NCBI GenBank assembly: GCA_016786615.1
Contig: JAEUVX010000004.1
Location: 279,532 to 343,531 of the forward strand
Origin: Flavipsychrobacter sp.
Lineage (GTDB): Bacteria > Bacteroidota > Bacteroidia > Chitinophagales > Chitinophagaceae
Length of the DNA: 64,000 nucleotides
Direction of reading: 5' to 3'
Program-made: the position numbers and the translations under genes
Shown here: positions 1-64,000 of the stretch, in pieces
How the letters are laid out: each line of letters starts with the position of its first letter
Position numbering within the stretch: position 1 is the stretch's first letter
Notes under the pieces: generated by a model
What the model was told of the DNA's origin: nothing
Seen by the model: only the letters and a program-made list of their open reading frames with translations
Database searches by the model: none

Positions 1-47
1 ATTCTGTAGATTTTATTTGTTGAATTGTGAATATAAAATGGTTGTAA

Positions 48-1541
48 TTATTGTTTTTCTATGCGTCCGCTTGCTTGCATACTGCCGTTGTTATCAAACA
101 GTCGGTAGATGTATATGCCTGCAGGCAGTGTTTGCATATTCAGTGTTATAGTATTGGTACCTGCACTGTAAGTCTTTGCATTTTCACGCGCAACTATCTT
201 GCCTGATACATCTGTTAATACATAACCAAGTTGCAATGCCGATTCGCTGCTTATTTCAATGTTAGCAACATTAGCAGTAGGGTTAGGATATACCTTAACC
301 GCTGCATCGAAACGTACATTCTGGATGCTTAATGCTGCAGAATCGCTCAGTTTGTACAACTCCATACCATTTGCATTGGTGTATGCACTGAAGTAGAAGT
401 TGGTACCCCAGCGCAGCATGTTTGACGGGTAGCTGCTAACGCCAGTATTGCTGTCTATGTCAGCTGTCATCAGAGGTTGGTTGGTGCCATCGTAAGACCA
501 TAATTCTGCGCCATGTGTACCATCATCTGCACTGAAGAATATTTTGCCGGCATAGTAGGTGAAGTTTTGCGGATAACTGCTGCCCGATGGGTTGATAGCA
601 TATACTTTTGATGCTACGCCATTTGACGGGTTGTATTGATACAGGTCAACAGTGATGCCGTCATTACCTGCAAAGTATATTTTGTTTTTGTACCAGATAA
701 GCTGTGTTTGCCCGTTCGATACTGCATAAACACCATCGCCGCTGCCATTATCTACGTTAGTAAGGCGCATGATGTTTACACTGTCGAAAGAATATAATTC
801 CCTGCCGAAAGATGGGGTGTATGCACTGAAATAAAGTTTGTTGTTGATAACAGCATATCCCTGAGGGAAGCTGCTGGTAGCACCCGCTGCAATGTCAGAT
901 ACCATAGCGGTTACGTTTGTTGCAGGGTCGTATGCATACATTTCAGAGCCGCTTGTACCGGTATTGGCAGTGAAGTATATTTTGTTTTTATAAACAGTAA
1001 AGTTCATCGGGAAGCTGCTGTTGATGCCCGGGTTCAGGTCTGTAAGGCGTTGTGTATAGTTTGTAGCTATTGTATAAGACCATAGCTCCGTACCATGTGT
1101 ACCATTGTCCGCATTAAAATAAATGCGTCCGTCGTGCGCCAGTACTTCTGTAATGTTTGCAGAGCCACCTGTGTTTACCTCTGTAGCAATTGATGGTGTG
1201 TTTACACCATTCCATTTGTACAGTTCGATGCCATTGGTGCCATTGTCAGCCGGGAAGTATAGTACCCCACCTGATTGAGCCATTCTTTGGTTGTCGCTGA
1301 ATACACCGCCGTAGGCTACGCCCGGGTTGATGTCATACTCCAGCCTTGCAGCTGTGTCATAAGACCAAAGCTCGCTGCCGACGCTGTCGTTATTTGCGAA
1401 AAACACAACCCTGCTGCCGAAGCCTGTTATCCACATAGGTGAGGCGTCTCCATTGGGGTTGATGTCTTTTATTAATTTAACCTGGGCAGTTGCAGTCAGG
1501 CTGCCGGCAAGTAGTATTGTGCTGAGTAAACCAAATTTCAT
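48..1541 (-). CDS. secreted ELWSYD-repeat protein with T9SS type-A sorting domain
   Basis: The 497-residue product starts with a clear signal peptide (about residues 1-19, ending TATAQ). It then carries about eight repeats of roughly 45-50 residues built around the pattern (I/L)YF.A(D/N)(N/D)GT.G.ELWSYD; examples are GSELWSYD, GTELWSYT, GREL YSFD and GAELWSYD. Such ELW.(S/T)DGT repeats are known from large surface proteins and probably fold as a beta-propeller; that fold is my inference. The last 80 residues begin VYPNP and contain LTDVSGKIV and LPAGIYIYRL, the standard T9SS type-A sorting domain, so the protein should cross the outer membrane and be attached to the surface or released. No catalytic residues are recognisable. 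The gene diverges from the next one across a 329-base gap. Confidence 0.85.
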   Translation of the reverse strand: MKFGLLSTILLAGSLTATAQVKLIKDINPNGDASPMWITGFGSRVVFFANNDSVGSELWSYDTAARLEYDINPGVAYGGVFSDNQRMAQSGGVLYFPADNGTNGIELYKWNGVNTPSIATEVNTGGSANITEVLAHDGRIYFNADNGTHGTELWSYTIATNYTQRLTDLNPGINSSFPMNFTVYKNKIYFTANTGTSGSEMYAYDPATNVTAMVSDIAAGATSSFPQGYAVINNKLYFSAYTPSFGRELYSFDSVNIMRLTNVDNGSGDGVYAVSNGQTQLIWYKNKIYFAGNDGITVDLYQYNPSNGVASKVYAINPSGSSYPQNFTYYAGKIFFSADDGTHGAELWSYDGTNQPLMTADIDSNTGVSSYPSNMLRWGTNFYFSAYTNANGMELYKLSDSAALSIQNVRFDAAVKVYPNPTANVANIEISSESALQLGYVLTDVSGKIVARENAKTYSAGTNTITLNMQTLPAGIYIYRLFDNNGSMQASGRIEKQ

Positions 1542-1561
1542 AAGTGCTCCGCTCGTTTTAT

Positions 1562-1617
1562 GTTAACAAATATTTAATTATAGCTATAAATATAAAAACT
1601 ATTAAGTGAATATTAAA
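1562..1617 (-). promoter_or_regulatory. weak 11-bp-spaced TTAA boxes upstream of the ELWSYD gene
   Basis: GTTAAC at 1562 and TTTAAT at 1573 lie 11 bp apart, and ATTAAG at 1601 and ATTAAA at 1612 are another 11-bp pair. The two pairs are 28 bp apart, so they are not in one register. They lie just upstream of the minus-strand start at 1541 and resemble the clearer arrays elsewhere in the window. The surrounding DNA is very AT-rich, so chance is a real alternative. The rest of the 1542-1870 gap holds an AT-rich stretch and the array at 1723-1761; I see no small gene in it. Confidence 0.25.
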
Positions 1618-1722
1618 TACTTGTGACCCTTATTGATGAAAAATACCCTATATACGGTATATCATGCCTTTTAAAAGGCTATATAATGTTTATCTGATTG
1701 ATTCATAGATGATTACCCAAAT

Positions 1723-1761
1723 GTTAACCGCTGGTTAACCGTTTGCAAATCAGTGGTTAAC
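1723..1761 (+). promoter_or_regulatory. GTTAAC direct-repeat array (11-bp step), putative operator
   Basis: GTTAAC occurs at 1723, 1734 and 1756. These are positions 1, 2 and 4 of an 11-bp ladder; position 3 (1745) reads GCAAAT. The array upstream of the paralogue at 4108 has the same layout, including GCAAA at the skipped position and exactly 15 bases between the last two GGTTAAC copies. The array ends 110 bp before the start codon at 1871. A CATATTTG sequence further down (about 1799-1806) could be the -7 element. The 11-bp direct repeat is the geometry bound by OmpR/PhoB-type regulators; the identity of the regulator is inference. Confidence 0.55.
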
Positions 1762-1870
1762 AAACGGCGAAAATTTGACAACCGACTACCCGTACCCCCA
1801 TATTTGCTTCATAATCAACAACAAACAACATTTTTAATCGCAAACATTAACAAGCAAAAAACAAGCAATA

Positions 1871-2416
1871 ATGAAAAAAATCATCGCAATCGCAGCTTTC
1901 TCAATCACAGCAGTCGCAGCTAAGGCTCAAAACGCTTCTTCTACGGCTCAGCAACAAGTAAATCTGAACCTGAACAATGCTATCGAACTGACTTTTACCG
2001 GGTCTAACAGTGCTACAGGTGCAGCAGTTAACATCGCTTTCAACACAGTTAACGATTACGCAAACGGTGTTGCATCAAATGCACAGGAACTGAAAGTACG
2101 TTCTAACAAGAAATTTGATGTAACAGTTAAAGCAAACGCTGCTTCTTTCTCTTACACTGGTAGTACTACTCCTGCTCCTGTAATGCCTGTACAAGGTGTT
2201 CTGGCACTGAAAGTAAGTGCAAACGGTACAGGTGGTACTATAGCAGGTGGTTTCAGCGGCTACACTAGCCTTACTTCTTCTGCTGCTAACCTGATAACAA
2301 ATGGTAACAACGGTGGCAACCAGACATTCAGCGTTATGTACAATGCAACTCCGGGTTTTGCATACCCTGCAGGTACTTACACTGTAGATGTGGTATATAC
2401 TGCTACTCAACAATAA
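1871..2416 (+). CDS. secreted small beta-sandwich (pilin/WxL/DUF4402-like) protein, paralogue 1
   Basis: This 181-residue protein has a signal peptide (residues 1-19, ending AAKAQ). The mature part has low complexity in Ala, Thr, Asn and Ser and is probably all-beta. It opens QQVNLNLNNAIELTF and closes AGTYTVDVVYTATQQ. That closing pattern resembles the last strand of DUF4402, spore-coat-U and WxL-type domains, so a surface or fimbria-like structural role is plausible but not shown. There is no T9SS sorting domain and there are no cysteines in the mature part. It is the first of three paralogues (4108 and 4670 are the others) and shares their NDYANGV and LKVRSNKKF motifs. Upstream is the GTTAAC array and downstream a strong hairpin terminator. 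Confidence 0.75.
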   Translation: MKKIIAIAAFSITAVAAKAQNASSTAQQQVNLNLNNAIELTFTGSNSATGAAVNIAFNTVNDYANGVASNAQELKVRSNKKFDVTVKANAASFSYTGSTTPAPVMPVQGVLALKVSANGTGGTIAGGFSGYTSLTSSAANLITNGNNGGNQTFSVMYNATPGFAYPAGTYTVDVVYTATQQ

Positions 2417-2483
2417 TTACAGGGAGATAAAAGATGCTGTAAACAGCTTCTGTCAATACACGGATCTTTTTCATCCAAATACG

Positions 2484-2517
2484 GAAAGCTACTCTTGGCG
2501 GGGTAGCTTTCTTTTTT
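2484..2517 (+). terminator. rho-independent terminator
   Basis: A 9-bp stem, GAAAGCTAC (2484-2492) pairing with GTAGCTTTC (2503-2511), is followed by six T. It ends the transcript of the beta-sandwich gene at 1871. Confidence 0.85.
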
Positions 2518-2546
2518 GTGTAGATTGCAGTCTTGTATAAGTAATT

Positions 2547-3890
2547 ATGAAACGGATTATAGTATTATCGGCAGCAGCACTGCTTTTTTATGTAAATGCC
2601 ACCGCACAAAGCACAACAAAAACAATCGATTCTGTATTAAGCCTGTATTACAAACATGGCATGTTTAATGGTACCGCACTGGTATATCAGTATGGCAGGC
2701 CCGTATTGGTAAAAGGATACGGATACAGAGATGTTGCAAAGAAATTGCCAAATGACAGCAATACGGTATTCCAGATAGGCTCTGTCAGCAAAACCTTTAC
2801 ATCGGTAATGATAATGATGCTGCAGGAACAGGGTAAACTGAATGTAAAAGATAAACTCACAAAATACTTTCCCGACTACCCGGATGGTGATAAAACCACT
2901 ATCGAAAACCTGCTGACTCATACGTCGGGTATATATAATTATACAGAGGATACCGCATTTGCCAATTCCGGCATGTACTCTCATAAGAGCAGGAAAGAAA
3001 TGATGAGCTTGTTTAAAGATAAGCTGACAGGAATAGAGCCCGGCTCAAAGTTCAGCTACAGCAATTCCAACTATCTGCTGTTGGGTTATATTATAGAAGA
3101 TGTGACAGGAAAGACATACTATGCTGCACTCAGAGATATGATACTGCTGCCGCTGGGTATGAAAAACACAGGTTGCAATTTCAGTGGCTTGAAAAATAAA
3201 AACAAGGCTACCGGTTATTATTCAATAGATGATGTGAACGGGATGAAAGCACCTGCTGTAGATTCCTCTGTGTCTTATGCTGCGGGTTGTATATATACTA
3301 CCGTTACTGATTTGTATAAATGGGCAGATGCGGTGCATCATGCAAAACTCATCAGTGCAGAAAGCTGGAAGCTGATGACTACACCGTTCAAAGAATACTA
3401 TGGCTACGGGTGGATGATTGGGGAGACGATAGGCAAAAAAAGCATAGGCCATAATGGTAGCATTCATGGCTTTGGCTCCAATCTTTTTTTAACACCCGAC
3501 GATGCCGGAACGATTATACTCATATCAAACTGTATGGATAATGATCAGGCGCAGATACGCAGAAACATATCATCGGTGCTGAACAATAAAAGGCTGGAAC
3601 TGCCTGAATTCAGAAGCGAAATGAAACTGGCAGCCGGTGTGTTGAAGGATTATGTAGGCGTTTACCAGTTGGCTCCAGGTTTTAATATTACCATTACAAT
3701 GGAGGGCGAAAAGATGTATGCACAGGCCACGGGCCAAACCAAACTGCGTATTTATTCTCAACGCAGAGATTACTTCTTCTTTAAAGTGGTGAATGCGCAA
3801 ATTTCTTTTCACCGCAATGTTTACAGCAAAGTGGAAAAGATGGAGCTGATACAGAATGGCCGCATATTGCCAGGTATGAAGAAAGATTAA
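2547..3890 (+). CDS. secreted serine hydrolase, class C beta-lactamase/penicillin-binding-protein-like
   Basis: The 447-residue protein has a signal peptide (about residues 1-20, ending NATAQ) and all three motifs of the beta-lactamase-related serine hydrolase fold (Pfam Beta-lactamase): S79-V-S-K82 (nucleophile and general base), Y171-S-N173, and H302-N-G304 in place of KTG. HNG at the third motif is common in esterases and D-aminopeptidase-like members, so antibiotic hydrolysis should not be assumed. A C-terminal extension (about 350-447) resembles the lipocalin-like tail found on many such proteins. It sits between two paralogous beta-sandwich genes with terminators on both sides, so it is probably transcribed alone. 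Confidence 0.88.
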   Translation: MKRIIVLSAAALLFYVNATAQSTTKTIDSVLSLYYKHGMFNGTALVYQYGRPVLVKGYGYRDVAKKLPNDSNTVFQIGSVSKTFTSVMIMMLQEQGKLNVKDKLTKYFPDYPDGDKTTIENLLTHTSGIYNYTEDTAFANSGMYSHKSRKEMMSLFKDKLTGIEPGSKFSYSNSNYLLLGYIIEDVTGKTYYAALRDMILLPLGMKNTGCNFSGLKNKNKATGYYSIDDVNGMKAPAVDSSVSYAAGCIYTTVTDLYKWADAVHHAKLISAESWKLMTTPFKEYYGYGWMIGETIGKKSIGHNGSIHGFGSNLFLTPDDAGTIILISNCMDNDQAQIRRNISSVLNNKRLELPEFRSEMKLAAGVLKDYVGVYQLAPGFNITITMEGEKMYAQATGQTKLRIYSQRRDYFFFKVVNAQISFHRNVYSKVEKMELIQNGRILPGMKKD

Positions 3891-3913
3891 CTATCAGATT
3901 ATAATATACCGGC

Positions 3914-3946
3914 ACAGCCAACCCATTCCGGGTTGGCTGTTTTTAT
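3914..3946 (+). terminator. rho-independent terminator
   Basis: A perfect 11-bp stem, ACAGCCAACCC (3914-3924) with GGGTTGGCTGT (3930-3940), has a 5-base loop and is followed by a T-rich run. It terminates the serine hydrolase gene. Confidence 0.9.
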
Positions 3947-3974
3947 TGATTGTCAATGCCTTAATAAGAAGCCT

Positions 3975-4013
3975 GTTATTGCGTGGTTAACAGGTTGCAA
4001 AGGGGCGGTTAAC
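3975..4013 (+). promoter_or_regulatory. GTTAAC direct-repeat array (11-bp step), putative operator
   Basis: GTTATT at 3975, GTTAAC at 3986, GCAAAG at 3997 and GTTAAC at 4008 lie on an exact 11-bp ladder. The two GGTTAAC copies are separated by 15 bases with TTGCAAA in the middle, exactly as upstream of the paralogue at 1871 although the surrounding sequence differs. The array ends about 95 bp before the start at 4108; a CATATTTGC sequence near 4051, also present in front of 1871, may be the -7 element. Confidence 0.55.
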
Positions 4014-4107
4014 CTATTGGTTTTTTTAGGCAAGGGGGTGTTGTCGATAGCATATTTGCATTACAAACTGAGCACAGCCCCTGAAGGGTACAAACAAAAC
4101 CAACTGA

Positions 4108-4650
4108 ATGAAACAAACCATCGCACTAATCGGCATCATAGCTTGCAGTATTGGCGCACATGCACAAAGCAGCAACAGTTCTCAAACTGTTACAATGGGC
4201 GTAAGCAGTACCATAGAGCTTGCATTTACAGGAAGTAACAATGCAGCCAGTGCTACCGTAAATCTGAATTTCAATACAGTTAACGATTACGCAAATGGCG
4301 TTACTTCATCTAATCAGGAATTGAAAGTAACATCCAATCGCAACTTTACAGTAGCTGTAAAGACCAGCGGTACGCATTTCAGTTATACAGGCAGTACTTC
4401 TCCTGCACCTGCTATGCCGGTTGGCATACTTGGGTTGATGATAGCGTCAAACGCTACAGGTGGTACTATAGCAAGCCCGTTTTCTGCAACGGCATACAAC
4501 AGCCTTACAAGCAGTAACCAAATGTTGCTCAATACCTGTACCGCCGGCAATAGCAAACTGTTTGCTGTAAAGTATAAAGCGACACCTGAATTTGCATACC
4601 CTGCAGGCACCTATACTGTTGATGTTCTTTTCACCGCAACACAATTATAA
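4108..4650 (+). CDS. secreted small beta-sandwich protein, paralogue 2
   Basis: A 180-residue protein with a signal peptide (residues 1-19, ending AHAQ). The mature part is clearly homologous to the product at 1871: it shares NTVNDYANGV, QELKV, SYTGST.PAP.MPV, AGTYTVDV and the final TATQ. It has one mature-part cysteine (in LNTCTAGN) that paralogue 1 lacks. The function is probably structural at the cell surface; I do not recognise a named protein. Only 19 bases separate its stop from the start of the third paralogue at 4670, so the two are probably co-transcribed from the promoter downstream of the GTTAAC array. An overlapping frame (3933-4238) is rejected because it begins inside the preceding terminator. 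Confidence 0.75.
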   Translation: MKQTIALIGIIACSIGAHAQSSNSSQTVTMGVSSTIELAFTGSNNAASATVNLNFNTVNDYANGVTSSNQELKVTSNRNFTVAVKTSGTHFSYTGSTSPAPAMPVGILGLMIASNATGGTIASPFSATAYNSLTSSNQMLLNTCTAGNSKLFAVKYKATPEFAYPAGTYTVDVLFTATQL

Positions 4651-4669
4651 ACCCCGAAACAAGACAAAA

Positions 4670-5245
4670 ATGAAAAGAACAAACAAACAATTCAGCACAA
4701 TAATAAAAGCAGTACTGCTGTTTGTATTAGGTATGGCTGCGGCTATCGCTGCTTCTGCACAAAATGCAAATACAAGTGCAGTGCAAACTGCAAATCTCAA
4801 CCTGAATGATGCTATAGAATTATCATTTGTAAATGGCGGTGGCGGTACAGTTAACTTTGCTTTTACAAACGCAACTGAGCTGATAAACGGTAAGGAGAGT
4901 ATCACACAGGATATCAGGGTACGTTCCAACAAAAAGTTTAAAGTAGCAGTATCAAGCTCTACAGCCAACTTCACTTATACAGGTACATCTATTGTAAATA
5001 ATATACTGCCCGTAAGTACGGGTTTGAAGGTGATGGTGACGAGCAATAATACAGGCGGATACATGACACTGTCTGCATTGCTGGGCTGGCTGGGTGTAAC
5101 ATTCGGTAACAGTACTACACTACTTACTTATTGCGACCCTGGTGGCAATCAAACCTTTACTGTAAAATACAAAGCTACTCCGGGCATACTCGCGGCACCC
5201 GGCACCTATACTACCGATGTTATTTTCACCGCGACACAAATGTAA
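4670..5245 (+). CDS. secreted small beta-sandwich protein, paralogue 3
   Basis: I place the start at the ATG at 4670 (MKRTNKQFS), giving 191 residues. It is followed by a hydrophobic segment and a signal cleavage site near ASAQ. An upstream ATG in frame would overlap the previous gene and put 26 non-signal residues in front. The mature part keeps the family landmarks (NLNLNDAIELSF, VRSNKKFKVAV, NFTYTGTS, final FTATQM) but is the most divergent of the three, with an insertion rich in Leu, Gly and Trp around residues 130-150. It probably forms an operon with 4108 and is closed by a hairpin terminator. Confidence 0.75.
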   Translation: MKRTNKQFSTIIKAVLLFVLGMAAAIAASAQNANTSAVQTANLNLNDAIELSFVNGGGGTVNFAFTNATELINGKESITQDIRVRSNKKFKVAVSSSTANFTYTGTSIVNNILPVSTGLKVMVTSNNTGGYMTLSALLGWLGVTFGNSTTLLTYCDPGGNQTFTVKYKATPGILAAPGTYTTDVIFTATQM

Positions 5246-5269
5246 GTGCACGTACTATGAATTATAACA

Positions 5270-5293
5270 AGGGCAGCCTTCGTGGCTGCCTTT
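5270..5293 (+). terminator. hairpin terminator
   Basis: GGCAGCC (5272-5278) pairs with GGCTGCC (5284-5290) around a short loop, followed by TTT. It closes the 4108-4670 operon. Confidence 0.75.
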
Positions 5294-5302
5294 CTGCTTA
5301 TG

Positions 5303-5319
5303 GTTAAGCTCATGTTAAC
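5303..5319 (+). promoter_or_regulatory. pair of GTTAA(G/C) boxes at 11-bp spacing
   Basis: GTTAAG at 5303 and GTTAAC at 5314 lie 11 bp apart in front of the 53-residue gene at 5387. This is a short version of the arrays upstream of 1871 and 4108. Downstream, GGATATTTACAA resembles the CATATTTGC sequence of those genes. Confidence 0.4.
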
Positions 5320-5386
5320 TGGGGGCGTATTTTTTGAAACGCCTTGTTTGTAGCGGATATTTACAATAACAAAACATGATAAAAAC

Positions 5387-5548
5387 ATGAAAGCATATTC
5401 CGAAGCACGACCAAAATTATTCAGCAATAAAGTATTGCACTATTTCACAAAACTCAACCCTTTTCGCGGAGAACTGGTAGAAGTAGAAATGAAAGTAGTA
5501 GGCAAGCGTATTGTTTATACTTACACCAAAATCAGGGATACTCATTAA
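5387..5548 (+). CDS. small basic protein of 53 residues, function unknown
   Basis: ATG at 5387 opens a 53-codon frame ending TAA at 5546-5548. The product begins MKAYSEARPKLFSNKVLHYF and ends YTYTKIRDTH. It is basic, has no signal peptide or membrane segment, and is probably cytoplasmic. The second half (GELVEVEMKVVGKRIVYTY) reads like two or three beta strands. I recognise no family. It is supported by sensible codon use, its own upstream boxes of the same kind as the neighbouring secreted-protein genes, and a free-standing position between a terminator and the next gene. It could still be a chance frame. Confidence 0.5.
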   Translation: MKAYSEARPKLFSNKVLHYFTKLNPFRGELVEVEMKVVGKRIVYTYTKIRDTH

Positions 5549-5601
5549 TAATCCCGTCTTATTCTTTTGCTGTAATATTGTATTCATAGCCGTTTTTAAT
5601 A

Positions 5602-6234
5602 ATGCCTGTGAATAACCTGCGCATCTTTCTTCTCTTTTTCTTTGCTGCCATAGTTGGTACGGTTGCACACGAGTGCGGACACGCTTTAGCAGGCACGCTT
5701 GTTGGGTTCAAAACATCAGTACATTATGCCTATACCACTTGTCTTAATTGTTTTGAACTGAGCAATGCTGCAAAGACTTTCCGGCAATTACAGGAGTACG
5801 AGCATCGACGCATTCTTTTTACATGGGGTGGCCCGATTCAAACTATTCTTACAGGTGTTATCGGTATTGTTCTATTACTATTCATGCGGAGAAAAGAACT
5901 GATTGATGCTTATAATGTGAAGCACCTGTTTGCGCTTACCTTATCTTTCTTTATCAGCAGAAACGTGTTTAACGAAGTGTTTTTCTTGGCAAAATATTTT
6001 ACATCAAGTAAAGTGTCTTACAGGTGCGATGAGTGCAAGTTATTGGATTACTACGATGCAAGTCCGGTTGTCGGACATCTTACTATATTACTTGTTGTGT
6101 GTGTTGTATTATGGTGGGTTACTTTCAGCATACTCAAAAAGCATCGCGTGCAATTTATAGTGTGGGGTGGGCTTGGCAGCCTTAGTGGTGGCTTATTGTG
6201 GTTATACGTAATTGGTGAATATATACTGCCATAA
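5602..6234 (+). CDS. M50-like (site-2-protease-type) membrane metalloprotease homologue
   Basis: This 210-residue polytopic membrane protein has a zinc-protease signature, H23-E-C-G-H27, inside its first transmembrane segment (VAHECGHALAG). A GGP motif (WGGPIQTIL) follows at about residue 80, where M50 proteins often carry a conserved Gly/Pro turn. Four or five hydrophobic segments are visible. The second metal ligand (NPDG-like Asp) is not obvious, so activity is uncertain. There is no PDZ domain, so it is not the RseP type. It ends at a bidirectional terminator shared with the convergent gene at 6265. Confidence 0.65.
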   Translation: MPVNNLRIFLLFFFAAIVGTVAHECGHALAGTLVGFKTSVHYAYTTCLNCFELSNAAKTFRQLQEYEHRRILFTWGGPIQTILTGVIGIVLLLFMRRKELIDAYNVKHLFALTLSFFISRNVFNEVFFLAKYFTSSKVSYRCDECKLLDYYDASPVVGHLTILLVVCVVLWWVTFSILKKHRVQFIVWGGLGSLSGGLLWLYVIGEYILP

Positions 6235-6264
6235 AAAAGCCCGCTTATGCAGCGGGCGGTTCTT
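6232..6264. terminator. bidirectional terminator between convergent genes
   Basis: GCCCGC (6239-6244) pairs with GCGGGC (6252-6257). An A run precedes it and a T-rich run follows, so it can serve both the plus-strand protease gene and the minus-strand T9SS gene. Confidence 0.8.
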
Positions 6265-7188
6265 TTATTCCTTTATCAGCTTTCTTCGTTCAGTCACATT
6301 GCCACTATCATCATGTAGTGTTAATATGTACAAGCCTGCTGGTAGTTCAGAAGTATTGATTGTATTGTTATTGCCAAGTTGGGTTGTCACACCTTTGCCC
6401 ATGGCGTCTGTTAGCTTTACAGAAGCAGCATCCGCATCCACAGTCAGTTGATTGCTGAATGGGTTGGGGTAGATGTTGGCAGGATTGTTTGTTGTAGTGT
6501 TATTAATAGCTGTTGGTGTTTGATTTGAGTATATGTATATGCAAGAAGTATTGAAAGGATTGTAGGTGATGTTGTTCTCTGTATAGCAGAGCGGGGTGCC
6601 ACCGTATACAGTCATCATGCTGCCATAATAAAATAAGAATCCGTTTACGCCAAGTCCGTCAATGAGGTTTACTTTGGGATCGTTTGTCAAGAAGCGTTTT
6701 CTGTATATACCACCTATGCTTACACTATCTGTGCTTGTTATTATGGCATTGGTCAATTTAGAGTTTCCGGTATTGTATTCAGTAATATGTTTTATCGTAT
6801 CTCCGATTGTTTTGTTGAAGTCCCAAAGTATTGATTCAAACGTATCCATATCACAGATGTAAATACGCTTGTTGTCTTCCCTTATACCAAAAGCATACTT
6901 GTCTGAAGTTGTGGCTCTTCCGTTTGATAACTGCGGAAAGCCTATAGTGCTTGTTTGCATAAAGGTTCTTTTGCTAATCTTCTGATAGGTCTTGCCGGCT
7001 ATTATGGTATCTGTACCTGTGGCGATGTACATGTCTTCGTATGTGGCGTAGTTGTTTACATTAGATGGTTTAGAACCGTAGGTAAATGTCCACCATGCAT
7101 TGCCGTAAGGAAAGGGGCGATACTGTTGTGCAGAGGCGCTGCAGAAAAAGAGAATGGCTGCCAGTTGCAGCAAAATGAAAGGTCGCAT
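6265..7188 (-). CDS. secreted protein with T9SS type-A sorting domain, function unknown
   Basis: A 307-residue protein with a signal peptide (about residues 1-20, ending SASAQ) and a C-terminal sorting domain from about residue 235 (IYPNPFSNQLTVD ... LPAGLYILTLHDDSGN ... RRKLIKE). The central 200 residues contain WWTFTYG, a MYIATGTDTIIAGKTYQKI segment and DTFESILWDFNKTIGDTI. This style is common in uncharacterised Bacteroidota secreted proteins with repeated beta-strand units. No catalytic motif is recognisable. Export by T9SS is well supported; the role is unknown. Confidence 0.8.
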   Translation of the reverse strand: MRPFILLQLAAILFFCSASAQQYRPFPYGNAWWTFTYGSKPSNVNNYATYEDMYIATGTDTIIAGKTYQKISKRTFMQTSTIGFPQLSNGRATTSDKYAFGIREDNKRIYICDMDTFESILWDFNKTIGDTIKHITEYNTGNSKLTNAIITSTDSVSIGGIYRKRFLTNDPKVNLIDGLGVNGFLFYYGSMMTVYGGTPLCYTENNITYNPFNTSCIYIYSNQTPTAINNTTTNNPANIYPNPFSNQLTVDADAASVKLTDAMGKGVTTQLGNNNTINTSELPAGLYILTLHDDSGNVTERRKLIKE

Positions 7189-7257
7189 AGGTTGGTTGTT
7201 TTATTAAAGTTACAAGTTCATAACGGAAATTGCAAAGAGCTTAGTGTCACGGTATTG

Positions 7258-7291
7258 CAAAAAAAATACAGCCCCTCATTGAGGGGCTGTA
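7258..7291 (-). terminator. terminator of mdh
   Basis: A perfect 12-bp inverted repeat, TACAGCCCCTCA (7267-7278) with TGAGGGGCTGTA (7280-7291), is preceded on the plus strand by an A run. The A run becomes the U tract of the minus-strand transcript leaving mdh. Confidence 0.88.
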
Positions 7292-7324
7292 TACATATAT
7301 TAAGTATGGGCAATCAAAATATGA

Positions 7325-8260
7325 TTACGCTACCAGCGTATCCAGTACAGCGTTCATGCTGCGTACTGCTTCTGCACTTTTGTTGAATGCTTCTTGTTCT
7401 TCAGCGTTCAGTTTGTAGTCGATGATTTTTTCCCAACCGTTGCTGCCTATTACTACAGGTACGCCCAGGCAAATGTCGCTTTGGCCATATTCGCCATCCA
7501 GCGCTACGCAGCAAGGGAATACTTTCTTCTGGTTGCGGATGATGCTTTCTACCAGTGCAGCACCAGCAGCACCCGGTGCATACCATGCACTTGTGCCCAG
7601 CAGTTTTGTAAGTGTAGCACCACCTACCATTGTATCAGCAGCAACTTGTTTCAGCTGTTCTTCGTTCAGGAAGTTGCTTACAGGTGTGCCGTTCAGTGTA
7701 GCAAGGCGTGTCAGCGGTATCATTGTAGTATCGCCGTGGCCACCTATTACTACTGCGTGCAGGTCGTTCTGAGAGCAGTTCAGTGATTGTTGCAGATATG
7801 TTTTGAAGCGTGCGCTATCCAGTATACCACCCATGCCGATGATGCGGTTTTTAGGCAGGCCTGTAGCTTTCAGCGTCAGGTATGTCATAGTATCCATAGG
7901 GTTGCTTATCACCACTATGATAGTATTAGGAGAATATTGCAGCAGGTTTTTAGCAACTGTTTCAACGATTTTAGCGTTTGTGCCAATCAGCTCTTCACGA
8001 GTCATACCCGGTTTGCGCGGAATACCTGAAGTGATAACGCAAACATCAGATCCGGCTGTTTTGCTATAGTCGTTTGTGCTGCCTATCACGCGGGTATCAA
8101 AACCCAGCAATGATGAAGTTTGCATAATGTCCAATGCTTTACCTTCTGCAAAACCTTCTTTAATGTCAACCAGTACCAGTTCTTCAACCAATCCCCTGCG
8201 GGCAATGTTGTCGGCACAAGTAGCGCCTACTGCGCCTGCACCCACTACAGTTACTTTCAT
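7325..8260 (-). CDS. mdh: malate dehydrogenase
   Basis: The 311-residue enzyme is an NAD-dependent malate dehydrogenase of the lactate-dehydrogenase-like type; it interconverts malate and oxaloacetate in the TCA cycle. Visible features are the Rossmann GAGAVG at residues 7-12, an acidic residue after beta-2 (LVDIKEG) expected for NAD preference, the substrate loop IPRKPGMTREEL with its Arg residues, VISNPMD, and the catalytic His in GGHGDTTMIP. The length is normal for the family. A consensus promoter lies at 8307-8335 and a strong terminator follows, so the gene is monocistronic. Confidence 0.96.
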   Translation of the reverse strand: MKVTVVGAGAVGATCADNIARRGLVEELVLVDIKEGFAEGKALDIMQTSSLLGFDTRVIGSTNDYSKTAGSDVCVITSGIPRKPGMTREELIGTNAKIVETVAKNLLQYSPNTIIVVISNPMDTMTYLTLKATGLPKNRIIGMGGILDSARFKTYLQQSLNCSQNDLHAVVIGGHGDTTMIPLTRLATLNGTPVSNFLNEEQLKQVAADTMVGGATLTKLLGTSAWYAPGAAGAALVESIIRNQKKVFPCCVALDGEYGQSDICLGVPVVIGSNGWEKIIDYKLNAEEQEAFNKSAEAVRSMNAVLDTLVA

Positions 8261-8306
8261 TTTAGTGTATTCTTTTTATTGTGAGTAGAAAAAATAATAA
8301 TCGGTG

Positions 8307-8335
8307 CAAAGATAGGGGGAATTACTATTTGACAA
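8307..8335 (-). promoter_or_regulatory. Bacteroidota sigma-ABfr-type promoter of mdh
   Basis: Read on the minus strand, TTG (8335-8333) is followed by an 18-base spacer and TATCTTTG (8314-8307). This fits the TTTG-N19-TAnnTTTG consensus of this phylum. It lies 47 bp upstream of the mdh start. Confidence 0.7.
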
Positions 8336-8462
8336 GATGATTTTCGTTAGTAATTACACACCATAAATACAGTTTTTAACATATTTGGCATAGTTTTTTC
8401 TTTAGGTGTAATAAGGATTACCCGTTTCGTATTGGTTCACCAATCTAAAAACGAATTGTGTT

Positions 8463-8600
8463 ATGGAAATGGAAAAGGAACATGAAGCACAGGTGTCTGA
8501 CCCCTCTGTCCTGTCTATGCTGGCATTGCTTACTGGCTTGTCTTTACTGCTGGGTGCTGCGGTTTTTCTGATTTTTTCGGTTACTCAGGTATTCCAGTAG
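8463..8600 (+). CDS. small single-pass membrane protein of 45 residues (putative)
   Basis: ATG at 8463 opens a 45-codon frame ending TAG at 8598-8600. It has an acidic N-terminus (MEMEKEHEAQ) followed by a strong transmembrane segment (about residues 17-40, LSMLALLTGLSLLLGAAVF). Its last 57 bases overlap the 3' end of the convergent gene at 8544-9392, so part of the sequence serves both strands. The acidic-head, single-helix design is typical of small membrane-complex subunits or regulators, but I recognise no family. Confidence 0.4.
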   Translation: MEMEKEHEAQVSDPSVLSMLALLTGLSLLLGAAVFLIFSVTQVFQ

Positions 8601-9392
8601 TGCATTTACCTCCGGGCGGAACAGGCGAAGCGCAATCATAACAGATATGATAAAGCCCGCTGCAGCCATGAATACAAATGCCTTGTTCATACGGATTACA
8701 AAATACCTTAACGACAATTTATCGGCTTCTTCTTTACCAATGAACAGTGCTGTGGTTTTATACACCAGTTTGGTCATTACGCCCAGTTTGTCCCAGTTCG
8801 TATATTTCCAACCCATCTGATAGTTGTACGATTTGTTGTAATTGGCAGATAAGTGGTTTTTGTAATAACTGTTCCAGTATTTAGATACGGTATCTATTTC
8901 TGTCATATTACCGTTGCTGTCTCTGAATATGTGCCCTGATAGGGGGTCAACCAATAAGAGCTTATCATCCTGTTCTACAACAGTAGCAATATGCCCACCT
9001 TCCCGTCCGTTTACATTCAGTATTACGAACTTGCTGCGGTAGCCAATGCGCGCCATCAGCCTGCTGAAGAAACTGGCATAAGCACCACAGGCGCCTTTGC
9101 CGAAGTAAAAATTGGAAAATGAACTGCCGGTAAGTATTGTTTTAGGAGAGCTGAACTCTTTATTGCCAAAGAGTGTCATCATAGGGTCTTGAATGATATG
9201 TGTGTAATACATAGCAGTATCGGCTATGCAAGACAGGTTTGAAGGTCCATCGCAGCGTTTGATAACTTCGGCAGATAAATGTTCAATCAATTCATCCTCG
9301 TATTTCCAGTCGCTATAACTGAGAATCGTAAACATGAATAAAAAACCGGCTATAAAAATAAATAAGAAGCCGGCAATCTTCCTTTTGAGCAT
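8544..9392 (-). CDS. membrane-anchored transglutaminase-like (papain-fold) protein
   Basis: The 282-residue protein has a transmembrane segment at residues 6-25 and another near 235-258, with an extracytoplasmic domain between. That domain carries a transglutaminase-like triad in the expected order: C102 in GKGACGAYASFFSRLM, H134 in EGGHIATVVE, and D149 in LLLVDPLSG. The segments between them (IGYRSKFVILNVNG) match the core strand of the fold. The substrate is unknown; such proteins can be amidases or proteases. Nothing in the neighbourhood suggests a partner. Confidence 0.65.
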   Translation of the reverse strand: MLKRKIAGFLFIFIAGFLFMFTILSYSDWKYEDELIEHLSAEVIKRCDGPSNLSCIADTAMYYTHIIQDPMMTLFGNKEFSSPKTILTGSSFSNFYFGKGACGAYASFFSRLMARIGYRSKFVILNVNGREGGHIATVVEQDDKLLLVDPLSGHIFRDSNGNMTEIDTVSKYWNSYYKNHLSANYNKSYNYQMGWKYTNWDKLGVMTKLVYKTTALFIGKEEADKLSLRYFVIRMNKAFVFMAAAGFIISVMIALRLFRPEVNALLEYLSNRKNQKNRSTQQ

Positions 9393-9585
9393 TGCGCTAT
9401 TGTGTTTTTTTTGATTAGGGTTACAGTCAGAGGATGTGCAAATGTATTATTTTGCCTGAAATCAATATGTAGTCAGTTCATATAATTATACACAGATGTG
9501 TATTACATTGACGGTATTAACAAAGAGTTATTGCCGGTTTTCTATCCAAAGCATTTGAGTATCTTAGCAGCAAGATTTTAAGAAT

Positions 9586-10959
9586 ATGAACGCATCAAAA
9601 CGCGTGTACGATAATGTACTGCAAACAATTGGTAACACTCCGCTGATAAAACTGAACAAGGTAACGGCCGACCTGCCATGCCCTGTTTATGCAAAGGTAG
9701 ATTTCTTTAATCCGGGCAACAGCATCAAAGACCGTATGGCGCTGAAGATGCTGGAAGTAGCAGAAAAAGAAGGTAAGATAAAACCCGGCGGCACTATTAT
9801 TGAAGGTACAAGTGGTAACACTGGTATGGGCCTTGCATTGGCTGCCATCATCAAAGGCTACAAATGTATTTTCGCTACTACAGATAAGCAATCGAAAGAG
9901 AAGGTAGATATACTGAAGGCCGTAGGTGCAGAGGTGATTGTATGCCCTACAAACGTTGAGCCTGAAGATCCGCGTTCTTACTACTCTGTATCTAAGCGTC
10001 TCGCAACAGAGATTCCTAATAGCTGGTATGTAAATCAGTATGATAATCTGGCAAACCGCGCTGCACACTACGAAAGCACAGCCCCTGAAATCTGGGAACA
10101 GACAGAAGGTAAAGTAACACACATTGTGGTGGCGAGCGGCACGGGTGGTACCATTACAGGTATTGGCATGTTCATGAAAGAAAAGAACCCCGACATCAAA
10201 ATGTGGGCGATAGATACCTATGGCTCGCTGCTGAAAAAATGGTTTGATACAGGTGAACTTGATATGAACGAGGTGCACCCTTATATATCAGAAGGTTTTG
10301 GTGAAGACTTCCTGCCGCAGAACTACATTAAAGATGTAATAGACCATTTTGAAAAAGTAACTGATAAAGACGGTGCTGTAATGGCTCGCCGCATAGCGAA
10401 GGAAGAAGGTTTGTTTGTTGGTTACTCTGCGGGTTCTGTAATTGCAGGGCTGAAACAATTGAAAGACAAGCTGAAGCCTACGGACCTTGTAGTGGTGGTA
10501 TTCCACGACCACGGTAGCCGCTATGTAGGTAAAATATACAATGATGAATGGATGCTGGATCGTGGTTTCCTAGAAGTATCAACCGTTCGTGATTTGATTG
10601 GTGGCCTTGGCCGTCGTCGTTTGGTAACTATAGATGAAGGTGCTAAAGTGAGCGATGCACTGGAATTGATGAAGAAATACGACATTGAGCAGATACCTGT
10701 ATTGAAGGACACGGAAGTAACTGGTGCCATCACGCAGTCGGGCCTTTTTAAACAAATGATAGATAATGGCGAGGTGCGCGATTTCAATATTGGCGATGTG
10801 AAGGAAGCTGCACTGCCAATGGTAGAAATGGATATGCCGTTGGAACGCCTGAAGCACTACATCAGCAAAGAAAACGGTGCTGTGCTTACAAAAGACGATA
10901 GCGGCCAGTATCACATTCTTACCAAGTACGATGTGCTGAACGCTTTTAGTAAAGGATAG
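9586..10959 (+). CDS. PLP-dependent cystathionine beta-synthase-type enzyme with C-terminal CBS domains
   Basis: The 457-residue protein has a fold-type II PLP domain (about 1-330) and a pair of CBS domains (about 340-457). The PLP lysine is K48 in NPGNSIKDRMAL, the substrate loop is GTSGNTG (74-80) and the PLP phosphate loop is SGTGGT (about 184-189). The layout matches cystathionine beta-synthase (serine plus homocysteine to cystathionine). Without a phylogeny a cysteine synthase with CBS domains cannot be excluded. The CBS pair suggests regulation by an adenine nucleotide or S-adenosylmethionine. It lacks the N-terminal heme region of animal CBS. Confidence 0.88.
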   Translation: MNASKRVYDNVLQTIGNTPLIKLNKVTADLPCPVYAKVDFFNPGNSIKDRMALKMLEVAEKEGKIKPGGTIIEGTSGNTGMGLALAAIIKGYKCIFATTDKQSKEKVDILKAVGAEVIVCPTNVEPEDPRSYYSVSKRLATEIPNSWYVNQYDNLANRAAHYESTAPEIWEQTEGKVTHIVVASGTGGTITGIGMFMKEKNPDIKMWAIDTYGSLLKKWFDTGELDMNEVHPYISEGFGEDFLPQNYIKDVIDHFEKVTDKDGAVMARRIAKEEGLFVGYSAGSVIAGLKQLKDKLKPTDLVVVVFHDHGSRYVGKIYNDEWMLDRGFLEVSTVRDLIGGLGRRRLVTIDEGAKVSDALELMKKYDIEQIPVLKDTEVTGAITQSGLFKQMIDNGEVRDFNIGDVKEAALPMVEMDMPLERLKHYISKENGAVLTKDDSGQYHILTKYDVLNAFSKG

Positions 10960-11006
10960 GCGTTTTGTTGGTTGAATAGTTGATTGGTTACTAAAACGTA
11001 TAAGTT

Positions 11007-11345
11007 TTGAGTTTTGTAGAAAGATTTATAAAAAAGCCGCCGGTGTTATTTCCACTGGTGGCTTTGTTTCATATCGGCATGCTGGTGTTTAGCATATACA
11101 ATGCAAGTACAGAGCCATTTAGTTCGCTGATATGGCTGCAGCCTTTGTGGATGGTAGCATACACATTTGCATGGTTGTTTGTGTGCGATATGAAACGGTG
11201 GGCTGCTTATGCCTATATTGGTGTTACAACATTAAGTCTGCTCTTGCATTTTCTTGTAAAGGAAGAACTGTATCATAGCAGCCTGTTTCTGATCGATGCA
11301 GTATTTGCAATGATTGTAATGGCATATATAAAGAGGTTTAACTAA
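11007..11345 (+). CDS. four-helix integral membrane protein, function unknown
   Basis: I use the TTG at 11007 because a stop codon lies two codons upstream and the first in-frame ATG is inside the first membrane helix. The 112-residue product has four hydrophobic segments (about 12-30, 40-60, 66-85, 92-108) and a basic N-terminus (FIKKPP). No family is recognised. The stop codon overlaps the beginning of a dispersed CCCCTAAATCCCC repeat. Confidence 0.6.
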   Translation: MSFVERFIKKPPVLFPLVALFHIGMLVFSIYNASTEPFSSLIWLQPLWMVAYTFAWLFVCDMKRWAAYAYIGVTTLSLLLHFLVKEELYHSSLFLIDAVFAMIVMAYIKRFN

Positions 11346-11371
11346 CCCCTAAATCCCCTAAAGGGGGACTT
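11343..11371. repeat. dispersed CCCCTAAATCCCC element, copy 1
   Basis: TAACCCCTAAATCCCC followed by TAAAGGGGGACTT, with internal CCCC/GGGG complementarity. A second copy occurs at 12571-12598. I recall near-identical short elements scattered between genes in many Bacteroidota genomes; here both copies start exactly at or next to a stop codon. Confidence 0.65.
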
Positions 11372-11401
11372 TACTAAATTTGAAGTAATCACTTACGACT
11401 T

Positions 11402-12190
11402 ATGCCTGACGACTTACGACTTATTACCGATATGCTTGGGCGCGATGTGGAATTTCAGTTTCCGCCAAAGCGCATAGTGTCTGTGGTGCCATCGCAGACA
11501 GAGTTGTTGCATTATCTGGGGCTGGAAGATGAAGTTGTAGGCATCACCAAGTTTTGTGTACACCCCGAAAGCTGGTTTCGCAGCAAGACAAGGGTAGGTG
11601 GCACCAAGAAGCTGAATATAGATGTGATACGCGAACTAAAGCCCGACCTTATCATTGCCAACAAAGAAGAAAACGAACGCGAACAGATAGAAGCACTGGC
11701 AAAAGAATTTCCCGTATGGATAAGTGATATGCACAACATACCACAGGCACTGCAAATGATACAGGTTGTGGGGCAACTGACTGGTAGAGAAGGTAAGGCA
11801 AACGAACTTGTGGATGAAATAGTGGTTGGTTTCACCAATCTGCAAAAAGCAACAACGCCAAAGCGCGTAGCATATTTTATCTGGTACAATCCGTGGATGA
11901 GTGTAGGTGGCGATACATTCATCAGTAATATGATACAAACCATAGGTTGGCAAAATGTACTGAAGCACGAAAGCCGCTACCCTGAAGTAGACCTTGAAAA
12001 ACTGAAAGAACTGAATCCTGAGCTGGTGTTGCTTTCATCAGAGCCATTCCCTTTTAAAGAAAAGCACATTGCAGAAATAAAAGCAGTACTGCCCGATGCT
12101 GACGTAAAGCTGGTAGATGGCGAAATGTTTAGCTGGTATGGCAGCAGGATGAAAGAGGCTGTGGGGTATATGAGTGAGTTAGTGAAATAG
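11402..12190 (+). CDS. BtuF-like helical-backbone metal/cobalamin receptor without signal peptide
   Basis: The 262-residue protein matches the substrate-binding protein family of siderophore, cobalamin and heme ABC importers (BtuF/FepB type): RIVSVVPSQTELLHYLGL at the start of lobe 1, VVGITKFCVHPESW, VGGTKKLNIDVIRELKPDLI and LTGREGKANELVDEI. Unlike transported members it begins directly with the mature domain. No signal peptide or lipobox precedes RIVSVVPS, and no permease or ATPase gene is adjacent. It may be cytoplasmic or belong to the cytosolic branch of the family. The VOC gene follows after 14 bases and is probably co-transcribed. Confidence 0.72.
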   Translation: MPDDLRLITDMLGRDVEFQFPPKRIVSVVPSQTELLHYLGLEDEVVGITKFCVHPESWFRSKTRVGGTKKLNIDVIRELKPDLIIANKEENEREQIEALAKEFPVWISDMHNIPQALQMIQVVGQLTGREGKANELVDEIVVGFTNLQKATTPKRVAYFIWYNPWMSVGGDTFISNMIQTIGWQNVLKHESRYPEVDLEKLKELNPELVLLSSEPFPFKEKHIAEIKAVLPDADVKLVDGEMFSWYGSRMKEAVGYMSELVK

Positions 12191-12204
12191 TCTAACTTTA
12201 AGCT

Positions 12205-12570
12205 ATGTATACACCATTCCTCGGCCTGCGTACATTCGGGTTCAAAGTAAATGATATAGAAGCTGCAAAACAGTGGTACACCAAAGTGTTAGGCATAGAG
12301 CCTTATTTTGATATGCCTTTTTATGTGGGCTACAATGTGGCAGGTTATGAGTTTGGTTTGCAACAAACTGATGACGAGCTTACCTATGGTAATAACACGG
12401 CCACTTACCTTGGGGTAGATGATGTACATGCTACTTATACAATGCTGCTGTCAGCAGGGGCTACCGAATATGAACAGCCGCAGGATGTAGGAGATAGTAT
12501 TATGATAGCTGCAGTAAGAGACCCATGGGGCAATATCTTCGGGATAATCTACAATCCGCATTTTAAGTAG
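12205..12570 (+). CDS. VOC-superfamily (glyoxalase/bleomycin-resistance-like) protein
   Basis: A 121-residue single-domain protein with the two beta-alpha-beta-beta-beta halves of the vicinal-oxygen-chelate fold. The N-terminal half contains FKVNDIEAAKQWYTKVLGI and the C-terminal half VDDVHATYTMLLSAGA followed by the typical end RDPWGNIFGIIYNP. Family members are metal-dependent lyases, dioxygenases or antibiotic-binding proteins; the substrate cannot be inferred. It probably forms an operon with the BtuF-like gene. Confidence 0.8.
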   Translation: MYTPFLGLRTFGFKVNDIEAAKQWYTKVLGIEPYFDMPFYVGYNVAGYEFGLQQTDDELTYGNNTATYLGVDDVHATYTMLLSAGATEYEQPQDVGDSIMIAAVRDPWGNIFGIIYNPHFK

Positions 12571-12598
12571 TAACCCCTAAATCCCCTGAAGGGAACTT
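12571..12598. repeat. dispersed CCCCTAAATCCCC element, copy 2
   Basis: TAACCCCTAAATCCCC followed by TGAAGGGAACTT, immediately after the stop of the VOC gene. It differs from copy 1 at 11343 mainly in the weakened GGGG arm. Confidence 0.65.
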
Positions 12599-12622
12599 CT
12601 CACAACAATTGGAATGTAGACA

Positions 12623-12988
12623 TTAGTATTTAGAATTTCCATCAGGTACTTCCTCTATGCTATAATACACAGGCAGTCCTTTGCTCAGTACAAGGTCTCG
12701 CTCCATATTGGCACCACGGCTTTCTGCAATTAATAATAGTGCCTCACAGTTGTCTATTACAGCCATCGATATATCCATAATGGCTTTGTAGCGGTCTATT
12801 ACATTCGCAGCATCTACAACAGGCAGTGCAGCATTAATGCCTATCAATGGAATATGTCCTTTTTCTAAAAGCATAGCGGCAGCTTTGTTCAACCTTTCAA
12901 GATTTGCATGTCGCTGTTCTTCTGTGTCTGCTGAGTATGGTCCTGCTACGCCTATTATCATAGCTGTTGTTTCTCTAAAGTTAGCCAT
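12623..12988 (-). CDS. DUF4406/nucleoside 2-deoxyribosyltransferase-like protein
   Basis: The 121-residue protein has the Rossmann-like pattern of the small deoxyribosyltransferase-like family: IIGVAGPYSADTEEQRHANLERLNKA at the start, LLEKGHIPLIGINAALPV in the middle, and a late CEALLLIAESRGANMERDLVLSKGLPVYY. In the family, the acidic residue before the ERDLVL helix acts in catalysis. Whether it hydrolyses nucleotides or is a modified-base salvage protein is unknown. It lies upstream on its strand of nothing obvious and is separated from the desaturase by a terminator. Confidence 0.65.
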   Translation of the reverse strand: MANFRETTAMIIGVAGPYSADTEEQRHANLERLNKAAAMLLEKGHIPLIGINAALPVVDAANVIDRYKAIMDISMAVIDNCEALLLIAESRGANMERDLVLSKGLPVYYSIEEVPDGNSKY

Positions 12989-12994
12989 AAAAGA

Positions 12995-13020
12995 AAAGCC
13001 ACAACAATTGTCGTGGCTTT
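12995..13020 (-). terminator. terminator of the desaturase gene
   Basis: AAAGCCAC (12995-13002) pairs with GTGGCTTT (13013-13020), with an A-rich run on the left that becomes the U tract on the minus strand. Confidence 0.75.
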
Positions 13021-13039
13021 CTGTAAAATATGTAGGTTC

Positions 13040-13795
13040 TTAGAAGTCAGTTTCTACAGGGTTCAGCTTTGGTTGTTTCAGCTTTACCATTCCTAGTGCG
13101 CTGAAGAGGCGGATGATATAATACACAGGGTCTATCTCGTGCCAACGCACACCAAAATTGGGGTTAGATGCACGCATGTGGTGGTTGTTGTGGTAAGATT
13201 CGCCCAGCATCAGTACATCTACGTGAAAGAGGTTGTCTGATGTATTTTTCATTTCAAAGTTCCTGTAACCGTATTTATGTGCATACCAGTTGATGATAGC
13301 ACCATGTACCGGGCCAGATGCATAGTGTATCGGCAGCAGCAGGTACATCCACCAGCTTGTAGCAAAGTAGGCGTAGTAAGCAGTATAAGCTGCCGCCCAG
13401 AAGAGGCGTGGCGCCCATCCGTGTGCAAACTTGTCGAAGCTGCGCCATTCCGGTACGTTCTTCTTAAAGCGTTCTTCAATCTCAAACTTCTCGTCAAAGA
13501 TAGAAGTGTACACATTCTTCGTGTGCCACATCATCGTAAACACATTGGAGAAGTATTTAGGAGAATGCGGGTCTTTCTCTGTATCTGCAAATGCGTGGTG
13601 CATACGGTGCATAAGTGCATAAGTGCGTGTACTGAGGTAAGAAGAGCCCTGTGTGACGAAGGTGAATATAAACCAGAATTTTTCCCAACCCTTGCTCATG
13701 GTATAAGACCCATGTGCTGCATAGCGATGTTGAAAGAATGTTTGAGAAAAAAGTGATAAATACCAGTGAGCAATAAAAAATATCAGTATAGCCAT
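13040..13795 (-). CDS. membrane fatty-acid (acyl-CoA-type) desaturase
   Basis: The 251-residue integral membrane protein carries the three histidine boxes of the di-iron desaturase family: H23RYAAH28, H63RMHH67 and H202NNHH206. It also has extra conserved His residues such as GPVHGAIINW. Spacing and size fit a compact stearoyl/acyl-CoA delta-9 desaturase-like enzyme that introduces a double bond into fatty acyl chains using O2, and it would adjust membrane fluidity. The electron donor is not encoded next door. Confidence 0.9.
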   Translation of the reverse strand: MAILIFFIAHWYLSLFSQTFFQHRYAAHGSYTMSKGWEKFWFIFTFVTQGSSYLSTRTYALMHRMHHAFADTEKDPHSPKYFSNVFTMMWHTKNVYTSIFDEKFEIEERFKKNVPEWRSFDKFAHGWAPRLFWAAAYTAYYAYFATSWWMYLLLPIHYASGPVHGAIINWYAHKYGYRNFEMKNTSDNLFHVDVLMLGESYHNNHHMRASNPNFGVRWHEIDPVYYIIRLFSALGMVKLKQPKLNPVETDF

Positions 13796-13979
13796 TTAAT
13801 GTCTTGTTCGATTTTATCGGGCGCAAAATTAGGTGTTTTTCTTTCTGCATCGGGTTTTATTTCATTGATACGGGTATAATTATGCTGGTTTCATGATGAT
13901 TTACCGCTATGTATGAAGATTGTTTAATGATTGAAATAGGCATTGCATAAAGATGTGAACAGATTATATTTGTACATAC

Positions 13980-15350
13980 ATGGCTGCTTTTTCCTTGTTT
14001 GCAAAACCTACCAGGGCAGATATACGTTTCCTGGTGTCACTATTGGTGATACATGCAGTATATTTTTTTGTGGCCACGCAGTACAAATGCATATACAACG
14101 GCGATTCGCTGGAGTATATAAACATGGCACTTAATTTTAATAAAGGGTGGTTCTATTCCGGTGGTTTACTCGAGCCGTTCGACCCGATGTATTATACATT
14201 GCGCCCGCCGGGCTACCCGGTTTTTCTATGGATTATTTACCTGTTCGGTGTCAACAACTGGCTTGTTTTACTGGTTCAAAATCTGATATCTGTTTTTAAT
14301 ATACTGTATCTCAGGCATACACTTCGTGTAGTTGGCTACAGCCGCAAGTACGATTGGATACTGATGGCATTTGTGATACTATATCCATCGCAATTTATTA
14401 ATGCCAATATCATTCAACCGGAACTGCTGCTGCAAACCTGTGTATTGTTCTACTTCAGCAACCTGATACTATTAGTCAGAAAGCGTTCCTGGACACATGC
14501 CTACGTAATGAGCATTGCCCTGATATGCGGGTTGATGATGAAACCCGTATGGTATCCATTTGTACTGATGCATTTTGTGATATTGGTAGTGTTTACAGCC
14601 AAATACAGGAAAGGTATCCTAAGGTCTTCTGTCGCTGCAATTCTGCCTTTGTTTGTAGTGCTGGTTTACAGCTATTGGAATGGGCAACGTACAGGCAAAG
14701 TGCATTTTTCCAGTATTCAATCAATCAATGCGCTCTTATATAATCAGGAATATTTCATACGCGAAACTCAAGGGGCAGATTCCGCAGAACGTTTTTACCA
14801 CAAAGAATTAGCTACATCTAAAGCTATACCTGATTTCACAGAAAGGTATAATTATCAGTCGCAAAAAGCACTGACTATGCTGAAGGATAACTTTGTGTCA
14901 TACATCGCTATTCATATCCGCAAAAGCATGTTTATGCTTATAGACCCCGGGAAGGGAGAGATGGATTTATTTACCGCGCAAACCACATTGCAACAGATAT
15001 TCAATCCATCGAAAAGGCCATTCAGAGAAGTAATAATGAAAGATGGGTTGTATGGTGCAAAAGCTTATATCAGTGCCAATCCTTCAGCTCCCATCGCTAT
15101 ACTGATATTGGTATTTAATATCTTCAGGTTGATAGGCATCATTCTGTTTTTCTATTCTCGCAATGTAGCACTCAAGTACAAATGGATTGCCGGGGTGCTG
15201 TTGTGTTATTTTGTTTTTATAACAGGCCCTGTGGCATACGCACGTTATTTTATGCCTGTTTCCTTAATAGCAATAGGCTGTGCTGCCATCGGTTACCAGT
15301 TATTATTGCAAAGGCTGCGTAATACTTCTAATATTGTAGCGGTTAAATAA
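13980..15350 (+). CDS. polytopic GT-C-like glycosyltransferase-type membrane protein
   Basis: The 456-residue protein has about nine to eleven membrane helices. An early periplasmic loop contains YNGDSLEYINMALNF and YTLRPPGYPVFL, the acidic-then-RPPGYP arrangement seen in GT39/PMT-like glycosyltransferases. The acidic residue in the first loop (D in GDS) is the likely catalytic base of this fold. The donor would be a polyprenyl-phosphate sugar and the acceptor is unknown. The next gene begins 8 bases after its stop and has a similar design, so the two likely form a unit. Confidence 0.6.
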   Translation: MAAFSLFAKPTRADIRFLVSLLVIHAVYFFVATQYKCIYNGDSLEYINMALNFNKGWFYSGGLLEPFDPMYYTLRPPGYPVFLWIIYLFGVNNWLVLLVQNLISVFNILYLRHTLRVVGYSRKYDWILMAFVILYPSQFINANIIQPELLLQTCVLFYFSNLILLVRKRSWTHAYVMSIALICGLMMKPVWYPFVLMHFVILVVFTAKYRKGILRSSVAAILPLFVVLVYSYWNGQRTGKVHFSSIQSINALLYNQEYFIRETQGADSAERFYHKELATSKAIPDFTERYNYQSQKALTMLKDNFVSYIAIHIRKSMFMLIDPGKGEMDLFTAQTTLQQIFNPSKRPFREVIMKDGLYGAKAYISANPSAPIAILILVFNIFRLIGIILFFYSRNVALKYKWIAGVLLCYFVFITGPVAYARYFMPVSLIAIGCAAIGYQLLLQRLRNTSNIVAVK

Positions 15351-15379
15351 AGTAAGGATTGCTACCTGTACGAAAATAC

Positions 15380-16918
15380 ATGCCGTTTATACTAACTGCA
15401 CTATATATGGTGTTGCTGGTAGTATTGTATTTTCCTTATTGCAAATACTATGTTGACCCGGATGCTACTGCATATCTGACCATATCTCAACGCTATGCCG
15501 ATGGAGACTGGCAGAACGCAGTCAACGGATACTGGAGCCCGTGGAGTTGTTGGATGACTGCATTATTCATAAAACCCGGTGCAGGTGCTCTAGTTGCTGC
15601 AGTCATAGCCAATACAATAGGTGCAGTATTATTATTGTGGGTTACACAATCATATTTTATTAAGTATAGCATCACACCATTTGCGCAATGGATGCTATGT
15701 GCGGCAATGGCTGTGTTTCTCTCTTATGCAGTCTACTGGCAAAATTTTGATGACCTGTGGGAGTGTTTCTTCCTGTTGTATGCACTGCGCATAATGATTA
15801 GTCATCGTTTCAGACATACACCTGCGTTGTGGATAGGTGCAGGTGTGCTGGGTGCACTGGCATATTTTGCTAAAGCATACGCGTTTCCTTTTTTCATACT
15901 AAGTACATTGGCTGTTGTATTTTATAACACAAGGGCATGGAGAAAGGCAAACATGGCAGAGTGGTTGAAGATATCAGCTGTTATAATAGGGGTAATGTTG
16001 CTGTTGTGCAGCCCCTGGCTATATGCATTGCATCATAAATACGGTATGTGGACTACAGGTACAGCCGGCAAACTCAATATGTCATGGTATCTGGTTGGCC
16101 ATCCGTATTGGAAAGATGGAATAGGTTATTTATTGCCGCCGGGTAATGGTATTACGTATTGGGAAGACCCATGGCTGGTAAATGGTGAAATGCCAAGGTT
16201 TTGGAGTTCTAATGAATTGTTCATCCGCCAGTTGATGAAGCTGGTACAGAATAGCTACAAGTTTACGCTCAGCAGCCTGATGATTGGTGCAGGTTTCCTT
16301 GCAGTGTGGGTATATATGGTTTGGCTCTTGCTTTTCCGTAAAGTAAGGCGGCAAAAGTACAGGGTATATTATCCAATCATTATACCATACATACTTTTCC
16401 CGCTGCCTTTCTTCCTCATTAACTTCGAACCACGATACATCTGGTACATGTTGCCAATCAGTATGGTGTTGGGCATTGCTATCCTCAGAAAGAACAGACT
16501 GTTCAGCCGCAAGTGGGTGATAGTATTGTTTGCTGCCAGTTATATTGTTTGGCCGATATGGGATATACAGAATATGTGGAATGTAGGCAAGGATGAACAT
16601 CAACTTGCACAGCAATTAAAGCAAAAAGGTATTAGTGGCACTTGTGCTTCCAATGTTGTATTTGGTATGTATGAAGCTGTTAAGATGCAAAGAGTAGCCT
16701 ATTTCTCTGGCAATCGCTATTATATCAAGACTTCAAGCTCTGTTCACAATCAAGAATTGCTCCCAGAGCTAAGAAAGTATAAGATTGAATATTTTTTCTA
16801 TTATTACGATCAGATAGCGGATGCAAACTATTATGCTCATTTGAGTGATGAACATCACAATCCATTCCCGGTAGTATTTGAAAATAGAGAAGTGAAGGTG
16901 TTCTTCCTTAACCCCTGA
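15380..16918 (+). CDS. second polytopic GT-C-like membrane protein
   Basis: I start at ATG 15380 (MPFILTALYMV; 512 residues). A TTG at 15359, directly preceded by AAGGA, would add seven residues and is possible. The protein has about ten membrane helices. A first periplasmic loop contains YVDPDATAYLTISQRYADGDW, with the acidic pair expected at a GT-C active site, and NGYWSPWSCW follows. A soluble C-terminal part (about 420-512) is reminiscent of glycosyltransferase tails. It is paired with the upstream gene. Substrates are unknown. Confidence 0.6.
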   Translation: MPFILTALYMVLLVVLYFPYCKYYVDPDATAYLTISQRYADGDWQNAVNGYWSPWSCWMTALFIKPGAGALVAAVIANTIGAVLLLWVTQSYFIKYSITPFAQWMLCAAMAVFLSYAVYWQNFDDLWECFFLLYALRIMISHRFRHTPALWIGAGVLGALAYFAKAYAFPFFILSTLAVVFYNTRAWRKANMAEWLKISAVIIGVMLLLCSPWLYALHHKYGMWTTGTAGKLNMSWYLVGHPYWKDGIGYLLPPGNGITYWEDPWLVNGEMPRFWSSNELFIRQLMKLVQNSYKFTLSSLMIGAGFLAVWVYMVWLLLFRKVRRQKYRVYYPIIIPYILFPLPFFLINFEPRYIWYMLPISMVLGIAILRKNRLFSRKWVIVLFAASYIVWPIWDIQNMWNVGKDEHQLAQQLKQKGISGTCASNVVFGMYEAVKMQRVAYFSGNRYYIKTSSSVHNQELLPELRKYKIEYFFYYYDQIADANYYAHLSDEHHNPFPVVFENREVKVFFLNP

Positions 16919-16958
16919 TTAACTACAGCGGGTGTAACCAACTTATTGGTTTAATAAT

Positions 16959-16966
16959 TATCTTTG
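16959..16966 (+). promoter_or_regulatory. TATCTTTG -7 box of the aldolase gene
   Basis: TATCTTTG matches the TAnnTTTG element of Bacteroidota promoters and lies 31 bp before the aldolase start. No good TTTG is seen at the usual distance upstream. Confidence 0.55.
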
Positions 16967-16997
16967 CACACTTTTTAAGGAAAAATATCATATATAT

Positions 16998-18056
16998 ATG
17001 GCATCGAAAAAAATACAGGAACTGCTGGGCGATCAGGCAGGCTTTTATCTGGACCACACTTGCAAAACCATCGACAAATCTGTACTGCACCTGCCTACAG
17101 GTAGCGTAGTAGATGACGTATGGCAAATGTCTAACCGCAACATCCAGACGCTGAAAAGCATTCAGGCACTGATGGGCAATGGCCGTCTTGCAAACACAGG
17201 TTATGTATCTATCCTTCCTGTAGATCAGGGTATTGAGCATAGCGCCGGTGCGTCTTTCGCTCCGAACCCTATTTATTTCGATCCTGAAAATATTGTGAAG
17301 CTGGCTATGGAAGGTGGTTGCAACGCGGTTGCATCTACTTATGGCGTACTGGGTTCTGTTGCTCGCAAATATGCTCACAAAATACCTTTCATTGTAAAAA
17401 TCAACCACAACGAGTTCATCTCTTACCCTAACAAGTTCGATCAGATCATGTTCGGCACTATTAAAGATGCGTGGAACATGGGTGCAACAGCAGTAGGTGC
17501 TACTATCTATTTTGGTAGCGACGAAAGCGCTCGCCAGATTGTAGAAGTTGCTAAAGCATTTGAATATGCGCACGAACTGGGTATGGCTACTGTATTGTGG
17601 TGCTACCTGCGCAACAGCGGTTTCAAGAAAGATGGCGTTGACTACCATACTGCTGCCGACCTTACAGCACAGGCAAACCACCTGGGCGTAACAATACAGG
17701 CAGATATCATTAAACAAAAATTACCTGCAGGCAATGGCGGTTACAACGCGCTGGCTTTCGGTAAAACACATAAGAAAGTTTACGAAAACCTGACTACAGA
17801 CCATCCGATAGACCTGTGCCGTTATCAGGTAGCTAACTGCTACATGGGCCGTGCCGGTTTGATAAACTCTGGTGGTGAGTCTAAAGGTGCATCTGATATG
17901 GCAGAAGCTGTAATGACTGCCGTTGTTAACAAGCGTGCAGGTGGTATGGGCCTTATCAGTGGCCGTAAAGCATTCCAGAAACCAATGAACGAAGGTGTGG
18001 AATTGCTGAATACTATTCAGGATGTTTACCTGGATAAAGACATCACAATCGCATAG
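16998..18056 (+). CDS. fbaB: class I fructose-bisphosphate aldolase (DhnA/FbaB type)
   Basis: The 352-residue enzyme cleaves fructose-1,6-bisphosphate to dihydroxyacetone phosphate and glyceraldehyde-3-phosphate, or runs in reverse in gluconeogenesis. It belongs to the archaeal-type class I family: [12 protein letters not shown] near residue 75, [11 protein letters not shown] near 130, and [12 protein letters not shown] near 232, which contains the expected Schiff-base Lys. The C-terminal phosphate-binding loop includes [10 protein letters not shown] and [12 protein letters not shown]. It is preceded by a -7 box and followed by a strong hairpin. Confidence 0.92.
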
Positions 18057-18080
18057 TTTTTAACTTTAAATTAATTTTAC

Positions 18081-18120
18081 ATAAGAGCTGTCGTGTTTAT
18101 TCACACAGCTCTTATTTTAT
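18081..18120 (+). terminator. terminator of the aldolase gene
   Basis: An 11-bp stem, ATAAGAGCTGT (18081-18091) with ACAGCTCTTAT (18105-18115), is followed by TTTAT. Confidence 0.85.
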
Positions 18121-18159
18121 GTGTAAAATATTGCCATCCCGATAGTTTTTTTGTTTATA

Positions 18160-18209
18160 TTTAATGTATCTTTAAGGTGATTTTAACCTTATATTGAAGC
18201 ATTTTTAAT
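18160..18209 (+). promoter_or_regulatory. 11-bp-phased TTTAA(T/G/C) array upstream of FN3/T9SS gene 1
   Basis: TTTAAT at 18160, TTTAAG at 18171, TTTAAC at 18182, ATTGAA (degenerate) at 18193 and TTTAAT at 18204 are spaced exactly 11 bp apart. The last box ends only 12 bp before the ATG at 18222, closer than in the other arrays. Either the transcription start lies inside the array or the last box is fortuitous. Confidence 0.5.
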
Positions 18210-18221
18210 GTAGTCATAATT

Positions 18222-20009
18222 ATGAAACATCTCTACAAACTCAAATTTTTGTTGCCTGTACTGATGCTGTTTGCAATCAGTGCAAAAGCACAACTACCGG
18301 CGTGTTCTACATACGTATTCACGACGTCTAGTGAAACGTTTACATATTTATCAGGAGGTACTTCGGCATCTAGTATACTTTGCGATGATTGTATTCAGAC
18401 AAATATCCCAATGAACTTCACATTTCCGTTTTGTGGTAACAACTACAATACAATTAGCGTTGGTTCAAACGGTTACATATCGTTGTCAAACAGTGCTAAC
18501 GTATGGTTGGGAGTTTCTACATCAGCTATTACCAGTACACAACCTGTGCTTTTCGGTATGTGGGGCGATGAGTGGGGAAGTGCTGGTGCTGCATCATATT
18601 TGACAACGGGTAGCGCCCCTAACCGTGTATTTACTTTCGAATGGCGTAACTGGCGCCCATACGCAAATACAGCAAATCCTGAATATTCTATGCAAATGAG
18701 GTTATATGAAACTTCTGGCAGGATACAATTCTTATATAAAAGGGAAGGTACTACTACCCGCACATCTACTTATGGCATTGGTATTGCATGGTCTGCTGCG
18801 GACTACCAGTCTCTGCAAACAAATACTGCTACACCTGCTATATCAAACACATCGTTATTTACTTATTCCGGGTATCCACCTAACAATCAGGTATATCAAT
18901 GGGATCCGCCAACACCATGTACCAAGGCAAGTGCGTTAACAATGGGTAATTACAACTCACAAGCAGCATCATTCAGTTGGACAGGCGTTCCCGGTTCGTT
19001 AGATTATCAATATGCCGTAGATACGAGGGCAGATTTGAGCCCTAATCTTACTACGACAATTACTAATACTACAGTGACAAGTGGCACTGCAATAGGTCTG
19101 ACACCCAATACAAGGTATTATATTCACGTTCGTACACGTTGTTCACTCACGAGTATTTCACAGTGGGACACGCTATCTTTTGTAACGCTGCCTCAATGTT
19201 CTCGTCCTGATACGTTGATAGTAGGCTATGTAGATTCTAATAGTGTGAATTTCCAGTGGTCGCCTGTTATCACTGCCTTGTCTTATGACTATATATTCAG
19301 CAGTACAAAGATAGTGCCTACAAAAGCAATGGCTACAAACATATCAAGCCCGGTAGTAGCAAAAGCAAGCCTTACAGAGGGTACATGGTATTATGTTTAC
19401 TACAGGTCGTTGTGTACTAATGCAGATAGTTCAGGCTGGATGTTAGATTCTATCTATACACCGGTGCCATGCCGTGCACCACAGCTTAGCATGAATATGC
19501 TTGTCAGTAACAATGCAATTGTTACATGGAGCCCTGTGAATACTGCATATCAATATGAATATTTTGTTGGCACATCAGCTACAGAACCTACATTAGGTAC
19601 ACCACATAAGTTCACAAGCCTGCAACTGCCATACCTTGTGCCAAAATCTACTTATGACCTGTTTGTAAGATGTAATTGTAGTGATAATGGTATTAAAACA
19701 AATTCTAAGTGGGCATTGCTTGAGTTTGCAACACCTCCGCCAACAGCTATTAACAGTATATATATGAATGCTGTAAATCTCAGCGTTTATCCTAATCCTG
19801 CACACGATGTGTTGTATATAGAGTTGAGTGGTAAATATTCTTCTAAAGCATCAATCTATATTACTGATGTTGCAGGAAGGGTGATACAGACAGTTGATGT
19901 TTCTGCTGACAAATTCTCTGTTGATGTGAGCCGTCTTGCAAAAGGTGTTTACTTCCTGAAGTTTATGGATGGTGAGCATACAAAGACAACACGTTTTAAT
20001 AAGCTCTAA
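18222..20009 (+). CDS. T9SS-exported fibronectin-III-like surface protein 1
   Basis: The 595-residue protein has a signal peptide (1-24, ending SAKAQ). Its N-terminal domain (about 25-230) has paired cysteines (LCDDC, FPFCGNNY), a VGSNGYISLSN turn and FEWRNWR. Three fibronectin-III-like modules follow (about 232-325, 328-418, 420-510), each ending with a Cys and an aromatic strand such as VRTRCS...SQWDTLSFVTLP. A T9SS type-A sorting domain (about 520-595, VYPNPAHDVLYIELSG ... LAKGVYFLKFMDG) closes it. It is probably a surface-anchored or released adhesin-like protein; no enzyme motif is visible. It is closely related to the next gene over the whole length and has its own terminator. Confidence 0.85.
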   Translation: MKHLYKLKFLLPVLMLFAISAKAQLPACSTYVFTTSSETFTYLSGGTSASSILCDDCIQTNIPMNFTFPFCGNNYNTISVGSNGYISLSNSANVWLGVSTSAITSTQPVLFGMWGDEWGSAGAASYLTTGSAPNRVFTFEWRNWRPYANTANPEYSMQMRLYETSGRIQFLYKREGTTTRTSTYGIGIAWSAADYQSLQTNTATPAISNTSLFTYSGYPPNNQVYQWDPPTPCTKASALTMGNYNSQAASFSWTGVPGSLDYQYAVDTRADLSPNLTTTITNTTVTSGTAIGLTPNTRYYIHVRTRCSLTSISQWDTLSFVTLPQCSRPDTLIVGYVDSNSVNFQWSPVITALSYDYIFSSTKIVPTKAMATNISSPVVAKASLTEGTWYYVYYRSLCTNADSSGWMLDSIYTPVPCRAPQLSMNMLVSNNAIVTWSPVNTAYQYEYFVGTSATEPTLGTPHKFTSLQLPYLVPKSTYDLFVRCNCSDNGIKTNSKWALLEFATPPPTAINSIYMNAVNLSVYPNPAHDVLYIELSGKYSSKASIYITDVAGRVIQTVDVSADKFSVDVSRLAKGVYFLKFMDGEHTKTTRFNKL

Positions 20010-20031
20010 TTAATAATTGATATTATAAGAC

Positions 20032-20061
20032 AAAGCCTGCAGATACCTGCAGGCTTTTCTC
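20032..20061 (+). terminator. terminator of FN3/T9SS gene 1
   Basis: A perfect 11-bp stem, AAAGCCTGCAG (20032-20042) with CTGCAGGCTTT (20047-20057), has a 4-base loop and is followed by T residues. Confidence 0.9.
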
Positions 20062-20121
20062 ATTTATACATAGTTTTTTTTAAAAAGTTTAATAATTCTG
20101 TTTGTCAGTGCATTATGTTTT

Positions 20122-20193
20122 TTTAATGTGTTTATAATTCCGCTTTAATCGTAGGTTAAGTGTATTTTAACTACCACATAATTGCATTTTAAT
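20122..20193 (+). promoter_or_regulatory. seven-position 11-bp-phased TTTAAT array upstream of FN3/T9SS gene 2
   Basis: Boxes start at 20122 (TTTAAT), 20133 (TATAAT), 20144 (TTTAAT), 20155 (GTTAAG), 20166 (TTTAAC), 20177 (CATAAT) and 20188 (TTTAAT), every one exactly 11 bp from the next. Five keep the TTAA core and two have ATAA. TTGACC follows directly after the last box. This is the longest and most regular array in the window; the start codon is 65-71 bp downstream. Confidence 0.62.
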
Positions 20194-20257
20194 TGACCTG
20201 AATAGTGCTTGGGGCAAGGCTTCCATAATTTTACAATTATAGATAACAGGTAAAATT

Positions 20258-22075
20258 ATGTTTATGAAGTATATATGTAATGCCATTAAATCCGCTTTAC
20301 TTTTCATATTGTTGATGGGTATTGCTAATAATGTTCAGGCTCAGATACCGGCATGTTCTACCTATGTTTTTACAACATCCTCCGAGCCATTCACCTATCT
20401 TACCGGAGCCAGTTCAGCATCTACAATTCATTGCGATGACTGTACCATGCGGTTTATATCAGTTGGGTTTAGTTTCCCTTTTTGTGGTAATAATTACTCG
20501 TCAGTGAGTGCGTGTTCCAATGGGTTTTTATCACTTTCAAATTCATCCAGCGCATCGTTATCAAATTTATTATCAGGTGTTAACAGTATAGCTCCTATTC
20601 TGCAGGTAATGTGGGATGATATGTATGGAGCGATTGGTTCAACAGCCAGTTATAAAACACAAGGCACAAGCCCAAACAGGGTGTTTATATTTGAATGGAA
20701 AAACTGGCGTACATATGCCAATCGTAATACCGGAGCAGCAATATCTATCCAGTTGAAGTTGTATGAAACATCGGGCAGAATTCAAATGCACTATAAAAGA
20801 GAAGCATCTGCATCATCATACAATCCCAGTAGTGCATCTATAGGTATTGCATACAGTAATGCCGATTACCAATCATTACCTAATGCTGGTGTCAGCCCGG
20901 TTCCTTCTTCAACTACATTCACAACCGGCATCAACGCATGGCCTGCTACCAATCAGATTTATCAATGGGATCCTCCAACGCCTTGTACCAAATCAAGTGC
21001 ATTTACTATGGGCAATTACAACTCACAGGCTGCATCATTCAGTTGGACAGGTGTACCGGGGGCATTGGATTATCAATATGCGGTAGATACAAGGGCCGAC
21101 CTGAGTCCTAATCTTACAACACCCATTACAAATACAACAGTAACCAGCGGTAGCGTTACAGGCCTCACGCCTAATACACGGTATTATCTTCATGTGCGTA
21201 CCCGTTGTTCTCTTACAAGCATTTCTCAATGGGATACGTTGTCTTTTATTACGCTACCCGCATGTTCACGCCCGGATACTTTGATTGTCGGTTATATTGA
21301 TTCAAATTCTGTAAGTTTTCAATGGACTCCTGTTACAACCGCATTGTCTTATGATTATATAGTTTCTCAAACGAAACTCACCCCGATTAAAGCGCTTGCA
21401 ACTAATATTATCTCGCCGACAGTAGCACTTAATAATCTTACAGAAGGTACTGTATATTATGTTTATTACCGCTCTTTATGTACAAATGCGGATAGTTCTG
21501 CATGGATGTTAGATTCTTTCCGTACTCCGGTGCCATGCCGTGCACCTGAGCTTTCATTGTCGATGCTCGCTAATAACAACGCTGTGGTATCCTGGAAATT
21601 AGTTAATACTGCATATCAATACGAGTATTATTTAGGTAAAGAACCCACACCACCAGCTCTCGGTACACCAATAAAAACAAATAGTGTGCAAACGCCTTAT
21701 CTGGTACCCAGTACGATGTATGATTTGTTTGTGAGATGTAATTGCAATGACCACGGTATCCTTACTAATTCCAAATGGTCGATGCTGGAGTTTGTAACAT
21801 TGCCACCTACAAGTATTTCCGGTGTCAGTCTGAATACGGTATTTATAAGTGCATATCCCAACCCCGCTACTGAAACTTTGAATATTGCCATATCCGGTCA
21901 GTATTCTTCAGATGCAATGTTATTCATTACAGATATTGCAGGTAAGCAATTGCAAGTCGTGAATGTGCTTTCGGGTAAAACATCAATAGACATCAGTAAG
22001 CTGACACCTGGTGTATATCTGTTGAAATATGCAGATGGTGCTAATTCAAAAGTATTGCGATTCAACAAGATGTAA
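20258..22075 (+). CDS. T9SS-exported fibronectin-III-like surface protein 2
   Basis: The 605-residue protein has the same architecture as its upstream neighbour: signal peptide ending NVQAQ, a Cys-paired N-terminal domain (IHCDDC, FPFCGNNYSS, FEWKNWR), three fibronectin-III-like modules and a T9SS sorting domain (AYPNPATETLNIAISG ... LTPGVYLLKYADG). An alternative start at 20264 (MKYICN) is equally good for a signal peptide. The first repeat, from PCTKSSAFTMGNYNSQAAS onward, is almost identical to that of protein 1, while the N-terminal domains differ more. It is probably surface-displayed; no catalytic motif is seen. Confidence 0.85.
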   Translation: MFMKYICNAIKSALLFILLMGIANNVQAQIPACSTYVFTTSSEPFTYLTGASSASTIHCDDCTMRFISVGFSFPFCGNNYSSVSACSNGFLSLSNSSSASLSNLLSGVNSIAPILQVMWDDMYGAIGSTASYKTQGTSPNRVFIFEWKNWRTYANRNTGAAISIQLKLYETSGRIQMHYKREASASSYNPSSASIGIAYSNADYQSLPNAGVSPVPSSTTFTTGINAWPATNQIYQWDPPTPCTKSSAFTMGNYNSQAASFSWTGVPGALDYQYAVDTRADLSPNLTTPITNTTVTSGSVTGLTPNTRYYLHVRTRCSLTSISQWDTLSFITLPACSRPDTLIVGYIDSNSVSFQWTPVTTALSYDYIVSQTKLTPIKALATNIISPTVALNNLTEGTVYYVYYRSLCTNADSSAWMLDSFRTPVPCRAPELSLSMLANNNAVVSWKLVNTAYQYEYYLGKEPTPPALGTPIKTNSVQTPYLVPSTMYDLFVRCNCNDHGILTNSKWSMLEFVTLPPTSISGVSLNTVFISAYPNPATETLNIAISGQYSSDAMLFITDIAGKQLQVVNVLSGKTSIDISKLTPGVYLLKYADGANSKVLRFNKM

Positions 22076-22094
22076 GTCTGACGTTTAATTCTGA

Positions 22095-22129
22095 AATACA
22101 CTATGCTACATCATGTGGCATAGTGTATT
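22095..22129 (+). terminator. hairpin after FN3/T9SS gene 2
   Basis: A 12-bp perfect stem, AATACACTATGC (22095-22106) with GCATAGTGTATT (22118-22129). The following sequence is only weakly T-rich, so termination efficiency is uncertain. Between here and 22243 the gap is AT-rich without a recognisable gene. Confidence 0.65.
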
Positions 22130-22242
22130 ATATGTTACAAAAAACAAATCCAATTTATTGTTGTTATAATGTTTTTTTGTTTTTCACAAATTACATTCAT
22201 TTATCATCTCAACGCCGTATATATATGCGATTATTCCAGACA

Positions 22243-22303
22243 ATTAAAATCTAATTAAAGTGCGATTAAAGACTGATTAAACAGAGGTTAAACATTGATT
22301 AAA
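22243..22303 (+). promoter_or_regulatory. six-copy 11-bp-phased (G)ATTAAA array upstream of FN3/T9SS gene 3
   Basis: ATTAAA begins at 22243, 22254, 22265, 22276 and 22298 and GTTAAA at 22287: six boxes on an unbroken 11-bp ladder, four of them preceded by G. The motif is the reverse complement of the TTTAATC seen upstream of gene 4. TTGACT follows directly after the last box, as in front of gene 2. The array lies in the 22076-22412 gap, 110 bp from the start at 22413; I see no other feature there apart from the hairpin at 22095. Confidence 0.65.
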
Positions 22304-22412
22304 ATTGACTCTTGGAGAATTTAATGACGTTGTGTTCTCATAATAGTGTTTAAATTGATATTGATTGTATTACCTATTGTTTTTGGTATAAACAAAATAA
22401 CAACTTATAGCA

Positions 22413-24074
22413 ATGAAGAGAAATTTACTATTATTCTTGTTTTTATGTTTTAACTGTGTTACTGCATTTGCGCAGCCTCAACATGTTAGATCGGCAACCA
22501 GTGCAAACAACTCATTCCCATTTAATACTACCAGTAGTAACAGGGTTCAGAATCTCTTTATGGCATCTGACTTTTCACCAGCGTTGCCAATGGGTACAAT
22601 CACTAAAATATATTATAAAAGTGCAACAAGTACAACCAGTACGTTTTCAAACGTTACGATAAGCATCGGCACTACTACATTAACGGCATTTGCAACAGGC
22701 CCATGGAATACAGGCCTTACTACTGTTTTCGGACCTGCTACTTACGCCAATACATTTGTTAGTGGCCAGTGGTTTGAGTTCACTTTAAGCTCTCCTTTCT
22801 TTTATGATGGCACTTCAAACTTTATTGTTGAGGCATCTCAGACAGGTTATACAAGTGGTGTTATCATTCAGCAAGGAAGTGTAGGTGGGAACAGGCGTAT
22901 GTGGGGTAATGTAACAGCTACAACAGCTTCTGCCGGTACAGGTAGTCCTGAGTTTGGTATAGATATTATTCCGGGGTCTCCATGCACAAAAGCAATTTCA
23001 TTACCTACAACAAATATTGCATCCACATCTGCACAGGTAAACTGGAATGCTGTTCCGGGTTCATTTAAATATGAATACATCATTGATACCACAGCACCTG
23101 GAAAGGCATATACAAGTATCGTGTCAACAACTAACACGAATGCATTTGTAACGGGTTTGATACCGGGTAAAACACATTACTTACGTGTTAGGAATTACTG
23201 TAGTGCTATCAGCTACTCTATGTGGGATACTATGCAGTTTGTTACATTGCCTCCGTGCAGCAAGCCAGCAGGTTTTACTGTCAGCAATGTAGATTCCAAC
23301 TCTGCGAATATCCAGTGGGATACTGCAAATAACGTAATATCATGGCAGTGGCTGGTAGATACCAATAGAGCCAATCCATTGTTAAGCAACCCGAATATTC
23401 AGAATACGACGATACGATTCAAAGCTTTAACAGGCCTTGCTGAAGGAAAATGGAACTATGTGCATATACGTGCAAAATGTGTTGCCAATGATAGTTCAAG
23501 TTGGTCGTTAGACTCATTCTATACACCAACTCCATGTCGTAAACCCGCATTGTCACTTTCATTCCTCAATCCATTTACAGCATCTATATCATGGCCTGCA
23601 GTTAAGACAGCCGTTAACTATGAATACTTTATGGGCCCTGTATCGGCCATACCTGCAAATGGTACGCCATTAATCAATCCGTTTATCCTGACACCATATC
23701 TGGTTCCAAGCACCAACTATACAATGAGTGTACGTTGTAATTGTATAGACAATGGAGTTAAACAAACATCGGGCTGGGCATCGTTAGATTTCACATCGGC
23801 ACCACCATTAAGTGTTAGCAATGTATCAGAAACACCATTCAGTATTGCGACATACCCCAATCCTGTAAAAGACAACCTGGTAATCAAGGCTACTGGCAAA
23901 CGCAATGGTGCAGCTACCATTACTATTATGGATGTAAAAGGTAAAGTGATCGAAAAGCTTACGATGGAAACAGACGACCTGACAATTAAAACAAATCATT
24001 ATGCTGCAGGCATCTACATACTGCAGTATGCAGATAATGCTACAAGCAGGGTAACTAAGTTTACCAAGCAGTAG
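22413..24074 (+). CDS. T9SS-exported fibronectin-III-like surface protein 3
   Basis: The 553-residue protein has a signal peptide (about 1-20, ending TAFAQ). Its N-terminal domain (about 21-190) is of a different kind from proteins 1 and 2: NRVQNLFMASDFSPALPMGTI, WFEFTLSSPFFYDGTSNFIV and IQQGSVGGNRRMWG. Three fibronectin-III-like modules follow (from SPCTKAISLP, each with the terminal Cys/Trp pattern), then a T9SS sorting domain (TYPNPVKDNLVIKATG ... YAAGIYILQYADN). The central part is nearly identical to the next gene, but the last 40 residues are not. It is probably a surface adhesin or matrix protein; no enzyme signature is seen. Confidence 0.85.
   Translation: MKRNLLLFLFLCFNCVTAFAQPQHVRSATSANNSFPFNTTSSNRVQNLFMASDFSPALPMGTITKIYYKSATSTTSTFSNVTISIGTTTLTAFATGPWNTGLTTVFGPATYANTFVSGQWFEFTLSSPFFYDGTSNFIVEASQTGYTSGVIIQQGSVGGNRRMWGNVTATTASAGTGSPEFGIDIIPGSPCTKAISLPTTNIASTSAQVNWNAVPGSFKYEYIIDTTAPGKAYTSIVSTTNTNAFVTGLIPGKTHYLRVRNYCSAISYSMWDTMQFVTLPPCSKPAGFTVSNVDSNSANIQWDTANNVISWQWLVDTNRANPLLSNPNIQNTTIRFKALTGLAEGKWNYVHIRAKCVANDSSSWSLDSFYTPTPCRKPALSLSFLNPFTASISWPAVKTAVNYEYFMGPVSAIPANGTPLINPFILTPYLVPSTNYTMSVRCNCIDNGVKQTSGWASLDFTSAPPLSVSNVSETPFSIATYPNPVKDNLVIKATGKRNGAATITIMDVKGKVIEKLTMETDDLTIKTNHYAAGIYILQYADNATSRVTKFTKQ
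23004..23904 (+). repeat. 901-bp segment duplicated in the next gene (copy 1)
   Basis: This stretch of gene 3 aligns without any gap to 24861-25761 of gene 4 (constant offset 1857). By my count only about 16 of roughly 315 encoded residues differ, and most base changes are in third codon positions. Sequence on both sides, including the rest of the same genes, is clearly less similar. Confidence 0.8.
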
Positions 24075-24101
24075 CAGAGCAGAGATGTCATAATTTTTCA
24101 A

Positions 24102-24125
24102 AAAGCCACTTTTTTAAGTGGCTTT
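24102..24125 (+). terminator. terminator of FN3/T9SS gene 3
   Basis: A perfect 10-bp stem, AAAGCCACTT (24102-24111) with AAGTGGCTTT (24116-24125), with a T4 loop. The T run after the stem is weak, but the A run before it could make it act on the other strand as well. Confidence 0.75.
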
Positions 24126-24139
24126 AAGTGTTTATATAA

Positions 24140-24191
24140 TTTTAATCTGTTTTTAATCTTAACATTAATAGGTTTTAATCCAATTTTAAGT
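24140..24191 (+). promoter_or_regulatory. 11-bp-phased TTTTAATC array upstream of FN3/T9SS gene 4
   Basis: TTTTAATC occurs at 24140, 24151 and 24173, and TTTTAAGT at 24184, all in one 11-bp register. The missing middle position (24162) holds ATTAAT displaced by one base. The start codon is 73 bp downstream. The box orientation is opposite to that in front of gene 3. Confidence 0.6.
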
Positions 24192-24263
24192 AATTTTTCA
24201 TATCAAGATGATTCTAATGAAAGAATCGGGTAACGCAATTGTTATTAAAAGAGACTATTTGAT

Positions 24264-25931
24264 ATGAGTAAAAAATTACTATTGTTGATGTTGCTTATTG
24301 TATCGGTTAATCTGGTACAGGCACAGACTTACATACGCACAGCTACCGGAGCGACAAACGTTTTCCCTTTTGGTAGTTCTACCAATAGGGTACAGTATTT
24401 ATACGAGGCTGCTGACTTTTCGCCGGCAGTGCCAATGGGTACAATTACTAAAGTATATTTTAAAGCGCAGTCAACGTCAACCTCTACTTACTCCAATATG
24501 ACGTTGTTGATAGGTACTACTGCATTGACACCTACTACATGGCCTACGGGGGCAGTGCCTTGGATTACCGGACTTAACTCAGCATTTTTTGCTTCATCCT
24601 ACACTATTCCTGCGGTTACAGGCCAATGGTTTTCATTTACATTAACAACTCCATTCTTTTGGGACGGTACATCAAATATTATTATAGATGTGTACTCAAA
24701 TAGCGCGGGGGGTATATATCTCGATCAAGGTAGTGTTGGTGGCAACAGGCGTTTATGGGGTGTTTCTACCAACACCAATGCTAATGCCGGCGGTACAGGT
24801 AGTGCTGCTCTTGGTTTAGATATCATTCCCGGTTCTCCGTGTACCAAAACATTGGCATTGCCTACAACAAATATTGCATCTACATCTGCGCAGGTAAACT
24901 GGAATGCTGTTCCGGGTTCATTTAAGTATGAATACATCATTGATACTACAGCACCGGGCCAGGCATTTAAACCTATTGTATCTACAACCAATACGAATGC
25001 ATTTGTAACGGGTTTGATACCGGGTAAAACACATTACCTGCGCGTAAGGAATTATTGCAGTGCTATCAGCTATTCTCTGTGGGATACAATGCAGTTTGTT
25101 ACGCTGCCTCCATGCAGCAAACCATCAGGTTTTACTGCAAGCAATATAGACTCCAACTCTGCGAATATTCAGTGGGATACTGCTAATAACGTTATATCAT
25201 GGCAATGGCTGGTAGATACCAATAGAGCCAATCCATTATTAAGCAACCCGAATATTCAGACTACTACTATACGATTCAAAGCTTTAACAGGCCTTTCGGA
25301 AGGGAAATGGAACTATGTGCATATACGTGCAAAATGTGTTGCCAATGATAGTTCAAGCTGGTCGTTAGACTCATTCTATACACCAACTCCATGCCGCAAA
25401 CCGGTATTGTCGCTTTCATTCCTCAATCCATTTACGGCATCTATATCATGGCCTGCGGTTAAGACAGCCGTTAACTATGAATACTTTATGGGCCCTGTAT
25501 CGGCCATACCTGCAAATGGTACGCCATTAATCAATCCGTTTATCCTGACACCATATTTAGTTCCAAGCACCAACTATACAATGAGTGTGCGTTGTAATTG
25601 TGTTGACAATGGAGTTAAACAAACATCGGGCTGGGCATCGTTAGATTTCACATCGGCACCACCATTAAGTGTTGGCAATGTATCAGAAACACCATTCAGT
25701 ATTGCGACGTACCCCAATCCTGTAAAAGACAACCTGATAATCAAGGCTACTGGCAAACGCAGTGGGGTAGCTACTATTACCATTATGGATGTGAAAGGCC
25801 AGGTAGTTAAGCAACTGAAAATGGATACGGAGCAGGCAGATATTGATGTAGCATCATTAGCATCAGGTATATATCTGCTGCAATACGTTGATGCAAATAC
25901 CAATACAAATACAAAATTCACTAAGCAATAA
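24264..25931 (+). CDS. T9SS-exported fibronectin-III-like surface protein 4
   Basis: The 555-residue protein has a signal peptide (about 1-20, ending LVQAQ). Its N-terminal domain is homologous to that of protein 3 but diverged (NRVQYLYEAADFSPAVPMGTI, WFSFTLTTPFFWDGTSNIII, LDQGSVGGNRRLWG). The three fibronectin-III-like modules and the first part of the sorting domain are almost identical to protein 3, while the final 40 residues (QVVKQLKMDTEQADID ... KFTKQ) are different. This mosaic pattern points to duplication followed by gene conversion or selection on the ends. It probably has the same surface role. Confidence 0.85.
   Translation: MSKKLLLLMLLIVSVNLVQAQTYIRTATGATNVFPFGSSTNRVQYLYEAADFSPAVPMGTITKVYFKAQSTSTSTYSNMTLLIGTTALTPTTWPTGAVPWITGLNSAFFASSYTIPAVTGQWFSFTLTTPFFWDGTSNIIIDVYSNSAGGIYLDQGSVGGNRRLWGVSTNTNANAGGTGSAALGLDIIPGSPCTKTLALPTTNIASTSAQVNWNAVPGSFKYEYIIDTTAPGQAFKPIVSTTNTNAFVTGLIPGKTHYLRVRNYCSAISYSLWDTMQFVTLPPCSKPSGFTASNIDSNSANIQWDTANNVISWQWLVDTNRANPLLSNPNIQTTTIRFKALTGLSEGKWNYVHIRAKCVANDSSSWSLDSFYTPTPCRKPVLSLSFLNPFTASISWPAVKTAVNYEYFMGPVSAIPANGTPLINPFILTPYLVPSTNYTMSVRCNCVDNGVKQTSGWASLDFTSAPPLSVGNVSETPFSIATYPNPVKDNLIIKATGKRSGVATITIMDVKGQVVKQLKMDTEQADIDVASLASGIYLLQYVDANTNTNTKFTKQ
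24861..25761 (+). repeat. 901-bp segment duplicated from the previous gene (copy 2)
   Basis: Gap-free counterpart of 23004-23904 (see that entry), encoding the fibronectin-III-like modules and the front of the sorting domain. Confidence 0.8.
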
Positions 25932-25951
25932 ATTCGGGAGTGTATTATTTT

Positions 25952-25987
25952 AAGACGAATACCTGTAATCAGGTATTCGTCTTTTTT
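25952..25987 (+). terminator. terminator of FN3/T9SS gene 4
   Basis: A perfect 14-bp stem (25952-25965 with 25970-25983, AAGACGAATACCTG and its complement) with a TAAT loop, followed by a T run. It is the strongest terminator in the array. Confidence 0.92.
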
Positions 25988-26139
25988 GTAACCCGAAATT
26001 AATATGTTCAAAATCCTAACGATTTTCTGGTTATAGCCGTCTATTATATATAGAAACAGGTGTTTTGAGTATTCATTTTTTTTTATTATTATTGCTACAA
26101 CACTTAACTTTATAAAGGTTTATTCAAATTATAGAGCTC

Positions 26140-27627
26140 ATGCTAATAAAACTTTACCCAAACCGTATTAAGACCGCTATTGCAATTGCAGGTTTAATAC
26201 TGACAGCAGGCACTGCTGATGCTCAGGTATATTGTACACCGCAAGCAGCAGTTTCCGGTGCCAATTGTGGCCAGGGGTCTCCGAGCGCAATTCGTATCAA
26301 TAGTGTTACCACTACAGGTGCTGTTACAAACATTGCAAACGCAAACAATACCTGTAATACAGCTACAGGGTACGAAATATACAGTGGCCCGGGCAAAGAG
26401 CTGACGGTTAACGCAGGTACAAGTTTTGGCTATACTATACAGTTGGCAAGTACAGGTACTGCATTCCCTTATAAAGTAGCAATATGGGTTGACTGGAACA
26501 GAGATAGCGTATTTAATACACTGGCTTATCCCGCCAATGCCAATGGTGAGTTTATGGTAGTATCTCCGGGGGCATTTACTTGTTGTACAGTACCATCGGG
26601 TACTATGGGTACAACAATACCTGTGCCACCTACTGCAAAAAATGGCCGTACGCGTATGCGTATCCGCGTGGGTACAAGGAATGGTGTTAACCCGCCATAC
26701 GCACCACCAGTAGGTGAAGACCCTTGTTTCCTGGGTGGTTTCTATTACGGAGAAGTTGAAGATTATTATGTAAACGTAATCAATCCGTGCTCTCCGCCAC
26801 CACAAATCACATATTCAAACCTCACATACAATTCTGCGAACATTAAGTGGAAAAAATGGCCAACTGCTCTGATGTATGAGTATGTAATTACAACTACACC
26901 GGGAACACCTGGTAATGGTAATAATCTTACAAAAGATACATCGTTGAGTTTGCCTGATAGCAACTTCCCGATAGTATGTAATACAAAATACTACTTCTAC
27001 ATACGCAGCATTTGTGATACAGCAGGCCTTAATCAACAAAACTGGGTTGTATCTCCATGGAAGCTGGACTCGTTTGTAGTGCCGCCATGCTGCTATACAC
27101 CACAGATAACAATTGCAAATATTTCGAGTACAACTGCCATTGCAAGCTGGACGCCGGTACCAAGTGTGCAGCGTTATGAGTATGCCGTGCGTATAGATAC
27201 ACAAATACCACAGAGCGGCAATATCACAACACAAACAAGTGTAGTGTTGCAAGGTTTGGCACCGGGTAAAGAATGGTATTTCTTCCTGCGTGCGCATTGT
27301 ACACCAACACCGTTATCTCCTTGGGGGCTCGACTCGTTCCTGACACAACCGGGTACAGGCATCGTAGCTACAGGTAATGTTAAGAACTTTGAAATACAGG
27401 CATTCCCTAACCCGATGAAGGATAAATTTAACCTCCGCGTAGTTGGCGGCATGAAGTCAGGAATAGGTAATATTATCGTTACGGATATTACTGGTAAAGT
27501 AATATCTCAACTGAAAATGGAAAATGACATGATGGATGTTAACCTTGAAGGCAAACCGGCTGGTATGTATTTGCTCAAATACACCGATGATGCCAATAGT
27601 ACCATCATTAAGGTCACGAAAGAATAG
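26140..27627 (+). CDS. T9SS-exported GEVED/fibronectin-III-like surface protein 5
   Basis: The 495-residue protein has a signal peptide (about 1-29, ending GTADAQ). A GEVED-type domain follows (about 30-215): KVAIWVDWNRDSVFN, RMRIRVGTRNGVNPP and YYGEVEDYYVNV, the calcium-site-like pattern frequent in T9SS cargo. Two fibronectin-III-like modules and a sorting domain (AFPNPMKDKFNLRV ... KPAGMYLLKYTDD) complete it. It shares the Cys/Trp repeat style of proteins 1-4 but has a third kind of N-terminus and no phased array in front. No catalytic residues are seen. Confidence 0.85.
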   Translation: MLIKLYPNRIKTAIAIAGLILTAGTADAQVYCTPQAAVSGANCGQGSPSAIRINSVTTTGAVTNIANANNTCNTATGYEIYSGPGKELTVNAGTSFGYTIQLASTGTAFPYKVAIWVDWNRDSVFNTLAYPANANGEFMVVSPGAFTCCTVPSGTMGTTIPVPPTAKNGRTRMRIRVGTRNGVNPPYAPPVGEDPCFLGGFYYGEVEDYYVNVINPCSPPPQITYSNLTYNSANIKWKKWPTALMYEYVITTTPGTPGNGNNLTKDTSLSLPDSNFPIVCNTKYYFYIRSICDTAGLNQQNWVVSPWKLDSFVVPPCCYTPQITIANISSTTAIASWTPVPSVQRYEYAVRIDTQIPQSGNITTQTSVVLQGLAPGKEWYFFLRAHCTPTPLSPWGLDSFLTQPGTGIVATGNVKNFEIQAFPNPMKDKFNLRVVGGMKSGIGNIIVTDITGKVISQLKMENDMMDVNLEGKPAGMYLLKYTDDANSTIIKVTKE

Positions 27628-27647
27628 ATTTAATAAAACTTCATAAC

Positions 27648-27684
27648 AAAGCCTCCGCAGTCAGCGGGGGCTTTTCTTTTTTAT
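27648..27684 (+). terminator. terminator of FN3/T9SS gene 5
   Basis: AAAGCCTCCGC (27648-27658) pairs with GCGGGGGCTTT (27664-27674) with one T-G pair, followed by TTCTTTTTT. Confidence 0.88.
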
Positions 27685-27760
27685 AGATAGGGTGATAAAA
27701 AGCGTTAATCAGAAATAAAGTTTATTTTGGAGCGTTATATCTAACAACTAAAACGAGTAT

Positions 27761-29245
27761 ATGTCTCAAGACCTGACATTAGAACAGATACAGGATTTTA
27801 AAGGGAAGTACCCCAAGCAGATATGGTACCTCTTCCTCACCGAAATGTGGGAACGATTTTGTTTCTACGGATTGCGTGGTATGCTTACCGTATTCATGGT
27901 TACGCAGCTGATGATAGACGAGAAAGCAGCCAACCTGCAGTATGGTGCTATACAGGCGTTTATTTATGCATTTACTTTCATAGGTGGTTTGTTTGCAGAT
28001 AAGATACTTGGTTTCCGTAAGTCGCTCTTTTGGGGTGGTATATTGATGATAGCAGGCAGCTTTATCATTGCGGCAAATCCAACAGAGTTCTTTTATATAG
28101 GTACATGCTTTACCATCGTGGGTACCGGTTTCTTTAAGCCTAACATATCTACCATGGTGGGTGAGCTATATCGTGCAGGAGACCCGCGCAGGGATGCCGG
28201 TTTTGGTTTGTTTTATTCAGGTATTAATATCGGTGCATTCTTTGGTGGTATGGTTTGTGTCTATCTGGGCAAATACCATTCATGGAATCTCGCCTTTGCT
28301 TCTGCAGGTATTGTAATGATGATAGGCTTACTGACTTTTGTGTTTACACAAAAAAGTATGGGTCCTATCGGTTTGTCGCCGCTGAAAGATTATGTGCCTG
28401 GTAAAAGAAAAATATATGAAATAGCAACTTTCATTGGCTCTTTGGCAGTAATGCCGTTGATACTGCTGATGGTAAGCAAGACAGAATATACAGACTATTT
28501 CATGTACACCATCGGGCCGTTGACGCTTCTCTACCTGGTATATGAAATGACAAAACTAACAGGTGCAGAACGCAAAAAAATGATTGCAGCGTTAGTGTTC
28601 ATTATCTTCTCGGTATTCTTCTGGGCATTCTTTGAACAGAGTGGTGGTTCATTGAGTTTGTTTGCCTTGTATAACTTGAATGATACATTACTTGGCGTAT
28701 CCGGTGTGGACCCGAATGTGGTAAATAATAGTGCCAACTCGGTGTTTGTTATTGTATTCAGCATTGTTCTTGGTTTGTTATGGATATGGCTTGCAAAAAA
28801 GAAAATTGAACCCAACTCTGTTGTGAAATTCGGTTTAGGATTTTTGTTCCTTGCGGGTGCATTTTATACTTTCTATGCAACACGCTTCTTTGCTGGGCCT
28901 GATGGTAAAACATCGTTGGATATTTTTACACTAGCATATCTGGTAATCACATTCGGTGAATTGTGTCTTTCTCCTATCGGCTTATCGCTGATGACGAAAC
29001 TGGCACCTAAAAAGCTATGGGGTGTGATGATGGGTATGTGGTTCCTTGCCAGTGCATACGGGCAATATGCAGCAGGTTTGCTGGGTGCAGGCATGGCTAC
29101 AACCAACGAAAATGCCAGCCTTACAGAAAAGCTGATTTCTTATACAGATGGTTACAAGCAATTGGGTATCTACGCGCTGATAGCAGGTATTGCACTGATT
29201 GTAATATCTCCGATTGTCAGGAAGCTGATGCAGGAAGTGAAATAA
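27761..29245 (+). CDS. proton-dependent oligopeptide transporter (POT/PTR family)
   Basis: The 494-residue MFS-type protein has 12-14 membrane helices and the POT signatures: EMWERFCFYGLRGML (the ExxERFxYY-type proton-coupling motif, with Cys-Phe variation), GGLFADKILGFRKS in the first cytoplasmic loop, and FFKPNISTMVGELY. It imports di- and tripeptides with protons across the inner membrane. It stands alone between two terminators. Confidence 0.92.
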   Translation: MSQDLTLEQIQDFKGKYPKQIWYLFLTEMWERFCFYGLRGMLTVFMVTQLMIDEKAANLQYGAIQAFIYAFTFIGGLFADKILGFRKSLFWGGILMIAGSFIIAANPTEFFYIGTCFTIVGTGFFKPNISTMVGELYRAGDPRRDAGFGLFYSGINIGAFFGGMVCVYLGKYHSWNLAFASAGIVMMIGLLTFVFTQKSMGPIGLSPLKDYVPGKRKIYEIATFIGSLAVMPLILLMVSKTEYTDYFMYTIGPLTLLYLVYEMTKLTGAERKKMIAALVFIIFSVFFWAFFEQSGGSLSLFALYNLNDTLLGVSGVDPNVVNNSANSVFVIVFSIVLGLLWIWLAKKKIEPNSVVKFGLGFLFLAGAFYTFYATRFFAGPDGKTSLDIFTLAYLVITFGELCLSPIGLSLMTKLAPKKLWGVMMGMWFLASAYGQYAAGLLGAGMATTNENASLTEKLISYTDGYKQLGIYALIAGIALIVISPIVRKLMQEVK

Positions 29246-29264
29246 TAAGTGCTTTTTAGATATG

Positions 29265-29290
29265 AAGCCCCGCACATGCGGGGCTTTTTC
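29265..29290 (+). terminator. terminator of the peptide transporter gene
   Basis: A perfect 10-bp stem, AAGCCCCGCA (29265-29274) with TGCGGGGCTT (29277-29286), and a T run. Confidence 0.88.
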
Positions 29291-29332
29291 TTTGTTGTGT
29301 AAATTATATACTGTTTTTTTGTGGCTGTATCT

Positions 29333-30010
29333 ATGAAGAAATATGCTGTAATAGTAGCGGGTGGCAAAGGTGTGCGCATGGGTAGTGCTGTACCTAAACA
29401 GTTTTTGCCACTGAACGGGCATCCGATTTTATATCATACCGTAAAAGCGTTTGCAGATGCGTATGCAGATATGCAATTGGTACTGGTGTTGCCGCAAGAC
29501 CAGCTAAGCTATGCACAGATGGTGCTGCAATCTTTCCCCGAAAGAATAGATATAACAATAGTAGCAGGTGGAGAAACACGCTACCACAGTGTGCAGAACG
29601 GACTGAAAGTTGTTGACGCGGACAGTATTGTATTTGTACACGATGGTGTGCGCCCGTTGGCAACAACAGAACTGATACACCGCTGCTACGAGCAGGCTGT
29701 AGATAAAGGCAGCGCCATACCTGCCATCCCCGTTGCAGACAGTATGCGTATATTGGAAGATGAAGACAGCCGCCCGATAGACAGAGAACAGATGCGCATT
29801 ATTCAAACCCCGCAAACATTCAAAGCAGAAGTGATACTGCCTGCATTTGCACAGGAGTATCAGGCTGCATTTACAGACGAAGCTACAGTTGTAGAAGCTT
29901 ACGGAGATAATGTGCATCTGGTACAGGGAGAGCGCAGCAATATAAAAGTAACAACGCCCGAGGATATGATAGTAGCAGAGGCTTTACTGAAAGCAAGAGA
30001 AAATGCGTAG
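29333..30010 (+). CDS. ispD: 2-C-methyl-D-erythritol 4-phosphate cytidylyltransferase
   Basis: This enzyme of the MEP isoprenoid pathway makes CDP-methylerythritol from CTP. I start at ATG 29333 (MKKYAVIVAGGKG; 225 residues); a GTG four codons upstream is possible. Motifs present are the nucleotide-binding AGGKGVRMG...VPKQFLPL near the N-terminus, VHDGVRPL in the middle and QTPQTFKAE. The gene at 30003 starts inside its last codons (8-base overlap), so the two are translationally coupled. The last MEP-pathway enzyme, ispH, is at 54.6 kb in this window. Confidence 0.93.
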   Translation: MKKYAVIVAGGKGVRMGSAVPKQFLPLNGHPILYHTVKAFADAYADMQLVLVLPQDQLSYAQMVLQSFPERIDITIVAGGETRYHSVQNGLKVVDADSIVFVHDGVRPLATTELIHRCYEQAVDKGSAIPAIPVADSMRILEDEDSRPIDREQMRIIQTPQTFKAEVILPAFAQEYQAAFTDEATVVEAYGDNVHLVQGERSNIKVTTPEDMIVAEALLKARENA

Positions 30011-30914
30011 TGTTTTTACCCTGATATTAATTGTGTGTAGCACTGTGTCTTTTGCGCAAAAAGATACAAGTATATTCAAACTGCCCATCAAAATGGATGA
30101 TGTGGTGATAAAAGCAGTACGAAAAGGCTGGGATGTGCAGGGATTTATAAAACGAGTGAAAACCGATACCACTTTCTACAAAGCTTTTCGCAGCCTGCAT
30201 GTGCTTACCTGGAATGCAACCAATGATATTCGGGTGTACGATAACAAAGGAGCAGTACAGGCATCGCTCAATAGCAAGACAAAACAAGTGTATGCTAATG
30301 GCTGCCGTACGATGCAGGTGCTGGAAGAAAAAACAACAGGCGATTTTTATAATCGTAAAAGGCAGTACAATTATTACACTGCCGAATTGTATGCTTACCT
30401 CTTTTTTACAGTCGGTAAAAAATGTGGTGAGAATGATTATGTAACAGCCGGCATCAGGAAGGTAGGCAACAGTAAAAATGAGAGCAACAGTTATAAGCTG
30501 AAACAACTGATGTTTAACCCCGGCAGCAAGGTTACCGGCATCCCGTTAATGGGTGATAAAAGTGCCATCTTTGAACCCGAAGTCGCTAAGATGTATGACT
30601 TTAAATTATCATCGCAGGAGTATCGTGGAGAGGAATGTTATGTATTTAGGGCCGTACCCCAAAAAGGTTATGAAAAAGAAGTGGTATATGATGATTTGAC
30701 CACATGGTTTCGCAAAACGGATTACAGTATTGTCGCTCGAGATTATTCATTGTCTTACAGGGCAGGTGTGTACGACTTTATTGTGCGAATGAAAGTGCGC
30801 ATGACGCATGCACATGGTAAAATGGTGCCGTCGCATATAGAATATGATGGAAATTGGCATGTGTTTACCAAGAAGCGTGAACGCGTAAAGTTTACTACCA
30901 GCCTCACCTATTAA
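30003..30914 (+). CDS. secreted protein of unknown function downstream of ispD
   Basis: The 303-residue protein has a signal peptide (about 1-18, ending VSFAQ) and no sorting domain, so it is likely periplasmic or outer-membrane associated. The sequence alternates short basic and aromatic strands (YDDLTTWFRKTDYSIVARDYSL, DFIVRMKVRMTHAHGKMVPSHIEYDG). The late part resembles LolA/DUF-type half-barrel proteins of this phylum, but I cannot name the family. It overlaps ispD by 8 bases and is followed by dnaG after 37 bases. Confidence 0.6.
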   Translation: MRSVFTLILIVCSTVSFAQKDTSIFKLPIKMDDVVIKAVRKGWDVQGFIKRVKTDTTFYKAFRSLHVLTWNATNDIRVYDNKGAVQASLNSKTKQVYANGCRTMQVLEEKTTGDFYNRKRQYNYYTAELYAYLFFTVGKKCGENDYVTAGIRKVGNSKNESNSYKLKQLMFNPGSKVTGIPLMGDKSAIFEPEVAKMYDFKLSSQEYRGEECYVFRAVPQKGYEKEVVYDDLTTWFRKTDYSIVARDYSLSYRAGVYDFIVRMKVRMTHAHGKMVPSHIEYDGNWHVFTKKRERVKFTTSLTY

Positions 30915-30951
30915 TTACCCGCTGCCATTTTCTTTAATTAACTTCGCAGAA

Positions 30952-32913
30952 ATGATTTCCCCCGCATCCATACAGGAAGTAATGAACCGTGCCGACGTCG
31001 TTGAAGTCATAGGCCAGTTTCTGCGTTTGAAGAAACGTGGGGTGAATTATATTGCCAATTGCCCTTTTCATAACGAAAAGACACCTTCGTTTACCGTATC
31101 GGGTGCCAAGGGCTTGTATAAATGTTTTGGTTGTGGCAAGGGGGGCAATGTGGTAAGTTTTGTACAAGAGCATGAAAAGCTGACTTATCCCGAAGCCATC
31201 CGCTGGCTGGCAGATTACTACAAGATAAAGCTGGAAGAAACAGAGCGCAGCCCCGAGCAACAGCAAATGCAACTTGCAGAGGAAGCGCTTCGTATTCTGA
31301 ACGAATATGCCGCACAGTATTTCTCCGAAACCTTATCGGACAGTGAGGAAGGGCAGACTATAGGAGGCAGCTATTTTAAGCAACGGGGTTTTTCTAAAGA
31401 AACGATTGAAAAATTCAGGTTAGGGTACAACCCTGAAAGCGGGGAGGCATTTTATACAGCCGCTACAAAGAAGGGCTATAATGCCGATTTGCTTGAAAAA
31501 GCTGGGCTGATAAAAAACAGCGGGCGTGGTTATTACGATATATACCGTGGCAGGGTGATATTCCCCATACAGAGCATGACTGGGCGTGTACTTGGCTTTG
31601 GTGCACGCATACTGAAAACAAACGACCGCGCACCTAAATACATTAATACACCGGAGAATGAACTGTATAACAAAAGCCGTGTGCTGTATGGCATGTACCA
31701 AAGCCGTACTGCCATCAGCAAACAAGACGAGTGTTTTCTGGTTGAGGGCTATACAGACGTTATATCATTGCACCAGGGTGGTGTAGAGAATGTAGTAGCC
31801 AGTAGCGGTACATCGCTTACCGAAGGCCAATTAAGATTGATTGGCCAACTGACACACAATCTGACAATACTTTATGATGGTGATGCTGCGGGTGTGAAGG
31901 CAGCGCTACGTGGGTTGGATATGGCTTTGGGGCAGAGCTTTAATGTGAAGCTGGTATTGTTGCCCGAAGGTGAAGACCCGGATAGTTTTATACAGAAAAA
32001 TGGTGAGCACGGTTTTCGTGATTATGTAAAAGCACATAAGCAGGATGTGATAAACTTCCGAATGGAAGTAGGTATGAAAGAAGTGGGTGACGACCCAGTG
32101 CGCAAATCGAAACTGGTAAACGAGATTGCCGAAAGTGTAGCGCGTATTAACAAGGCAGAAGACTTTGCTTTGCAGGATTATTACATCCGCGAAGCAGCAA
32201 GGAGGTTGCAGGTAGATGAAACAAAGCTCGTCAACCTTGTAAACAAATATATACGCGACAGGGTAGAGAATGACCAGAAGCAACAGGAACGGAATAAAGC
32301 AGCAGCTACCCCAACTACCGACCCTGACCAGATAAAAACAGAATCGGAGCTGATAGATCATGTATCGAAGGTGAAACCGAATGTGCAGCAGGAATGGGAG
32401 CTGGTGCGTGTGTTGCTGGAGCATGGTGCAAAGGATATACCGGATTTCAAAAATGTTGCAGATAAGGTACATCAGACAGTAGACCCCGACCTGATAGAAA
32501 ATGAACTGGCACGAAGGATTTTTGATGATTACTTCAAGCACATTGCGATACATAATGTACCGCCGGATATACAACATGTGGTAAATAATACAGGTAAAGA
32601 TGTACTCGACATTATATCGAGCGTGTTGTATGTGCGTACAGACATCAGCCACAACTGGAAAGATGTGTATGGTATTGAAGCATTGCATGGCGACCTTAAT
32701 TATATCAACGAAGTAGATAGCTCGCTTGCATATTTTGAAGTGAAGAACCTGAAAATGATGCAGGCACAATTGCTCAACAGGTTGGCTACTGAAACAGAGC
32801 AACCCCGTATCATGGCTCTGGTAAAAAAACAAATGGAACTGAAACGGACTGAAGCAGAGATTGTAAAGCGTATGGGTACTGTGATTCTTAAAATCTGGAA
32901 GAACCAAATATAA
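30952..32913 (+). CDS. dnaG: DNA primase
   Basis: The 653-residue primase synthesises RNA primers at the replication fork. The N-terminal CHC2 zinc domain has C37, H40, C58 and C61 (CPFH ... CFGCGKGG). The TOPRIM core follows, with FLVEGYTDVISLHQGG, LYDGDAAGVKAALRG and EGEDPDSF, containing the catalytic acidic residues. The C-terminal 200 residues form the helicase-interaction region and are poorly conserved, as usual. Its stop TAA shares bases with the ATG of ruvX (TAATG), which indicates coupled translation. Confidence 0.95.
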   Translation: MISPASIQEVMNRADVVEVIGQFLRLKKRGVNYIANCPFHNEKTPSFTVSGAKGLYKCFGCGKGGNVVSFVQEHEKLTYPEAIRWLADYYKIKLEETERSPEQQQMQLAEEALRILNEYAAQYFSETLSDSEEGQTIGGSYFKQRGFSKETIEKFRLGYNPESGEAFYTAATKKGYNADLLEKAGLIKNSGRGYYDIYRGRVIFPIQSMTGRVLGFGARILKTNDRAPKYINTPENELYNKSRVLYGMYQSRTAISKQDECFLVEGYTDVISLHQGGVENVVASSGTSLTEGQLRLIGQLTHNLTILYDGDAAGVKAALRGLDMALGQSFNVKLVLLPEGEDPDSFIQKNGEHGFRDYVKAHKQDVINFRMEVGMKEVGDDPVRKSKLVNEIAESVARINKAEDFALQDYYIREAARRLQVDETKLVNLVNKYIRDRVENDQKQQERNKAAATPTTDPDQIKTESELIDHVSKVKPNVQQEWELVRVLLEHGAKDIPDFKNVADKVHQTVDPDLIENELARRIFDDYFKHIAIHNVPPDIQHVVNNTGKDVLDIISSVLYVRTDISHNWKDVYGIEALHGDLNYINEVDSSLAYFEVKNLKMMQAQLLNRLATETEQPRIMALVKKQMELKRTEAEIVKRMGTVILKIWKNQI

Positions 32914-33326
32914 TGGGCAGGATACTGGCATTAGACTATGGCAAAAAGCGTACAGGTGTGGCCGCTACCGACCCATTGCAGATAATAGCAACTGCCGTTG
33001 ATACCGTTGATACAGGAGAACTGATTGGCTGGCTGAAAAAATACATTGCAGCAGAGCCTGTAGAAAGAATAGTAATAGGCTACCCGCTGAATTTTGATGA
33101 TACCCCAACAGATGCCACACCATTAGTTGAAAAATTTATAATAAAATTTAAAAATGTGTTCCCCGATATGCCTGTCGATACATGGGATGAACGCATGACT
33201 TCTAAGATGGCATCTCAGGCCATAGCAGAAATGGGGCTTAAAAAGAAAATCCGTGAGCGCAAAGAACTCGTAGATAGTATTGCAGCGGTGATCATTTTAC
33301 GCGAATATCTTGAAAGCCGCAGCTAA
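32913..33326 (+). CDS. ruvX: YqgF/RuvX-family Holliday-junction resolvase-like nuclease
   Basis: A 137-residue RNase-H-fold protein with ILALDYGKKRTGVAATDPL at the N-terminus (catalytic D), VIGYPLN with the following TPTDA, WDERMTSKMA (catalytic E) and KELVDSIAAVIILREYL (catalytic D). The family acts in 16S rRNA 5'-end maturation (YqgF) and has also been proposed as a resolvase. It follows dnaG with overlapping stop and start, and its 3' end contains the def promoter. Confidence 0.9.
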   Translation: MGRILALDYGKKRTGVAATDPLQIIATAVDTVDTGELIGWLKKYIAAEPVERIVIGYPLNFDDTPTDATPLVEKFIIKFKNVFPDMPVDTWDERMTSKMASQAIAEMGLKKKIRERKELVDSIAAVIILREYLESRS

Positions 33327-33338
33327 TTCGTATTTTTG
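33309..33338 (+). promoter_or_regulatory. promoter of def
   Basis: CTTG (33309-33312), an 18-base spacer and TATTTTTG (33331-33338) fit the Bacteroidota promoter consensus. It overlaps the end of ruvX and lies 25 bp upstream of the def start. Confidence 0.55.
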
Positions 33339-33363
33339 CGGATTATATAATTTAAAATATTAG

Positions 33364-33942
33364 ATGGTTTTACCAATTGTAGCTTACGGGCACCCTGTAT
33401 TAAGAAAAGTTTGTGACGATATAACGGCTGAATACCCTGAATTGAAAAAGCTGATTGCCGATATGTGGGAGAGTATGTACCATACCAATGGTGTAGGATT
33501 GGCAGCGCCGCAGATAAACAAACCTATCCGCCTGTTTGTTGTTGATACATTGCAGATAGTAGAGAATTTTGACGAGGAAGACAAAAAAGAATACCCGAAT
33601 GAGAAGCCTATAAAAAGGGTTTTCATCAATGCACATAAAGTAGAAGAGAGTGGTGAGCCATGGGCGTATAACGAAGGTTGCCTCAGCATACCAAAGGTTC
33701 GCGAAGATGTGCATCGTCAGCCGAAAGTGAAGATGCGCTATATGGATGAAAACTTTCAGGAGCGTGAAGAAGAATTTGATGGCATCACTGCCCGTGTTAT
33801 ACAACACGAGTACGACCATATAGAAGGTAAGTTGTTTATAGACTACCTGCCGATGCTGAAACGCAGATTGATAAAGAAAAAGCTGGATGATATCAGCAAC
33901 GGTAAAATAAAAACTGACTACCGCATGGTATTCAGTAAATAA
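33364..33942 (+). CDS. def: peptide deformylase
   Basis: A 192-residue metalloenzyme that removes the N-formyl group from nascent proteins. All three signature motifs are present: GVGLAAPQ (43-50), EGCLS (104-108, metal-binding Cys) and QHEYDH (147-152, two metal His and catalytic Glu). A somewhat long acidic insertion (EEDKKEYPNEK, about 71-81) between motifs 1 and 2 is typical of Bacteroidota enzymes. It has its own promoter. Confidence 0.96.
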   Translation: MVLPIVAYGHPVLRKVCDDITAEYPELKKLIADMWESMYHTNGVGLAAPQINKPIRLFVVDTLQIVENFDEEDKKEYPNEKPIKRVFINAHKVEESGEPWAYNEGCLSIPKVREDVHRQPKVKMRYMDENFQEREEEFDGITARVIQHEYDHIEGKLFIDYLPMLKRRLIKKKLDDISNGKIKTDYRMVFSK

Positions 33943-33967
33943 GAAATACTTTAGTTAACGAAACTGA

Positions 33968-34519
33968 TTGGCACCCGTACTGACATATAGTGAAGAAGAA
34001 CTGGTTTTGTTGCTCAGGCAACAGAGTCAGGATGCTTTCAGCTACCTGTATAAAAATTATGCAGGTGTGTTATATGGCGTTATCCGAAAAGTAGTGACAG
34101 ATGAGCAAACAGCACAGGATGTATTGCAGGATGTGTTTGTGAAAGTATGGAATAATATAGGACAGTATAATACAGAGAAAGGCAGGATATATACATGGAT
34201 GATAAACATAGCCCGCAATGCAGCGATAGACAAGTTGCGTTCGAAGGGTGAGATCATGAAGTCTAAAATCCATTCAGGTGAAGATGCCGTATATAATGTG
34301 CAGAAGGGAATGAAAACGGAGCAGTCGACAGATACTATCGGATTGAAGGAAGCGGTAGCGGATTTAAAGCCCGAATACCAGACTATTGTCAATCTTGCTT
34401 ACTTTAAAGGTTTCACATTAGATGAGATTGCAAAAACACTTGACATACCCTTGGGTACGGTTAAAACCCGTATGCGGGCTGCCATGCAATCGTTAAGGGA
34501 ATATTATAATAGTAATTAG
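33968..34519 (+). CDS. ECF-type RNA polymerase sigma factor
   Basis: The 183-residue protein has sigma region 2 (LYKNYAGVLYGVIRKV ... AQDVLQDVFVKVWNNI ... IYTWMINIARNAAIDKLR) and region 4 (LKPEYQTIVNLAYFKGFTLDEIAKTL, then IPLGTVKTRMRAAMQ as the helix-turn-helix). The start is TTG at 33968: a TGA stop lies immediately upstream and no in-frame ATG precedes region 2. The anti-sigma gene follows after 5 bases, so this is a SigK/RskA-type pair that releases the sigma factor on an envelope signal. Its regulon is unknown. Confidence 0.88.
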   Translation: MAPVLTYSEEELVLLLRQQSQDAFSYLYKNYAGVLYGVIRKVVTDEQTAQDVLQDVFVKVWNNIGQYNTEKGRIYTWMINIARNAAIDKLRSKGEIMKSKIHSGEDAVYNVQKGMKTEQSTDTIGLKEAVADLKPEYQTIVNLAYFKGFTLDEIAKTLDIPLGTVKTRMRAAMQSLREYYNSN

Positions 34520-34524
34520 TAAAA

Positions 34525-35349
34525 GTGAATATAAAGGAATACATAGAATCGGGCATCTTGGAAGCCTACGTACTCGGAGCACTAACCGAACAGGAGCGTG
34601 CATCGGTAGAGGCCGATATGGTGATGTATCCTGAGCTGGCAAATGAAGTGGCAGCTATTGAAGCGGCTATGCAATCTTTTGCCGAAGCTAATGCCGAAGA
34701 GCCACCTGCTCATATGCAGCAGCAGATATGGAATGCTATACAACAATCTGCAACTCAATCGGTATCCGAACCACAATCCGTACAAGAACCTAAGCAACAA
34801 CCTAAAGTAGTAGAAATAGCCCCACCAGTGCGCCCTACATGGCAACGTGCAGCCGTATGGGCAGCAGTAGCAGTGAGTGTGCTTACCAACTTCATGCTCC
34901 TTTCCCAACGCAACAAGACGAAAGATGAGATAGCGCAGATGACATCGCAGATGGATTCACTGAAAGCATCGCAGCAACAAGTACTGGCCGAATACAAAAA
35001 AGGTCGTGATATGCTGGTAGATACTGCCATGAAGACAGTAGTGATGCGCAGCACCCAAACCGGCAAAGAAATGACGGGGATGATGTTCTGGAGTAAAACA
35101 ACCGGAGAGTCTTACCTTACCATACATACCATGCCAATGCCTGAAAAAGGCAAGCAATACCAACTGTGGGTGATACAGGATGGTAAACCTGTAAGCATGG
35201 GTGTAATTGATAATAACCTTGTAGCCAATGCAGGTATGATGTATAAAATACCAATGCATGTAAAAGGCGGGCAGGCATTTGCTATATCGCTGGAAAAAGA
35301 AGGTGGTAACCCTACACCTACAGAAGTAATGGCGGTAGGTGCTATATAA
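34525..35349 (+). CDS. anti-sigma factor with RskA-type C-terminal domain
   Basis: The 274-residue single-pass membrane protein begins at GTG 34525 (MNIKEYIESGILEAYVLGAL). The N-terminal cytoplasmic part (about 1-100) should hold the sigma factor; no zinc-binding HxxxCxxC motif is present. A transmembrane segment lies at about 110-130 (WQRAAVWAAVAVSVLTNFML), then a coiled coil. The periplasmic RskA domain includes YLTIHTMPMPEKGKQYQLWV and GQAFAISLEKEGGNP. It is co-transcribed with the sigma factor. Confidence 0.85.
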   Translation: MNIKEYIESGILEAYVLGALTEQERASVEADMVMYPELANEVAAIEAAMQSFAEANAEEPPAHMQQQIWNAIQQSATQSVSEPQSVQEPKQQPKVVEIAPPVRPTWQRAAVWAAVAVSVLTNFMLLSQRNKTKDEIAQMTSQMDSLKASQQQVLAEYKKGRDMLVDTAMKTVVMRSTQTGKEMTGMMFWSKTTGESYLTIHTMPMPEKGKQYQLWVIQDGKPVSMGVIDNNLVANAGMMYKIPMHVKGGQAFAISLEKEGGNPTPTEVMAVGAI

Positions 35350-35352
35350 GTT

Positions 35353-36426
35353 TTACGAAGTTTTCTTCATCAATACTACACTCGCGCTGTTCAGTGTATA
35401 GTGATTTACAATCAGTATATTATTGATAGCAGGGTTGATGCCTTTCTTCTGTATTAACACTTCATGTGTTGATTGTTCCTGAAATAGTTTTGTTGCTAAC
35501 CACATAGCAAAGCCTGTGCTGGTATCATATTCGCCGCAAAGGTGTTTGAATGCAGCTACGGTAGTATGCGCTGTCGTGTTTTCAAGTATCGGAGTATATA
35601 ATTGTTGAAAGCGGACATCGCCACTCATACCACATAATACAACATCAATATCTTTCAGCTTCATACCATGTGCAGCAAGTATATTGTCAATACTTTCCTG
35701 CACTGATGCAGCAGTAGGTTGTTGCAACATTTTCAATTGCTCTACACTGCAAATGCTATTAGCACTTATGTTGCTCACGGTAAAGAACGCTGCACCTTCA
35801 CCGCCAATGCTGCCTTGTGTGTTGCTGTGTTGCAATAGTTGCAGGCTGTTCGGTAGCTCCTTCTTCCAGTAGCCTATTTTATTCTTAACGATGAAGTACT
35901 CATCAGTCATTTCATCCAGGCAACCAACAAGATATGTTTGTGGTTCTGTAGCATCGTGCAGCAACATCTTTGCATCCAGCAATGCCATCTCAAGTGAATG
36001 TCCACGATGTACATAGGTCTGGTTGTAGCCTGTGCATTTTGTCTGCATAGCCAGCCAGCCGTTCACACTGTTGTAAGTGCTTTGTATAAAGTAAGTAGGG
36101 TTCAGTGCTTCTTCTTTCAGGCGTATCATATCGCCAAGGAAGAGTTCCATATCTCGCATACTGCCACGCCCTGTACCTGTAATAATGCCATCCAGTTTTT
36201 CTACACCCGAAACTTGTACGGCCTTCATGCCTGTGCTGATGCCGACTTTCAGCATACGGCTCATGCGGCGTATAGCTACAGGGTTGATGAACTTTGAATA
36301 GTCGGTGTCTTTTACATACAGCTTGCCATTATCACTGCTTATTACATCAGGCAATAGCGTATCTGCATCAAAACTGTTTTGAGGAGATAATGCTGCCGCA
36401 GCTGATATGTACACAGGTTTCATCAT
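35353..36426 (-). CDS. beta-ketoacyl synthase-like protein lacking the catalytic Cys (chain-length-factor-like)
   Basis: The 357-residue protein has a thiolase/KAS fold by its pattern of strands (LDGIITGTGRGSM, YFIQSTYNSVNGWLAMQ, DIDVVLCGMSGDVRF). At the place where KAS enzymes have the nucleophilic Cys it reads YVHRGHSLEMALLDA, without Cys. That is expected for a chain-length-factor partner of the KAS encoded just upstream, with which it overlaps in a TGATG junction. Together with the ACP gene it suggests an aryl-polyene or dialkylresorcinol (flexirubin)-type pathway, common in this phylum; the rest of that pathway is not here. Confidence 0.65.
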   Translation of the reverse strand: MMKPVYISAAAALSPQNSFDADTLLPDVISSDNGKLYVKDTDYSKFINPVAIRRMSRMLKVGISTGMKAVQVSGVEKLDGIITGTGRGSMRDMELFLGDMIRLKEEALNPTYFIQSTYNSVNGWLAMQTKCTGYNQTYVHRGHSLEMALLDAKMLLHDATEPQTYLVGCLDEMTDEYFIVKNKIGYWKKELPNSLQLLQHSNTQGSIGGEGAAFFTVSNISANSICSVEQLKMLQQPTAASVQESIDNILAAHGMKLKDIDVVLCGMSGDVRFQQLYTPILENTTAHTTVAAFKHLCGEYDTSTGFAMWLATKLFQEQSTHEVLIQKKGINPAINNILIVNHYTLNSASVVLMKKTS

Positions 36427-37631
36427 GCCTTACTGAATAATAATGAAACATTATTGCCGCCAAAGCCAAATGAATTGCTGATAACATGGTTGATAGCAGC
36501 ATCTGTAAGAGTCGTAACAGGACGAACGCTCACGTCTTCCATCGGTGTGGTAAAGTTCATGTTGGGCCATGCTTTTTGTTGTTGCAATGCCCATATACTG
36601 AAGATGGCTTCTATACTTCCTGCTGCTGCCAGTGTATGCCCGGTGTATGGCTTTGTAGAGCTGAACAGTGGTGCATTATTTTCAAACAATCGTTCTATGG
36701 CCTTGCCTTCTGCAGCATCGTTATTGATGGTTGCTGTGCCATGTGCGTTGATGTAGCTGATGTCTTGTGGTTGCAAGCCTGCTTTTGAAAGTGCCAGTTG
36801 CATGGTATTGTATGCACCGTCACCATTAGGAGATGGTGCTGTGGGGTGGTATGCATCGTTCGTATTGCCATAGCCTGATAATACGGCGAGTATCTCTGCG
36901 CCGCGTTCTTTAGCAGATTTCTCAGTTTCCAGCAACAGATAACCTGCTGCTTCGCCGAGGTTCAGGCCAAAGCGCGTATTGTCGAACGGGCGACAAGGTT
37001 GCTTATCTACATTCTTCAAAGAATGAAAACCATTGAGTGTGAAACGGCTTAGTGCGTCACATCCACCACAGATAGCGCGCTTTACTATGCCATGCTGTAT
37101 CATCCTTGCGCCAAGAATAATGGCATTGGCAGATGATGAACATGCTGTACTGATAGTAGCGGTAAACGGATGTATGTCGAAATAGTTAACTACATTTTGT
37201 GTGCTCTCTGCACAGTCCAGTGTGTCTATATATTTCAGGAAATCGCCCTCTTGTTTTTCAGCAACAAATTCAGGGTATAAATCTTCTACTGCGCACATAC
37301 CGCCAACCGTATTGGCATTGATGTATGCAAAGCCTTCGCTTTGCAGCAGGTCTTTGTCTATACCTTTCATAACTTCCTGCATGGCTATCATTGCAAGCAG
37401 GGTAGTTCTGGTATAGCCATTGTTGCCTGTAGGCAAGCCCAGCATAGCAGATAACACATCATTGCTATATGCCACTTCGCCCATGAGGAATTCATGGGCG
37501 TGAATGCTTTGCAGCAAATCGGGAATATGCAAACCACTTTTAAGGGACAACAGTGATTGCAGATTTTCATCTGCCCCGTTTCCCAAAGCTGAAAGGATTC
37601 CCAGTGATGTAACTACTATTTTTTCCGCCAT
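36423..37631 (-). CDS. beta-ketoacyl-[ACP] synthase (FabF-like, secondary metabolism type)
   Basis: The 402-residue condensing enzyme has the complete triad: C164 in ISTACSSSANAI, H297 in NAHGTATINND and H332 in KPYTGHTLAAAGS. It extends acyl-ACP chains by decarboxylative condensation with malonyl-ACP. Its place in a trio with a Cys-less partner and a dedicated ACP, away from any primary fatty-acid genes, points to a specialised polyene or dialkylresorcinol pathway; that assignment is inference. Confidence 0.88.
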   Translation of the reverse strand: MAEKIVVTSLGILSALGNGADENLQSLLSLKSGLHIPDLLQSIHAHEFLMGEVAYSNDVLSAMLGLPTGNNGYTRTTLLAMIAMQEVMKGIDKDLLQSEGFAYINANTVGGMCAVEDLYPEFVAEKQEGDFLKYIDTLDCAESTQNVVNYFDIHPFTATISTACSSSANAIILGARMIQHGIVKRAICGGCDALSRFTLNGFHSLKNVDKQPCRPFDNTRFGLNLGEAAGYLLLETEKSAKERGAEILAVLSGYGNTNDAYHPTAPSPNGDGAYNTMQLALSKAGLQPQDISYINAHGTATINNDAAEGKAIERLFENNAPLFSSTKPYTGHTLAAAGSIEAIFSIWALQQQKAWPNMNFTTPMEDVSVRPVTTLTDAAINHVISNSFGFGGNNVSLLFSKA

Positions 37632-37643
37632 GCGGTGCGGCTG

Positions 37644-37901
37644 TTATATTTTGCGGTGTTGCTCGATGTATGCTGCCATAGAAGCTACAGACTCCAGCAC
37701 TTTACGGCCTTCGCGTGCATCTTCTATTTTGATGCCGTAGTTACGCTCCAGCAATACCATCATTTCCAGAGAGTCAATGCTATCCAGTCCCAAACCTTCA
37801 CCAAACAGAGGCGCATTATCGTCTATATCCGCAGGTGTCATTCCTTGCAGGTTCAGCGATTCGATGATTTGTTGCTTCAGCGTTAATTTCAAGTCTTCCA
37901 T
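37644..37901 (-). CDS. acyl carrier protein
   Basis: An 85-residue acidic helical protein with the phosphopantetheine site S41 in GEGLGLDSIDSLEMMVLL, preceded by the usual long first helix. It is the carrier for the KS/CLF pair that follows 12 bases downstream on the same strand. It differs from a housekeeping AcpP in sequence (GLGLDSIDSLE rather than GADSLDTVE), which agrees with a dedicated carrier. Confidence 0.88.
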   Translation of the reverse strand: MEDLKLTLKQQIIESLNLQGMTPADIDDNAPLFGEGLGLDSIDSLEMMVLLERNYGIKIEDAREGRKVLESVASMAAYIEQHRKI

Positions 37902-37959
37902 ATCAATATCAGGTGTGGCGCAAAAATAATATAAAAGGGGCTTATTATTAATAGTTATT

Positions 37960-37988
37960 AAAACAAAACAGGGCTAAAAGCCCTGTTT
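37960..37988 (-). terminator. terminator of sucA
   Basis: AAACAGGGCT (37966-37975) pairs with AGCCCTGTTT (37979-37988), with A-rich sequence on the left that becomes the U tract on the minus strand. It separates sucA from the ACP-KS-CLF unit. Confidence 0.78.
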
Positions 37989-38010
37989 AATGTTGTTGGA
38001 TTTAAAACTA

Positions 38011-40767
38011 TTATATATCAAACGCTTTGTCGATGAGCGCTTGTTGTTCTTTAGCGTGCATTTTGCTATAACCTGTCGCACTTGCAGCACCTGCAGGACG
38101 GGATATATATTTAGATACAACCGCTTCTTCCTGCATTTTCAGGAAGCCCAGCGCACCCATATTATATGGTTCTTCCTGTACCCAAACCCATTCTGCTTTT
38201 TTGTATTTAGCACGTAGTTCTTCCAGTTGTTTTGCCGGTAGTGGGTACATCTGTTCCAGTCGAATAATAGCTACATCCTGCCTGTTTTCAGCCATTTGCT
38301 TTTCGCTGAGGTCGAAGTAGATTTTACCGCTGCAAAGCAATACGCGTTTTACCTTGCTTGCTGTTTTAATGCTTGCATCGTCTATCACTTCTTTAAAGCC
38401 ACCTGTAGTAAAATCTTCGATACCTGAGTACGCACGCACGTGGCGCAGATTAGCTTTTGGAGAGAAGTTTATAAGCGGTTTTCTAAAGTCCCACTTCAAC
38501 TGGCGGCGGAACATGTGGAACAGGTTTGCTGCCGTCGTAATGTTTGTAACAATGATATTGTTTTCAGCACACAATTGCAGGAAGCGTTCCAGTCGGGCAG
38601 AAGAGTGTTCCGGTCCTTGTCCTTCATAACCATGTGGCAGCAGCATAACAAGGCCACTCATTTTTTGCCATTTGGTTTCGGCAGATGCTATGTACTGGTC
38701 TATTACTGTTTGTGCGCCGTTTGCGAAATCACCAAACTGTGCTTCCCATATTGTCAGTGCATTAGGGTTGGCAATAGAATAGCCATATTCAAAGCCAAGT
38801 ACTGCAAATTCACTCAGTAGTGAGTTGTATATCTGCAAACGAGCCTGATTATCACTCAACTTGCTGAGGCGGCTGTATTCTGCATTTGTAGATTCATCGT
38901 GCAGTACTGCATGACGGTGAGAGAATGTGCCGCGTTCTACATCCTGGCCACTGAGGCGAACAGGGATACCTTCTGCCAATAAACTTGCATAGGCCATCAA
39001 CTCACCGGTTGACCAGTCCAGCAGGCCTTTATCTTCATACAGTTTTACTTTTTCATCTATCAGCTTTTGAATCTTGCGCAGTGGTTTAAAGTCTGATGGT
39101 ATATTCATCAATGCTTTAAACAGTTTTTCTACCTGCTCTTTACTGATGTTTGTATCAGGAGATTTGTCGAAGTCTTCAAATGTAGAGCGGCGAAGTTCTG
39201 TCCATGCTTTTTCAGGTGCCTGCATCTGGTAAGGAAGTGGTTTTTGTTTCACTTCATCCAGCCTTTGTTGCAAATCATCCCAAAAACGCTTTTCCATTTC
39301 GGTAGCTAATTGCTTTGCATCAGCAGTACCATTTTTCAGGAGGTATTCAGTATATACTTCTCGTGGGTTCGGGTGCTTCTTAATCAGGTCGTATAGTTGC
39401 GGCTGTGTAAAGCTCGGATCATCGCCTTCGTTGTGGCCATGCTTGCGATAGCACACCATATCAATAAAGATATCCTGATTGAACTGCTGGCGATATTTTA
39501 CAGCAAGTTTTGCAGCTTTTATCACAGCTTCAGGGTCATCGCCGTTAACATGTAGTACAGGAGCCTGTACCATTGCTGCTACGCTTGTACAATAGTCTGC
39601 AGAACGTGCCTCATCAAAATCTGTTGTAAAGCCTATCTGGTTGTTAATAACAAAATGAATGGTACCACCTGTTTTGTAACCAGGTAGTTTACTCATCTGG
39701 AGCAATTCATATACAACACCTTGCCCGGCTACGGCGCTATCGCCATGTATCAGGATAGGTAACACCTCATCGTATGCGCTGTTATACAGTATATCTGCTT
39801 TTGCACGAGAGAAACCTGCAACAACCGGGTCAACCACTTCAAGGTGAGATGGATTGGGCGTTAGCTGCACATTGATTTCTTTACCCTCAGGTGTCTGGAT
39901 ATTGCTTCGGAAACCGAGGTGGTATTTCACGTCACCACTACCCATGGTAGTATCGGGAGGCATATTACCTTCAAATTCAGAGAATACCTGTTCGTATGTT
40001 TTGCGTAGTGTATTCGTTAATACATTCAGGCGGCCACGGTGTGCCATACCTATTACTACTTCTTTAACACCGCTATTGGCTGCGCTATTGATGATAGTAT
40101 CTAATGCAGGAATAGTGCTTTCCCCACCTTCAAGGCTGAAGCGTTTTTGGCCGATGTATTTTGTATGCAGAAACTTCTCGAAGATTACACCTTCGTTCAG
40201 TTTTTCCAGTATGCGTTTCTTTTCATCCAGCGTCAATTCCTGCTCCTGCATAGTCTCGTATGCTTCCTGCACCCACATGCAGGTGTCGTAATTGTTGATG
40301 TAGGTATATTCAATACCTACATTGCTGGCGTATAGTTTTTTCAGGCGTGCTATTATATCGCTCAGTTTGGCTTTGCCCAAACCTGCGAATGCGCCTGAAT
40401 GAAATTCAGTATTCAAATCTGCTTCGCTCAAACCGAAGTCTGAAAGTGCAAGGAATGGTTTGCGGTCTATACGAGGACGAATGGGATTAGTTGTAGCTAC
40501 CAGATGTCCGCGTTTCCAATAACTGCGGATGAGGCGATAAACACTCAGTTCTTTCGAAATCTGTTCGTTACTTACAGGTGTTTTATCAATAGTAATTGTT
40601 GCTGTTGCCGCACCGCCGTTACTATTGGCTTTAGATATGGCAAAATCAAAACCTTCAAAAAATTTTTTCCACTCCGGGTCAACAGTTGTAGAATCTTTTA
40701 CATAGTCGCTATACATAGACTCTATGTAAGAAGGGTGTGAACTCATCACGTACGAAAAATCTTTCAT
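38011..40767 (-). CDS. sucA: 2-oxoglutarate dehydrogenase E1 component
   Basis: The 918-residue thiamine-diphosphate enzyme decarboxylates 2-oxoglutarate in the TCA cycle. Landmarks are MAHRGRLNVL near 245, HLGFRS and LTPNPSHLEVVDPV near 300, HGDSAVAGQGVVYELLQMS near 345, VNNQIGFTT near 380, and the ThDP motif from GDDPEAV to YRKHGHNEGDDP (about 420-460). The C-terminal domain holds FGDFANGAQTVIDQY and HGYEGQGPEHSSARLERFL. The E2 partner gene (sucB) is not adjacent. Length is normal for the family. Confidence 0.95.
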   Translation of the reverse strand: MKDFSYVMSSHPSYIESMYSDYVKDSTTVDPEWKKFFEGFDFAISKANSNGGAATATITIDKTPVSNEQISKELSVYRLIRSYWKRGHLVATTNPIRPRIDRKPFLALSDFGLSEADLNTEFHSGAFAGLGKAKLSDIIARLKKLYASNVGIEYTYINNYDTCMWVQEAYETMQEQELTLDEKKRILEKLNEGVIFEKFLHTKYIGQKRFSLEGGESTIPALDTIINSAANSGVKEVVIGMAHRGRLNVLTNTLRKTYEQVFSEFEGNMPPDTTMGSGDVKYHLGFRSNIQTPEGKEINVQLTPNPSHLEVVDPVVAGFSRAKADILYNSAYDEVLPILIHGDSAVAGQGVVYELLQMSKLPGYKTGGTIHFVINNQIGFTTDFDEARSADYCTSVAAMVQAPVLHVNGDDPEAVIKAAKLAVKYRQQFNQDIFIDMVCYRKHGHNEGDDPSFTQPQLYDLIKKHPNPREVYTEYLLKNGTADAKQLATEMEKRFWDDLQQRLDEVKQKPLPYQMQAPEKAWTELRRSTFEDFDKSPDTNISKEQVEKLFKALMNIPSDFKPLRKIQKLIDEKVKLYEDKGLLDWSTGELMAYASLLAEGIPVRLSGQDVERGTFSHRHAVLHDESTNAEYSRLSKLSDNQARLQIYNSLLSEFAVLGFEYGYSIANPNALTIWEAQFGDFANGAQTVIDQYIASAETKWQKMSGLVMLLPHGYEGQGPEHSSARLERFLQLCAENNIIVTNITTAANLFHMFRRQLKWDFRKPLINFSPKANLRHVRAYSGIEDFTTGGFKEVIDDASIKTASKVKRVLLCSGKIYFDLSEKQMAENRQDVAIIRLEQMYPLPAKQLEELRAKYKKAEWVWVQEEPYNMGALGFLKMQEEAVVSKYISRPAGAASATGYSKMHAKEQQALIDKAFDI

Positions 40768-40914
40768 CGTAAAACCGTCAGTTTTTTGCAGAAATTCTTT
40801 AATAAGATAGCGTGTAAAGTTAACGGTAATTAGGGGAAACTGAAAATGCAGAAAACCTGTTTTTGCTAATAGGGTTGGTTTATATATAAATACCTTTCAA
40901 TATTGTAAAAACAA

Positions 40915-42942
40915 TTAATTTATCATCACCCAATTAAAGCCAAAACGTATCATGAAGTTTTGTGCTGCATATCCGTTTGCAATCAGGGTGTTCCTGCTGA
41001 ATAACTGTTGTACCTGATCTGCCATCAGGTAGGCACGGAAGCGTTTTACTTTGAAATTGAAGAATACGCTCATCTCAGGTGTATTACTGATGCTGTAAGT
41101 ATTTTGATAATATAAGCGATTGAAGAAAGGAGAATAACCTGCGGGATTGTACGAGCTATGATATCTTGCTTCCACACCTGTGGCAACCAACAAAGCTTTT
41201 TTGAATATATATGTTTCAATAGCCAGTTGGTGCCTGCCCATTAATTGCGGTATGTTCACCGGCGATCGGGTTTCTGTTTGCTGATAAGTCAGCTCGTTAT
41301 CAAGCACCAGTATCTTCCACCTGAATGCTTTGTGCGCCCATAGCTGAACAATATTAAATGTGTTTAAAAATTGTGTGGGCAGTTGCTTGTCGTTTGTGTA
41401 GATATAGTTATTTATAAAATAATCTCTTACACCGATGCTGAAGTTGTATCGCTCATTCAGCCATTCTCCATGCAGTTGTGTGATACTCTCTTTGGAGAAT
41501 GTATTAAGGATAGTATCGTATTGGTTGTAATACGTGGTGTAGCTGTAAGGTGCTGTATTTATATTCTGGATTGCACCCGCACTGATGCTTCCCAACTTAT
41601 CGCCAAGGTCTTTCCCTATCAGTATTTTCAGGGTGCTTGCGCCTGCATAATTGCCGGTAACAAAGCTCAGTAGCTCTGCGCCATAAAACCATTTGCCTTT
41701 CAGTAATGCTTCTTTATTAATTGAGGCGGTAATATAGTTGCTTGTTTCTTTTGTAGTAATCCAGTCTTTTAAGAAGAAGGATTCAAATTTATCATACCTG
41801 TTGCCGATGCCCGCACTGAAACGTAATTGATTTTCGTGTTTGCCGATGTATCCGTTTAGTGATAACCTGTTGTCTATAAAAAACCAATCCTGCCTGCTGT
41901 AAACAGAGTCGTTTGCGACAAAGCTTTTTGTGAAGAAAGGTGAATACCTTAATGAGTCTGCACGTACATCTCTGAACAGATGCCTTTCACCACTCATTTC
42001 CACACGATGTATAATGGAGAAACGAGGTGTCATTTCCAAGCTGTATTTACTACTGTCGGCATTATACAGTGTATCAGTTTTTCCCCATGTATAGCCATGT
42101 TGCAGCATAATAGAATAATCCCGCAATCTGTTCGAAACCGAAGACCTTCTGATACTGCTGCTGTTGCCGAACGCATCGTTTTGAAATGCAACTGTAATAG
42201 TGCGCCTGTCGTTATATGCGGCACTGTCCAGTTGTTTTTCATTTATCATACCGCCATTCTCATCCTGTTGCAGGTTATTATATACCACACCAGCAAATAA
42301 CTGGTAGTGAAGTTTTTTGCTTTGGTAGTGTGTAGATAAAAATCCGTTATCGTGATTGGTGCGTTGAATATTATAATACCCCGGTGAATTGATTTTATTA
42401 TATCCTGCTGCAAAATTCCAGTTGGGTTTTATGTTTTGGGTATGCAGCAGTCGTGCCATCTGTTCCTGCTTGCCACCTAATTGGTAGCCGAAGATGGAGT
42501 ACGGGCGATTCGTGTTATAATAATTCAGGCTGTCAATATCATACCTGTAAACATCGTATGCAGTATAACCGAGGGTAGGGCCTAAGCGGTTGTCGGGCGT
42601 AAATATCAGATTTCTCGTGCTGCTGCCATTATTCCCAAGGTCTCTATACGGAAAGTTTACAAACCTGCGATGAAAGCTGTGAATACTTGTGTCAGGGCTA
42701 TAAACCCTATCAGACTGTAGCTTGCGATAAAAAATACGATAAGTTTCGTCTTTCCAGTCTGCATTATTACTCTTTCCAAACTGGGTACTGTCTTTTTTGT
42801 TCTGATCGAATACAGATTTTCCCTGCCCCGGTGGTTGTATCTGGGCAAATCCGGAATAGGCATTTACTGCCATCAAAACAGCAATAATTACAGATAAACG
42901 TATGTATGTATAGTTCTTCAAAAGTGGCCTAAAACTTGGCAA
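40915..42942 (-). CDS. putative outer-membrane porin (Bacteroidota Porin_10-like)
   Basis: The 675-residue protein has a long N-terminus with a signal segment (about 18-35, ending GFAQ). Many amphipathic beta strands follow, with alternating aromatic residues and Asn/Tyr-rich loops, ending in a final strand FMIRFGFNWVMIN. Phrases such as YNKINSPGYYNIQRTNHDNGFL and NIVQLWAHKAFRWKILVLDNELTYQQT are typical of the phylum's 'putative porin' family. It presumably sits in the outer membrane as a channel. It starts 17 bases after the purine nucleoside phosphorylase stop and is probably co-transcribed. Confidence 0.75.
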   Translation of the reverse strand: MPSFRPLLKNYTYIRLSVIIAVLMAVNAYSGFAQIQPPGQGKSVFDQNKKDSTQFGKSNNADWKDETYRIFYRKLQSDRVYSPDTSIHSFHRRFVNFPYRDLGNNGSSTRNLIFTPDNRLGPTLGYTAYDVYRYDIDSLNYYNTNRPYSIFGYQLGGKQEQMARLLHTQNIKPNWNFAAGYNKINSPGYYNIQRTNHDNGFLSTHYQSKKLHYQLFAGVVYNNLQQDENGGMINEKQLDSAAYNDRRTITVAFQNDAFGNSSSIRRSSVSNRLRDYSIMLQHGYTWGKTDTLYNADSSKYSLEMTPRFSIIHRVEMSGERHLFRDVRADSLRYSPFFTKSFVANDSVYSRQDWFFIDNRLSLNGYIGKHENQLRFSAGIGNRYDKFESFFLKDWITTKETSNYITASINKEALLKGKWFYGAELLSFVTGNYAGASTLKILIGKDLGDKLGSISAGAIQNINTAPYSYTTYYNQYDTILNTFSKESITQLHGEWLNERYNFSIGVRDYFINNYIYTNDKQLPTQFLNTFNIVQLWAHKAFRWKILVLDNELTYQQTETRSPVNIPQLMGRHQLAIETYIFKKALLVATGVEARYHSSYNPAGYSPFFNRLYYQNTYSISNTPEMSVFFNFKVKRFRAYLMADQVQQLFSRNTLIANGYAAQNFMIRFGFNWVMIN

Positions 42943-42959
42943 AGATAACTGAATAGAAA

Positions 42960-43778
42960 CTACATTTTCTGAATAATACCTTCTACAAGGGATGCCAGCT
43001 TTGGTGCCGCGGCATTGGCAGCAGCCAATACTTCTTCATGAGACACTTTGTGTACAATGCCCGGAACGCCCAGGTCGGTGATGATGCTTGCAGCAAATAC
43101 GCGCATATTGCTGTGCTTCGCAACGATGTTTTCAGGTACAGTGCTCATACCCACTGCATCGCCACCGATTATATGAAGCCATTTATATTCTGCTGGTGTT
43201 TCGAATGTAGGCCCTTGCAGCCCTATATATACACCTTCTTTTACTTCCAGTTGTTGTGTATGCGCTACTTCTTTTGCTAAGGCCAGCAATTGATGGTCAT
43301 AAGGTTCACTCATATCGGGGAAGCGTGTGCCGAAACGTTCATCATTCGGCCCGCGAAGCGGATGCTCCGGAAACAGGTTGATATGGTCGTTAATCAGCAT
43401 GATGTCGCCCACTTTAAATCCCGCATTCATACCACCTGCCGCATTGCTCAGAAACAGTGTTTCTACACCTAATGCTTTCATTACCCGTATCGGGAATGTG
43501 ACATCTTCCATTGAATAGCCCTCGTAATAATGAAAGCGGCCAGCCATCATTACCACTTCTTTGCCACCCAATGTGCCAAACAGCATATTGCCGGAATGGC
43601 CTTCTACAGTGCTTTGTGGAAAGTCAGGAATATCTTTATAGGAAATCTCTTTTGTTACTTGCATAGCATCTACCAGACCGCCGAGGCCACTACCCAGAAT
43701 GATGCCTATTGTAGGTTGTGCACTGGTTTGTTGTTGTATGTATGATACTGTTTGCTGTATCTTATCAAATAAATTCAT
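42960..43778 (-). CDS. punA: purine-nucleoside phosphorylase (trimeric, class I)
   Basis: The 272-residue enzyme cleaves purine nucleosides with phosphate to free base and ribose-1-phosphate. Motifs are IGIILGSGLGGLVDAM (phosphate site), VEGHSGNMLFGTLGGK, MAGRFHYYEGYS, LSNAAGGMN, GVYIGLQGPTFETPAEYKWL and DAVGMSTVPE. The late Asn-type base-recognition residue of the low-molecular-mass class is placed as expected. It sits 5 bases after the TPR gene and before the porin, suggesting an operon linking surface uptake and purine salvage. Confidence 0.92.
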   Translation of the reverse strand: MNLFDKIQQTVSYIQQQTSAQPTIGIILGSGLGGLVDAMQVTKEISYKDIPDFPQSTVEGHSGNMLFGTLGGKEVVMMAGRFHYYEGYSMEDVTFPIRVMKALGVETLFLSNAAGGMNAGFKVGDIMLINDHINLFPEHPLRGPNDERFGTRFPDMSEPYDHQLLALAKEVAHTQQLEVKEGVYIGLQGPTFETPAEYKWLHIIGGDAVGMSTVPENIVAKHSNMRVFAASIITDLGVPGIVHKVSHEEVLAAANAAAPKLASLVEGIIQKM

Positions 43779-43783
43779 AACTG

Positions 43784-45616
43784 TTATTTACAAGTACTGT
43801 TTATTAAGCCATCAACAGTTGCGTCCCCGTATAGTTTTGCGTTCTGAAAATCGGTACATGCCTGTGCAGCCCTGTTGGTATTCATATACAAAATGCCCCT
43901 GTTCTTATACGCATCACTGAAGTCTTTTTTCAGTTCGATAGCTTTATTCAGGTCTTTTTCTACTGCCACATAATCTTTATTCATAAACGAAACCGCCGCC
44001 CTGATATTATATGCTTCGGGTAGTTGTGGATTTATCTCTATGCATGTATTGCTTGCAGCATAGGCTCCGTTATAGTCTTGCAGATTGTATTTTACAAATG
44101 CAATGTTTGAATATGCCAATGCGAATTTTTTATTCAGTCTAACGGCTGTTTCAAGGTCTGTTAATGCTTCTTTATTCCTGCCCGATTTCAGATAAGATAA
44201 TCCCCTGTTGTAATAAGACTGCGCATCGTCAGGTTTTACTTTAATAGCTTCGGAAAAGTCTGCAATTGCCTCATTGAACATATTATTGTTCAGGAAATAA
44301 TTTCCCCTGTTGCCATACGCGCGAGAGATATAAGGTACAGGCTCATTTTTATTAATAATATCCGTCAGAAAATCGTAGTCATTATTCCAGGTTTTGTTTC
44401 GCTCCCATATTGAATAGCAATATATTATCCCTCCTGCAATGAATGCAATGTTGAATGCCTGCAGATATTTCTTTGCCAGAACTGCATCTTCCTGTATGCG
44501 GTTGTATATATAACCGATGATAATAAACAATCCTATATACGGGAAGTAGGCATACCTGTCTGTAGTAATAAACAACCTTGATGGTATCAGTTGAATATTG
44601 ATGGAGATGGTTATGAAAAACAGTGCGGCTCCGAATAATACCATCCTGTTTTTGCGAAAACGATAAACAAGGTATAATATGAATATAAATAATAGTGGCG
44701 AAGCGTAATATTCCCATGGTAGCATACCACCTGTTTTAGGTGGATATACATATATGCCACACAGGTTGATGGGGAGTATCAGCTTGAAAAAATAAAATAT
44801 GAATGAATAACACACCATAAAGAATAAATCTATTGGTGTGTATGATATTAGCATACCGCCGGAAAGGTTGCCTTGTGTGTCGCTATCGCTGATAGTAATG
44901 ATACCGAATATGATACTAAGCGCGAAGAATGGAATTTTTTCCAGAATCAGTTTTACATTCAGTTTGCGGTTGTGGTAATAGTCTAATGCCAATAATACCA
45001 CTGGAAGTGTTACTGCCTGTGCCTTGCTGAATAATGATATCAGGAAGAAAACTGCAGTAATAATAATGTATTTCGGAGCGTATTCATTTTTCAGGTATCG
45101 TACATAGTAAATAAGTGCAAGCAGGTAAAATAATACATACATACTACTGCTGCGTGCTGATATCCATGATACGGCTTCGATGTTCATGGGGTGGAGCGCA
45201 AAGAGAAAAGCCGCGATGAAGGCTATATTTTTTTTATCGGTCAGTTCAGCAACAAACCTGAATACCAGCCATATATTCACCAGATGCATTACTACATTAA
45301 GCAGGTGGATAGGCATGGGGTCCATGCCGGTAGTAGCATAATTGAAGGCGAACGTAAGTACCGGTAATGGCTGGTACATTATCAGGTAATAGCTTGTAAA
45401 TATTTTCTTGACGCTTGCCCAAGACAAGTCTGTTACTTCAGGATACAGTTTAAAGTATTCTATATCGTCAAAGTTCAGGATGTCATTTTGCAGACAGTTG
45501 GAGTAAACCACAGCTGTTATAGCTATCAGCACACCCAACCATAATTTATAGTCTGTAGTTTTTTCTTTAGGCGCAGCAGTTGTTTTAGCAGTATGCGCAG
45601 CAGCTTTTTTAGCCAT
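43784..45616 (-). CDS. TPR-containing polytopic membrane protein (TMTC/GT-C-like)
   Basis: The 610-residue protein has a short lysine-rich N-terminus, about ten transmembrane helices (about 25-400) and five C-terminal tetratricopeptide repeats (about 430-600), for example AQSYYNRGLSYLKSGRNKEALTDLE and PEAYNIRAAVSF. Its first periplasmic loop carries DDIEYFKLYPEVTDLSW, the acidic pair expected of GT-C enzymes. The architecture is like eukaryotic TMTC O-mannosyltransferases and their bacterial relatives. Substrate unknown. It is the first gene of the unit with punA and the porin. Confidence 0.68.
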   Translation of the reverse strand: MAKKAAAHTAKTTAAPKEKTTDYKLWLGVLIAITAVVYSNCLQNDILNFDDIEYFKLYPEVTDLSWASVKKIFTSYYLIMYQPLPVLTFAFNYATTGMDPMPIHLLNVVMHLVNIWLVFRFVAELTDKKNIAFIAAFLFALHPMNIEAVSWISARSSSMYVLFYLLALIYYVRYLKNEYAPKYIIITAVFFLISLFSKAQAVTLPVVLLALDYYHNRKLNVKLILEKIPFFALSIIFGIITISDSDTQGNLSGGMLISYTPIDLFFMVCYSFIFYFFKLILPINLCGIYVYPPKTGGMLPWEYYASPLLFIFILYLVYRFRKNRMVLFGAALFFITISINIQLIPSRLFITTDRYAYFPYIGLFIIIGYIYNRIQEDAVLAKKYLQAFNIAFIAGGIIYCYSIWERNKTWNNDYDFLTDIINKNEPVPYISRAYGNRGNYFLNNNMFNEAIADFSEAIKVKPDDAQSYYNRGLSYLKSGRNKEALTDLETAVRLNKKFALAYSNIAFVKYNLQDYNGAYAASNTCIEINPQLPEAYNIRAAVSFMNKDYVAVEKDLNKAIELKKDFSDAYKNRGILYMNTNRAAQACTDFQNAKLYGDATVDGLINSTCK

Positions 45617-45681
45617 ATTGTAGTAAGTGCTTATGCTAAAAGCTAATATAGGTATTGTAAAAATACGATGTTAGTATTTTA

Positions 45682-46242
45682 TCATTTCCCGCTGTCATAT
45701 CCCGGGTTGGGTACGTCATTTACTTTTACGCTGCTCACTCCTTCGGGTTGAAAATCGGGCAGTTCTAAAAAGTGGCGTTGTTCAATGGCATCTATTGATG
45801 CTTTACGTTTCAGGTGTTGGCTCACCAATGTTTTTATGTGCTTGCCTGCAAAGCTCAGGATGTCGTTTTTCAGGCGTATCTGCCTCAAGGCCGTACCCAG
45901 AAAATAAAACAAGAGTGCGATAATGCCTATCATGCCGTAAATGGCTAATGTAAACATCCGCACGTTCATCCATCCCAGTTTTATATAATCGTCTTTGTAC
46001 TGCAACTCTGATAAAATATAGAAAGGATATATCTTATTCATGAAGAATGCAAAGGCTATAACGCCCAGTGCCAGCAGGTAACACAGTATTTCAGAAACTA
46101 TCAATATGCCTTTATTTACAAGGCGTTGTGCAGCAGGTTTGCTCAGTTGGGTACCCATGGGGTCAAACACTTCAAGCTGACTGTATATTAAAGTTTTATG
46201 TTCTTTAAATTCATATAATAAATCGTCATGCAGCTTGGGCAT
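45682..46242 (-). CDS. two-helix membrane protein, function unknown
   Basis: The 186-residue protein has two strong transmembrane segments (about 49-70 and 91-115) separated by an extracytoplasmic stretch (NKIYPFYILSELQYKDDYIKLGW). The N-terminus is soluble and amphipathic (LLYEFKEHKTLIYSQLEVFDP) and the basic C-terminal tail (about 120-186) is probably cytoplasmic. No family is recognised. It precedes the TPR-punA-porin unit by 65 bases. Confidence 0.6.
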   Translation of the reverse strand: MPKLHDDLLYEFKEHKTLIYSQLEVFDPMGTQLSKPAAQRLVNKGILIVSEILCYLLALGVIAFAFFMNKIYPFYILSELQYKDDYIKLGWMNVRMFTLAIYGMIGIIALLFYFLGTALRQIRLKNDILSFAGKHIKTLVSQHLKRKASIDAIEQRHFLELPDFQPEGVSSVKVNDVPNPGYDSGK

Positions 46243-46492
46243 ATTTTCACTCTGTTTTCAGCTGACAAAAGTAAAATAATGGAGCAAAGCCGCAACGTTG
46301 CGGCACTATAATGTGGAAATTGTGAATGAAATGTGGATTTTTTAAGCCTGTAATACTGTTCAAATCAGGTTTTAGGGTGATGCATACAGCTTTGAAGGCT
46401 CAAAGTCGGCTAAAAAATCGCAACTTTGCGCTTTCAATTTCAAAACGCTCATATCGAACGCTTTTGAATATTGATTTTTTTGAATTACAACA

Positions 46493-48085
46493 ATGAAATA
46501 CGAAAAAGAAATCGGCTGTCGCCGCACTTTTGCCATTATATCTCACCCAGATGCGGGTAAAACTACACTTACAGAAAAACTGCTGTTGTTTGGTGGTGCC
46601 ATACAGGTGGCAGGTGCGGTAAAGAGCAATAAGATAAAGAAACACGCAACGAGCGACTTTATGGAGATAGAGCGCCAGCGTGGTATCTCTGTGGCTACCT
46701 CTGTAATGAGCTTTGAGTATAAAAATACACTCATCAACCTGCTGGATACGCCGGGACACAAAGACTTTGCCGAAGATACCTACCGTACACTGACAGCTGT
46801 AGATAGTGTAATACTGGTGATAGACAGTGTGAATGGTGTGGAGGAACAAACCCGCCGCCTGATGGAAGTGTGCCGCATGCGCGATACGCCGGTGATTGTG
46901 TTTGTGAACAAAATGGACCGTGATGGTAAGTTTCCGTTCGACCTGCTGGACGAGATAGAGAAAGAACTGAACATATCGTTGCACCCACTTTCATGGCCTA
47001 TTAATATGGGTAAAGAGTTTAAGGGTGTATATAATCTCTACGATAAAAGCCTGAACCTTTTCACTGCCAGCCAAAAAGCTACTGACGAAAACTCTGTACC
47101 TATACCTGACCTGAATGATAGTTTGCTGGATGAAAAGATAGGCGAGCGCGATGCTAATCAATTGCGTGAAGATGTGGACTTGCTGGATGGTGTATATGGC
47201 GACCTTGATACAGAAGCATATCTGAAAGGTAAAGTAGCACCGGTGTTCTTTGGTTCGGCGGTAAATAACTTTGGTGTGAAGGAATTGCTCGATACATTTA
47301 TTCGTATAGCGCCTCATCCGCTTGGCAGGGCTACAGATAAACGCTTTGTAGAGCCGGGTGAAGATAAGTTCACCGGGTTTATATTTAAGATACATGCTAA
47401 CCTAGACCCACGCCACCGCGACCGTATTGCCTTCCTGCGTGTATGCAGTGGTAAGTTTGAACGCAATAAATATTATAAACATACCCGAATAGAAAAGGAC
47501 GTTCGCTTCAGCAATCCTTATTCATTCCTTGCGCGTGAAAAGGACGTGATTGAAGAAGCATTCCCTGGCGATGTGGTTGGTCTGTTTGATACAGGCAACT
47601 TTAAAATTGGTGATACACTGACTGAGGGAGAAAAAATGCAATTCACAGGTATCCCTACTTTCTCTCCTGAGATATTTAAGGAACTGGTGAATAAAGACCC
47701 GATGAAAACCAAGCAATTGGATAAAGGTATCAACCAGTTGACAGATGAAGGTGTTGCACAATTGTTTACCCAACATGGTGGCAACCGTAAAGTGATTGGT
47801 TGCGTAGGTGAGCTACAATTTGAAGTAATCCAATATCGCCTCTTACAAGAATACGGAGCATCTTGTGCCTTTGTACCGCTGAACTTCTATAAAGCCTGCT
47901 GGATAACAGGCGATAAGAAAAAGCTGGAAGACTTCATCCGCTTCAAGCAGGCAAACGTGATGGAAGATAAAGACGGTAACCTCGTTTACCTTGCACAGAG
48001 TGAATGGTTCTTAAACACAGAACGCCAAAACAATCCTGATATCGAATTCCACTTTACAAGTGAGTTTAAAACACAGATGGCGTAA
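46493..48085 (+). CDS. prfC: peptide chain release factor 3
   Basis: The 530-residue translational GTPase removes RF1/RF2 from the ribosome after termination. GTPase motifs are G1 [13 protein letters not shown] (about 17-29), the switch [13 protein letters not shown]3 [10 protein letters not shown] (about 82-91) and G4 VNKMDRDG (about 138-145). The C-terminal domains include [16 protein letters not shown] and [15 protein letters not shown], characteristic of RF3 rather than EF-G. The upstream 250-base gap has a CAACTTTG sequence at 46421 that could be a -7 element. Confidence 0.95.
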
Positions 48086-48147
48086 TAAATACTGCTTATT
48101 AAACTAATTGTTTGCCGGATAGTCTATGCACTATCGATAAACAGTTT

Positions 48148-48846
48148 ATGAAGTATTTATTAGTATTTGTATTGCTATGTGGTTCCGTCAATGTTCATGC
48201 GCAACAAATAGGTTCATTGCCTGCGTTTACTAAATGGTATCAGAATCCTTTGGGTGTGTATCCTTTGAATCTGCACACTTCTCATGCCATCATATTACCA
48301 ACATTATTGGCTGCTACAACCTTGCTTATTACCAAGAAAGATAGCGCACTACATAGCCGGCTTAGCTATTTCGCAGATGCCGGTTACTACAAAGGGTATT
48401 TTGCCGATAAAACAAATGTATGGCATCAGAATGTAGGTATTACATATAACCTCAGAAAATGGTTGGCAGTTGGGGTAGAAGTCACTACTTACTATTTTCA
48501 TGATGTGCATAATAATACTCCCGGTATCGGTGTTCGTCCATTCTTCAGGTTTTATCCCGTGAATAAATCGACTTTCAAATGTTATTTCGAAACAGGTGCA
48601 GGTTTGTTGTACACATTCCGGGAGTTTCCTCAGCCATCCGGTTTTTGGGGCGATACCCGCATGGGTACACATATCAACGGTACACCCAAATATGGCATAG
48701 GTATAGAAGTGAAAGCAGCTAAGAAGATAATGTTGACAGCCGGGGTTAGGCATATACATCTATCAAACGGCAATGTTTTAGGCACTGAGCGTAACCCTGC
48801 ACATGATAGTAATGGTGGGTATATTGGTGTGAGTTATTGTAAATGA
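48148..48846 (+). CDS. PagL-like lipid A deacylase (acyloxyacyl hydrolase) family protein
   Basis: I start at ATG 48148 (MKYLLVFVLLCGSVNVHAQ), which gives a clean signal peptide; a TTG 36 bases upstream would put 12 charged residues in front. The 232-residue product is predominantly amphipathic beta strands, as in a small outer-membrane barrel. Near the end, HIHLSNGNVLGTERNPA matches the His-x-Ser plus Glu arrangement of PagL-type lipid A 3-O-deacylases (H204, S206, candidate E214). Family placement is fairly likely; catalytic geometry cannot be verified by eye. Confidence 0.62.
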   Translation: MKYLLVFVLLCGSVNVHAQQIGSLPAFTKWYQNPLGVYPLNLHTSHAIILPTLLAATTLLITKKDSALHSRLSYFADAGYYKGYFADKTNVWHQNVGITYNLRKWLAVGVEVTTYYFHDVHNNTPGIGVRPFFRFYPVNKSTFKCYFETGAGLLYTFREFPQPSGFWGDTRMGTHINGTPKYGIGIEVKAAKKIMLTAGVRHIHLSNGNVLGTERNPAHDSNGGYIGVSYCK

Positions 48847-48925
48847 TAGGTATTAAATTATTTGTTTCAGCTATCTACTTCCATCTAAAAACACCCTACT
48901 TTCGCATTTCAAATCCAAATACTAT

Positions 48926-50962
48926 ATGAACAAAAAGTTCATTGGCGCTATAGCCATAACCACTTTGTTTGCTGCGTGTAAAGATGGCGGGCAAAAGGAA
49001 GCAGCGAAAGGTGATATACTTATCGCAAACATGGATACAACGGTTAATCCTGCCGATGATTTCTTTGAATACGCAAACGGTGGCTGGATAAAAGCTAACC
49101 CCATACCGGGCGATGAGACAGGTTGGGGTATTGCCAATCTTGTTCAGGAGGAACTGTACAAGCGCCTGTTACACATCAACGAAGAAGCACTGAAGAAAAA
49201 TGCAAAGTCGGGTACCGACCAGCAGATTGGCGACTTTTGGTTCAGTGCTATGGATACTGTAACCATTGAAAAAGAGGGTATCAATTCGCTGAAACCGGAG
49301 CTGGATAAAATCTATGCACTGACAGATGCTAAGGCGTTGATGGCTTATGTAGCTTATGCACACGAAAATGGCATTGGGCTTTTCTTTGGCGAAGGTGTAT
49401 CTCAGGATGCTATGAATAGCGAGGTAATGGCATACTATCTGAGCCAAGGCGGCTTAGGATTGCCTAACCGCGATTACTATTTTAATACAGACGAGCGTAC
49501 AACAAAAATCCGCAATGCATATCCTGCTTATGTTGCTAAGATGTTGTCGCTGATGGGTAATGATACAGCTGCGGCAAAAACGAAAGCTGCATCTATCATA
49601 GCTATTGAAACAAAGCTGGCACAATCTTCCCGCAAACTGGAAGATCTGCGCGACCCTTATAAGAACTACAATAAGATGGCCATAAGCCAGCTTAAAACAG
49701 TATCTCCAACTATCGACTGGACAAGTACACTGGCACAAATGGGGGTTAAAAGTGTAGATAGTGTAATAGTTGGTCAGCCCGAGTTTTACAAACAATTAGA
49801 TAAAGTAATATCTACAGAAAATCTGCAAAACCTGAAAGACTATATGGCGTTCCACATGGTGCGCTCTATGGCAGGGTACCTGAGCAAACCGTTTGTTGAT
49901 GCTAATTTCGATTTCTATAGTAAGTTGATACGTGGTGCACAGGCGCAAAAGCCTCGTTGGAAGCGTGCATTGTCTGCAGAAGAAGGGGCAATGGGTGAAG
50001 CACTTGGCCAGCTGTTTGCAAAAGAGTACTTCAACGAAAAAGCGAAGAAGCGTTATGAGGACATGGTAGAGAACGTGCGCAACGCTTACAAAGCACGTAT
50101 GGAAAAGCTGGACTGGATGACTGATAGCACGAAGAAGAAAGCATTGGCTAAACTGGCTACTATCACTAAGAAAGTTGGTTATCCTGATAAATGGAAAGAT
50201 TTCTCGAGCCTGAAAGTGGACCGTGGTGCGTATGTGTTGAATGCTATGCGTGCCAACAAATGGTGGAATGACTATTACATGAACAAACTGGGCAAACCTG
50301 TTGACCGTACAGAATGGGAAATGACACCGCAAACATATAATGCATATTACAACCCGTCGAACAATGAAATTGTACTGCCTGCAGGTATATTCACAGTGCC
50401 TGGTTATCGTGATGAAGAGCTGGATGATGCGTTGGTATATGGTTATGCCGGCGCATCAACCATAGGCCATGAAATAACACATGGTTTTGATGACGAAGGC
50501 CGTCAGTTTGATGATAAAGGCAACCTGAAAAACTGGTGGAGCAAAACAGACGAAGAACAGTTTACCGCCCGTGCAGAAGTATTGGTACAGCAGTTTAATA
50601 AAATGACACCTGTAGATACCATGCACATCAATGGCCGTGCAACATTGGGTGAAAACCTTGCAGACCTTGGTGGCATATTGATAGGTCTGGATGCTTTCAA
50701 ACAAACAGAAACTTATAAGAAAGGCGAAAAGATAAATGGCCTTACACCGTTGCAACGTTATTTCTTAGGCTATGCATTGGGCTGGATGTACCAGACACGT
50801 AAGGAAGAATTGGCAAGCCGCTTGCTGACAGATGTACACTCTCCTGCAAAAGAACGTGTAAATGGTCCGTTTCCGAATGTGCCTGAATTCTACGAAGCAT
50901 TTAATGTGAAGCCGGGTAATAAAATGTACCTGCCCGATAGCATGAGGGTGCGTTTATGGTAA
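48926..50962 (+). CDS. M13-family (neprilysin/PepO-like) metallopeptidase lipoprotein
   Basis: The 678-residue peptidase has a lipoprotein-type leader (TTLFAAC with Cys at about 18). The zinc site is HEITHGFDDEGRQFD (H515-E-x-x-H519), with the third ligand Glu and the downstream Asp in LGENLADLGGI near 575. The C-terminal part contains NGPFPNVPEFYEAFNVKPGNKMY, typical of the family. It cleaves oligopeptides in the periplasm or at the surface. The preceding gap contains TACTTTCG, a weak -7-like sequence. A strong terminator follows. Confidence 0.92.
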   Translation: MNKKFIGAIAITTLFAACKDGGQKEAAKGDILIANMDTTVNPADDFFEYANGGWIKANPIPGDETGWGIANLVQEELYKRLLHINEEALKKNAKSGTDQQIGDFWFSAMDTVTIEKEGINSLKPELDKIYALTDAKALMAYVAYAHENGIGLFFGEGVSQDAMNSEVMAYYLSQGGLGLPNRDYYFNTDERTTKIRNAYPAYVAKMLSLMGNDTAAAKTKAASIIAIETKLAQSSRKLEDLRDPYKNYNKMAISQLKTVSPTIDWTSTLAQMGVKSVDSVIVGQPEFYKQLDKVISTENLQNLKDYMAFHMVRSMAGYLSKPFVDANFDFYSKLIRGAQAQKPRWKRALSAEEGAMGEALGQLFAKEYFNEKAKKRYEDMVENVRNAYKARMEKLDWMTDSTKKKALAKLATITKKVGYPDKWKDFSSLKVDRGAYVLNAMRANKWWNDYYMNKLGKPVDRTEWEMTPQTYNAYYNPSNNEIVLPAGIFTVPGYRDEELDDALVYGYAGASTIGHEITHGFDDEGRQFDDKGNLKNWWSKTDEEQFTARAEVLVQQFNKMTPVDTMHINGRATLGENLADLGGILIGLDAFKQTETYKKGEKINGLTPLQRYFLGYALGWMYQTRKEELASRLLTDVHSPAKERVNGPFPNVPEFYEAFNVKPGNKMYLPDSMRVRLW

Positions 50963-50991
50963 AAAACATATTTTCTTACTAACAACATGTT

Positions 50992-51026
50992 AAGCACCGA
51001 TTATTTAATCGGTGCTTTCCTTTTAT
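50992..51026 (+). terminator. terminator of the M13 peptidase gene
   Basis: A perfect 12-bp stem, AAGCACCGATTA (50992-51003) with TAATCGGTGCTT (51006-51017), with a 2-base TT centre and a T-rich run after it. Confidence 0.9.
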
Positions 51027-51032
51027 TGGCAT

Positions 51033-51040
51033 TAGTTTTG
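51033..51040 (+). promoter_or_regulatory. TAGTTTTG -7 box of pyc
   Basis: TAGTTTTG fits TAnnTTTG and lies 28 bp before the pyc start, just after the preceding terminator. A good -33 element is not evident. Confidence 0.45.
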
Positions 51041-51068
51041 CAGATAGCATTGCAACGTTTTCCGGAAA

Positions 51069-54000
51069 ATGAATATTAAGAAATTACTCATCGCCAACAG
51101 GGGCGAGATAGCTATACGTATTTGTCGTGCAGCTTCAGAATTGAATATCCAGACAGTAGCCGTTTACACTTATGAAGACCGTTATTCGCTGCACCGATAC
51201 AAGGCTGATGAAGCTTATCAGATAGGTGAGGATGCAGACCCGTTGAAGCCATATCTGAATATTACAGAAATAATAAGGGTAGCAAAGGAATGTGGTGCAG
51301 ATGCCATACATCCCGGTTATGGCTTCCTGTCAGAGAATGCAAACTTTGCAGCCAAGTGTGCAGAGCATGGTATAGTATTCGTAGGTCCATCTCCTGAGGC
51401 AATGGCAGCACTGGGCGATAAAGTGACTGCCAAAGAAGTAGCACAGAAAGCAGGGATACCGCTGATAGAAAGCAATGTCGATGCTTTGGTTGATGAGGTT
51501 ACAGCATTGAAGGAAGCACAGCGTATAGGTTACCCGCTTATGCTGAAGGCTGCTGCCGGTGGTGGTGGACGTGGTATGCGTGTGGTAAGGGATGATGAGC
51601 AATTGAAGAAGGCATTTCATGAAGCAAGGAGCGAAGCAAAGAATGCCTTTGGTGATGATACGGTGTTTCTCGAAAAATTTGTTGAGAACCCAAAGCACAT
51701 AGAAATTCAGATAGCAGCCGACAGGCATGGTAACATTGTACATCTATATGAAAGGGATTGCTCGGTGCAGCGTCGTTTTCAGAAGGTGGTAGAAGTAGCG
51801 CCGTCTACAACGCTCAGTCAAGCGGCATTGAATAAGCTGTATGGCTATGCTGTTAAGATTGCGGAGGCGGTTAATTACAATAACCTCGGTACGGTAGAAT
51901 TTCTGGTAGATGCTGCGGAGAATATTTACTTCATAGAAGTGAATCCGCGCATACAGGTAGAGCATACTGTTACGGAGATGATAACAGGTGTTGACCTGAT
52001 AAAGACACAACTGTTTATTGCAGATGGCTACAAGCTGTCTGATAAAGAAATAGGACTGGGCAATCAACAGGCAATACCAAAGAATGGTGTGGCTATACAG
52101 TGTCGCATTACAACAGAAGATCCTGCAAGTGATTTTAAGCCCGACTATGGCACACTGCTAACTTACCGCAATGCTACAGGTTTTGGTGTGCGTCTGGATG
52201 AGGGTAGCTCTTATCCGGGTATGAAAATCAGCCCGTTCTTTGATAGTATGCTGGTGAAAGTGAGTACATGGGGTAACACGCAACAGGATGCAGCACAGAA
52301 GATGCACCGCGCATTGAGGGAGTTCCGTATTCGTGGGGTGAAGAATAATATTCCTTTCCTTGAAAACCTGATAACGAATAAAGATTTCATTGAAGGTAAG
52401 GCAACAGTAAACTTTATACAGGAGCATCCTGAATTGTTCAATATGCCGCAACGTCAGGACAGAGGCACGAAGATGCTGAAGTTTTTGGGCGAGGTGACGG
52501 TGAATGGTAACAGTGATGTGAAAGTGAAACACGATGGCCGCAAGTTTGAAAAGCCGATAGTGCCGGCTTTCGATAGTCTGCTGCCATATCCTAAAGGAAC
52601 AAAAGACTTGCTGACAGAACTTGGTCCTGATGCATTTGCACAATGGCTGAAGAACGAAAAGCAGATACACTATACAGATACTACATTCCGCGATGCGCAC
52701 CAATCGCTACTGGCTACGCGTATGCGTACATACGATATGATGAAAGTGGCAAAGAGTTTTGCCATGAATCACCCGAATACTTTCAGTATGGAAGTATGGG
52801 GTGGTGCAACTTTCGATGTGTGTATCCGTTTCCTGAAAGAAGACCCATGGAAACGCCTTGCTGACTTGCGCAAAGCCATACCAAATATCTTGCTGCAAAT
52901 GCTGATACGCGGTGCAAACGGTGTTGGCTATGCTGCGTATCCTGATAACCTGATTGAGAAATTTGTAGAAAAATCGTGGGAGACGGGTGTAGATATATTC
53001 CGCATTTTTGATTCGCTCAATTGGATGGAAAATGTAGTGCCTGTAATAGACATGGTGCGCAAACGTACAGGTGGCCTTGCAGAAGCATCGCTTTGCTATA
53101 CAGGCGATATACTGGATGTAAAACGTACAAAATACACACTCGACTATTACCTGCGCATAGCAAAAGATTTGGAGAATGCAGGTGCACATATTCTTGCCAT
53201 AAAAGATATGAGCGGCTTGTTGAAACCATATGCTGCAAAGGAGTTGATAAGTGCACTAAAGAGTACGGTTAATATTCCTATCCATCTGCATACGCACGAT
53301 ACTTCTTCTCTGCAACCTGCAACCTACATGATGGCGATTGATGCAGGTGTAGATGTGGTAGACTGTGCATTAGGTTCTTTGTCGGGCCTTACGTCTCAGC
53401 CAAACTTTAATGCGATTGTGGAGATGATGAAATTCCACGAACGCGAAAATCAATACGATATCAAATCGCTCAACAGGTATTCTGATTATTGGGGTGCTGT
53501 ACGTGAATACTACTATCCGTTTGAATCGGGTTTGAAAGCTAGTGCTGCGGATGTATTCCAACACGAGATACCGGGCGGACAATACTCAAACCTGAAACCG
53601 CAGGCGATAGCATTGGGTCTTGGCGATAAGTTTGAACAGATAAAAGACATGTACGCTACGGTGAACGATATGTTTGGTGATATAGTGAAGGTAACACCAA
53701 GTTCTAAGGTGGTGGGCGACATGGCACAGTTTATGGTTGCCAATAACCTGACGCGCGAAGAAGTATATGCGAATGGTGAGAATATTTCGTTCCCTGAATC
53801 GGTGCAGCAATTCTTTATGGGCGAGATAGGACAGCCTGAAGGAGGCTTGCCTAAAGACTTGCAGAAGATTGTATTGAAAGATAAAATGCCTTTCACAGAC
53901 AGGCCAAACAAACATTTGCCACCCGTAGATTTTGATAAAGAGTTTGAGGCATTCAAAGAGAAATTCAGCAAAGACCTGACGATGATGGATTTCCTTTCTT

Positions 54001-54509
54001 ACAAATTCTACCCGAAAGTATTTGAAGAGGGTTTTGCCTTTCGGCAGGAATATGGTGATGTATCTGCAGTGCCTACTTCTATTTTCTTCTACGGTATGCA
54101 GATGGGACAGGATACTACGATAGAAATTGCGAAAGGAAAGACATTGCTGATACGCTTGCTGAGCATAGGCCCGGTAGATGATAACGGTAAGCGCACCGTA
54201 TTCTTCAAACTGAACGGGCAGACGCGCAATGTGGATGTGTTGGATAAGTCTGTAAAAGTACAAAAGGTTGAAAACCGGAAAGCAGATAAAGCAGATGCTA
54301 ACCAGGTAGGTGCGCCGCTACAAGGCATGCTGTCGAAACTGTTGGTGAATAAAGGCGATAAAGTAAAGAAAAACCAACCACTGTTTGTAATAGAAGCCAT
54401 GAAGATGGAAACTGTTGTAACTGCTCCGCATGATGCTACGATAACCGGTATTGACTTGCCATCGGGTACATTGGTAAATACAGGCGACCTAGTGATGGTA
54501 ATTGCTTAG
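51069..54509 (+). CDS. pyc: pyruvate carboxylase
   Basis: The 1146-residue single-chain biotin enzyme makes oxaloacetate from pyruvate, bicarbonate and ATP. Domains are biotin carboxylase/ATP-grasp (about 1-455; HPGYGFLSENANFA, LMLKAAAGGGGRGMR, FIEVNPRIQVEHTVTE), carboxyltransferase (about 530-800; DTTFRDAHQSLLATRMRT, MEVWGGATFDV, HLHTHDTSS), an allosteric/linker region, and a biotinyl domain whose biotin Lys is K1112 in EAMKMETVV. With mdh and sucA in the window it supplies the TCA cycle. It has its own -7 box and a bidirectional terminator. Confidence 0.97.
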   Translation: MNIKKLLIANRGEIAIRICRAASELNIQTVAVYTYEDRYSLHRYKADEAYQIGEDADPLKPYLNITEIIRVAKECGADAIHPGYGFLSENANFAAKCAEHGIVFVGPSPEAMAALGDKVTAKEVAQKAGIPLIESNVDALVDEVTALKEAQRIGYPLMLKAAAGGGGRGMRVVRDDEQLKKAFHEARSEAKNAFGDDTVFLEKFVENPKHIEIQIAADRHGNIVHLYERDCSVQRRFQKVVEVAPSTTLSQAALNKLYGYAVKIAEAVNYNNLGTVEFLVDAAENIYFIEVNPRIQVEHTVTEMITGVDLIKTQLFIADGYKLSDKEIGLGNQQAIPKNGVAIQCRITTEDPASDFKPDYGTLLTYRNATGFGVRLDEGSSYPGMKISPFFDSMLVKVSTWGNTQQDAAQKMHRALREFRIRGVKNNIPFLENLITNKDFIEGKATVNFIQEHPELFNMPQRQDRGTKMLKFLGEVTVNGNSDVKVKHDGRKFEKPIVPAFDSLLPYPKGTKDLLTELGPDAFAQWLKNEKQIHYTDTTFRDAHQSLLATRMRTYDMMKVAKSFAMNHPNTFSMEVWGGATFDVCIRFLKEDPWKRLADLRKAIPNILLQMLIRGANGVGYAAYPDNLIEKFVEKSWETGVDIFRIFDSLNWMENVVPVIDMVRKRTGGLAEASLCYTGDILDVKRTKYTLDYYLRIAKDLENAGAHILAIKDMSGLLKPYAAKELISALKSTVNIPIHLHTHDTSSLQPATYMMAIDAGVDVVDCALGSLSGLTSQPNFNAIVEMMKFHERENQYDIKSLNRYSDYWGAVREYYYPFESGLKASAADVFQHEIPGGQYSNLKPQAIALGLGDKFEQIKDMYATVNDMFGDIVKVTPSSKVVGDMAQFMVANNLTREEVYANGENISFPESVQQFFMGEIGQPEGGLPKDLQKIVLKDKMPFTDRPNKHLPPVDFDKEFEAFKEKFSKDLTMMDFLSYKFYPKVFEEGFAFRQEYGDVSAVPTSIFFYGMQMGQDTTIEIAKGKTLLIRLLSIGPVDDNGKRTVFFKLNGQTRNVDVLDKSVKVQKVENRKADKADANQVGAPLQGMLSKLLVNKGDKVKKNQPLFVIEAMKMETVVTAPHDATITGIDLPSGTLVNTGDLVMVIA

Positions 54510-54520
54510 GTATTGCTAAT

Positions 54521-54556
54521 AAAAGAAAGGTGCCAATGTGAGTTGGCACCTTTTTT
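54521..54556. terminator. bidirectional terminator between pyc and ispH
   Basis: AAAGGTGCCAA (54526-54536) pairs with TTGGCACCTTT (54543-54553) and is flanked by an A run on the left and a T run on the right. It can end both converging transcripts. Confidence 0.9.
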
Positions 54557-54575
54557 ATGTTCAATATTATTTTAA

Positions 54576-55802
54576 TTAAGCCCATGTGGCAACAACAGTG
54601 GCTAATGCTTCGCTATTGCCGGTCAGTTCTGCCAGTCGTTCCATTACACGTTCTACCAATGCATCAGGGCAAGAAGCACCAGATGTAATCATAATACGCA
54701 GCGGCGATTTGTTCGGCAGATAATTATTTGTTTCAACTTCTGTATGTGTATGCAGGTCGAAATGCTTGATAAGTGTATCAGATATAAGACATTCTTCATC
54801 CTTTATAAAGAACGTAGGCAACTTCAGTTCGCAAAGTTCTACAAGGTGCGATGTATTAGAACTGTTATATCCACCTATTACAATCGCCAAGTCTGCATCA
54901 GTATCCAGCATGCCTTGTACGGCACTTTGGTTGTCGTTTGTGGCATAGCAAAGTGTATCGCGGGTGTCAGCTACATAGTCACTAATAGCATCTGCTGTTG
55001 GCTTGTATCGGTCTATCATCACTTGTTTCAGATAGTCTGCAATGCCTTGCGTTTCGCTGGCAAGCATGGTTGTCTGGTTTACAACGCCTATACGTTGCAG
55101 GTCTTTGGTTACATCAAACCCCTCAGAGTATTGACCTTTGAAGTCTGTATAAAACTGTTCAGCAGGTAATTCGCCTGTTATGTATTTCGCAAGACGTTCC
55201 GTCTGCTCCATATCCTTTACTACAACTGTATGTGTGTTTGCCTGGCTATGCGAAAACGTAGCGCGTGTTTCTTCGTGGTTGGGTTTGCCGTGTACTACAA
55301 TCGTGTAGCCATCTTTACCGATTTTCTCAGCACGGTTCCATACTTTCTCTACAAACGGGCAGGTGGTTTCGTACCTGCTTGGTTCAATGCCTTTATCGCG
55401 AAGTGTTTTTTCGAGCTCCAATGTAGTGCCGAATGCAGGTATGATAACAATGTCATCTGACTTTAACTCATCCCAACCCATCAGCATATTGCCTTTGGTA
55501 TCCATTATGAATTTTACGCCAAGGTTGTGCAGGTCTGCATTTACACCGGGATTGTGTATCATTTCGCTCAGCAGGAAAACTCTTTTGTCAGGGTTTTCAG
55601 ATACAGCACGGAAGGCAATTTCTATTGCATTCTCTACACCATAACAAAAACCGAAGTGGCGTGCAAGGATAAGTTGTAAAGAACCTGCCTCCAGAATAGT
55701 GGGGGCGAAATCCTTTTTCATTTTATCAGCCGCTTTGCGCTTTTGTTTGATGGCAGTAACCAGTGTACTGCGGTAGTGTACCGGAACGTCAAATGATTTC
55801 AT
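54576..55802 (-). CDS. ispH: 4-hydroxy-3-methylbut-2-enyl diphosphate reductase
   Basis: The 408-residue iron-sulfur enzyme makes IPP and DMAPP in the last step of the MEP pathway. The three cluster Cys are visible: C53 in ARHFGFCYGVENAI, one in YETTCPFVEKVWNRA, and one in SGASCPDALVERV. It is about 90 residues longer than the E. coli protein because of an N-terminal extension (about 1-40) and internal insertions, as in other Bacteroidota. It is transcribed alone on the minus strand. Confidence 0.93.
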   Translation of the reverse strand: MKSFDVPVHYRSTLVTAIKQKRKAADKMKKDFAPTILEAGSLQLILARHFGFCYGVENAIEIAFRAVSENPDKRVFLLSEMIHNPGVNADLHNLGVKFIMDTKGNMLMGWDELKSDDIVIIPAFGTTLELEKTLRDKGIEPSRYETTCPFVEKVWNRAEKIGKDGYTIVVHGKPNHEETRATFSHSQANTHTVVVKDMEQTERLAKYITGELPAEQFYTDFKGQYSEGFDVTKDLQRIGVVNQTTMLASETQGIADYLKQVMIDRYKPTADAISDYVADTRDTLCYATNDNQSAVQGMLDTDADLAIVIGGYNSSNTSHLVELCELKLPTFFIKDEECLISDTLIKHFDLHTHTEVETNNYLPNKSPLRIMITSGASCPDALVERVMERLAELTGNSEALATVVATWA

Positions 55803-55850
55803 TGCGGTGCAAAGTTACACTTTAGGCTGTTATGAAATGTATAATGTGCG

Positions 55851-56912
55851 TTAGCTTCTCAGCTTGGTTACCTTCACGTTCATGCCGGGTTTTGCCTGCA
55901 TCAGTCCGGTAAGTATGATGGTGTCGCCAGCTGCGATACCCTGAATAATCTCTACTTTATCGCTTGTACGTTGCCCAAGTTTGACAACTGTAAGTTCAAT
56001 TTTGCCATCCTTGATGCGGGCAACCTTTTTGTCTTTAGTAGTGGGTATAATCGCCTGCGACGGTATCAGTATGGCATTATCCTCACTTTTCAATGGTATG
56101 GTAACATTTGCATATGAACCGGCAATCAACTTGCCATCAGTATTCGAAACAATGGCTCTTACCTTTACAGTACGTGTACCTGCTTCGGCACCAGCATCTA
56201 TAGCAGCAATTTTGCCACTTAAAGTATCAGTTCTGCCTGCTACAGAGAAATTTACAGTATTACCAACAGCAATAGATTTCAAGTACTGTTCTGGTATATT
56301 GAAGTCCATCTTTAATTGATGTGTCTGCTGCAGGGTAGAAATAACTGTAGTAGGAGATACTACAGCACCGATACTGATGGTGCGTATACCTATTGTACCA
56401 TCAAAAGGAGCTATGATTCGAGCTGCCCTTAACTGTGCTTCTGCAAAAGCTATATCTGCATTGATAGATGCTATCTGTGCTTCTGTGGTTTCATAATCTT
56501 GTTCGCTGATGCCGCCTATTTTCAAAAGCTCTTCCTGTCGTTTCAGGATGTTTTGTTGCAGTTTCAGTTGAGAACGTTGTTTTTGAAGTTGTGCTCTTAT
56601 CTCTCCATCATAAAGCTGTATCAAAGTTTGTCCCTTGTTTACTTTACTGCCTTCTTTAAAGTTGATGTCTGTAACACGCCCTGCTATTTCAGGGTGTATT
56701 TCAATTTCTTCATTTGCAAGCAGTGAACCACTTGCAGCATATTCGCTGCTGAAAGATTGTGCCGTTGCAACATATGCTTCAGCGTTCAATCCTTTGGGCT
56801 TACCTTTTGCACCCGCATTTTCGTCATCACCGTTTTTACAAGCACCTGCTAATGTCACCAACAATAAAAAAAATGCAGTCTGTTTTTGGTAGGCCATGCT
56901 CGTTCCTTTCAT
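55851..56912 (-). CDS. RND-efflux periplasmic adaptor lipoprotein (membrane fusion protein)
   Basis: The 353-residue protein has a lipoprotein-type leader ending LAGAC; an alternative start at MAYQKQ, five codons later, is also possible. The HlyD/AcrA order is present: first half of the lipoyl domain (NEEIEIHPEIAGRVTDINFKEGSKV), an alpha-hairpin coiled coil (about 105-160), the second lipoyl half (APFDGTIGIRTISIGAVVSP), and the beta-barrel and membrane-proximal domain (SKVNFSV ... KSEDNAILIPSQAI). No RND pump or TolC-type gene is adjacent, so its partners lie elsewhere. Confidence 0.88.
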   Translation of the reverse strand: MKGTSMAYQKQTAFFLLLVTLAGACKNGDDENAGAKGKPKGLNAEAYVATAQSFSSEYAASGSLLANEEIEIHPEIAGRVTDINFKEGSKVNKGQTLIQLYDGEIRAQLQKQRSQLKLQQNILKRQEELLKIGGISEQDYETTEAQIASINADIAFAEAQLRAARIIAPFDGTIGIRTISIGAVVSPTTVISTLQQTHQLKMDFNIPEQYLKSIAVGNTVNFSVAGRTDTLSGKIAAIDAGAEAGTRTVKVRAIVSNTDGKLIAGSYANVTIPLKSEDNAILIPSQAIIPTTKDKKVARIKDGKIELTVVKLGQRTSDKVEIIQGIAAGDTIILTGLMQAKPGMNVKVTKLRS

Positions 56913-56962
56913 TATTTATTCAGAAATTGTGAAGCAAATATATTGATAACTCATGTAGCAAC

Positions 56963-58069
56963 ATGCAAGAAGTACATCATAAATGGCATTGGCGCTATAA
57001 GCAAAAACTAATCAAACTGGCTGTAATCATAGCTGTTTGTGCTGTCGGTATGTTATACCTGGCTGATTGCCCGTGCCATGCAGATGTGTATAATCAATAT
57101 GTATTTCAGCCATACCAGCTATTACGAAACCTTGTCTTCGGAAAAATACCATTCAGCATCGGGGATATTGTATATATATCTTGGGGCTGCAGTTTGCTGA
57201 TATTAGTGTTAAGGTGGTTGTACTACCTGATGAGTATTCGTGAGTATGCAGAAACACTGCGTTATGCATTTATAAAAGCTATGGGAGGCCTGGCATCTAT
57301 CTATCTTATGTTTATGATTGGCTGGGGTGGAAATTATTACAAAGAACCACTATCAAAATATTGGCTGGTGGATGAAAACAGGTGGAATGACAGCTCAATT
57401 ATTGCTTTTGATAAATATCTGGTGCAACAATTAAACATTACAGCACCGCATTACAAGTCATATAACTTTAAAGAAATAACACGCAGGGCAGAGGGTTATT
57501 ATAAAAAACATACTGATTGCTACAGGAATGGTAAGGGATTAGAAGTAAAAGCTTCTTTATTCGGTAACTGGTTGCAATACATGGGTGTTCAGGGCTATTA
57601 TAATCCATTTACAGGCGAAGGACAGGTGAATAAGGGTGAGCTGCATTTTATGTTGCCCTATGTTGTCAGTCATGAGTTGGCACACCAGTCGGGTGTTGGG
57701 GCAGAAGATGATGCTAACTTGTTGGCATATGCATTATCGGTTCAGACAAATGATACCACGTTTATGTATTCCGCTTATTTCAATGTCTGGCTATACACAC
57801 ATATGCAGCTGCGCATGCGCGATACTGTGGCGGCGAATGTTATCAAAAAAGATTTAAACCCTATTACATTACAACATATAAAAGAGCTGAGAGAGCAACG
57901 AAAAAAATACCGCAGCAAGTTAGGCGCATATACAGGAGATATGTACGATCAATACCTGAAACTCAATGGCCAGAAAGATGGCATTGAAAGCTACGATAAA
58001 GTAACCGTCAGCGCATGGCTCTGGGAGTTGCAGCGCAACAACAGGATTATAAAGCTGAATATCCCTTAA
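56963..58069 (+). CDS. DUF3810-type membrane protein with HExxH metalloprotease motif
   Basis: The 368-residue protein has three N-terminal membrane helices (about 15-35, 65-85, 105-125) and a soluble domain with HELAHQ (H237-E-x-x-H241) followed by [15 protein letters not shown]. The E in AED is the likely third zinc ligand, so it resembles a zinc peptidase of the DUF3810 group. The substrate is unknown. Its stop codon shares two bases with the stop of the convergent mutase gene, so the two 3' ends overlap by four bases. Confidence 0.75.
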
Positions 58070-59619
58070 CCTTTATATTCTCCCCATACACCACGCAAGG
58101 TATCTGCTATTTCGCCAAGCGTACAGAGGTTTTCTACCGCTTCTATAACGGCAGGCATCAGATTGTCTGTGCCCAAAGCTTTTTCACGTATAGTTGCAAG
58201 GCTGGCATCTGCTTTTACATTGTCGCGTTTTGCGCGCAGTGCTTTCAGCTTTTCACTTTGTACTACGCGGATTGAGTCATCTATTTTTAATAGCGGCGTG
58301 TCGTTGGTTTCTTTTGAAGTGAATTTGTTTACACCCACTATTATTTTATCACCCGTTTCAATGTCTTTGTTGTATTTATAAGCGCTGCGGGCAATCTCTT
58401 CCTGTATAAAGCCTTGTTCGATAGCTTTTACTGCGCCACCCATTGCATCTGTTTTATCTATCAGCTTCCATGCAGCAGTCTCTACTTCATTTGTCAGTTG
58501 CTCTACGTAGTAAGAACCTGCTAACGGGTCTACGGTATCAGTAACGCCACTTTCAAAAGCTATGATTTGTTGTGTGCGTAATGCTATGGTTGCTGCAGCT
58601 TCTGTTGGCAATGAAAGCGCCTCGTCATAACCATTTGTATGCAGCGATTGTGTGCCGCCCAATACAGCACTTAAAGCCTGTAGCGATACACGTACTATAT
58701 TGTTTTGTGGTTGTTGTGCGGTAAGTGTACTACCGCCGGTTTGTGTGTGGAAGCGCAGCATTTGTGCTTTAGGGTCTGTAGCGCCAAGGTCTTTGGTAAT
58801 CTTAGCCCACATACGACGTGCAGCACGGAATTTGGCTACCTCTTCAAATATATTGTTGTGTGCATTGAAGAAGAATGAAAGACGTTGAGCAAATACGTTG
58901 ATGTCAAGCCCTTTTGCTATAGCAGCTTGCAGGTATGCTTTACCATTTGCTAATGTGAAAGCCAACTCTTGCACAGCAGTAGAGCCTGCCTCGCGTATGT
59001 GATAGCCCGAAATGGAAATAGTATTCCACTTAGGTACTTCTTTACTACAGTATTCGAATATATCTGTGATGATACGCATAGATGGTGCAGGCGGATATAT
59101 ATATGTACCGCGAGCTGCGTATTCTTTCAGGATGTCATTCTGGATAGTACCTGATATTTTTCTAACATCAGCACCTTGTTTCTTGGCAAGCGCTATGTAC
59201 AATGAAAGTAGGATGAAACCCGTAGCATTGATAGTCATAGACGTAGATACATCCTGTAGGTTGATACCTTTAAAGAGTATCTCCATGTCTTCCAAAGAAT
59301 CAATGGCAACACCTACTTTACCTACTTCACCCTCGCTCATAGCGTGGTCGGAGTCGTAGCCTATTTGTGTTGGGAGGTCGAAAGCAACTGAAAGCCCCAT
59401 CACGCCTTGGCTTAGCAGGAAGTGGTAGCGTTTGTTAGATTCTTCGGCAGTACTGAAGCCCGCGTATTGGCGCATGGTCCAAAGTCTGTCGCGATACATG
59501 GCAGCGTGCACACCACGGGTAAAGGGGAACTCACCCGGCTTTTCGGTCATTGCCACCGGTTCGCAATACACTTGCTTTATTTCAATACCAGAATCTGTAA
59601 CAATTTTCTTGTCGCTCAC
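58066..59619 (-). CDS. methylmalonyl-CoA mutase-family catalytic subunit (no B12-binding domain)
   Basis: The 517-residue protein is the TIM-barrel half of an acyl-CoA mutase. Landmarks are [65 protein letters not shown] and [10 protein letters not shown]. It ends where the cobalamin domain would begin; no DxHxxG...GG segment is present. It should therefore pair with a separate B12-binding subunit, as in archaeal McmA1/A2 or ICM. At the position after TRGV where well-studied methylmalonyl-CoA mutases have a substrate-contacting Tyr, a His is found, so the substrate may not be methylmalonyl-CoA. Confidence 0.85.
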
Positions 59620-59652
59620 TATTATTCGTTTATGCTGTCGGATATAAATTTA

Positions 59653-60195
59653 TTATGCCATGGCACCCATAGAGAGGATGCGCTTTGCTTCTTCATTGAT
59701 GATTTGTAGCGCAACGGTTGTTGGTGGTTCGCTTGCATCTGTCAGCACCACATCTACTATGCGCATATGCAGTTCTTTTGCAGGTGCATCGGGCTTCAGT
59801 TGTTGTGCGATTACGCCAACCATATTTATTTCTTGCTCCATTACACCTTTCACGGTATTCCATACATTGCTCGATACATATATCTGCTGAGATAGGTTGT
59901 GCTCAAACTCGCTGCGGATATTGAATACCAAAGCTTGCTGCAGGTCTGTTACCGTCATGCCGCTCATATATACACGTGGTATTAACGAACGAGGGGTGAT
60001 GCGTTCTATATACAATGCCAGTCTTTCATAAGCCTGCAGGCGCATGCGCACTGTAAACTCTTGGTTTTCACGTAGCATGGCAAATTGTTTGCGTTGCGTT
60101 TCCGTTACCAGGAATTTCTGAACAATCAGGTAGCAGGCTATTAGTACAATGATTGAGGGCAGGACGTATTTAAGTATTTCTAATGCAGTAATCAT
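59653..60195 (-). CDS. single-pass membrane protein with cytoplasmic helical domain, function unknown
   Basis: The 180-residue protein has one N-terminal transmembrane segment (about 10-28, YVLPSIIVLIACYLIVQKF) and a long charged helical region (ETQRKQFAMLRENQEFTVRMRLQAYERLALYIERITP). The conserved-looking second half contains LQQALVFNIRSEFEHNLSQQIYVS. I have seen proteins of this design in many Bacteroidota but cannot name a function. It lies 33 bases upstream of the mutase gene on the same strand and may be co-transcribed with it. Confidence 0.6.
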   Translation of the reverse strand: MITALEILKYVLPSIIVLIACYLIVQKFLVTETQRKQFAMLRENQEFTVRMRLQAYERLALYIERITPRSLIPRVYMSGMTVTDLQQALVFNIRSEFEHNLSQQIYVSSNVWNTVKGVMEQEINMVGVIAQQLKPDAPAKELHMRIVDVVLTDASEPPTTVALQIINEEAKRILSMGAMA

Positions 60196-60270
60196 TTTAT
60201 AAAATTGAACCGCAAATTAAGGTGTTTTTGCGTGGTTGAGATGTGTTTTCTCCTTAATTTGACGGTTATT

Positions 60271-61071
60271 ATGAAAGCTGAAGATATATACATAGATATA
60301 AACAGGCAATTGTGGAATGAAAAAACACCACACCATGTTAATTCCGAATTTTATGATAATGATTCATTTATTGCAGGTAAATCAACATTGAAAGAAGTAG
60401 AGCTAGGCTTGCTGGGAGATATAAAAGGCAAATCTGTATTGCATTTGCAATGCCATTTCGGTCAGGATACCATGTCATTGTCTCGGATGGGCGCAAAGTG
60501 CACAGGCGTCGATTTTTCTGATGTAGCAATGGATAAGGCAAGAGAATTGAATGCACTACTAGGATTGAATGCAACATTTATTTGCTCTGATGTATACAAG
60601 CTGCCAGAAGTGCTGCAAGAGAAGTTTGATATTGTTTTCACCACTTACGGCGTACTTGGCTGGTTGCCCGATATGCAGCGATGGGCAAATGTAGTTTCGC
60701 ATTTTCTTAAGCCCAGCGGTAAGCTTGTATTAGTAGAATTGCACCCCGCAGTGTGGATGTTCGATAGTGCATTTACCTATATACAATATCCTTACTTCAA
60801 CAAAGAGGCCATTGTTGAAACACTGCAAGGTACTTATGCAGATAGAAACGCAGATATAGAACTGCAGGAAATAGGATGGAATCATCCGTTGTCAGAAGTA
60901 ATGCAGTCATTGATTAATGCCGGTGTATCTATTGAGATATTTAACGAGTACGATTATTCTACACAAAATTGCTTTGCAAACATGGTAGAGGTAGCACCGG
61001 ATAAATTCTGTTTGAAGGGTATGGAGGGTAAACTTCCGCTGATGTATGCTATTGTAGCAAAAAAGAAATAG
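60271..61071 (+). CDS. class I SAM-dependent methyltransferase
   Basis: I start at ATG 60271 (MKAEDIYIDINRQLWNEKT; 266 residues). An upstream TTG would add 22 residues with no family match. Motif I is SVLHLQCHFGQDTMSLSRMG (VLDLGCGxG-like, with Cys instead of Gly at one position), motif II is CTGVDFSDVAMDKA, and YGVLGWLPDMQRWANVVSHFLKPSGKLVLVEL is the late core. The acceptor is unknown. The helicase gene begins on the last base of its stop codon, so they are translationally coupled. Confidence 0.8.
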   Translation: MKAEDIYIDINRQLWNEKTPHHVNSEFYDNDSFIAGKSTLKEVELGLLGDIKGKSVLHLQCHFGQDTMSLSRMGAKCTGVDFSDVAMDKARELNALLGLNATFICSDVYKLPEVLQEKFDIVFTTYGVLGWLPDMQRWANVVSHFLKPSGKLVLVELHPAVWMFDSAFTYIQYPYFNKEAIVETLQGTYADRNADIELQEIGWNHPLSEVMQSLINAGVSIEIFNEYDYSTQNCFANMVEVAPDKFCLKGMEGKLPLMYAIVAKKK

Positions 61072-63548
61072 TGGCAGGAAAGAATAAGCACATATCGGCA
61101 AGCGGGTTTAATATAATTAATGAATGGTTGCAGTCAAAAAGCTTGCAGCCATTTCCGTTTCAGGAAGAAACCTGGCAGTTGTATGCGGAGGGGCTGAGCG
61201 GTATAGTAAATGCCCCTACCGGCTTTGGTAAAACATTTTCTGTATTTCTGGGGGTGGTTATCGATTGGATAAATCATAACCCTGATTATATATCCCGAAA
61301 AAAGAATGGATTACAATTATTGTGGGTAACACCACTGCGCGCATTGGCAAAAGATGTGGGGCGTGCAATGGAGGAGGCTTTGTTTGAATTAGGCATCCCA
61401 TGGAGGGTAGCAGTAAGAAATGGCGATACTACCACTGCCGAAAGACAAAAACAAAAGACGAATACTCCGGAGGTGTTAATCATAACGCCCGAAAGCCTGC
61501 ATCTGCTTATTGCGACGAAGCACAATAAAGAACTCTTTAAAAACCTGAAATGTGTTGCGGTAGATGAATGGCATGAATTATTAGGAACAAAACGTGGTGT
61601 GCAGGTAGAACTCGCTTTGTCGTATCTCAAGACATTAAGCAGTGCTGAGTCGCTATTAAGGATTTGGGGCATCTCTGCCACTATCGGCAATCTCGATGAA
61701 GCATTATATGTGTTGCTTGGCGATAATCACAACGGTACTATTGTAAAAGCAGATATTCGTAAAGAGATAGCGATACATACCATCTTGCCCGAAACTGTTG
61801 AGTGTTTTCCTTGGGCGGGCCATTTAGGCATCAGGATGATAGAGCATGTATTGCCTGTGATACATAATAATACATCCACCCTTTTATTTACAAACGTTCG
61901 TTCTCAGGCAGAGATGTGGTATCAGGCGTTGCTGGATGCAGACCCAGACCTTGCGGGCGTTATTGCATTGCATCATAGCGCCATTGATGCCGAAGTAAGG
62001 GTGTGGGTAGAAGAACAACTGCATGCCGGTACATTGAAAGTAGTAGTATGTACTGCAAGTTTAGATCTTGGGGTGGATTTTCGTCCGGTAGATACAGTTA
62101 TACAAGTTGGCAGCCCTAAAGGTATTGCGCGCTTTCTGCAACGTGCAGGCCGCAGTGGGCACTCGCCGGGCGCTGTCAGTAATATATACTTTGTTCCTAC
62201 TCATTCGTTGGAAATTGTAGAAGCTGCTGCACTGCAGGAAGCATACGAAAAGCAATTGGTAGAAAGCCGTACACCTGTAGTGCTGGCATTTGATACATTG
62301 GTGCAATACATGGTTACCCGCGCGGTGGGCGATGGTTTTGTGAGTGATGACTTGTTTGCAGAAGTAAGAACCACAAATTGCTACAGGGATATTACAGATA
62401 GTGAATGGGAATGGCTGCTGGCATTTATAACATACGGAGGCTCGCTGCTTCGTGAATATGATGAATATCATAGGGTAGTAAATGTCGATGGTGTGTATAG
62501 AGTGGCGAACAGGCGTGTAGCGATGCGGCACAGATTGCATATAGGTACGATAGTGGGAGAGGCATTGTTGCGGGTAAAGTTTATGAGTGGGGGTAATGTA
62601 GGTACGATAGAAGAGTATTTTATTTCAAAGCTTGTTCCCGGAGATGTATTTGTGTTAGCAGGCAGAAAGCTGGAGCTGGTTATGATACGCGATATGGTAG
62701 TATATGTACGCAAGTCGAATGCAAAGAAAGCGCACGTGCCGGCATGGGCAGGTGGACGAATGCCATTGTCTGCAAATCTTGGCAGTGTGCTGCGGCATAA
62801 GTTTCAGCAGGCAGCGTTAGAGCCACATACAAATGAGCTGCTTATGTTCATGCAACCATTGTTTCAGAAACAACAGGAATTATCTGTTGTGCCGAAAGAA
62901 GATGAATTACTAGTAGAGCTTATTAATACAAAAGATGGGTATCATTTATTCGTCTATCCGTTCGAGGGTAGGCTGGTACATCAGGCAATGGCATCATTAA
63001 TAGCTTACAGAATATCGCAGCAAATACCTATCACGTTTTCGATAGCCATGAACGATTATGGTTTTGAGTTGCTCAGCGATCAGCCAATTCCTGTTACTGA
63101 AGATAATATAAGGGCACTGTTCAATCCTGATGGATGGTATACAGACCTGAAGCGAAGCGTGAATGCGGCAGAAATGGGGCGGCGTAAATTTCGGGATGTA
63201 GCGGTTATATCCGGTTTGGTTTTCCAGGGCATGCCCGGTGCATATAAGAAACAACGCCACCTGCAAAATTCTACATCGCTTATATATGAAGTCATCAGCC
63301 AGAATGAGCCGTCAAATATATTGTTGCAGCAAGCTTATACAGAAGTATTGGCGTATGAGATAGAGTCTGCACGCCTTTACAATGCCTTGCAGCGTATACA
63401 TGAACACAACATTATAATCTCGATGCCTGTTAATCTCACACCATTCTGTTTCCCGATAAAAGTCGATTCTTTGCGAGAAGAATTGAGTAGCGAAAAACTT
63501 GAAGACAGAATAAAGAGAATGCAATTATCAGCTCAAAAGCAGGCCTGA
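61071..63548 (+). CDS. Lhr-like DEXH-box DNA helicase (ligase-associated DNA damage response type)
   Basis: The 825-residue superfamily-2 helicase starts at GTG 61071, which shares its G with the TAG stop of the methyltransferase gene. Walker A is APTGFGKT (48-55), DEWH at 165-168, SAT at 202-204, and motif VI is QRAGRSGHSPG near 365. The Lhr-specific winged-helix and C-terminal domain follows (about 430-825, including VRKSNAKKAHVPAWAGGRMPLS). This family usually sits beside an ATP-dependent ligase, an MBL-fold exonuclease and a PdeM-type phosphoesterase. None of these is adjacent upstream here, and downstream is the RNA leader region. Confidence 0.86.
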   Translation: MAGKNKHISASGFNIINEWLQSKSLQPFPFQEETWQLYAEGLSGIVNAPTGFGKTFSVFLGVVIDWINHNPDYISRKKNGLQLLWVTPLRALAKDVGRAMEEALFELGIPWRVAVRNGDTTTAERQKQKTNTPEVLIITPESLHLLIATKHNKELFKNLKCVAVDEWHELLGTKRGVQVELALSYLKTLSSAESLLRIWGISATIGNLDEALYVLLGDNHNGTIVKADIRKEIAIHTILPETVECFPWAGHLGIRMIEHVLPVIHNNTSTLLFTNVRSQAEMWYQALLDADPDLAGVIALHHSAIDAEVRVWVEEQLHAGTLKVVVCTASLDLGVDFRPVDTVIQVGSPKGIARFLQRAGRSGHSPGAVSNIYFVPTHSLEIVEAAALQEAYEKQLVESRTPVVLAFDTLVQYMVTRAVGDGFVSDDLFAEVRTTNCYRDITDSEWEWLLAFITYGGSLLREYDEYHRVVNVDGVYRVANRRVAMRHRLHIGTIVGEALLRVKFMSGGNVGTIEEYFISKLVPGDVFVLAGRKLELVMIRDMVVYVRKSNAKKAHVPAWAGGRMPLSANLGSVLRHKFQQAALEPHTNELLMFMQPLFQKQQELSVVPKEDELLVELINTKDGYHLFVYPFEGRLVHQAMASLIAYRISQQIPITFSIAMNDYGFELLSDQPIPVTEDNIRALFNPDGWYTDLKRSVNAAEMGRRKFRDVAVISGLVFQGMPGAYKKQRHLQNSTSLIYEVISQNEPSNILLQQAYTEVLAYEIESARLYNALQRIHEHNIIISMPVNLTPFCFPIKVDSLREELSSEKLEDRIKRMQLSAQKQA

Positions 63549-63602
63549 TAATTGTTTGCGTCGACATATTACAAATGCTGAATAAAAATATGCAGGACAA
63601 TG

Positions 63603-63633
63603 TTTGGAAGTAGAACATTCTTATCTACTTTTG
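63603..63633 (+). promoter_or_regulatory. tandem promoter P1 of a stable-RNA leader
   Basis: TTTG (63603-63606), exactly 19 bases, then TACTTTTG (63626-63633): a perfect fit to TTTG-N19-TAnnTTTG. GCACTCCC follows at the start site, and GTTCTTAAAG at 63661-63670. Confidence 0.8.
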
Positions 63634-63754
63634 CACTCCCAATCGACGCCGAGCGGGTAAGTTCTTAAAGCGATAGTTACAGCAAAATCTGGTCAGAGAG
63701 TGAATGGTTTGAGAGAATGATAACTGATTAAGAAAATAAAGTTTTAAAAAACAT

Positions 63755-63785
63755 TTTGCAGTTTAGAAAATAGCTTCTACCTTTG
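63755..63785 (+). promoter_or_regulatory. tandem promoter P2 of a stable-RNA leader
   Basis: TTTG (63755-63758), exactly 19 bases, then TACCTTTG (63778-63785). The spacer begins CAGTTTAGAAAA, nearly the same as in P3. The initially transcribed CGCTCCCTTAGCGG is also shared with P3, and CCCTT (63790-63794) can pair with AAGGG (63815-63819). Confidence 0.85.
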
Positions 63786-63850
63786 CGCTCCCTTAGCGGT
63801 GCTGCGGTAACAAAAAGGGAAGAACGCAAGTTCTTAAACGAGTAAAAAAA

Positions 63851-63861
63851 GTTCTTTAAAA
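63851..63861 (+). promoter_or_regulatory. BoxA-like antitermination motif, copy 1
   Basis: GTTCTTTAAAA resembles the BoxA element (GYTCTTTRA) of rRNA leaders bound by NusB/NusE. It lies in the transcript from P1 and P2, upstream of P3. Related GTTCTTAAA(C/G) sequences occur at 63661 and 63830. Confidence 0.55.
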
Positions 63862-63867
63862 ATAAAT

Positions 63868-63898
63868 TTTGCGGTTTAGAAAACGTCGATTATCTTTG
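63868..63898 (+). promoter_or_regulatory. tandem promoter P3 of a stable-RNA leader
   Basis: TTTG (63868-63871), exactly 19 bases, then TATCTTTG (63891-63898). The downstream CGCTCCCTTAGCGG is identical to that of P2, with a CCCTT (63903-63907)/AAGGG (63927-63931) hairpin. Confidence 0.85.
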
Positions 63899-63940
63899 CG
63901 CTCCCTTAGCGGAGTAATGGTAACGAAAGGGTAACAAAAA

Positions 63941-63950
63941 GTTCTTTAAA
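63941..63950 (+). promoter_or_regulatory. BoxA-like antitermination motif, copy 2
   Basis: GTTCTTTAAA, 43 bases after the P3 -7 box, suggests an rRNA operon leader. The structural gene would begin beyond the window. The 63549-64000 region contains no protein gene. Confidence 0.55.
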
Positions 63951-63965
63951 CGGTAATAAAAAAGG

Positions 63966-64000
63966 TGGTTCGGTTCGAGGCCGATGGTGAGGTTCAAGTC
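63966..64000 (+). other. leader segment with two T-arm-like hairpins (truncated by window end)
   Basis: Two TTCRANN loops occur in a row: TTCGAGG flanked by TCGG and CCGA, then TTCAAGT preceded by TGAGG at the window end. They look like tRNA T-arms, but there is no D-arm or anticodon arm upstream, so this is not a tRNA gene within the window. GGTGGTTCGG may also pair with sequence beyond the window as a processing stem. Confidence 0.3.

Follow-up and report, generated by a model that had tools for sequence, protein, structure and literature searches.

The window analysed here, a stretch of 64,000 nucleotides from Flavipsychrobacter sp., raises the question of what the regularly spaced TTAA boxes are for that precede four neighbouring genes for surface proteins of the type IX secretion system (T9SS). 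To our knowledge, little is known about how individual T9SS surface proteins are switched on or off. The answer that we consider probable is that the four arrays are predicted multi-dimer operators of a response regulator of the OmpR/PhoB family, most likely the one called RR-047 here together with its adjacent histidine kinase, and that this regulator probably acts as an activator in relatives.

The four genes lie on the forward strand, and each product combines fn3 with a T9SS C-terminal sorting domain (Por_Secre_tail): gene 1 at 18222..20009, gene 2 at 20258..22075, which is 65% identical to gene 1, gene 3 at 22413..24074 and gene 4 at 24264..25931. A fifth gene of this kind (26140..27627, +), with GEVED in addition to fn3 and Por_Secre_tail, has no array upstream and serves as an internal negative. 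The DeoC/LacD-type aldolase at 16998..18056 (+) provides a synteny marker, and aldolases 90% and 89% identical to it also precede T9SS/fn3 genes in the genomes G477 and G050, respectively.

Direct reading confirmed the proposal of the initial annotation that boxes in 11-bp steps stand before four of these genes, with five, seven, six and five phases. Array A1 (18160..18209, +) reads TTTAAT, TTTAAG, TTTAAC, ATTGAA and TTTAAT from 18160 onwards, with exact TTAA in four of five phases and the TTTAA(T/G/C) orientation toward gene 1; 13 bp separate the end of its last TTAA from the ATG. Array A2 (20122..20193, +), oriented toward gene 2 and with five of seven phases exact, reads TTTAAT, TATAAT, TTTAAT, GTTAAG, TTTAAC, CATAAT and TTTAAT from 20122. 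As for A3 (22243..22303, −), all six phases hold exact TTAA, but the array is inverted relative to gene 3, unlike those oriented toward their gene: from 22243 its plus strand has four ATTAAA boxes, then GTTAAA and ATTAAA, so that TTTAAT lies on the minus strand, and one phase is then skipped before an in-register TTTAAT of the opposite orientation at 22320. Array A4 (24141..24190, +; four of five phases exact) is oriented toward gene 4 and reads TTTAAT, TTTAAT, CATTAA, TTTAAT and TTTAAG from 24141, one base after the start of 24140 first assigned to it, while the starts assigned to A1–A3 were correct. A2, A3 and A4 lie ∼65–110 bp from the ATG. TTTAAT or its complement, taken at first to be the box itself, occurs exactly in only part of the phases, and the constant core is TTAA; the spacers differ from box to box in all four arrays instead of repeating with the unit, which bears out the early statement that this is not a simple microsatellite. 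A further period-11 chain in the window, the fifth, is found at 1724 and belongs to a different sub-type (TTAAC).

Regarding the regularity of the step, the window has 17, 15, 11 and 8 pairs of TTAA at distances of 11, 22, 33 and 44, and 0–4 pairs at every other distance in the range 4 to 59. When chains of at least three boxes with one miss allowed were sought in it at periods 7–15, five were found, all of period 11. When the four intergenic regions were dinucleotide-shuffled and any period from 7 to 15 was accepted, the observed score was reached 0, 0, 0 and 1 times per 2000 for A1–A4. In the whole genome (2.96 Mb scanned, 91% complete, overlapping places counted), three exact boxes at period 11 occur at 18 places, corresponding to 13 separate arrays, against 1 place for the reversed-pattern control; the same search gave 1 place at period 10 (control 0) and 1 at period 12 (control 2). 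Equally regular ladders elsewhere or in shuffled sequence, which would have spoken against a regulatory role, were thus looked for at other spacings and in shuffles, and the role withstood this check. Of the 13 arrays with three exact boxes in the genome, only 5 have a gene with a demonstrated T9SS domain downstream. Across the phylum, an exact four-box array was present in 113 of 395 Bacteroidota genomes and the reversed pattern, counted by hand in this sample, in 36 of 395.

Conservation of the ladders before orthologous genes, also expected from the initial annotation, is patchy, and strict conservation was mostly not found. The same-genus genome G477 retains the aldolase–T9SS block with arrays, which precede 4 of the 13 genes examined there, and no other period gave any at that threshold; in 13 other relatives, only 4 of 24 genes have an array with one gap allowed, and periods 9, 10 and 12 give 1 each (the 24 come from 30 loci, after leaving out five with a cut upstream region and one duplicate).

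The co-location of such arrays with one clade of regulators was observed directly. A complete OmpR-type response regulator with a kinase was found in 14 of 40 array stretches and in 1 of 37 control stretches from the same genomes (Fisher p = 3e-4), the 40 having been hand-picked from a partial array list after a first look had revealed kinase-like genes; they comprise 27 of 29 tool-chosen loci plus 13 added from the list, with L086 left out for an array partly within an ORF and L114 exchanged for a different array from its genome. The tool-chosen loci alone gave 9 of 27, versus 1 of 25 controls (p = 0.012). The array overlaps the 3′ end of the kinase gene or lies within ∼300 bp of it in 13 of the 14 linked stretches; 5 of these 14 arrays come from a single genus, and counts across genomes are non-independent because the genomes are related. 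By phylogeny, 12 of the 14 linked regulators fall in the clade of the Flavipsychrobacter proteins L047 (RR-047), L048 and L051, outside of which lie its other six OmpR-type regulators, and those linked within the family of the window are orthologues of RR-047; the exceptions, at L133 and L135, are not members of the RR-047 clade, and their residue at the 188 position is not Asn.

The association also holds from the side of the regulator. Among 40 loci of RR-047 relatives not selected by their arrays, a period-11 ladder occurred in 15, with 0, 0, 1 and 0 at periods 9, 10, 12 and 13; ten of the 15 are contiguous arrays (0–1 at any other period from 7 to 15), and the remaining five have gaps or extend into ORFs. 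Among 80 loci from named genomes, a set that shares part of its genomes with the previous one, 30 had an array at period 11, none at 7–10 or 12–14 and two at 15; with four exact boxes required, the count was 23 at period 11 versus 0. These arrays mostly have 4 phases, and none of the 36 listed is inside an ORF. Direct repeats at a 10–11-bp step and linkage to an OmpR-type response regulator in relatives, the marks of an OmpR/PhoB-family operator, are both present.

RR-047 itself (contig C1:38571-39263, − strand) is an OmpR-type response regulator with an adjacent histidine kinase, and judged from sequence this pair is the most likely regulator of the window genes; no array lies beside it within the 20 kb read around the gene. 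Its best model is CztR/SilR/CopR TIGR01387, at 246.1 bits and thus below the cut-off of 279.2 for that subfamily, and the PmrA model NF007928 gives 163.3 bits, short of the 330 needed for a PmrA orthologue. The best model of the kinase is CopS-like, so that metal ions would be the first candidates for its signal. Read by eye, the recognition-helix residues T-N-x3-V occur only in L047 and L051 among the nine OmpR-type regulators of the genome. The L051 locus has the order regulator, kinase, TTTAAG-N5-CTTAAG and a TolC-like gene, and both L051 and L048 are possible binders of the arrays as well.

As for promoter geometry, a YAnnTTTR box stands exactly 11 bp after the array end in 35 of 92 arrays in relatives, or in 35 of all 87 oriented arrays (24 of 36 in the family set and 11 of 28 in the phylum set) and 35 of 114 once arrays without a clear orientation are counted too, when 0.28 are expected from mononucleotide-shuffled tails. 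The 27 of 114 arrays dropped for orientation (12 own, 1 near, 1 family, 13 phylum) have this box in no case, and it is found in 0 of 22 arrays of the genome itself and 0 of 14 same-genus or near arrays. In the window, an in-phase box was seen at A2 only: TAATTTTA (20226..20233, +), a candidate −7 box by its likeness to TAnnTTTG-type −7 boxes, lies exactly 33 bp (3 × 11) past the last TTAA, and no counterpart was found at A1, A3 or A4. The +11 geometry of the relatives suggests activation: an array that ends 11 bp before the −7 box occupies the position of the −33 element, so the phosphorylated regulator is probably a class II activator in many of them.

From these elements we infer that the arrays are bound, that RR-047 serves the window genes and that activation may be the outcome. 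Each winged-helix DNA-binding domain would take one TTTAA(T/G) half-site, and the 11-bp step, by analogy with PmrA, PhoB and ArcA, would line up neighbouring domains head-to-tail along the same side of the helix. RR-047 is CopR/CusR-like and shares the T-N-x3-V residues of its recognition helix with PmrA; its targets may include T9SS surface proteins in the lineage of the window, and kinase-adjacent targets may include universal-stress-type proteins in Niastella-like relatives.

The same operators could also serve a regulator that represses the window genes, or does both, with the array over the start region blocking RNA polymerase; this is a lesser but real possibility. The last TTAA ends 13 bp from the ATG at A1 and 11 bp from it at an array of G050, which leaves too little room for an activator in the position it has in relatives, the arrays of the genome itself have no +11 promoter box, and the number of ArcA repeats has been discussed as modulating repression, in the portion of the report available (PMC3798270). 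The fixed +11 distance in 35 of 87 oriented arrays stands against repression, as does the distance of ∼65–110 bp to the ATG at A2–A4, which leaves space for a promoter. A possibility of about the same weight is that the true binder is some other cooperative protein, either unrelated or another of the nine OmpR-type regulators (L048, L051 or the PhoB-like L049), and that the linkage to RR-047 is mere family resemblance: a TTTAAG-N5-CTTAAG site lies at the L051 locus itself and L051 has the T-N-x3-V signature, weaker TTAA ladders lie upstream of two DUF47 genes, of which one is accompanied by a Pit-type phosphate transporter, and the RR-047 gene has no adjoining array; but it is with relatives of RR-047 that TTTAAT arrays co-locate (30 of 80 loci; 10–15 of 40).

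An explanation without any specific regulator, in which phased AT-tracts would curve the promoter DNA or attract a nucleoid protein, is very improbable. The boxes are indeed AT-rich and phased close to the helical repeat, but the step holds at exactly 11 and does not tend to 10 (18 versus 1 places), the boxes have a TTAA core with preferred flanking T and T/G rather than A-tracts, and neither the fixed distance to the −7 box in relatives nor the linkage to one regulator clade fits with architectural DNA. Chance, or a decayed microsatellite or tandem duplication, deserves practically no weight: the intergenic DNA is AT-rich and one of 2000 shuffles reached the score of A4, against which stand the counts of 0, 0 and 0 for the other arrays, the differing spacers and the recurrence of the same step across the phylum relative to its control.

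Operators for an OmpR/PhoB-family regulator, most likely RR-047, thus being the preferred reading, the arrays supply a readable putative operator, a named candidate regulator–kinase pair and a promoter geometry seen repeatedly in Bacteroidota, and with these three, regulons could be predicted from sequence where genetic tools are lacking. Paralogous genes preceded by arrays of naturally differing length offer a ready test of how the number of repeats relates to the response of OmpR-family operators. A broader idea, tentative and doubtful as it stands, is a phase-locked operator code of Bacteroidota, in which each of 2–7 TTTAAT half-sites would be separated from the −7 box by whole turns of 11 bp (+11, +22/23, +33) and one CopR-like two-component system would grade numerous surface and stress genes; as paralogues and species gained or lost boxes, the set of T9SS surface proteins on display would be rewired.

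No published report of such arrays was found in the literature searched, a weak negative given its thin coverage of subscription journals. Two-component control tied to type IX secretion is known from PorX/PorY–SigP of Porphyromonas, which differs in acting on secretion-machinery genes; no link to the TTAA arrays was seen (PMC8050853, PMC8265659). The OmpR-type regulator, 11-bp direct-repeat operator and surface-protein family first proposed are supported by the gene neighbourhood, the promoter geometry in relatives and the regulator phylogeny, while the pho box, invoked alongside them, is not the nearest half-site, the units being TTTAAT-like and not CTGTCAT- or GTTCACC-like (unit sequences as excerpted from PMC4415409). 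A Pho regulon was rejected: the ladders at the two DUF47 genes are weak, one having steps of 10, 12 and 11, the PhoU family PF01895 has no match in the genome, and L049, the PhoB-like protein, is not the closest counterpart of the regulators linked in relatives.

In Riemerella anatipestifer, also of the Bacteroidota, the DAP-seq motif of a PhoP-type response regulator contains TTTAA, with TTTAACA most conserved; this is closer to the TTAAC sub-type than to TTTAAT, and the sections of the report available describe no arrays, step or −7 geometry (PMC9603813). Operators with many repeats are already known in the OmpR family. Those of Streptomyces PhoP are built from multiple 11-nt units, of which pitH2 has four core and two ancillary ones, but the excerpted accounts give a GTTCACC-like unit and a phosphate regulon, in contrast to the TTTAAT-like units found here (PMC7866108, PMC4415409). 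ArcA of E. coli, according to the available text, binds two to five direct-repeat elements, mostly spaced 11 bp centre to centre, whose number and strength vary by target (PMC3798270); multiple repeats at this spacing in differing numbers are a shared trait, whereas phylum and regulator differ, the phases here reach 7 and many arrays of relatives are fixed 11 bp from a −7 box.

Compared by sequence, the nearest known half-site is the PmrA (BasR) box, given in the consulted portions of the reports as TTTAAG-N5-TTTAAG in Acinetobacter and as a YTTAAK direct repeat in Salmonella (PMC10927774, PMC3973317). The YTTAAK half-site with its 5-bp gap agrees with the base frequencies in 61 oriented arrays (26 of 87 with weak orientation left out), which are T 0.75 and C 0.07 before TTAA and T+G 0.84 after it. 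The two systems thus resemble each other in half-site core, 5-bp gap, 11-bp step, direct repeats, an OmpR/PhoB-type regulator and the T-N-x3-V helix residues, which in PmrA are Thr187, Asn188 and Val192 (PMC4660055), and they differ in that PmrA boxes, as described there, consist of two half-sites, whereas the arrays of the window have five, seven, six and five phases (three to seven here).

The four arrays that precede window genes 1-4 (A1, A2, A3 and A4, starting at 18160, 20122, 22243 and 24141, respectively) are real and lie where the initial annotation had placed them, except that A4 begins at 24141 and not at 24140; the 11-bp step with varying five-base spacers, also described there, was borne out when all four were read. 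The box has an invariant TTAA core, with T favored before it and T or G after it. Regarding the statistics, TTAA pairs in the window number 17, 15, 11 and 8 at distances of 11, 22, 33 and 44 bp, and at most 4 at each remaining distance between 4 and 59 bp; among periods 7-15, chains of at least three boxes occur at period 11 alone. When each intergenic region was shuffled separately with preservation of dinucleotides (2000 rounds, any period from 7 to 15 allowed), the observed scores of the four regions were matched 0, 0, 0 and 1 times.

Genes 1-4 (starts at 18222, 20258, 22413 and 24264) carry fn3 and T9SS sorting domains, as does gene 5 (26140), which has no array. A3 (22243-22303) is inverted relative to gene 3, and no opposite-strand gene stands beside it as a recipient. 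Throughout the genome (2,957,465 bases, 15 contigs; the window is C9:279532-343531), the exact three-box pattern at period 11 was found at 18 places, forming 13 separate arrays, and its reversed pattern once; the corresponding counts were 1 and 0 at period 10, and 1 and 2 at period 12. A T9SS-domain gene was shown downstream of five of the 13, namely A1, A2, A3 and the arrays at C6:231286 (1287 aa, GEVED/Ig) and C6:664917 (996 aa, M36-peptidase-like); the array at C14:92198 is near an arylsulfotransferase-like gene in which the domain was not found, and the others are near genes for DUF1573 and DUF47 proteins and various further genes. As for DUF47 (PhoU_div), two such genes have TTAA ladders upstream (L046, C14:115390; L039, C15:917), one of them being followed by a PHO4/Pit phosphate transporter, and no PhoU family match was obtained in this genome. 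The genome's sole period-10 ladder of three exact TTAA boxes (L199:8870, C6:198869) is situated some 1 kb past L054, an OmpR-type regulator.

A second period-11 sub-type, approximately gTTAACcGcTTGTaAA-N6-TTAAC (TGTWAA-like), stands before a number of secreted paralogues roughly 180 aa long (QNASSTATQTVNLNLSNAIE...YTVDVVYTATQ): in the window at 1724-1760, before the gene at 1871-2416, and further at L040, L042 (two), L043 and L044. Similar ladders also precede other genes (L035, L041, L045), and sequences of this kind occur in a genome of the same genus (G477) and in one of another genus (G050). This sub-type is possibly served by a different OmpR-type regulator.

In a phylum sample of 395 genomes, exact four-box arrays were present in 113 and the reversed pattern in 36, the latter counted by hand. 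For 40 arrays chosen from those listed in this sample, the surrounding stretch (up to 12 kb) was compared with 37 control stretches from the same genomes (40 were sought, three did not exist): a complete OmpR-type regulator with its kinase occurred in 14/40 versus 1/37 (Fisher p = 3e-4), the 40 not having been picked blind because a first look had shown kinase-like genes at several, and the pair in the one control stretch being a single long hybrid ORF. For the tool-picked loci alone, the figures were 9/27 and 1/25 (p = 0.012). The regulator gene comes first in 13 of the 14 linked stretches, then the kinase and then the array, which overlaps the kinase end or is within ~300 bp of it; five of the 14 stretches come from one genus. 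Nine OmpR-type regulators were found in the window's genome, and three of them, L047 (RR-047, on contig C1) and its paralogues L048 and L051, form one group with 12 of the 14 linked regulators; of the latter, those from the window's own taxonomic family are 61-69% identical to L047. Two genomes of family f18 have similar TTTAAG arrays (L150, L151), with a -7-like box at +11 (TATCTTTG and TATCTTTT, respectively); both stretches lack OmpR-type regulators and kinases.

Receiver and Trans_reg_C domains were identified in RR-047, and HAMP/HisKA/HATPase in its adjoining kinase; the top NCBIfam model for RR-047 is the CztR/SilR/CopR subfamily, at a score below the cut-off. When 40 loci were gathered by relatedness to RR-047 and not by arrays, 15 had period-11 ladders above score (18/43 including three array-chosen loci), and periods 9, 10, 12 and 13 gave 0, 0, 1 and 0. 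Contiguous arrays account for ten of the 15, no other period in the range 7-15 yielding more than one, and the remaining five are gapped or partly within ORFs. In a partly overlapping set of named genomes (80 loci, 62-92% identity; Niastella, Sediminibacterium, Flavihumibacter, Flavipsychrobacter, Taibaiella and others), a period-11 array was present at 30 loci, with none at periods 7-10 and 12-14 and two at period 15; requiring four exact boxes left 23 versus none. Judging from this set, the host of the window is probably a member of the Chitinophagaceae close to Flavipsychrobacter/Taibaiella. The usual place of the array is downstream of the kinase and ahead of the gene that follows; some loci have a second array one gene further along. 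The one downstream protein tested (L325) is a universal stress protein, and from their first residues the others resemble universal stress proteins, small membrane proteins or glycosyltransferases. At L307, L317 and L331 an array is 27-155 bp upstream of the regulator gene; at L305, L306 and L308, and in G477 and G050, the array in the vicinity of RR-047 is some genes on, preceding a large secreted-looking protein. Binding of the regulator to the arrays is predicted from these data.

A DeoC/LacD-type aldolase gene upstream of gene 1 (16998..18056) serves as a synteny marker. In G477, nine genes come after the aldolase (90% identical); the six tested all have fn3 and T9SS domains, and arrays stand before four of the nine. 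At a higher PWM threshold, 4 of 13 G477 genes examined passed at period 11, and no gene did so at any other period. In G050 (aldolase 89% identical), the fn3 gene has no array upstream, and the gene after it has one ending 11 bp short of its ATG. In 13 further relatives, a contiguous array preceded 3/24 usable genes at period 11 and one at period 12; with one gap allowed, 4/24 at period 11 and one each at periods 9, 10 and 12; the mean PWM score peaked at period 11 (9.2 versus 4.2-6.0), and at the higher threshold one gene passed at period 11 and one at period 9. The best boxes are inverted like A3 in five relatives of genes 3/4 (L385, L393, L396, L402, L403), a shared orientation that is suggestive only, and that the array of gene 4 does not have.

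Arrays were oriented by TTTAA(T/G) to examine promoter geometry. TTTG lies exactly 15 bases past the last TTAA in 21/61 arrays (18/34 in the named set), and in the pooled set 35 of the 87 oriented arrays have a YAnnTTTR that starts at +11 (35/114 counting dropped ones, 35/92 outside the window's genome), that is 24/36 in the family, 11/28 in the phylum, 0/13 in same-genus and near genomes and 0/10 in the window's genome; mononucleotide-shuffled tails gave a mean of 0.28 arrays. Arrays, regulator linkage and, in the relatives, this geometry are observed. The Flavobacterium sigma-A -7 box is described as TAnnTTTG at -12 to -5 (PMC9723704); if YAnnTTTR at +11 is such a box, the last array box would lie at about -28 to -23, the position at which a class II activator of the OmpR/PhoB family would be expected to take over from the upstream promoter element. 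In same-genus and near genomes, YAnnTTTR occurs at +22, +23 or +33 in 7/13 arrays, and within the window only A2 has it in phase, at +33. The tails after two G477 arrays (L279:10916 and L279:12702) share CTGTCTAT[G/A]TA[A/G]AATAG[T/C]TTTAA, possibly a lineage-specific promoter.

Among known regulators, PmrA is described as recognizing TTTAAG-N5-TTTAAG or YTTAAK repeats (PMC10927774), with base-specific contacts by Asn188 and Asn196 and hydrophobic ones by Thr187, Val192 and His195 (PMC4660055). Within the contacts taken from that account, and with residues matched by spacing, L047 is like PmrA in having T, N and V at 187, 188 and 192, but it has Asn and Phe at 195 and 196. The T-N-x3-V motif, read by eye, is found in L047 and L051 only among the nine regulators of the genome, and in 10/14 array-linked regulators, two more keeping N and V; at the L051 locus, a TTTAAG-N5-CTTAAG site separates the kinase from a TolC-like gene. 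Judged from sequence, the arrays form a genuine class of operators whose general kind is known, that of the OmpR/PhoB multi-repeat sites described for ArcA (PMC3798270) and Streptomyces PhoP (PMC7866108), and apparently a new one in phylum, unit, promoter phase and regulon.
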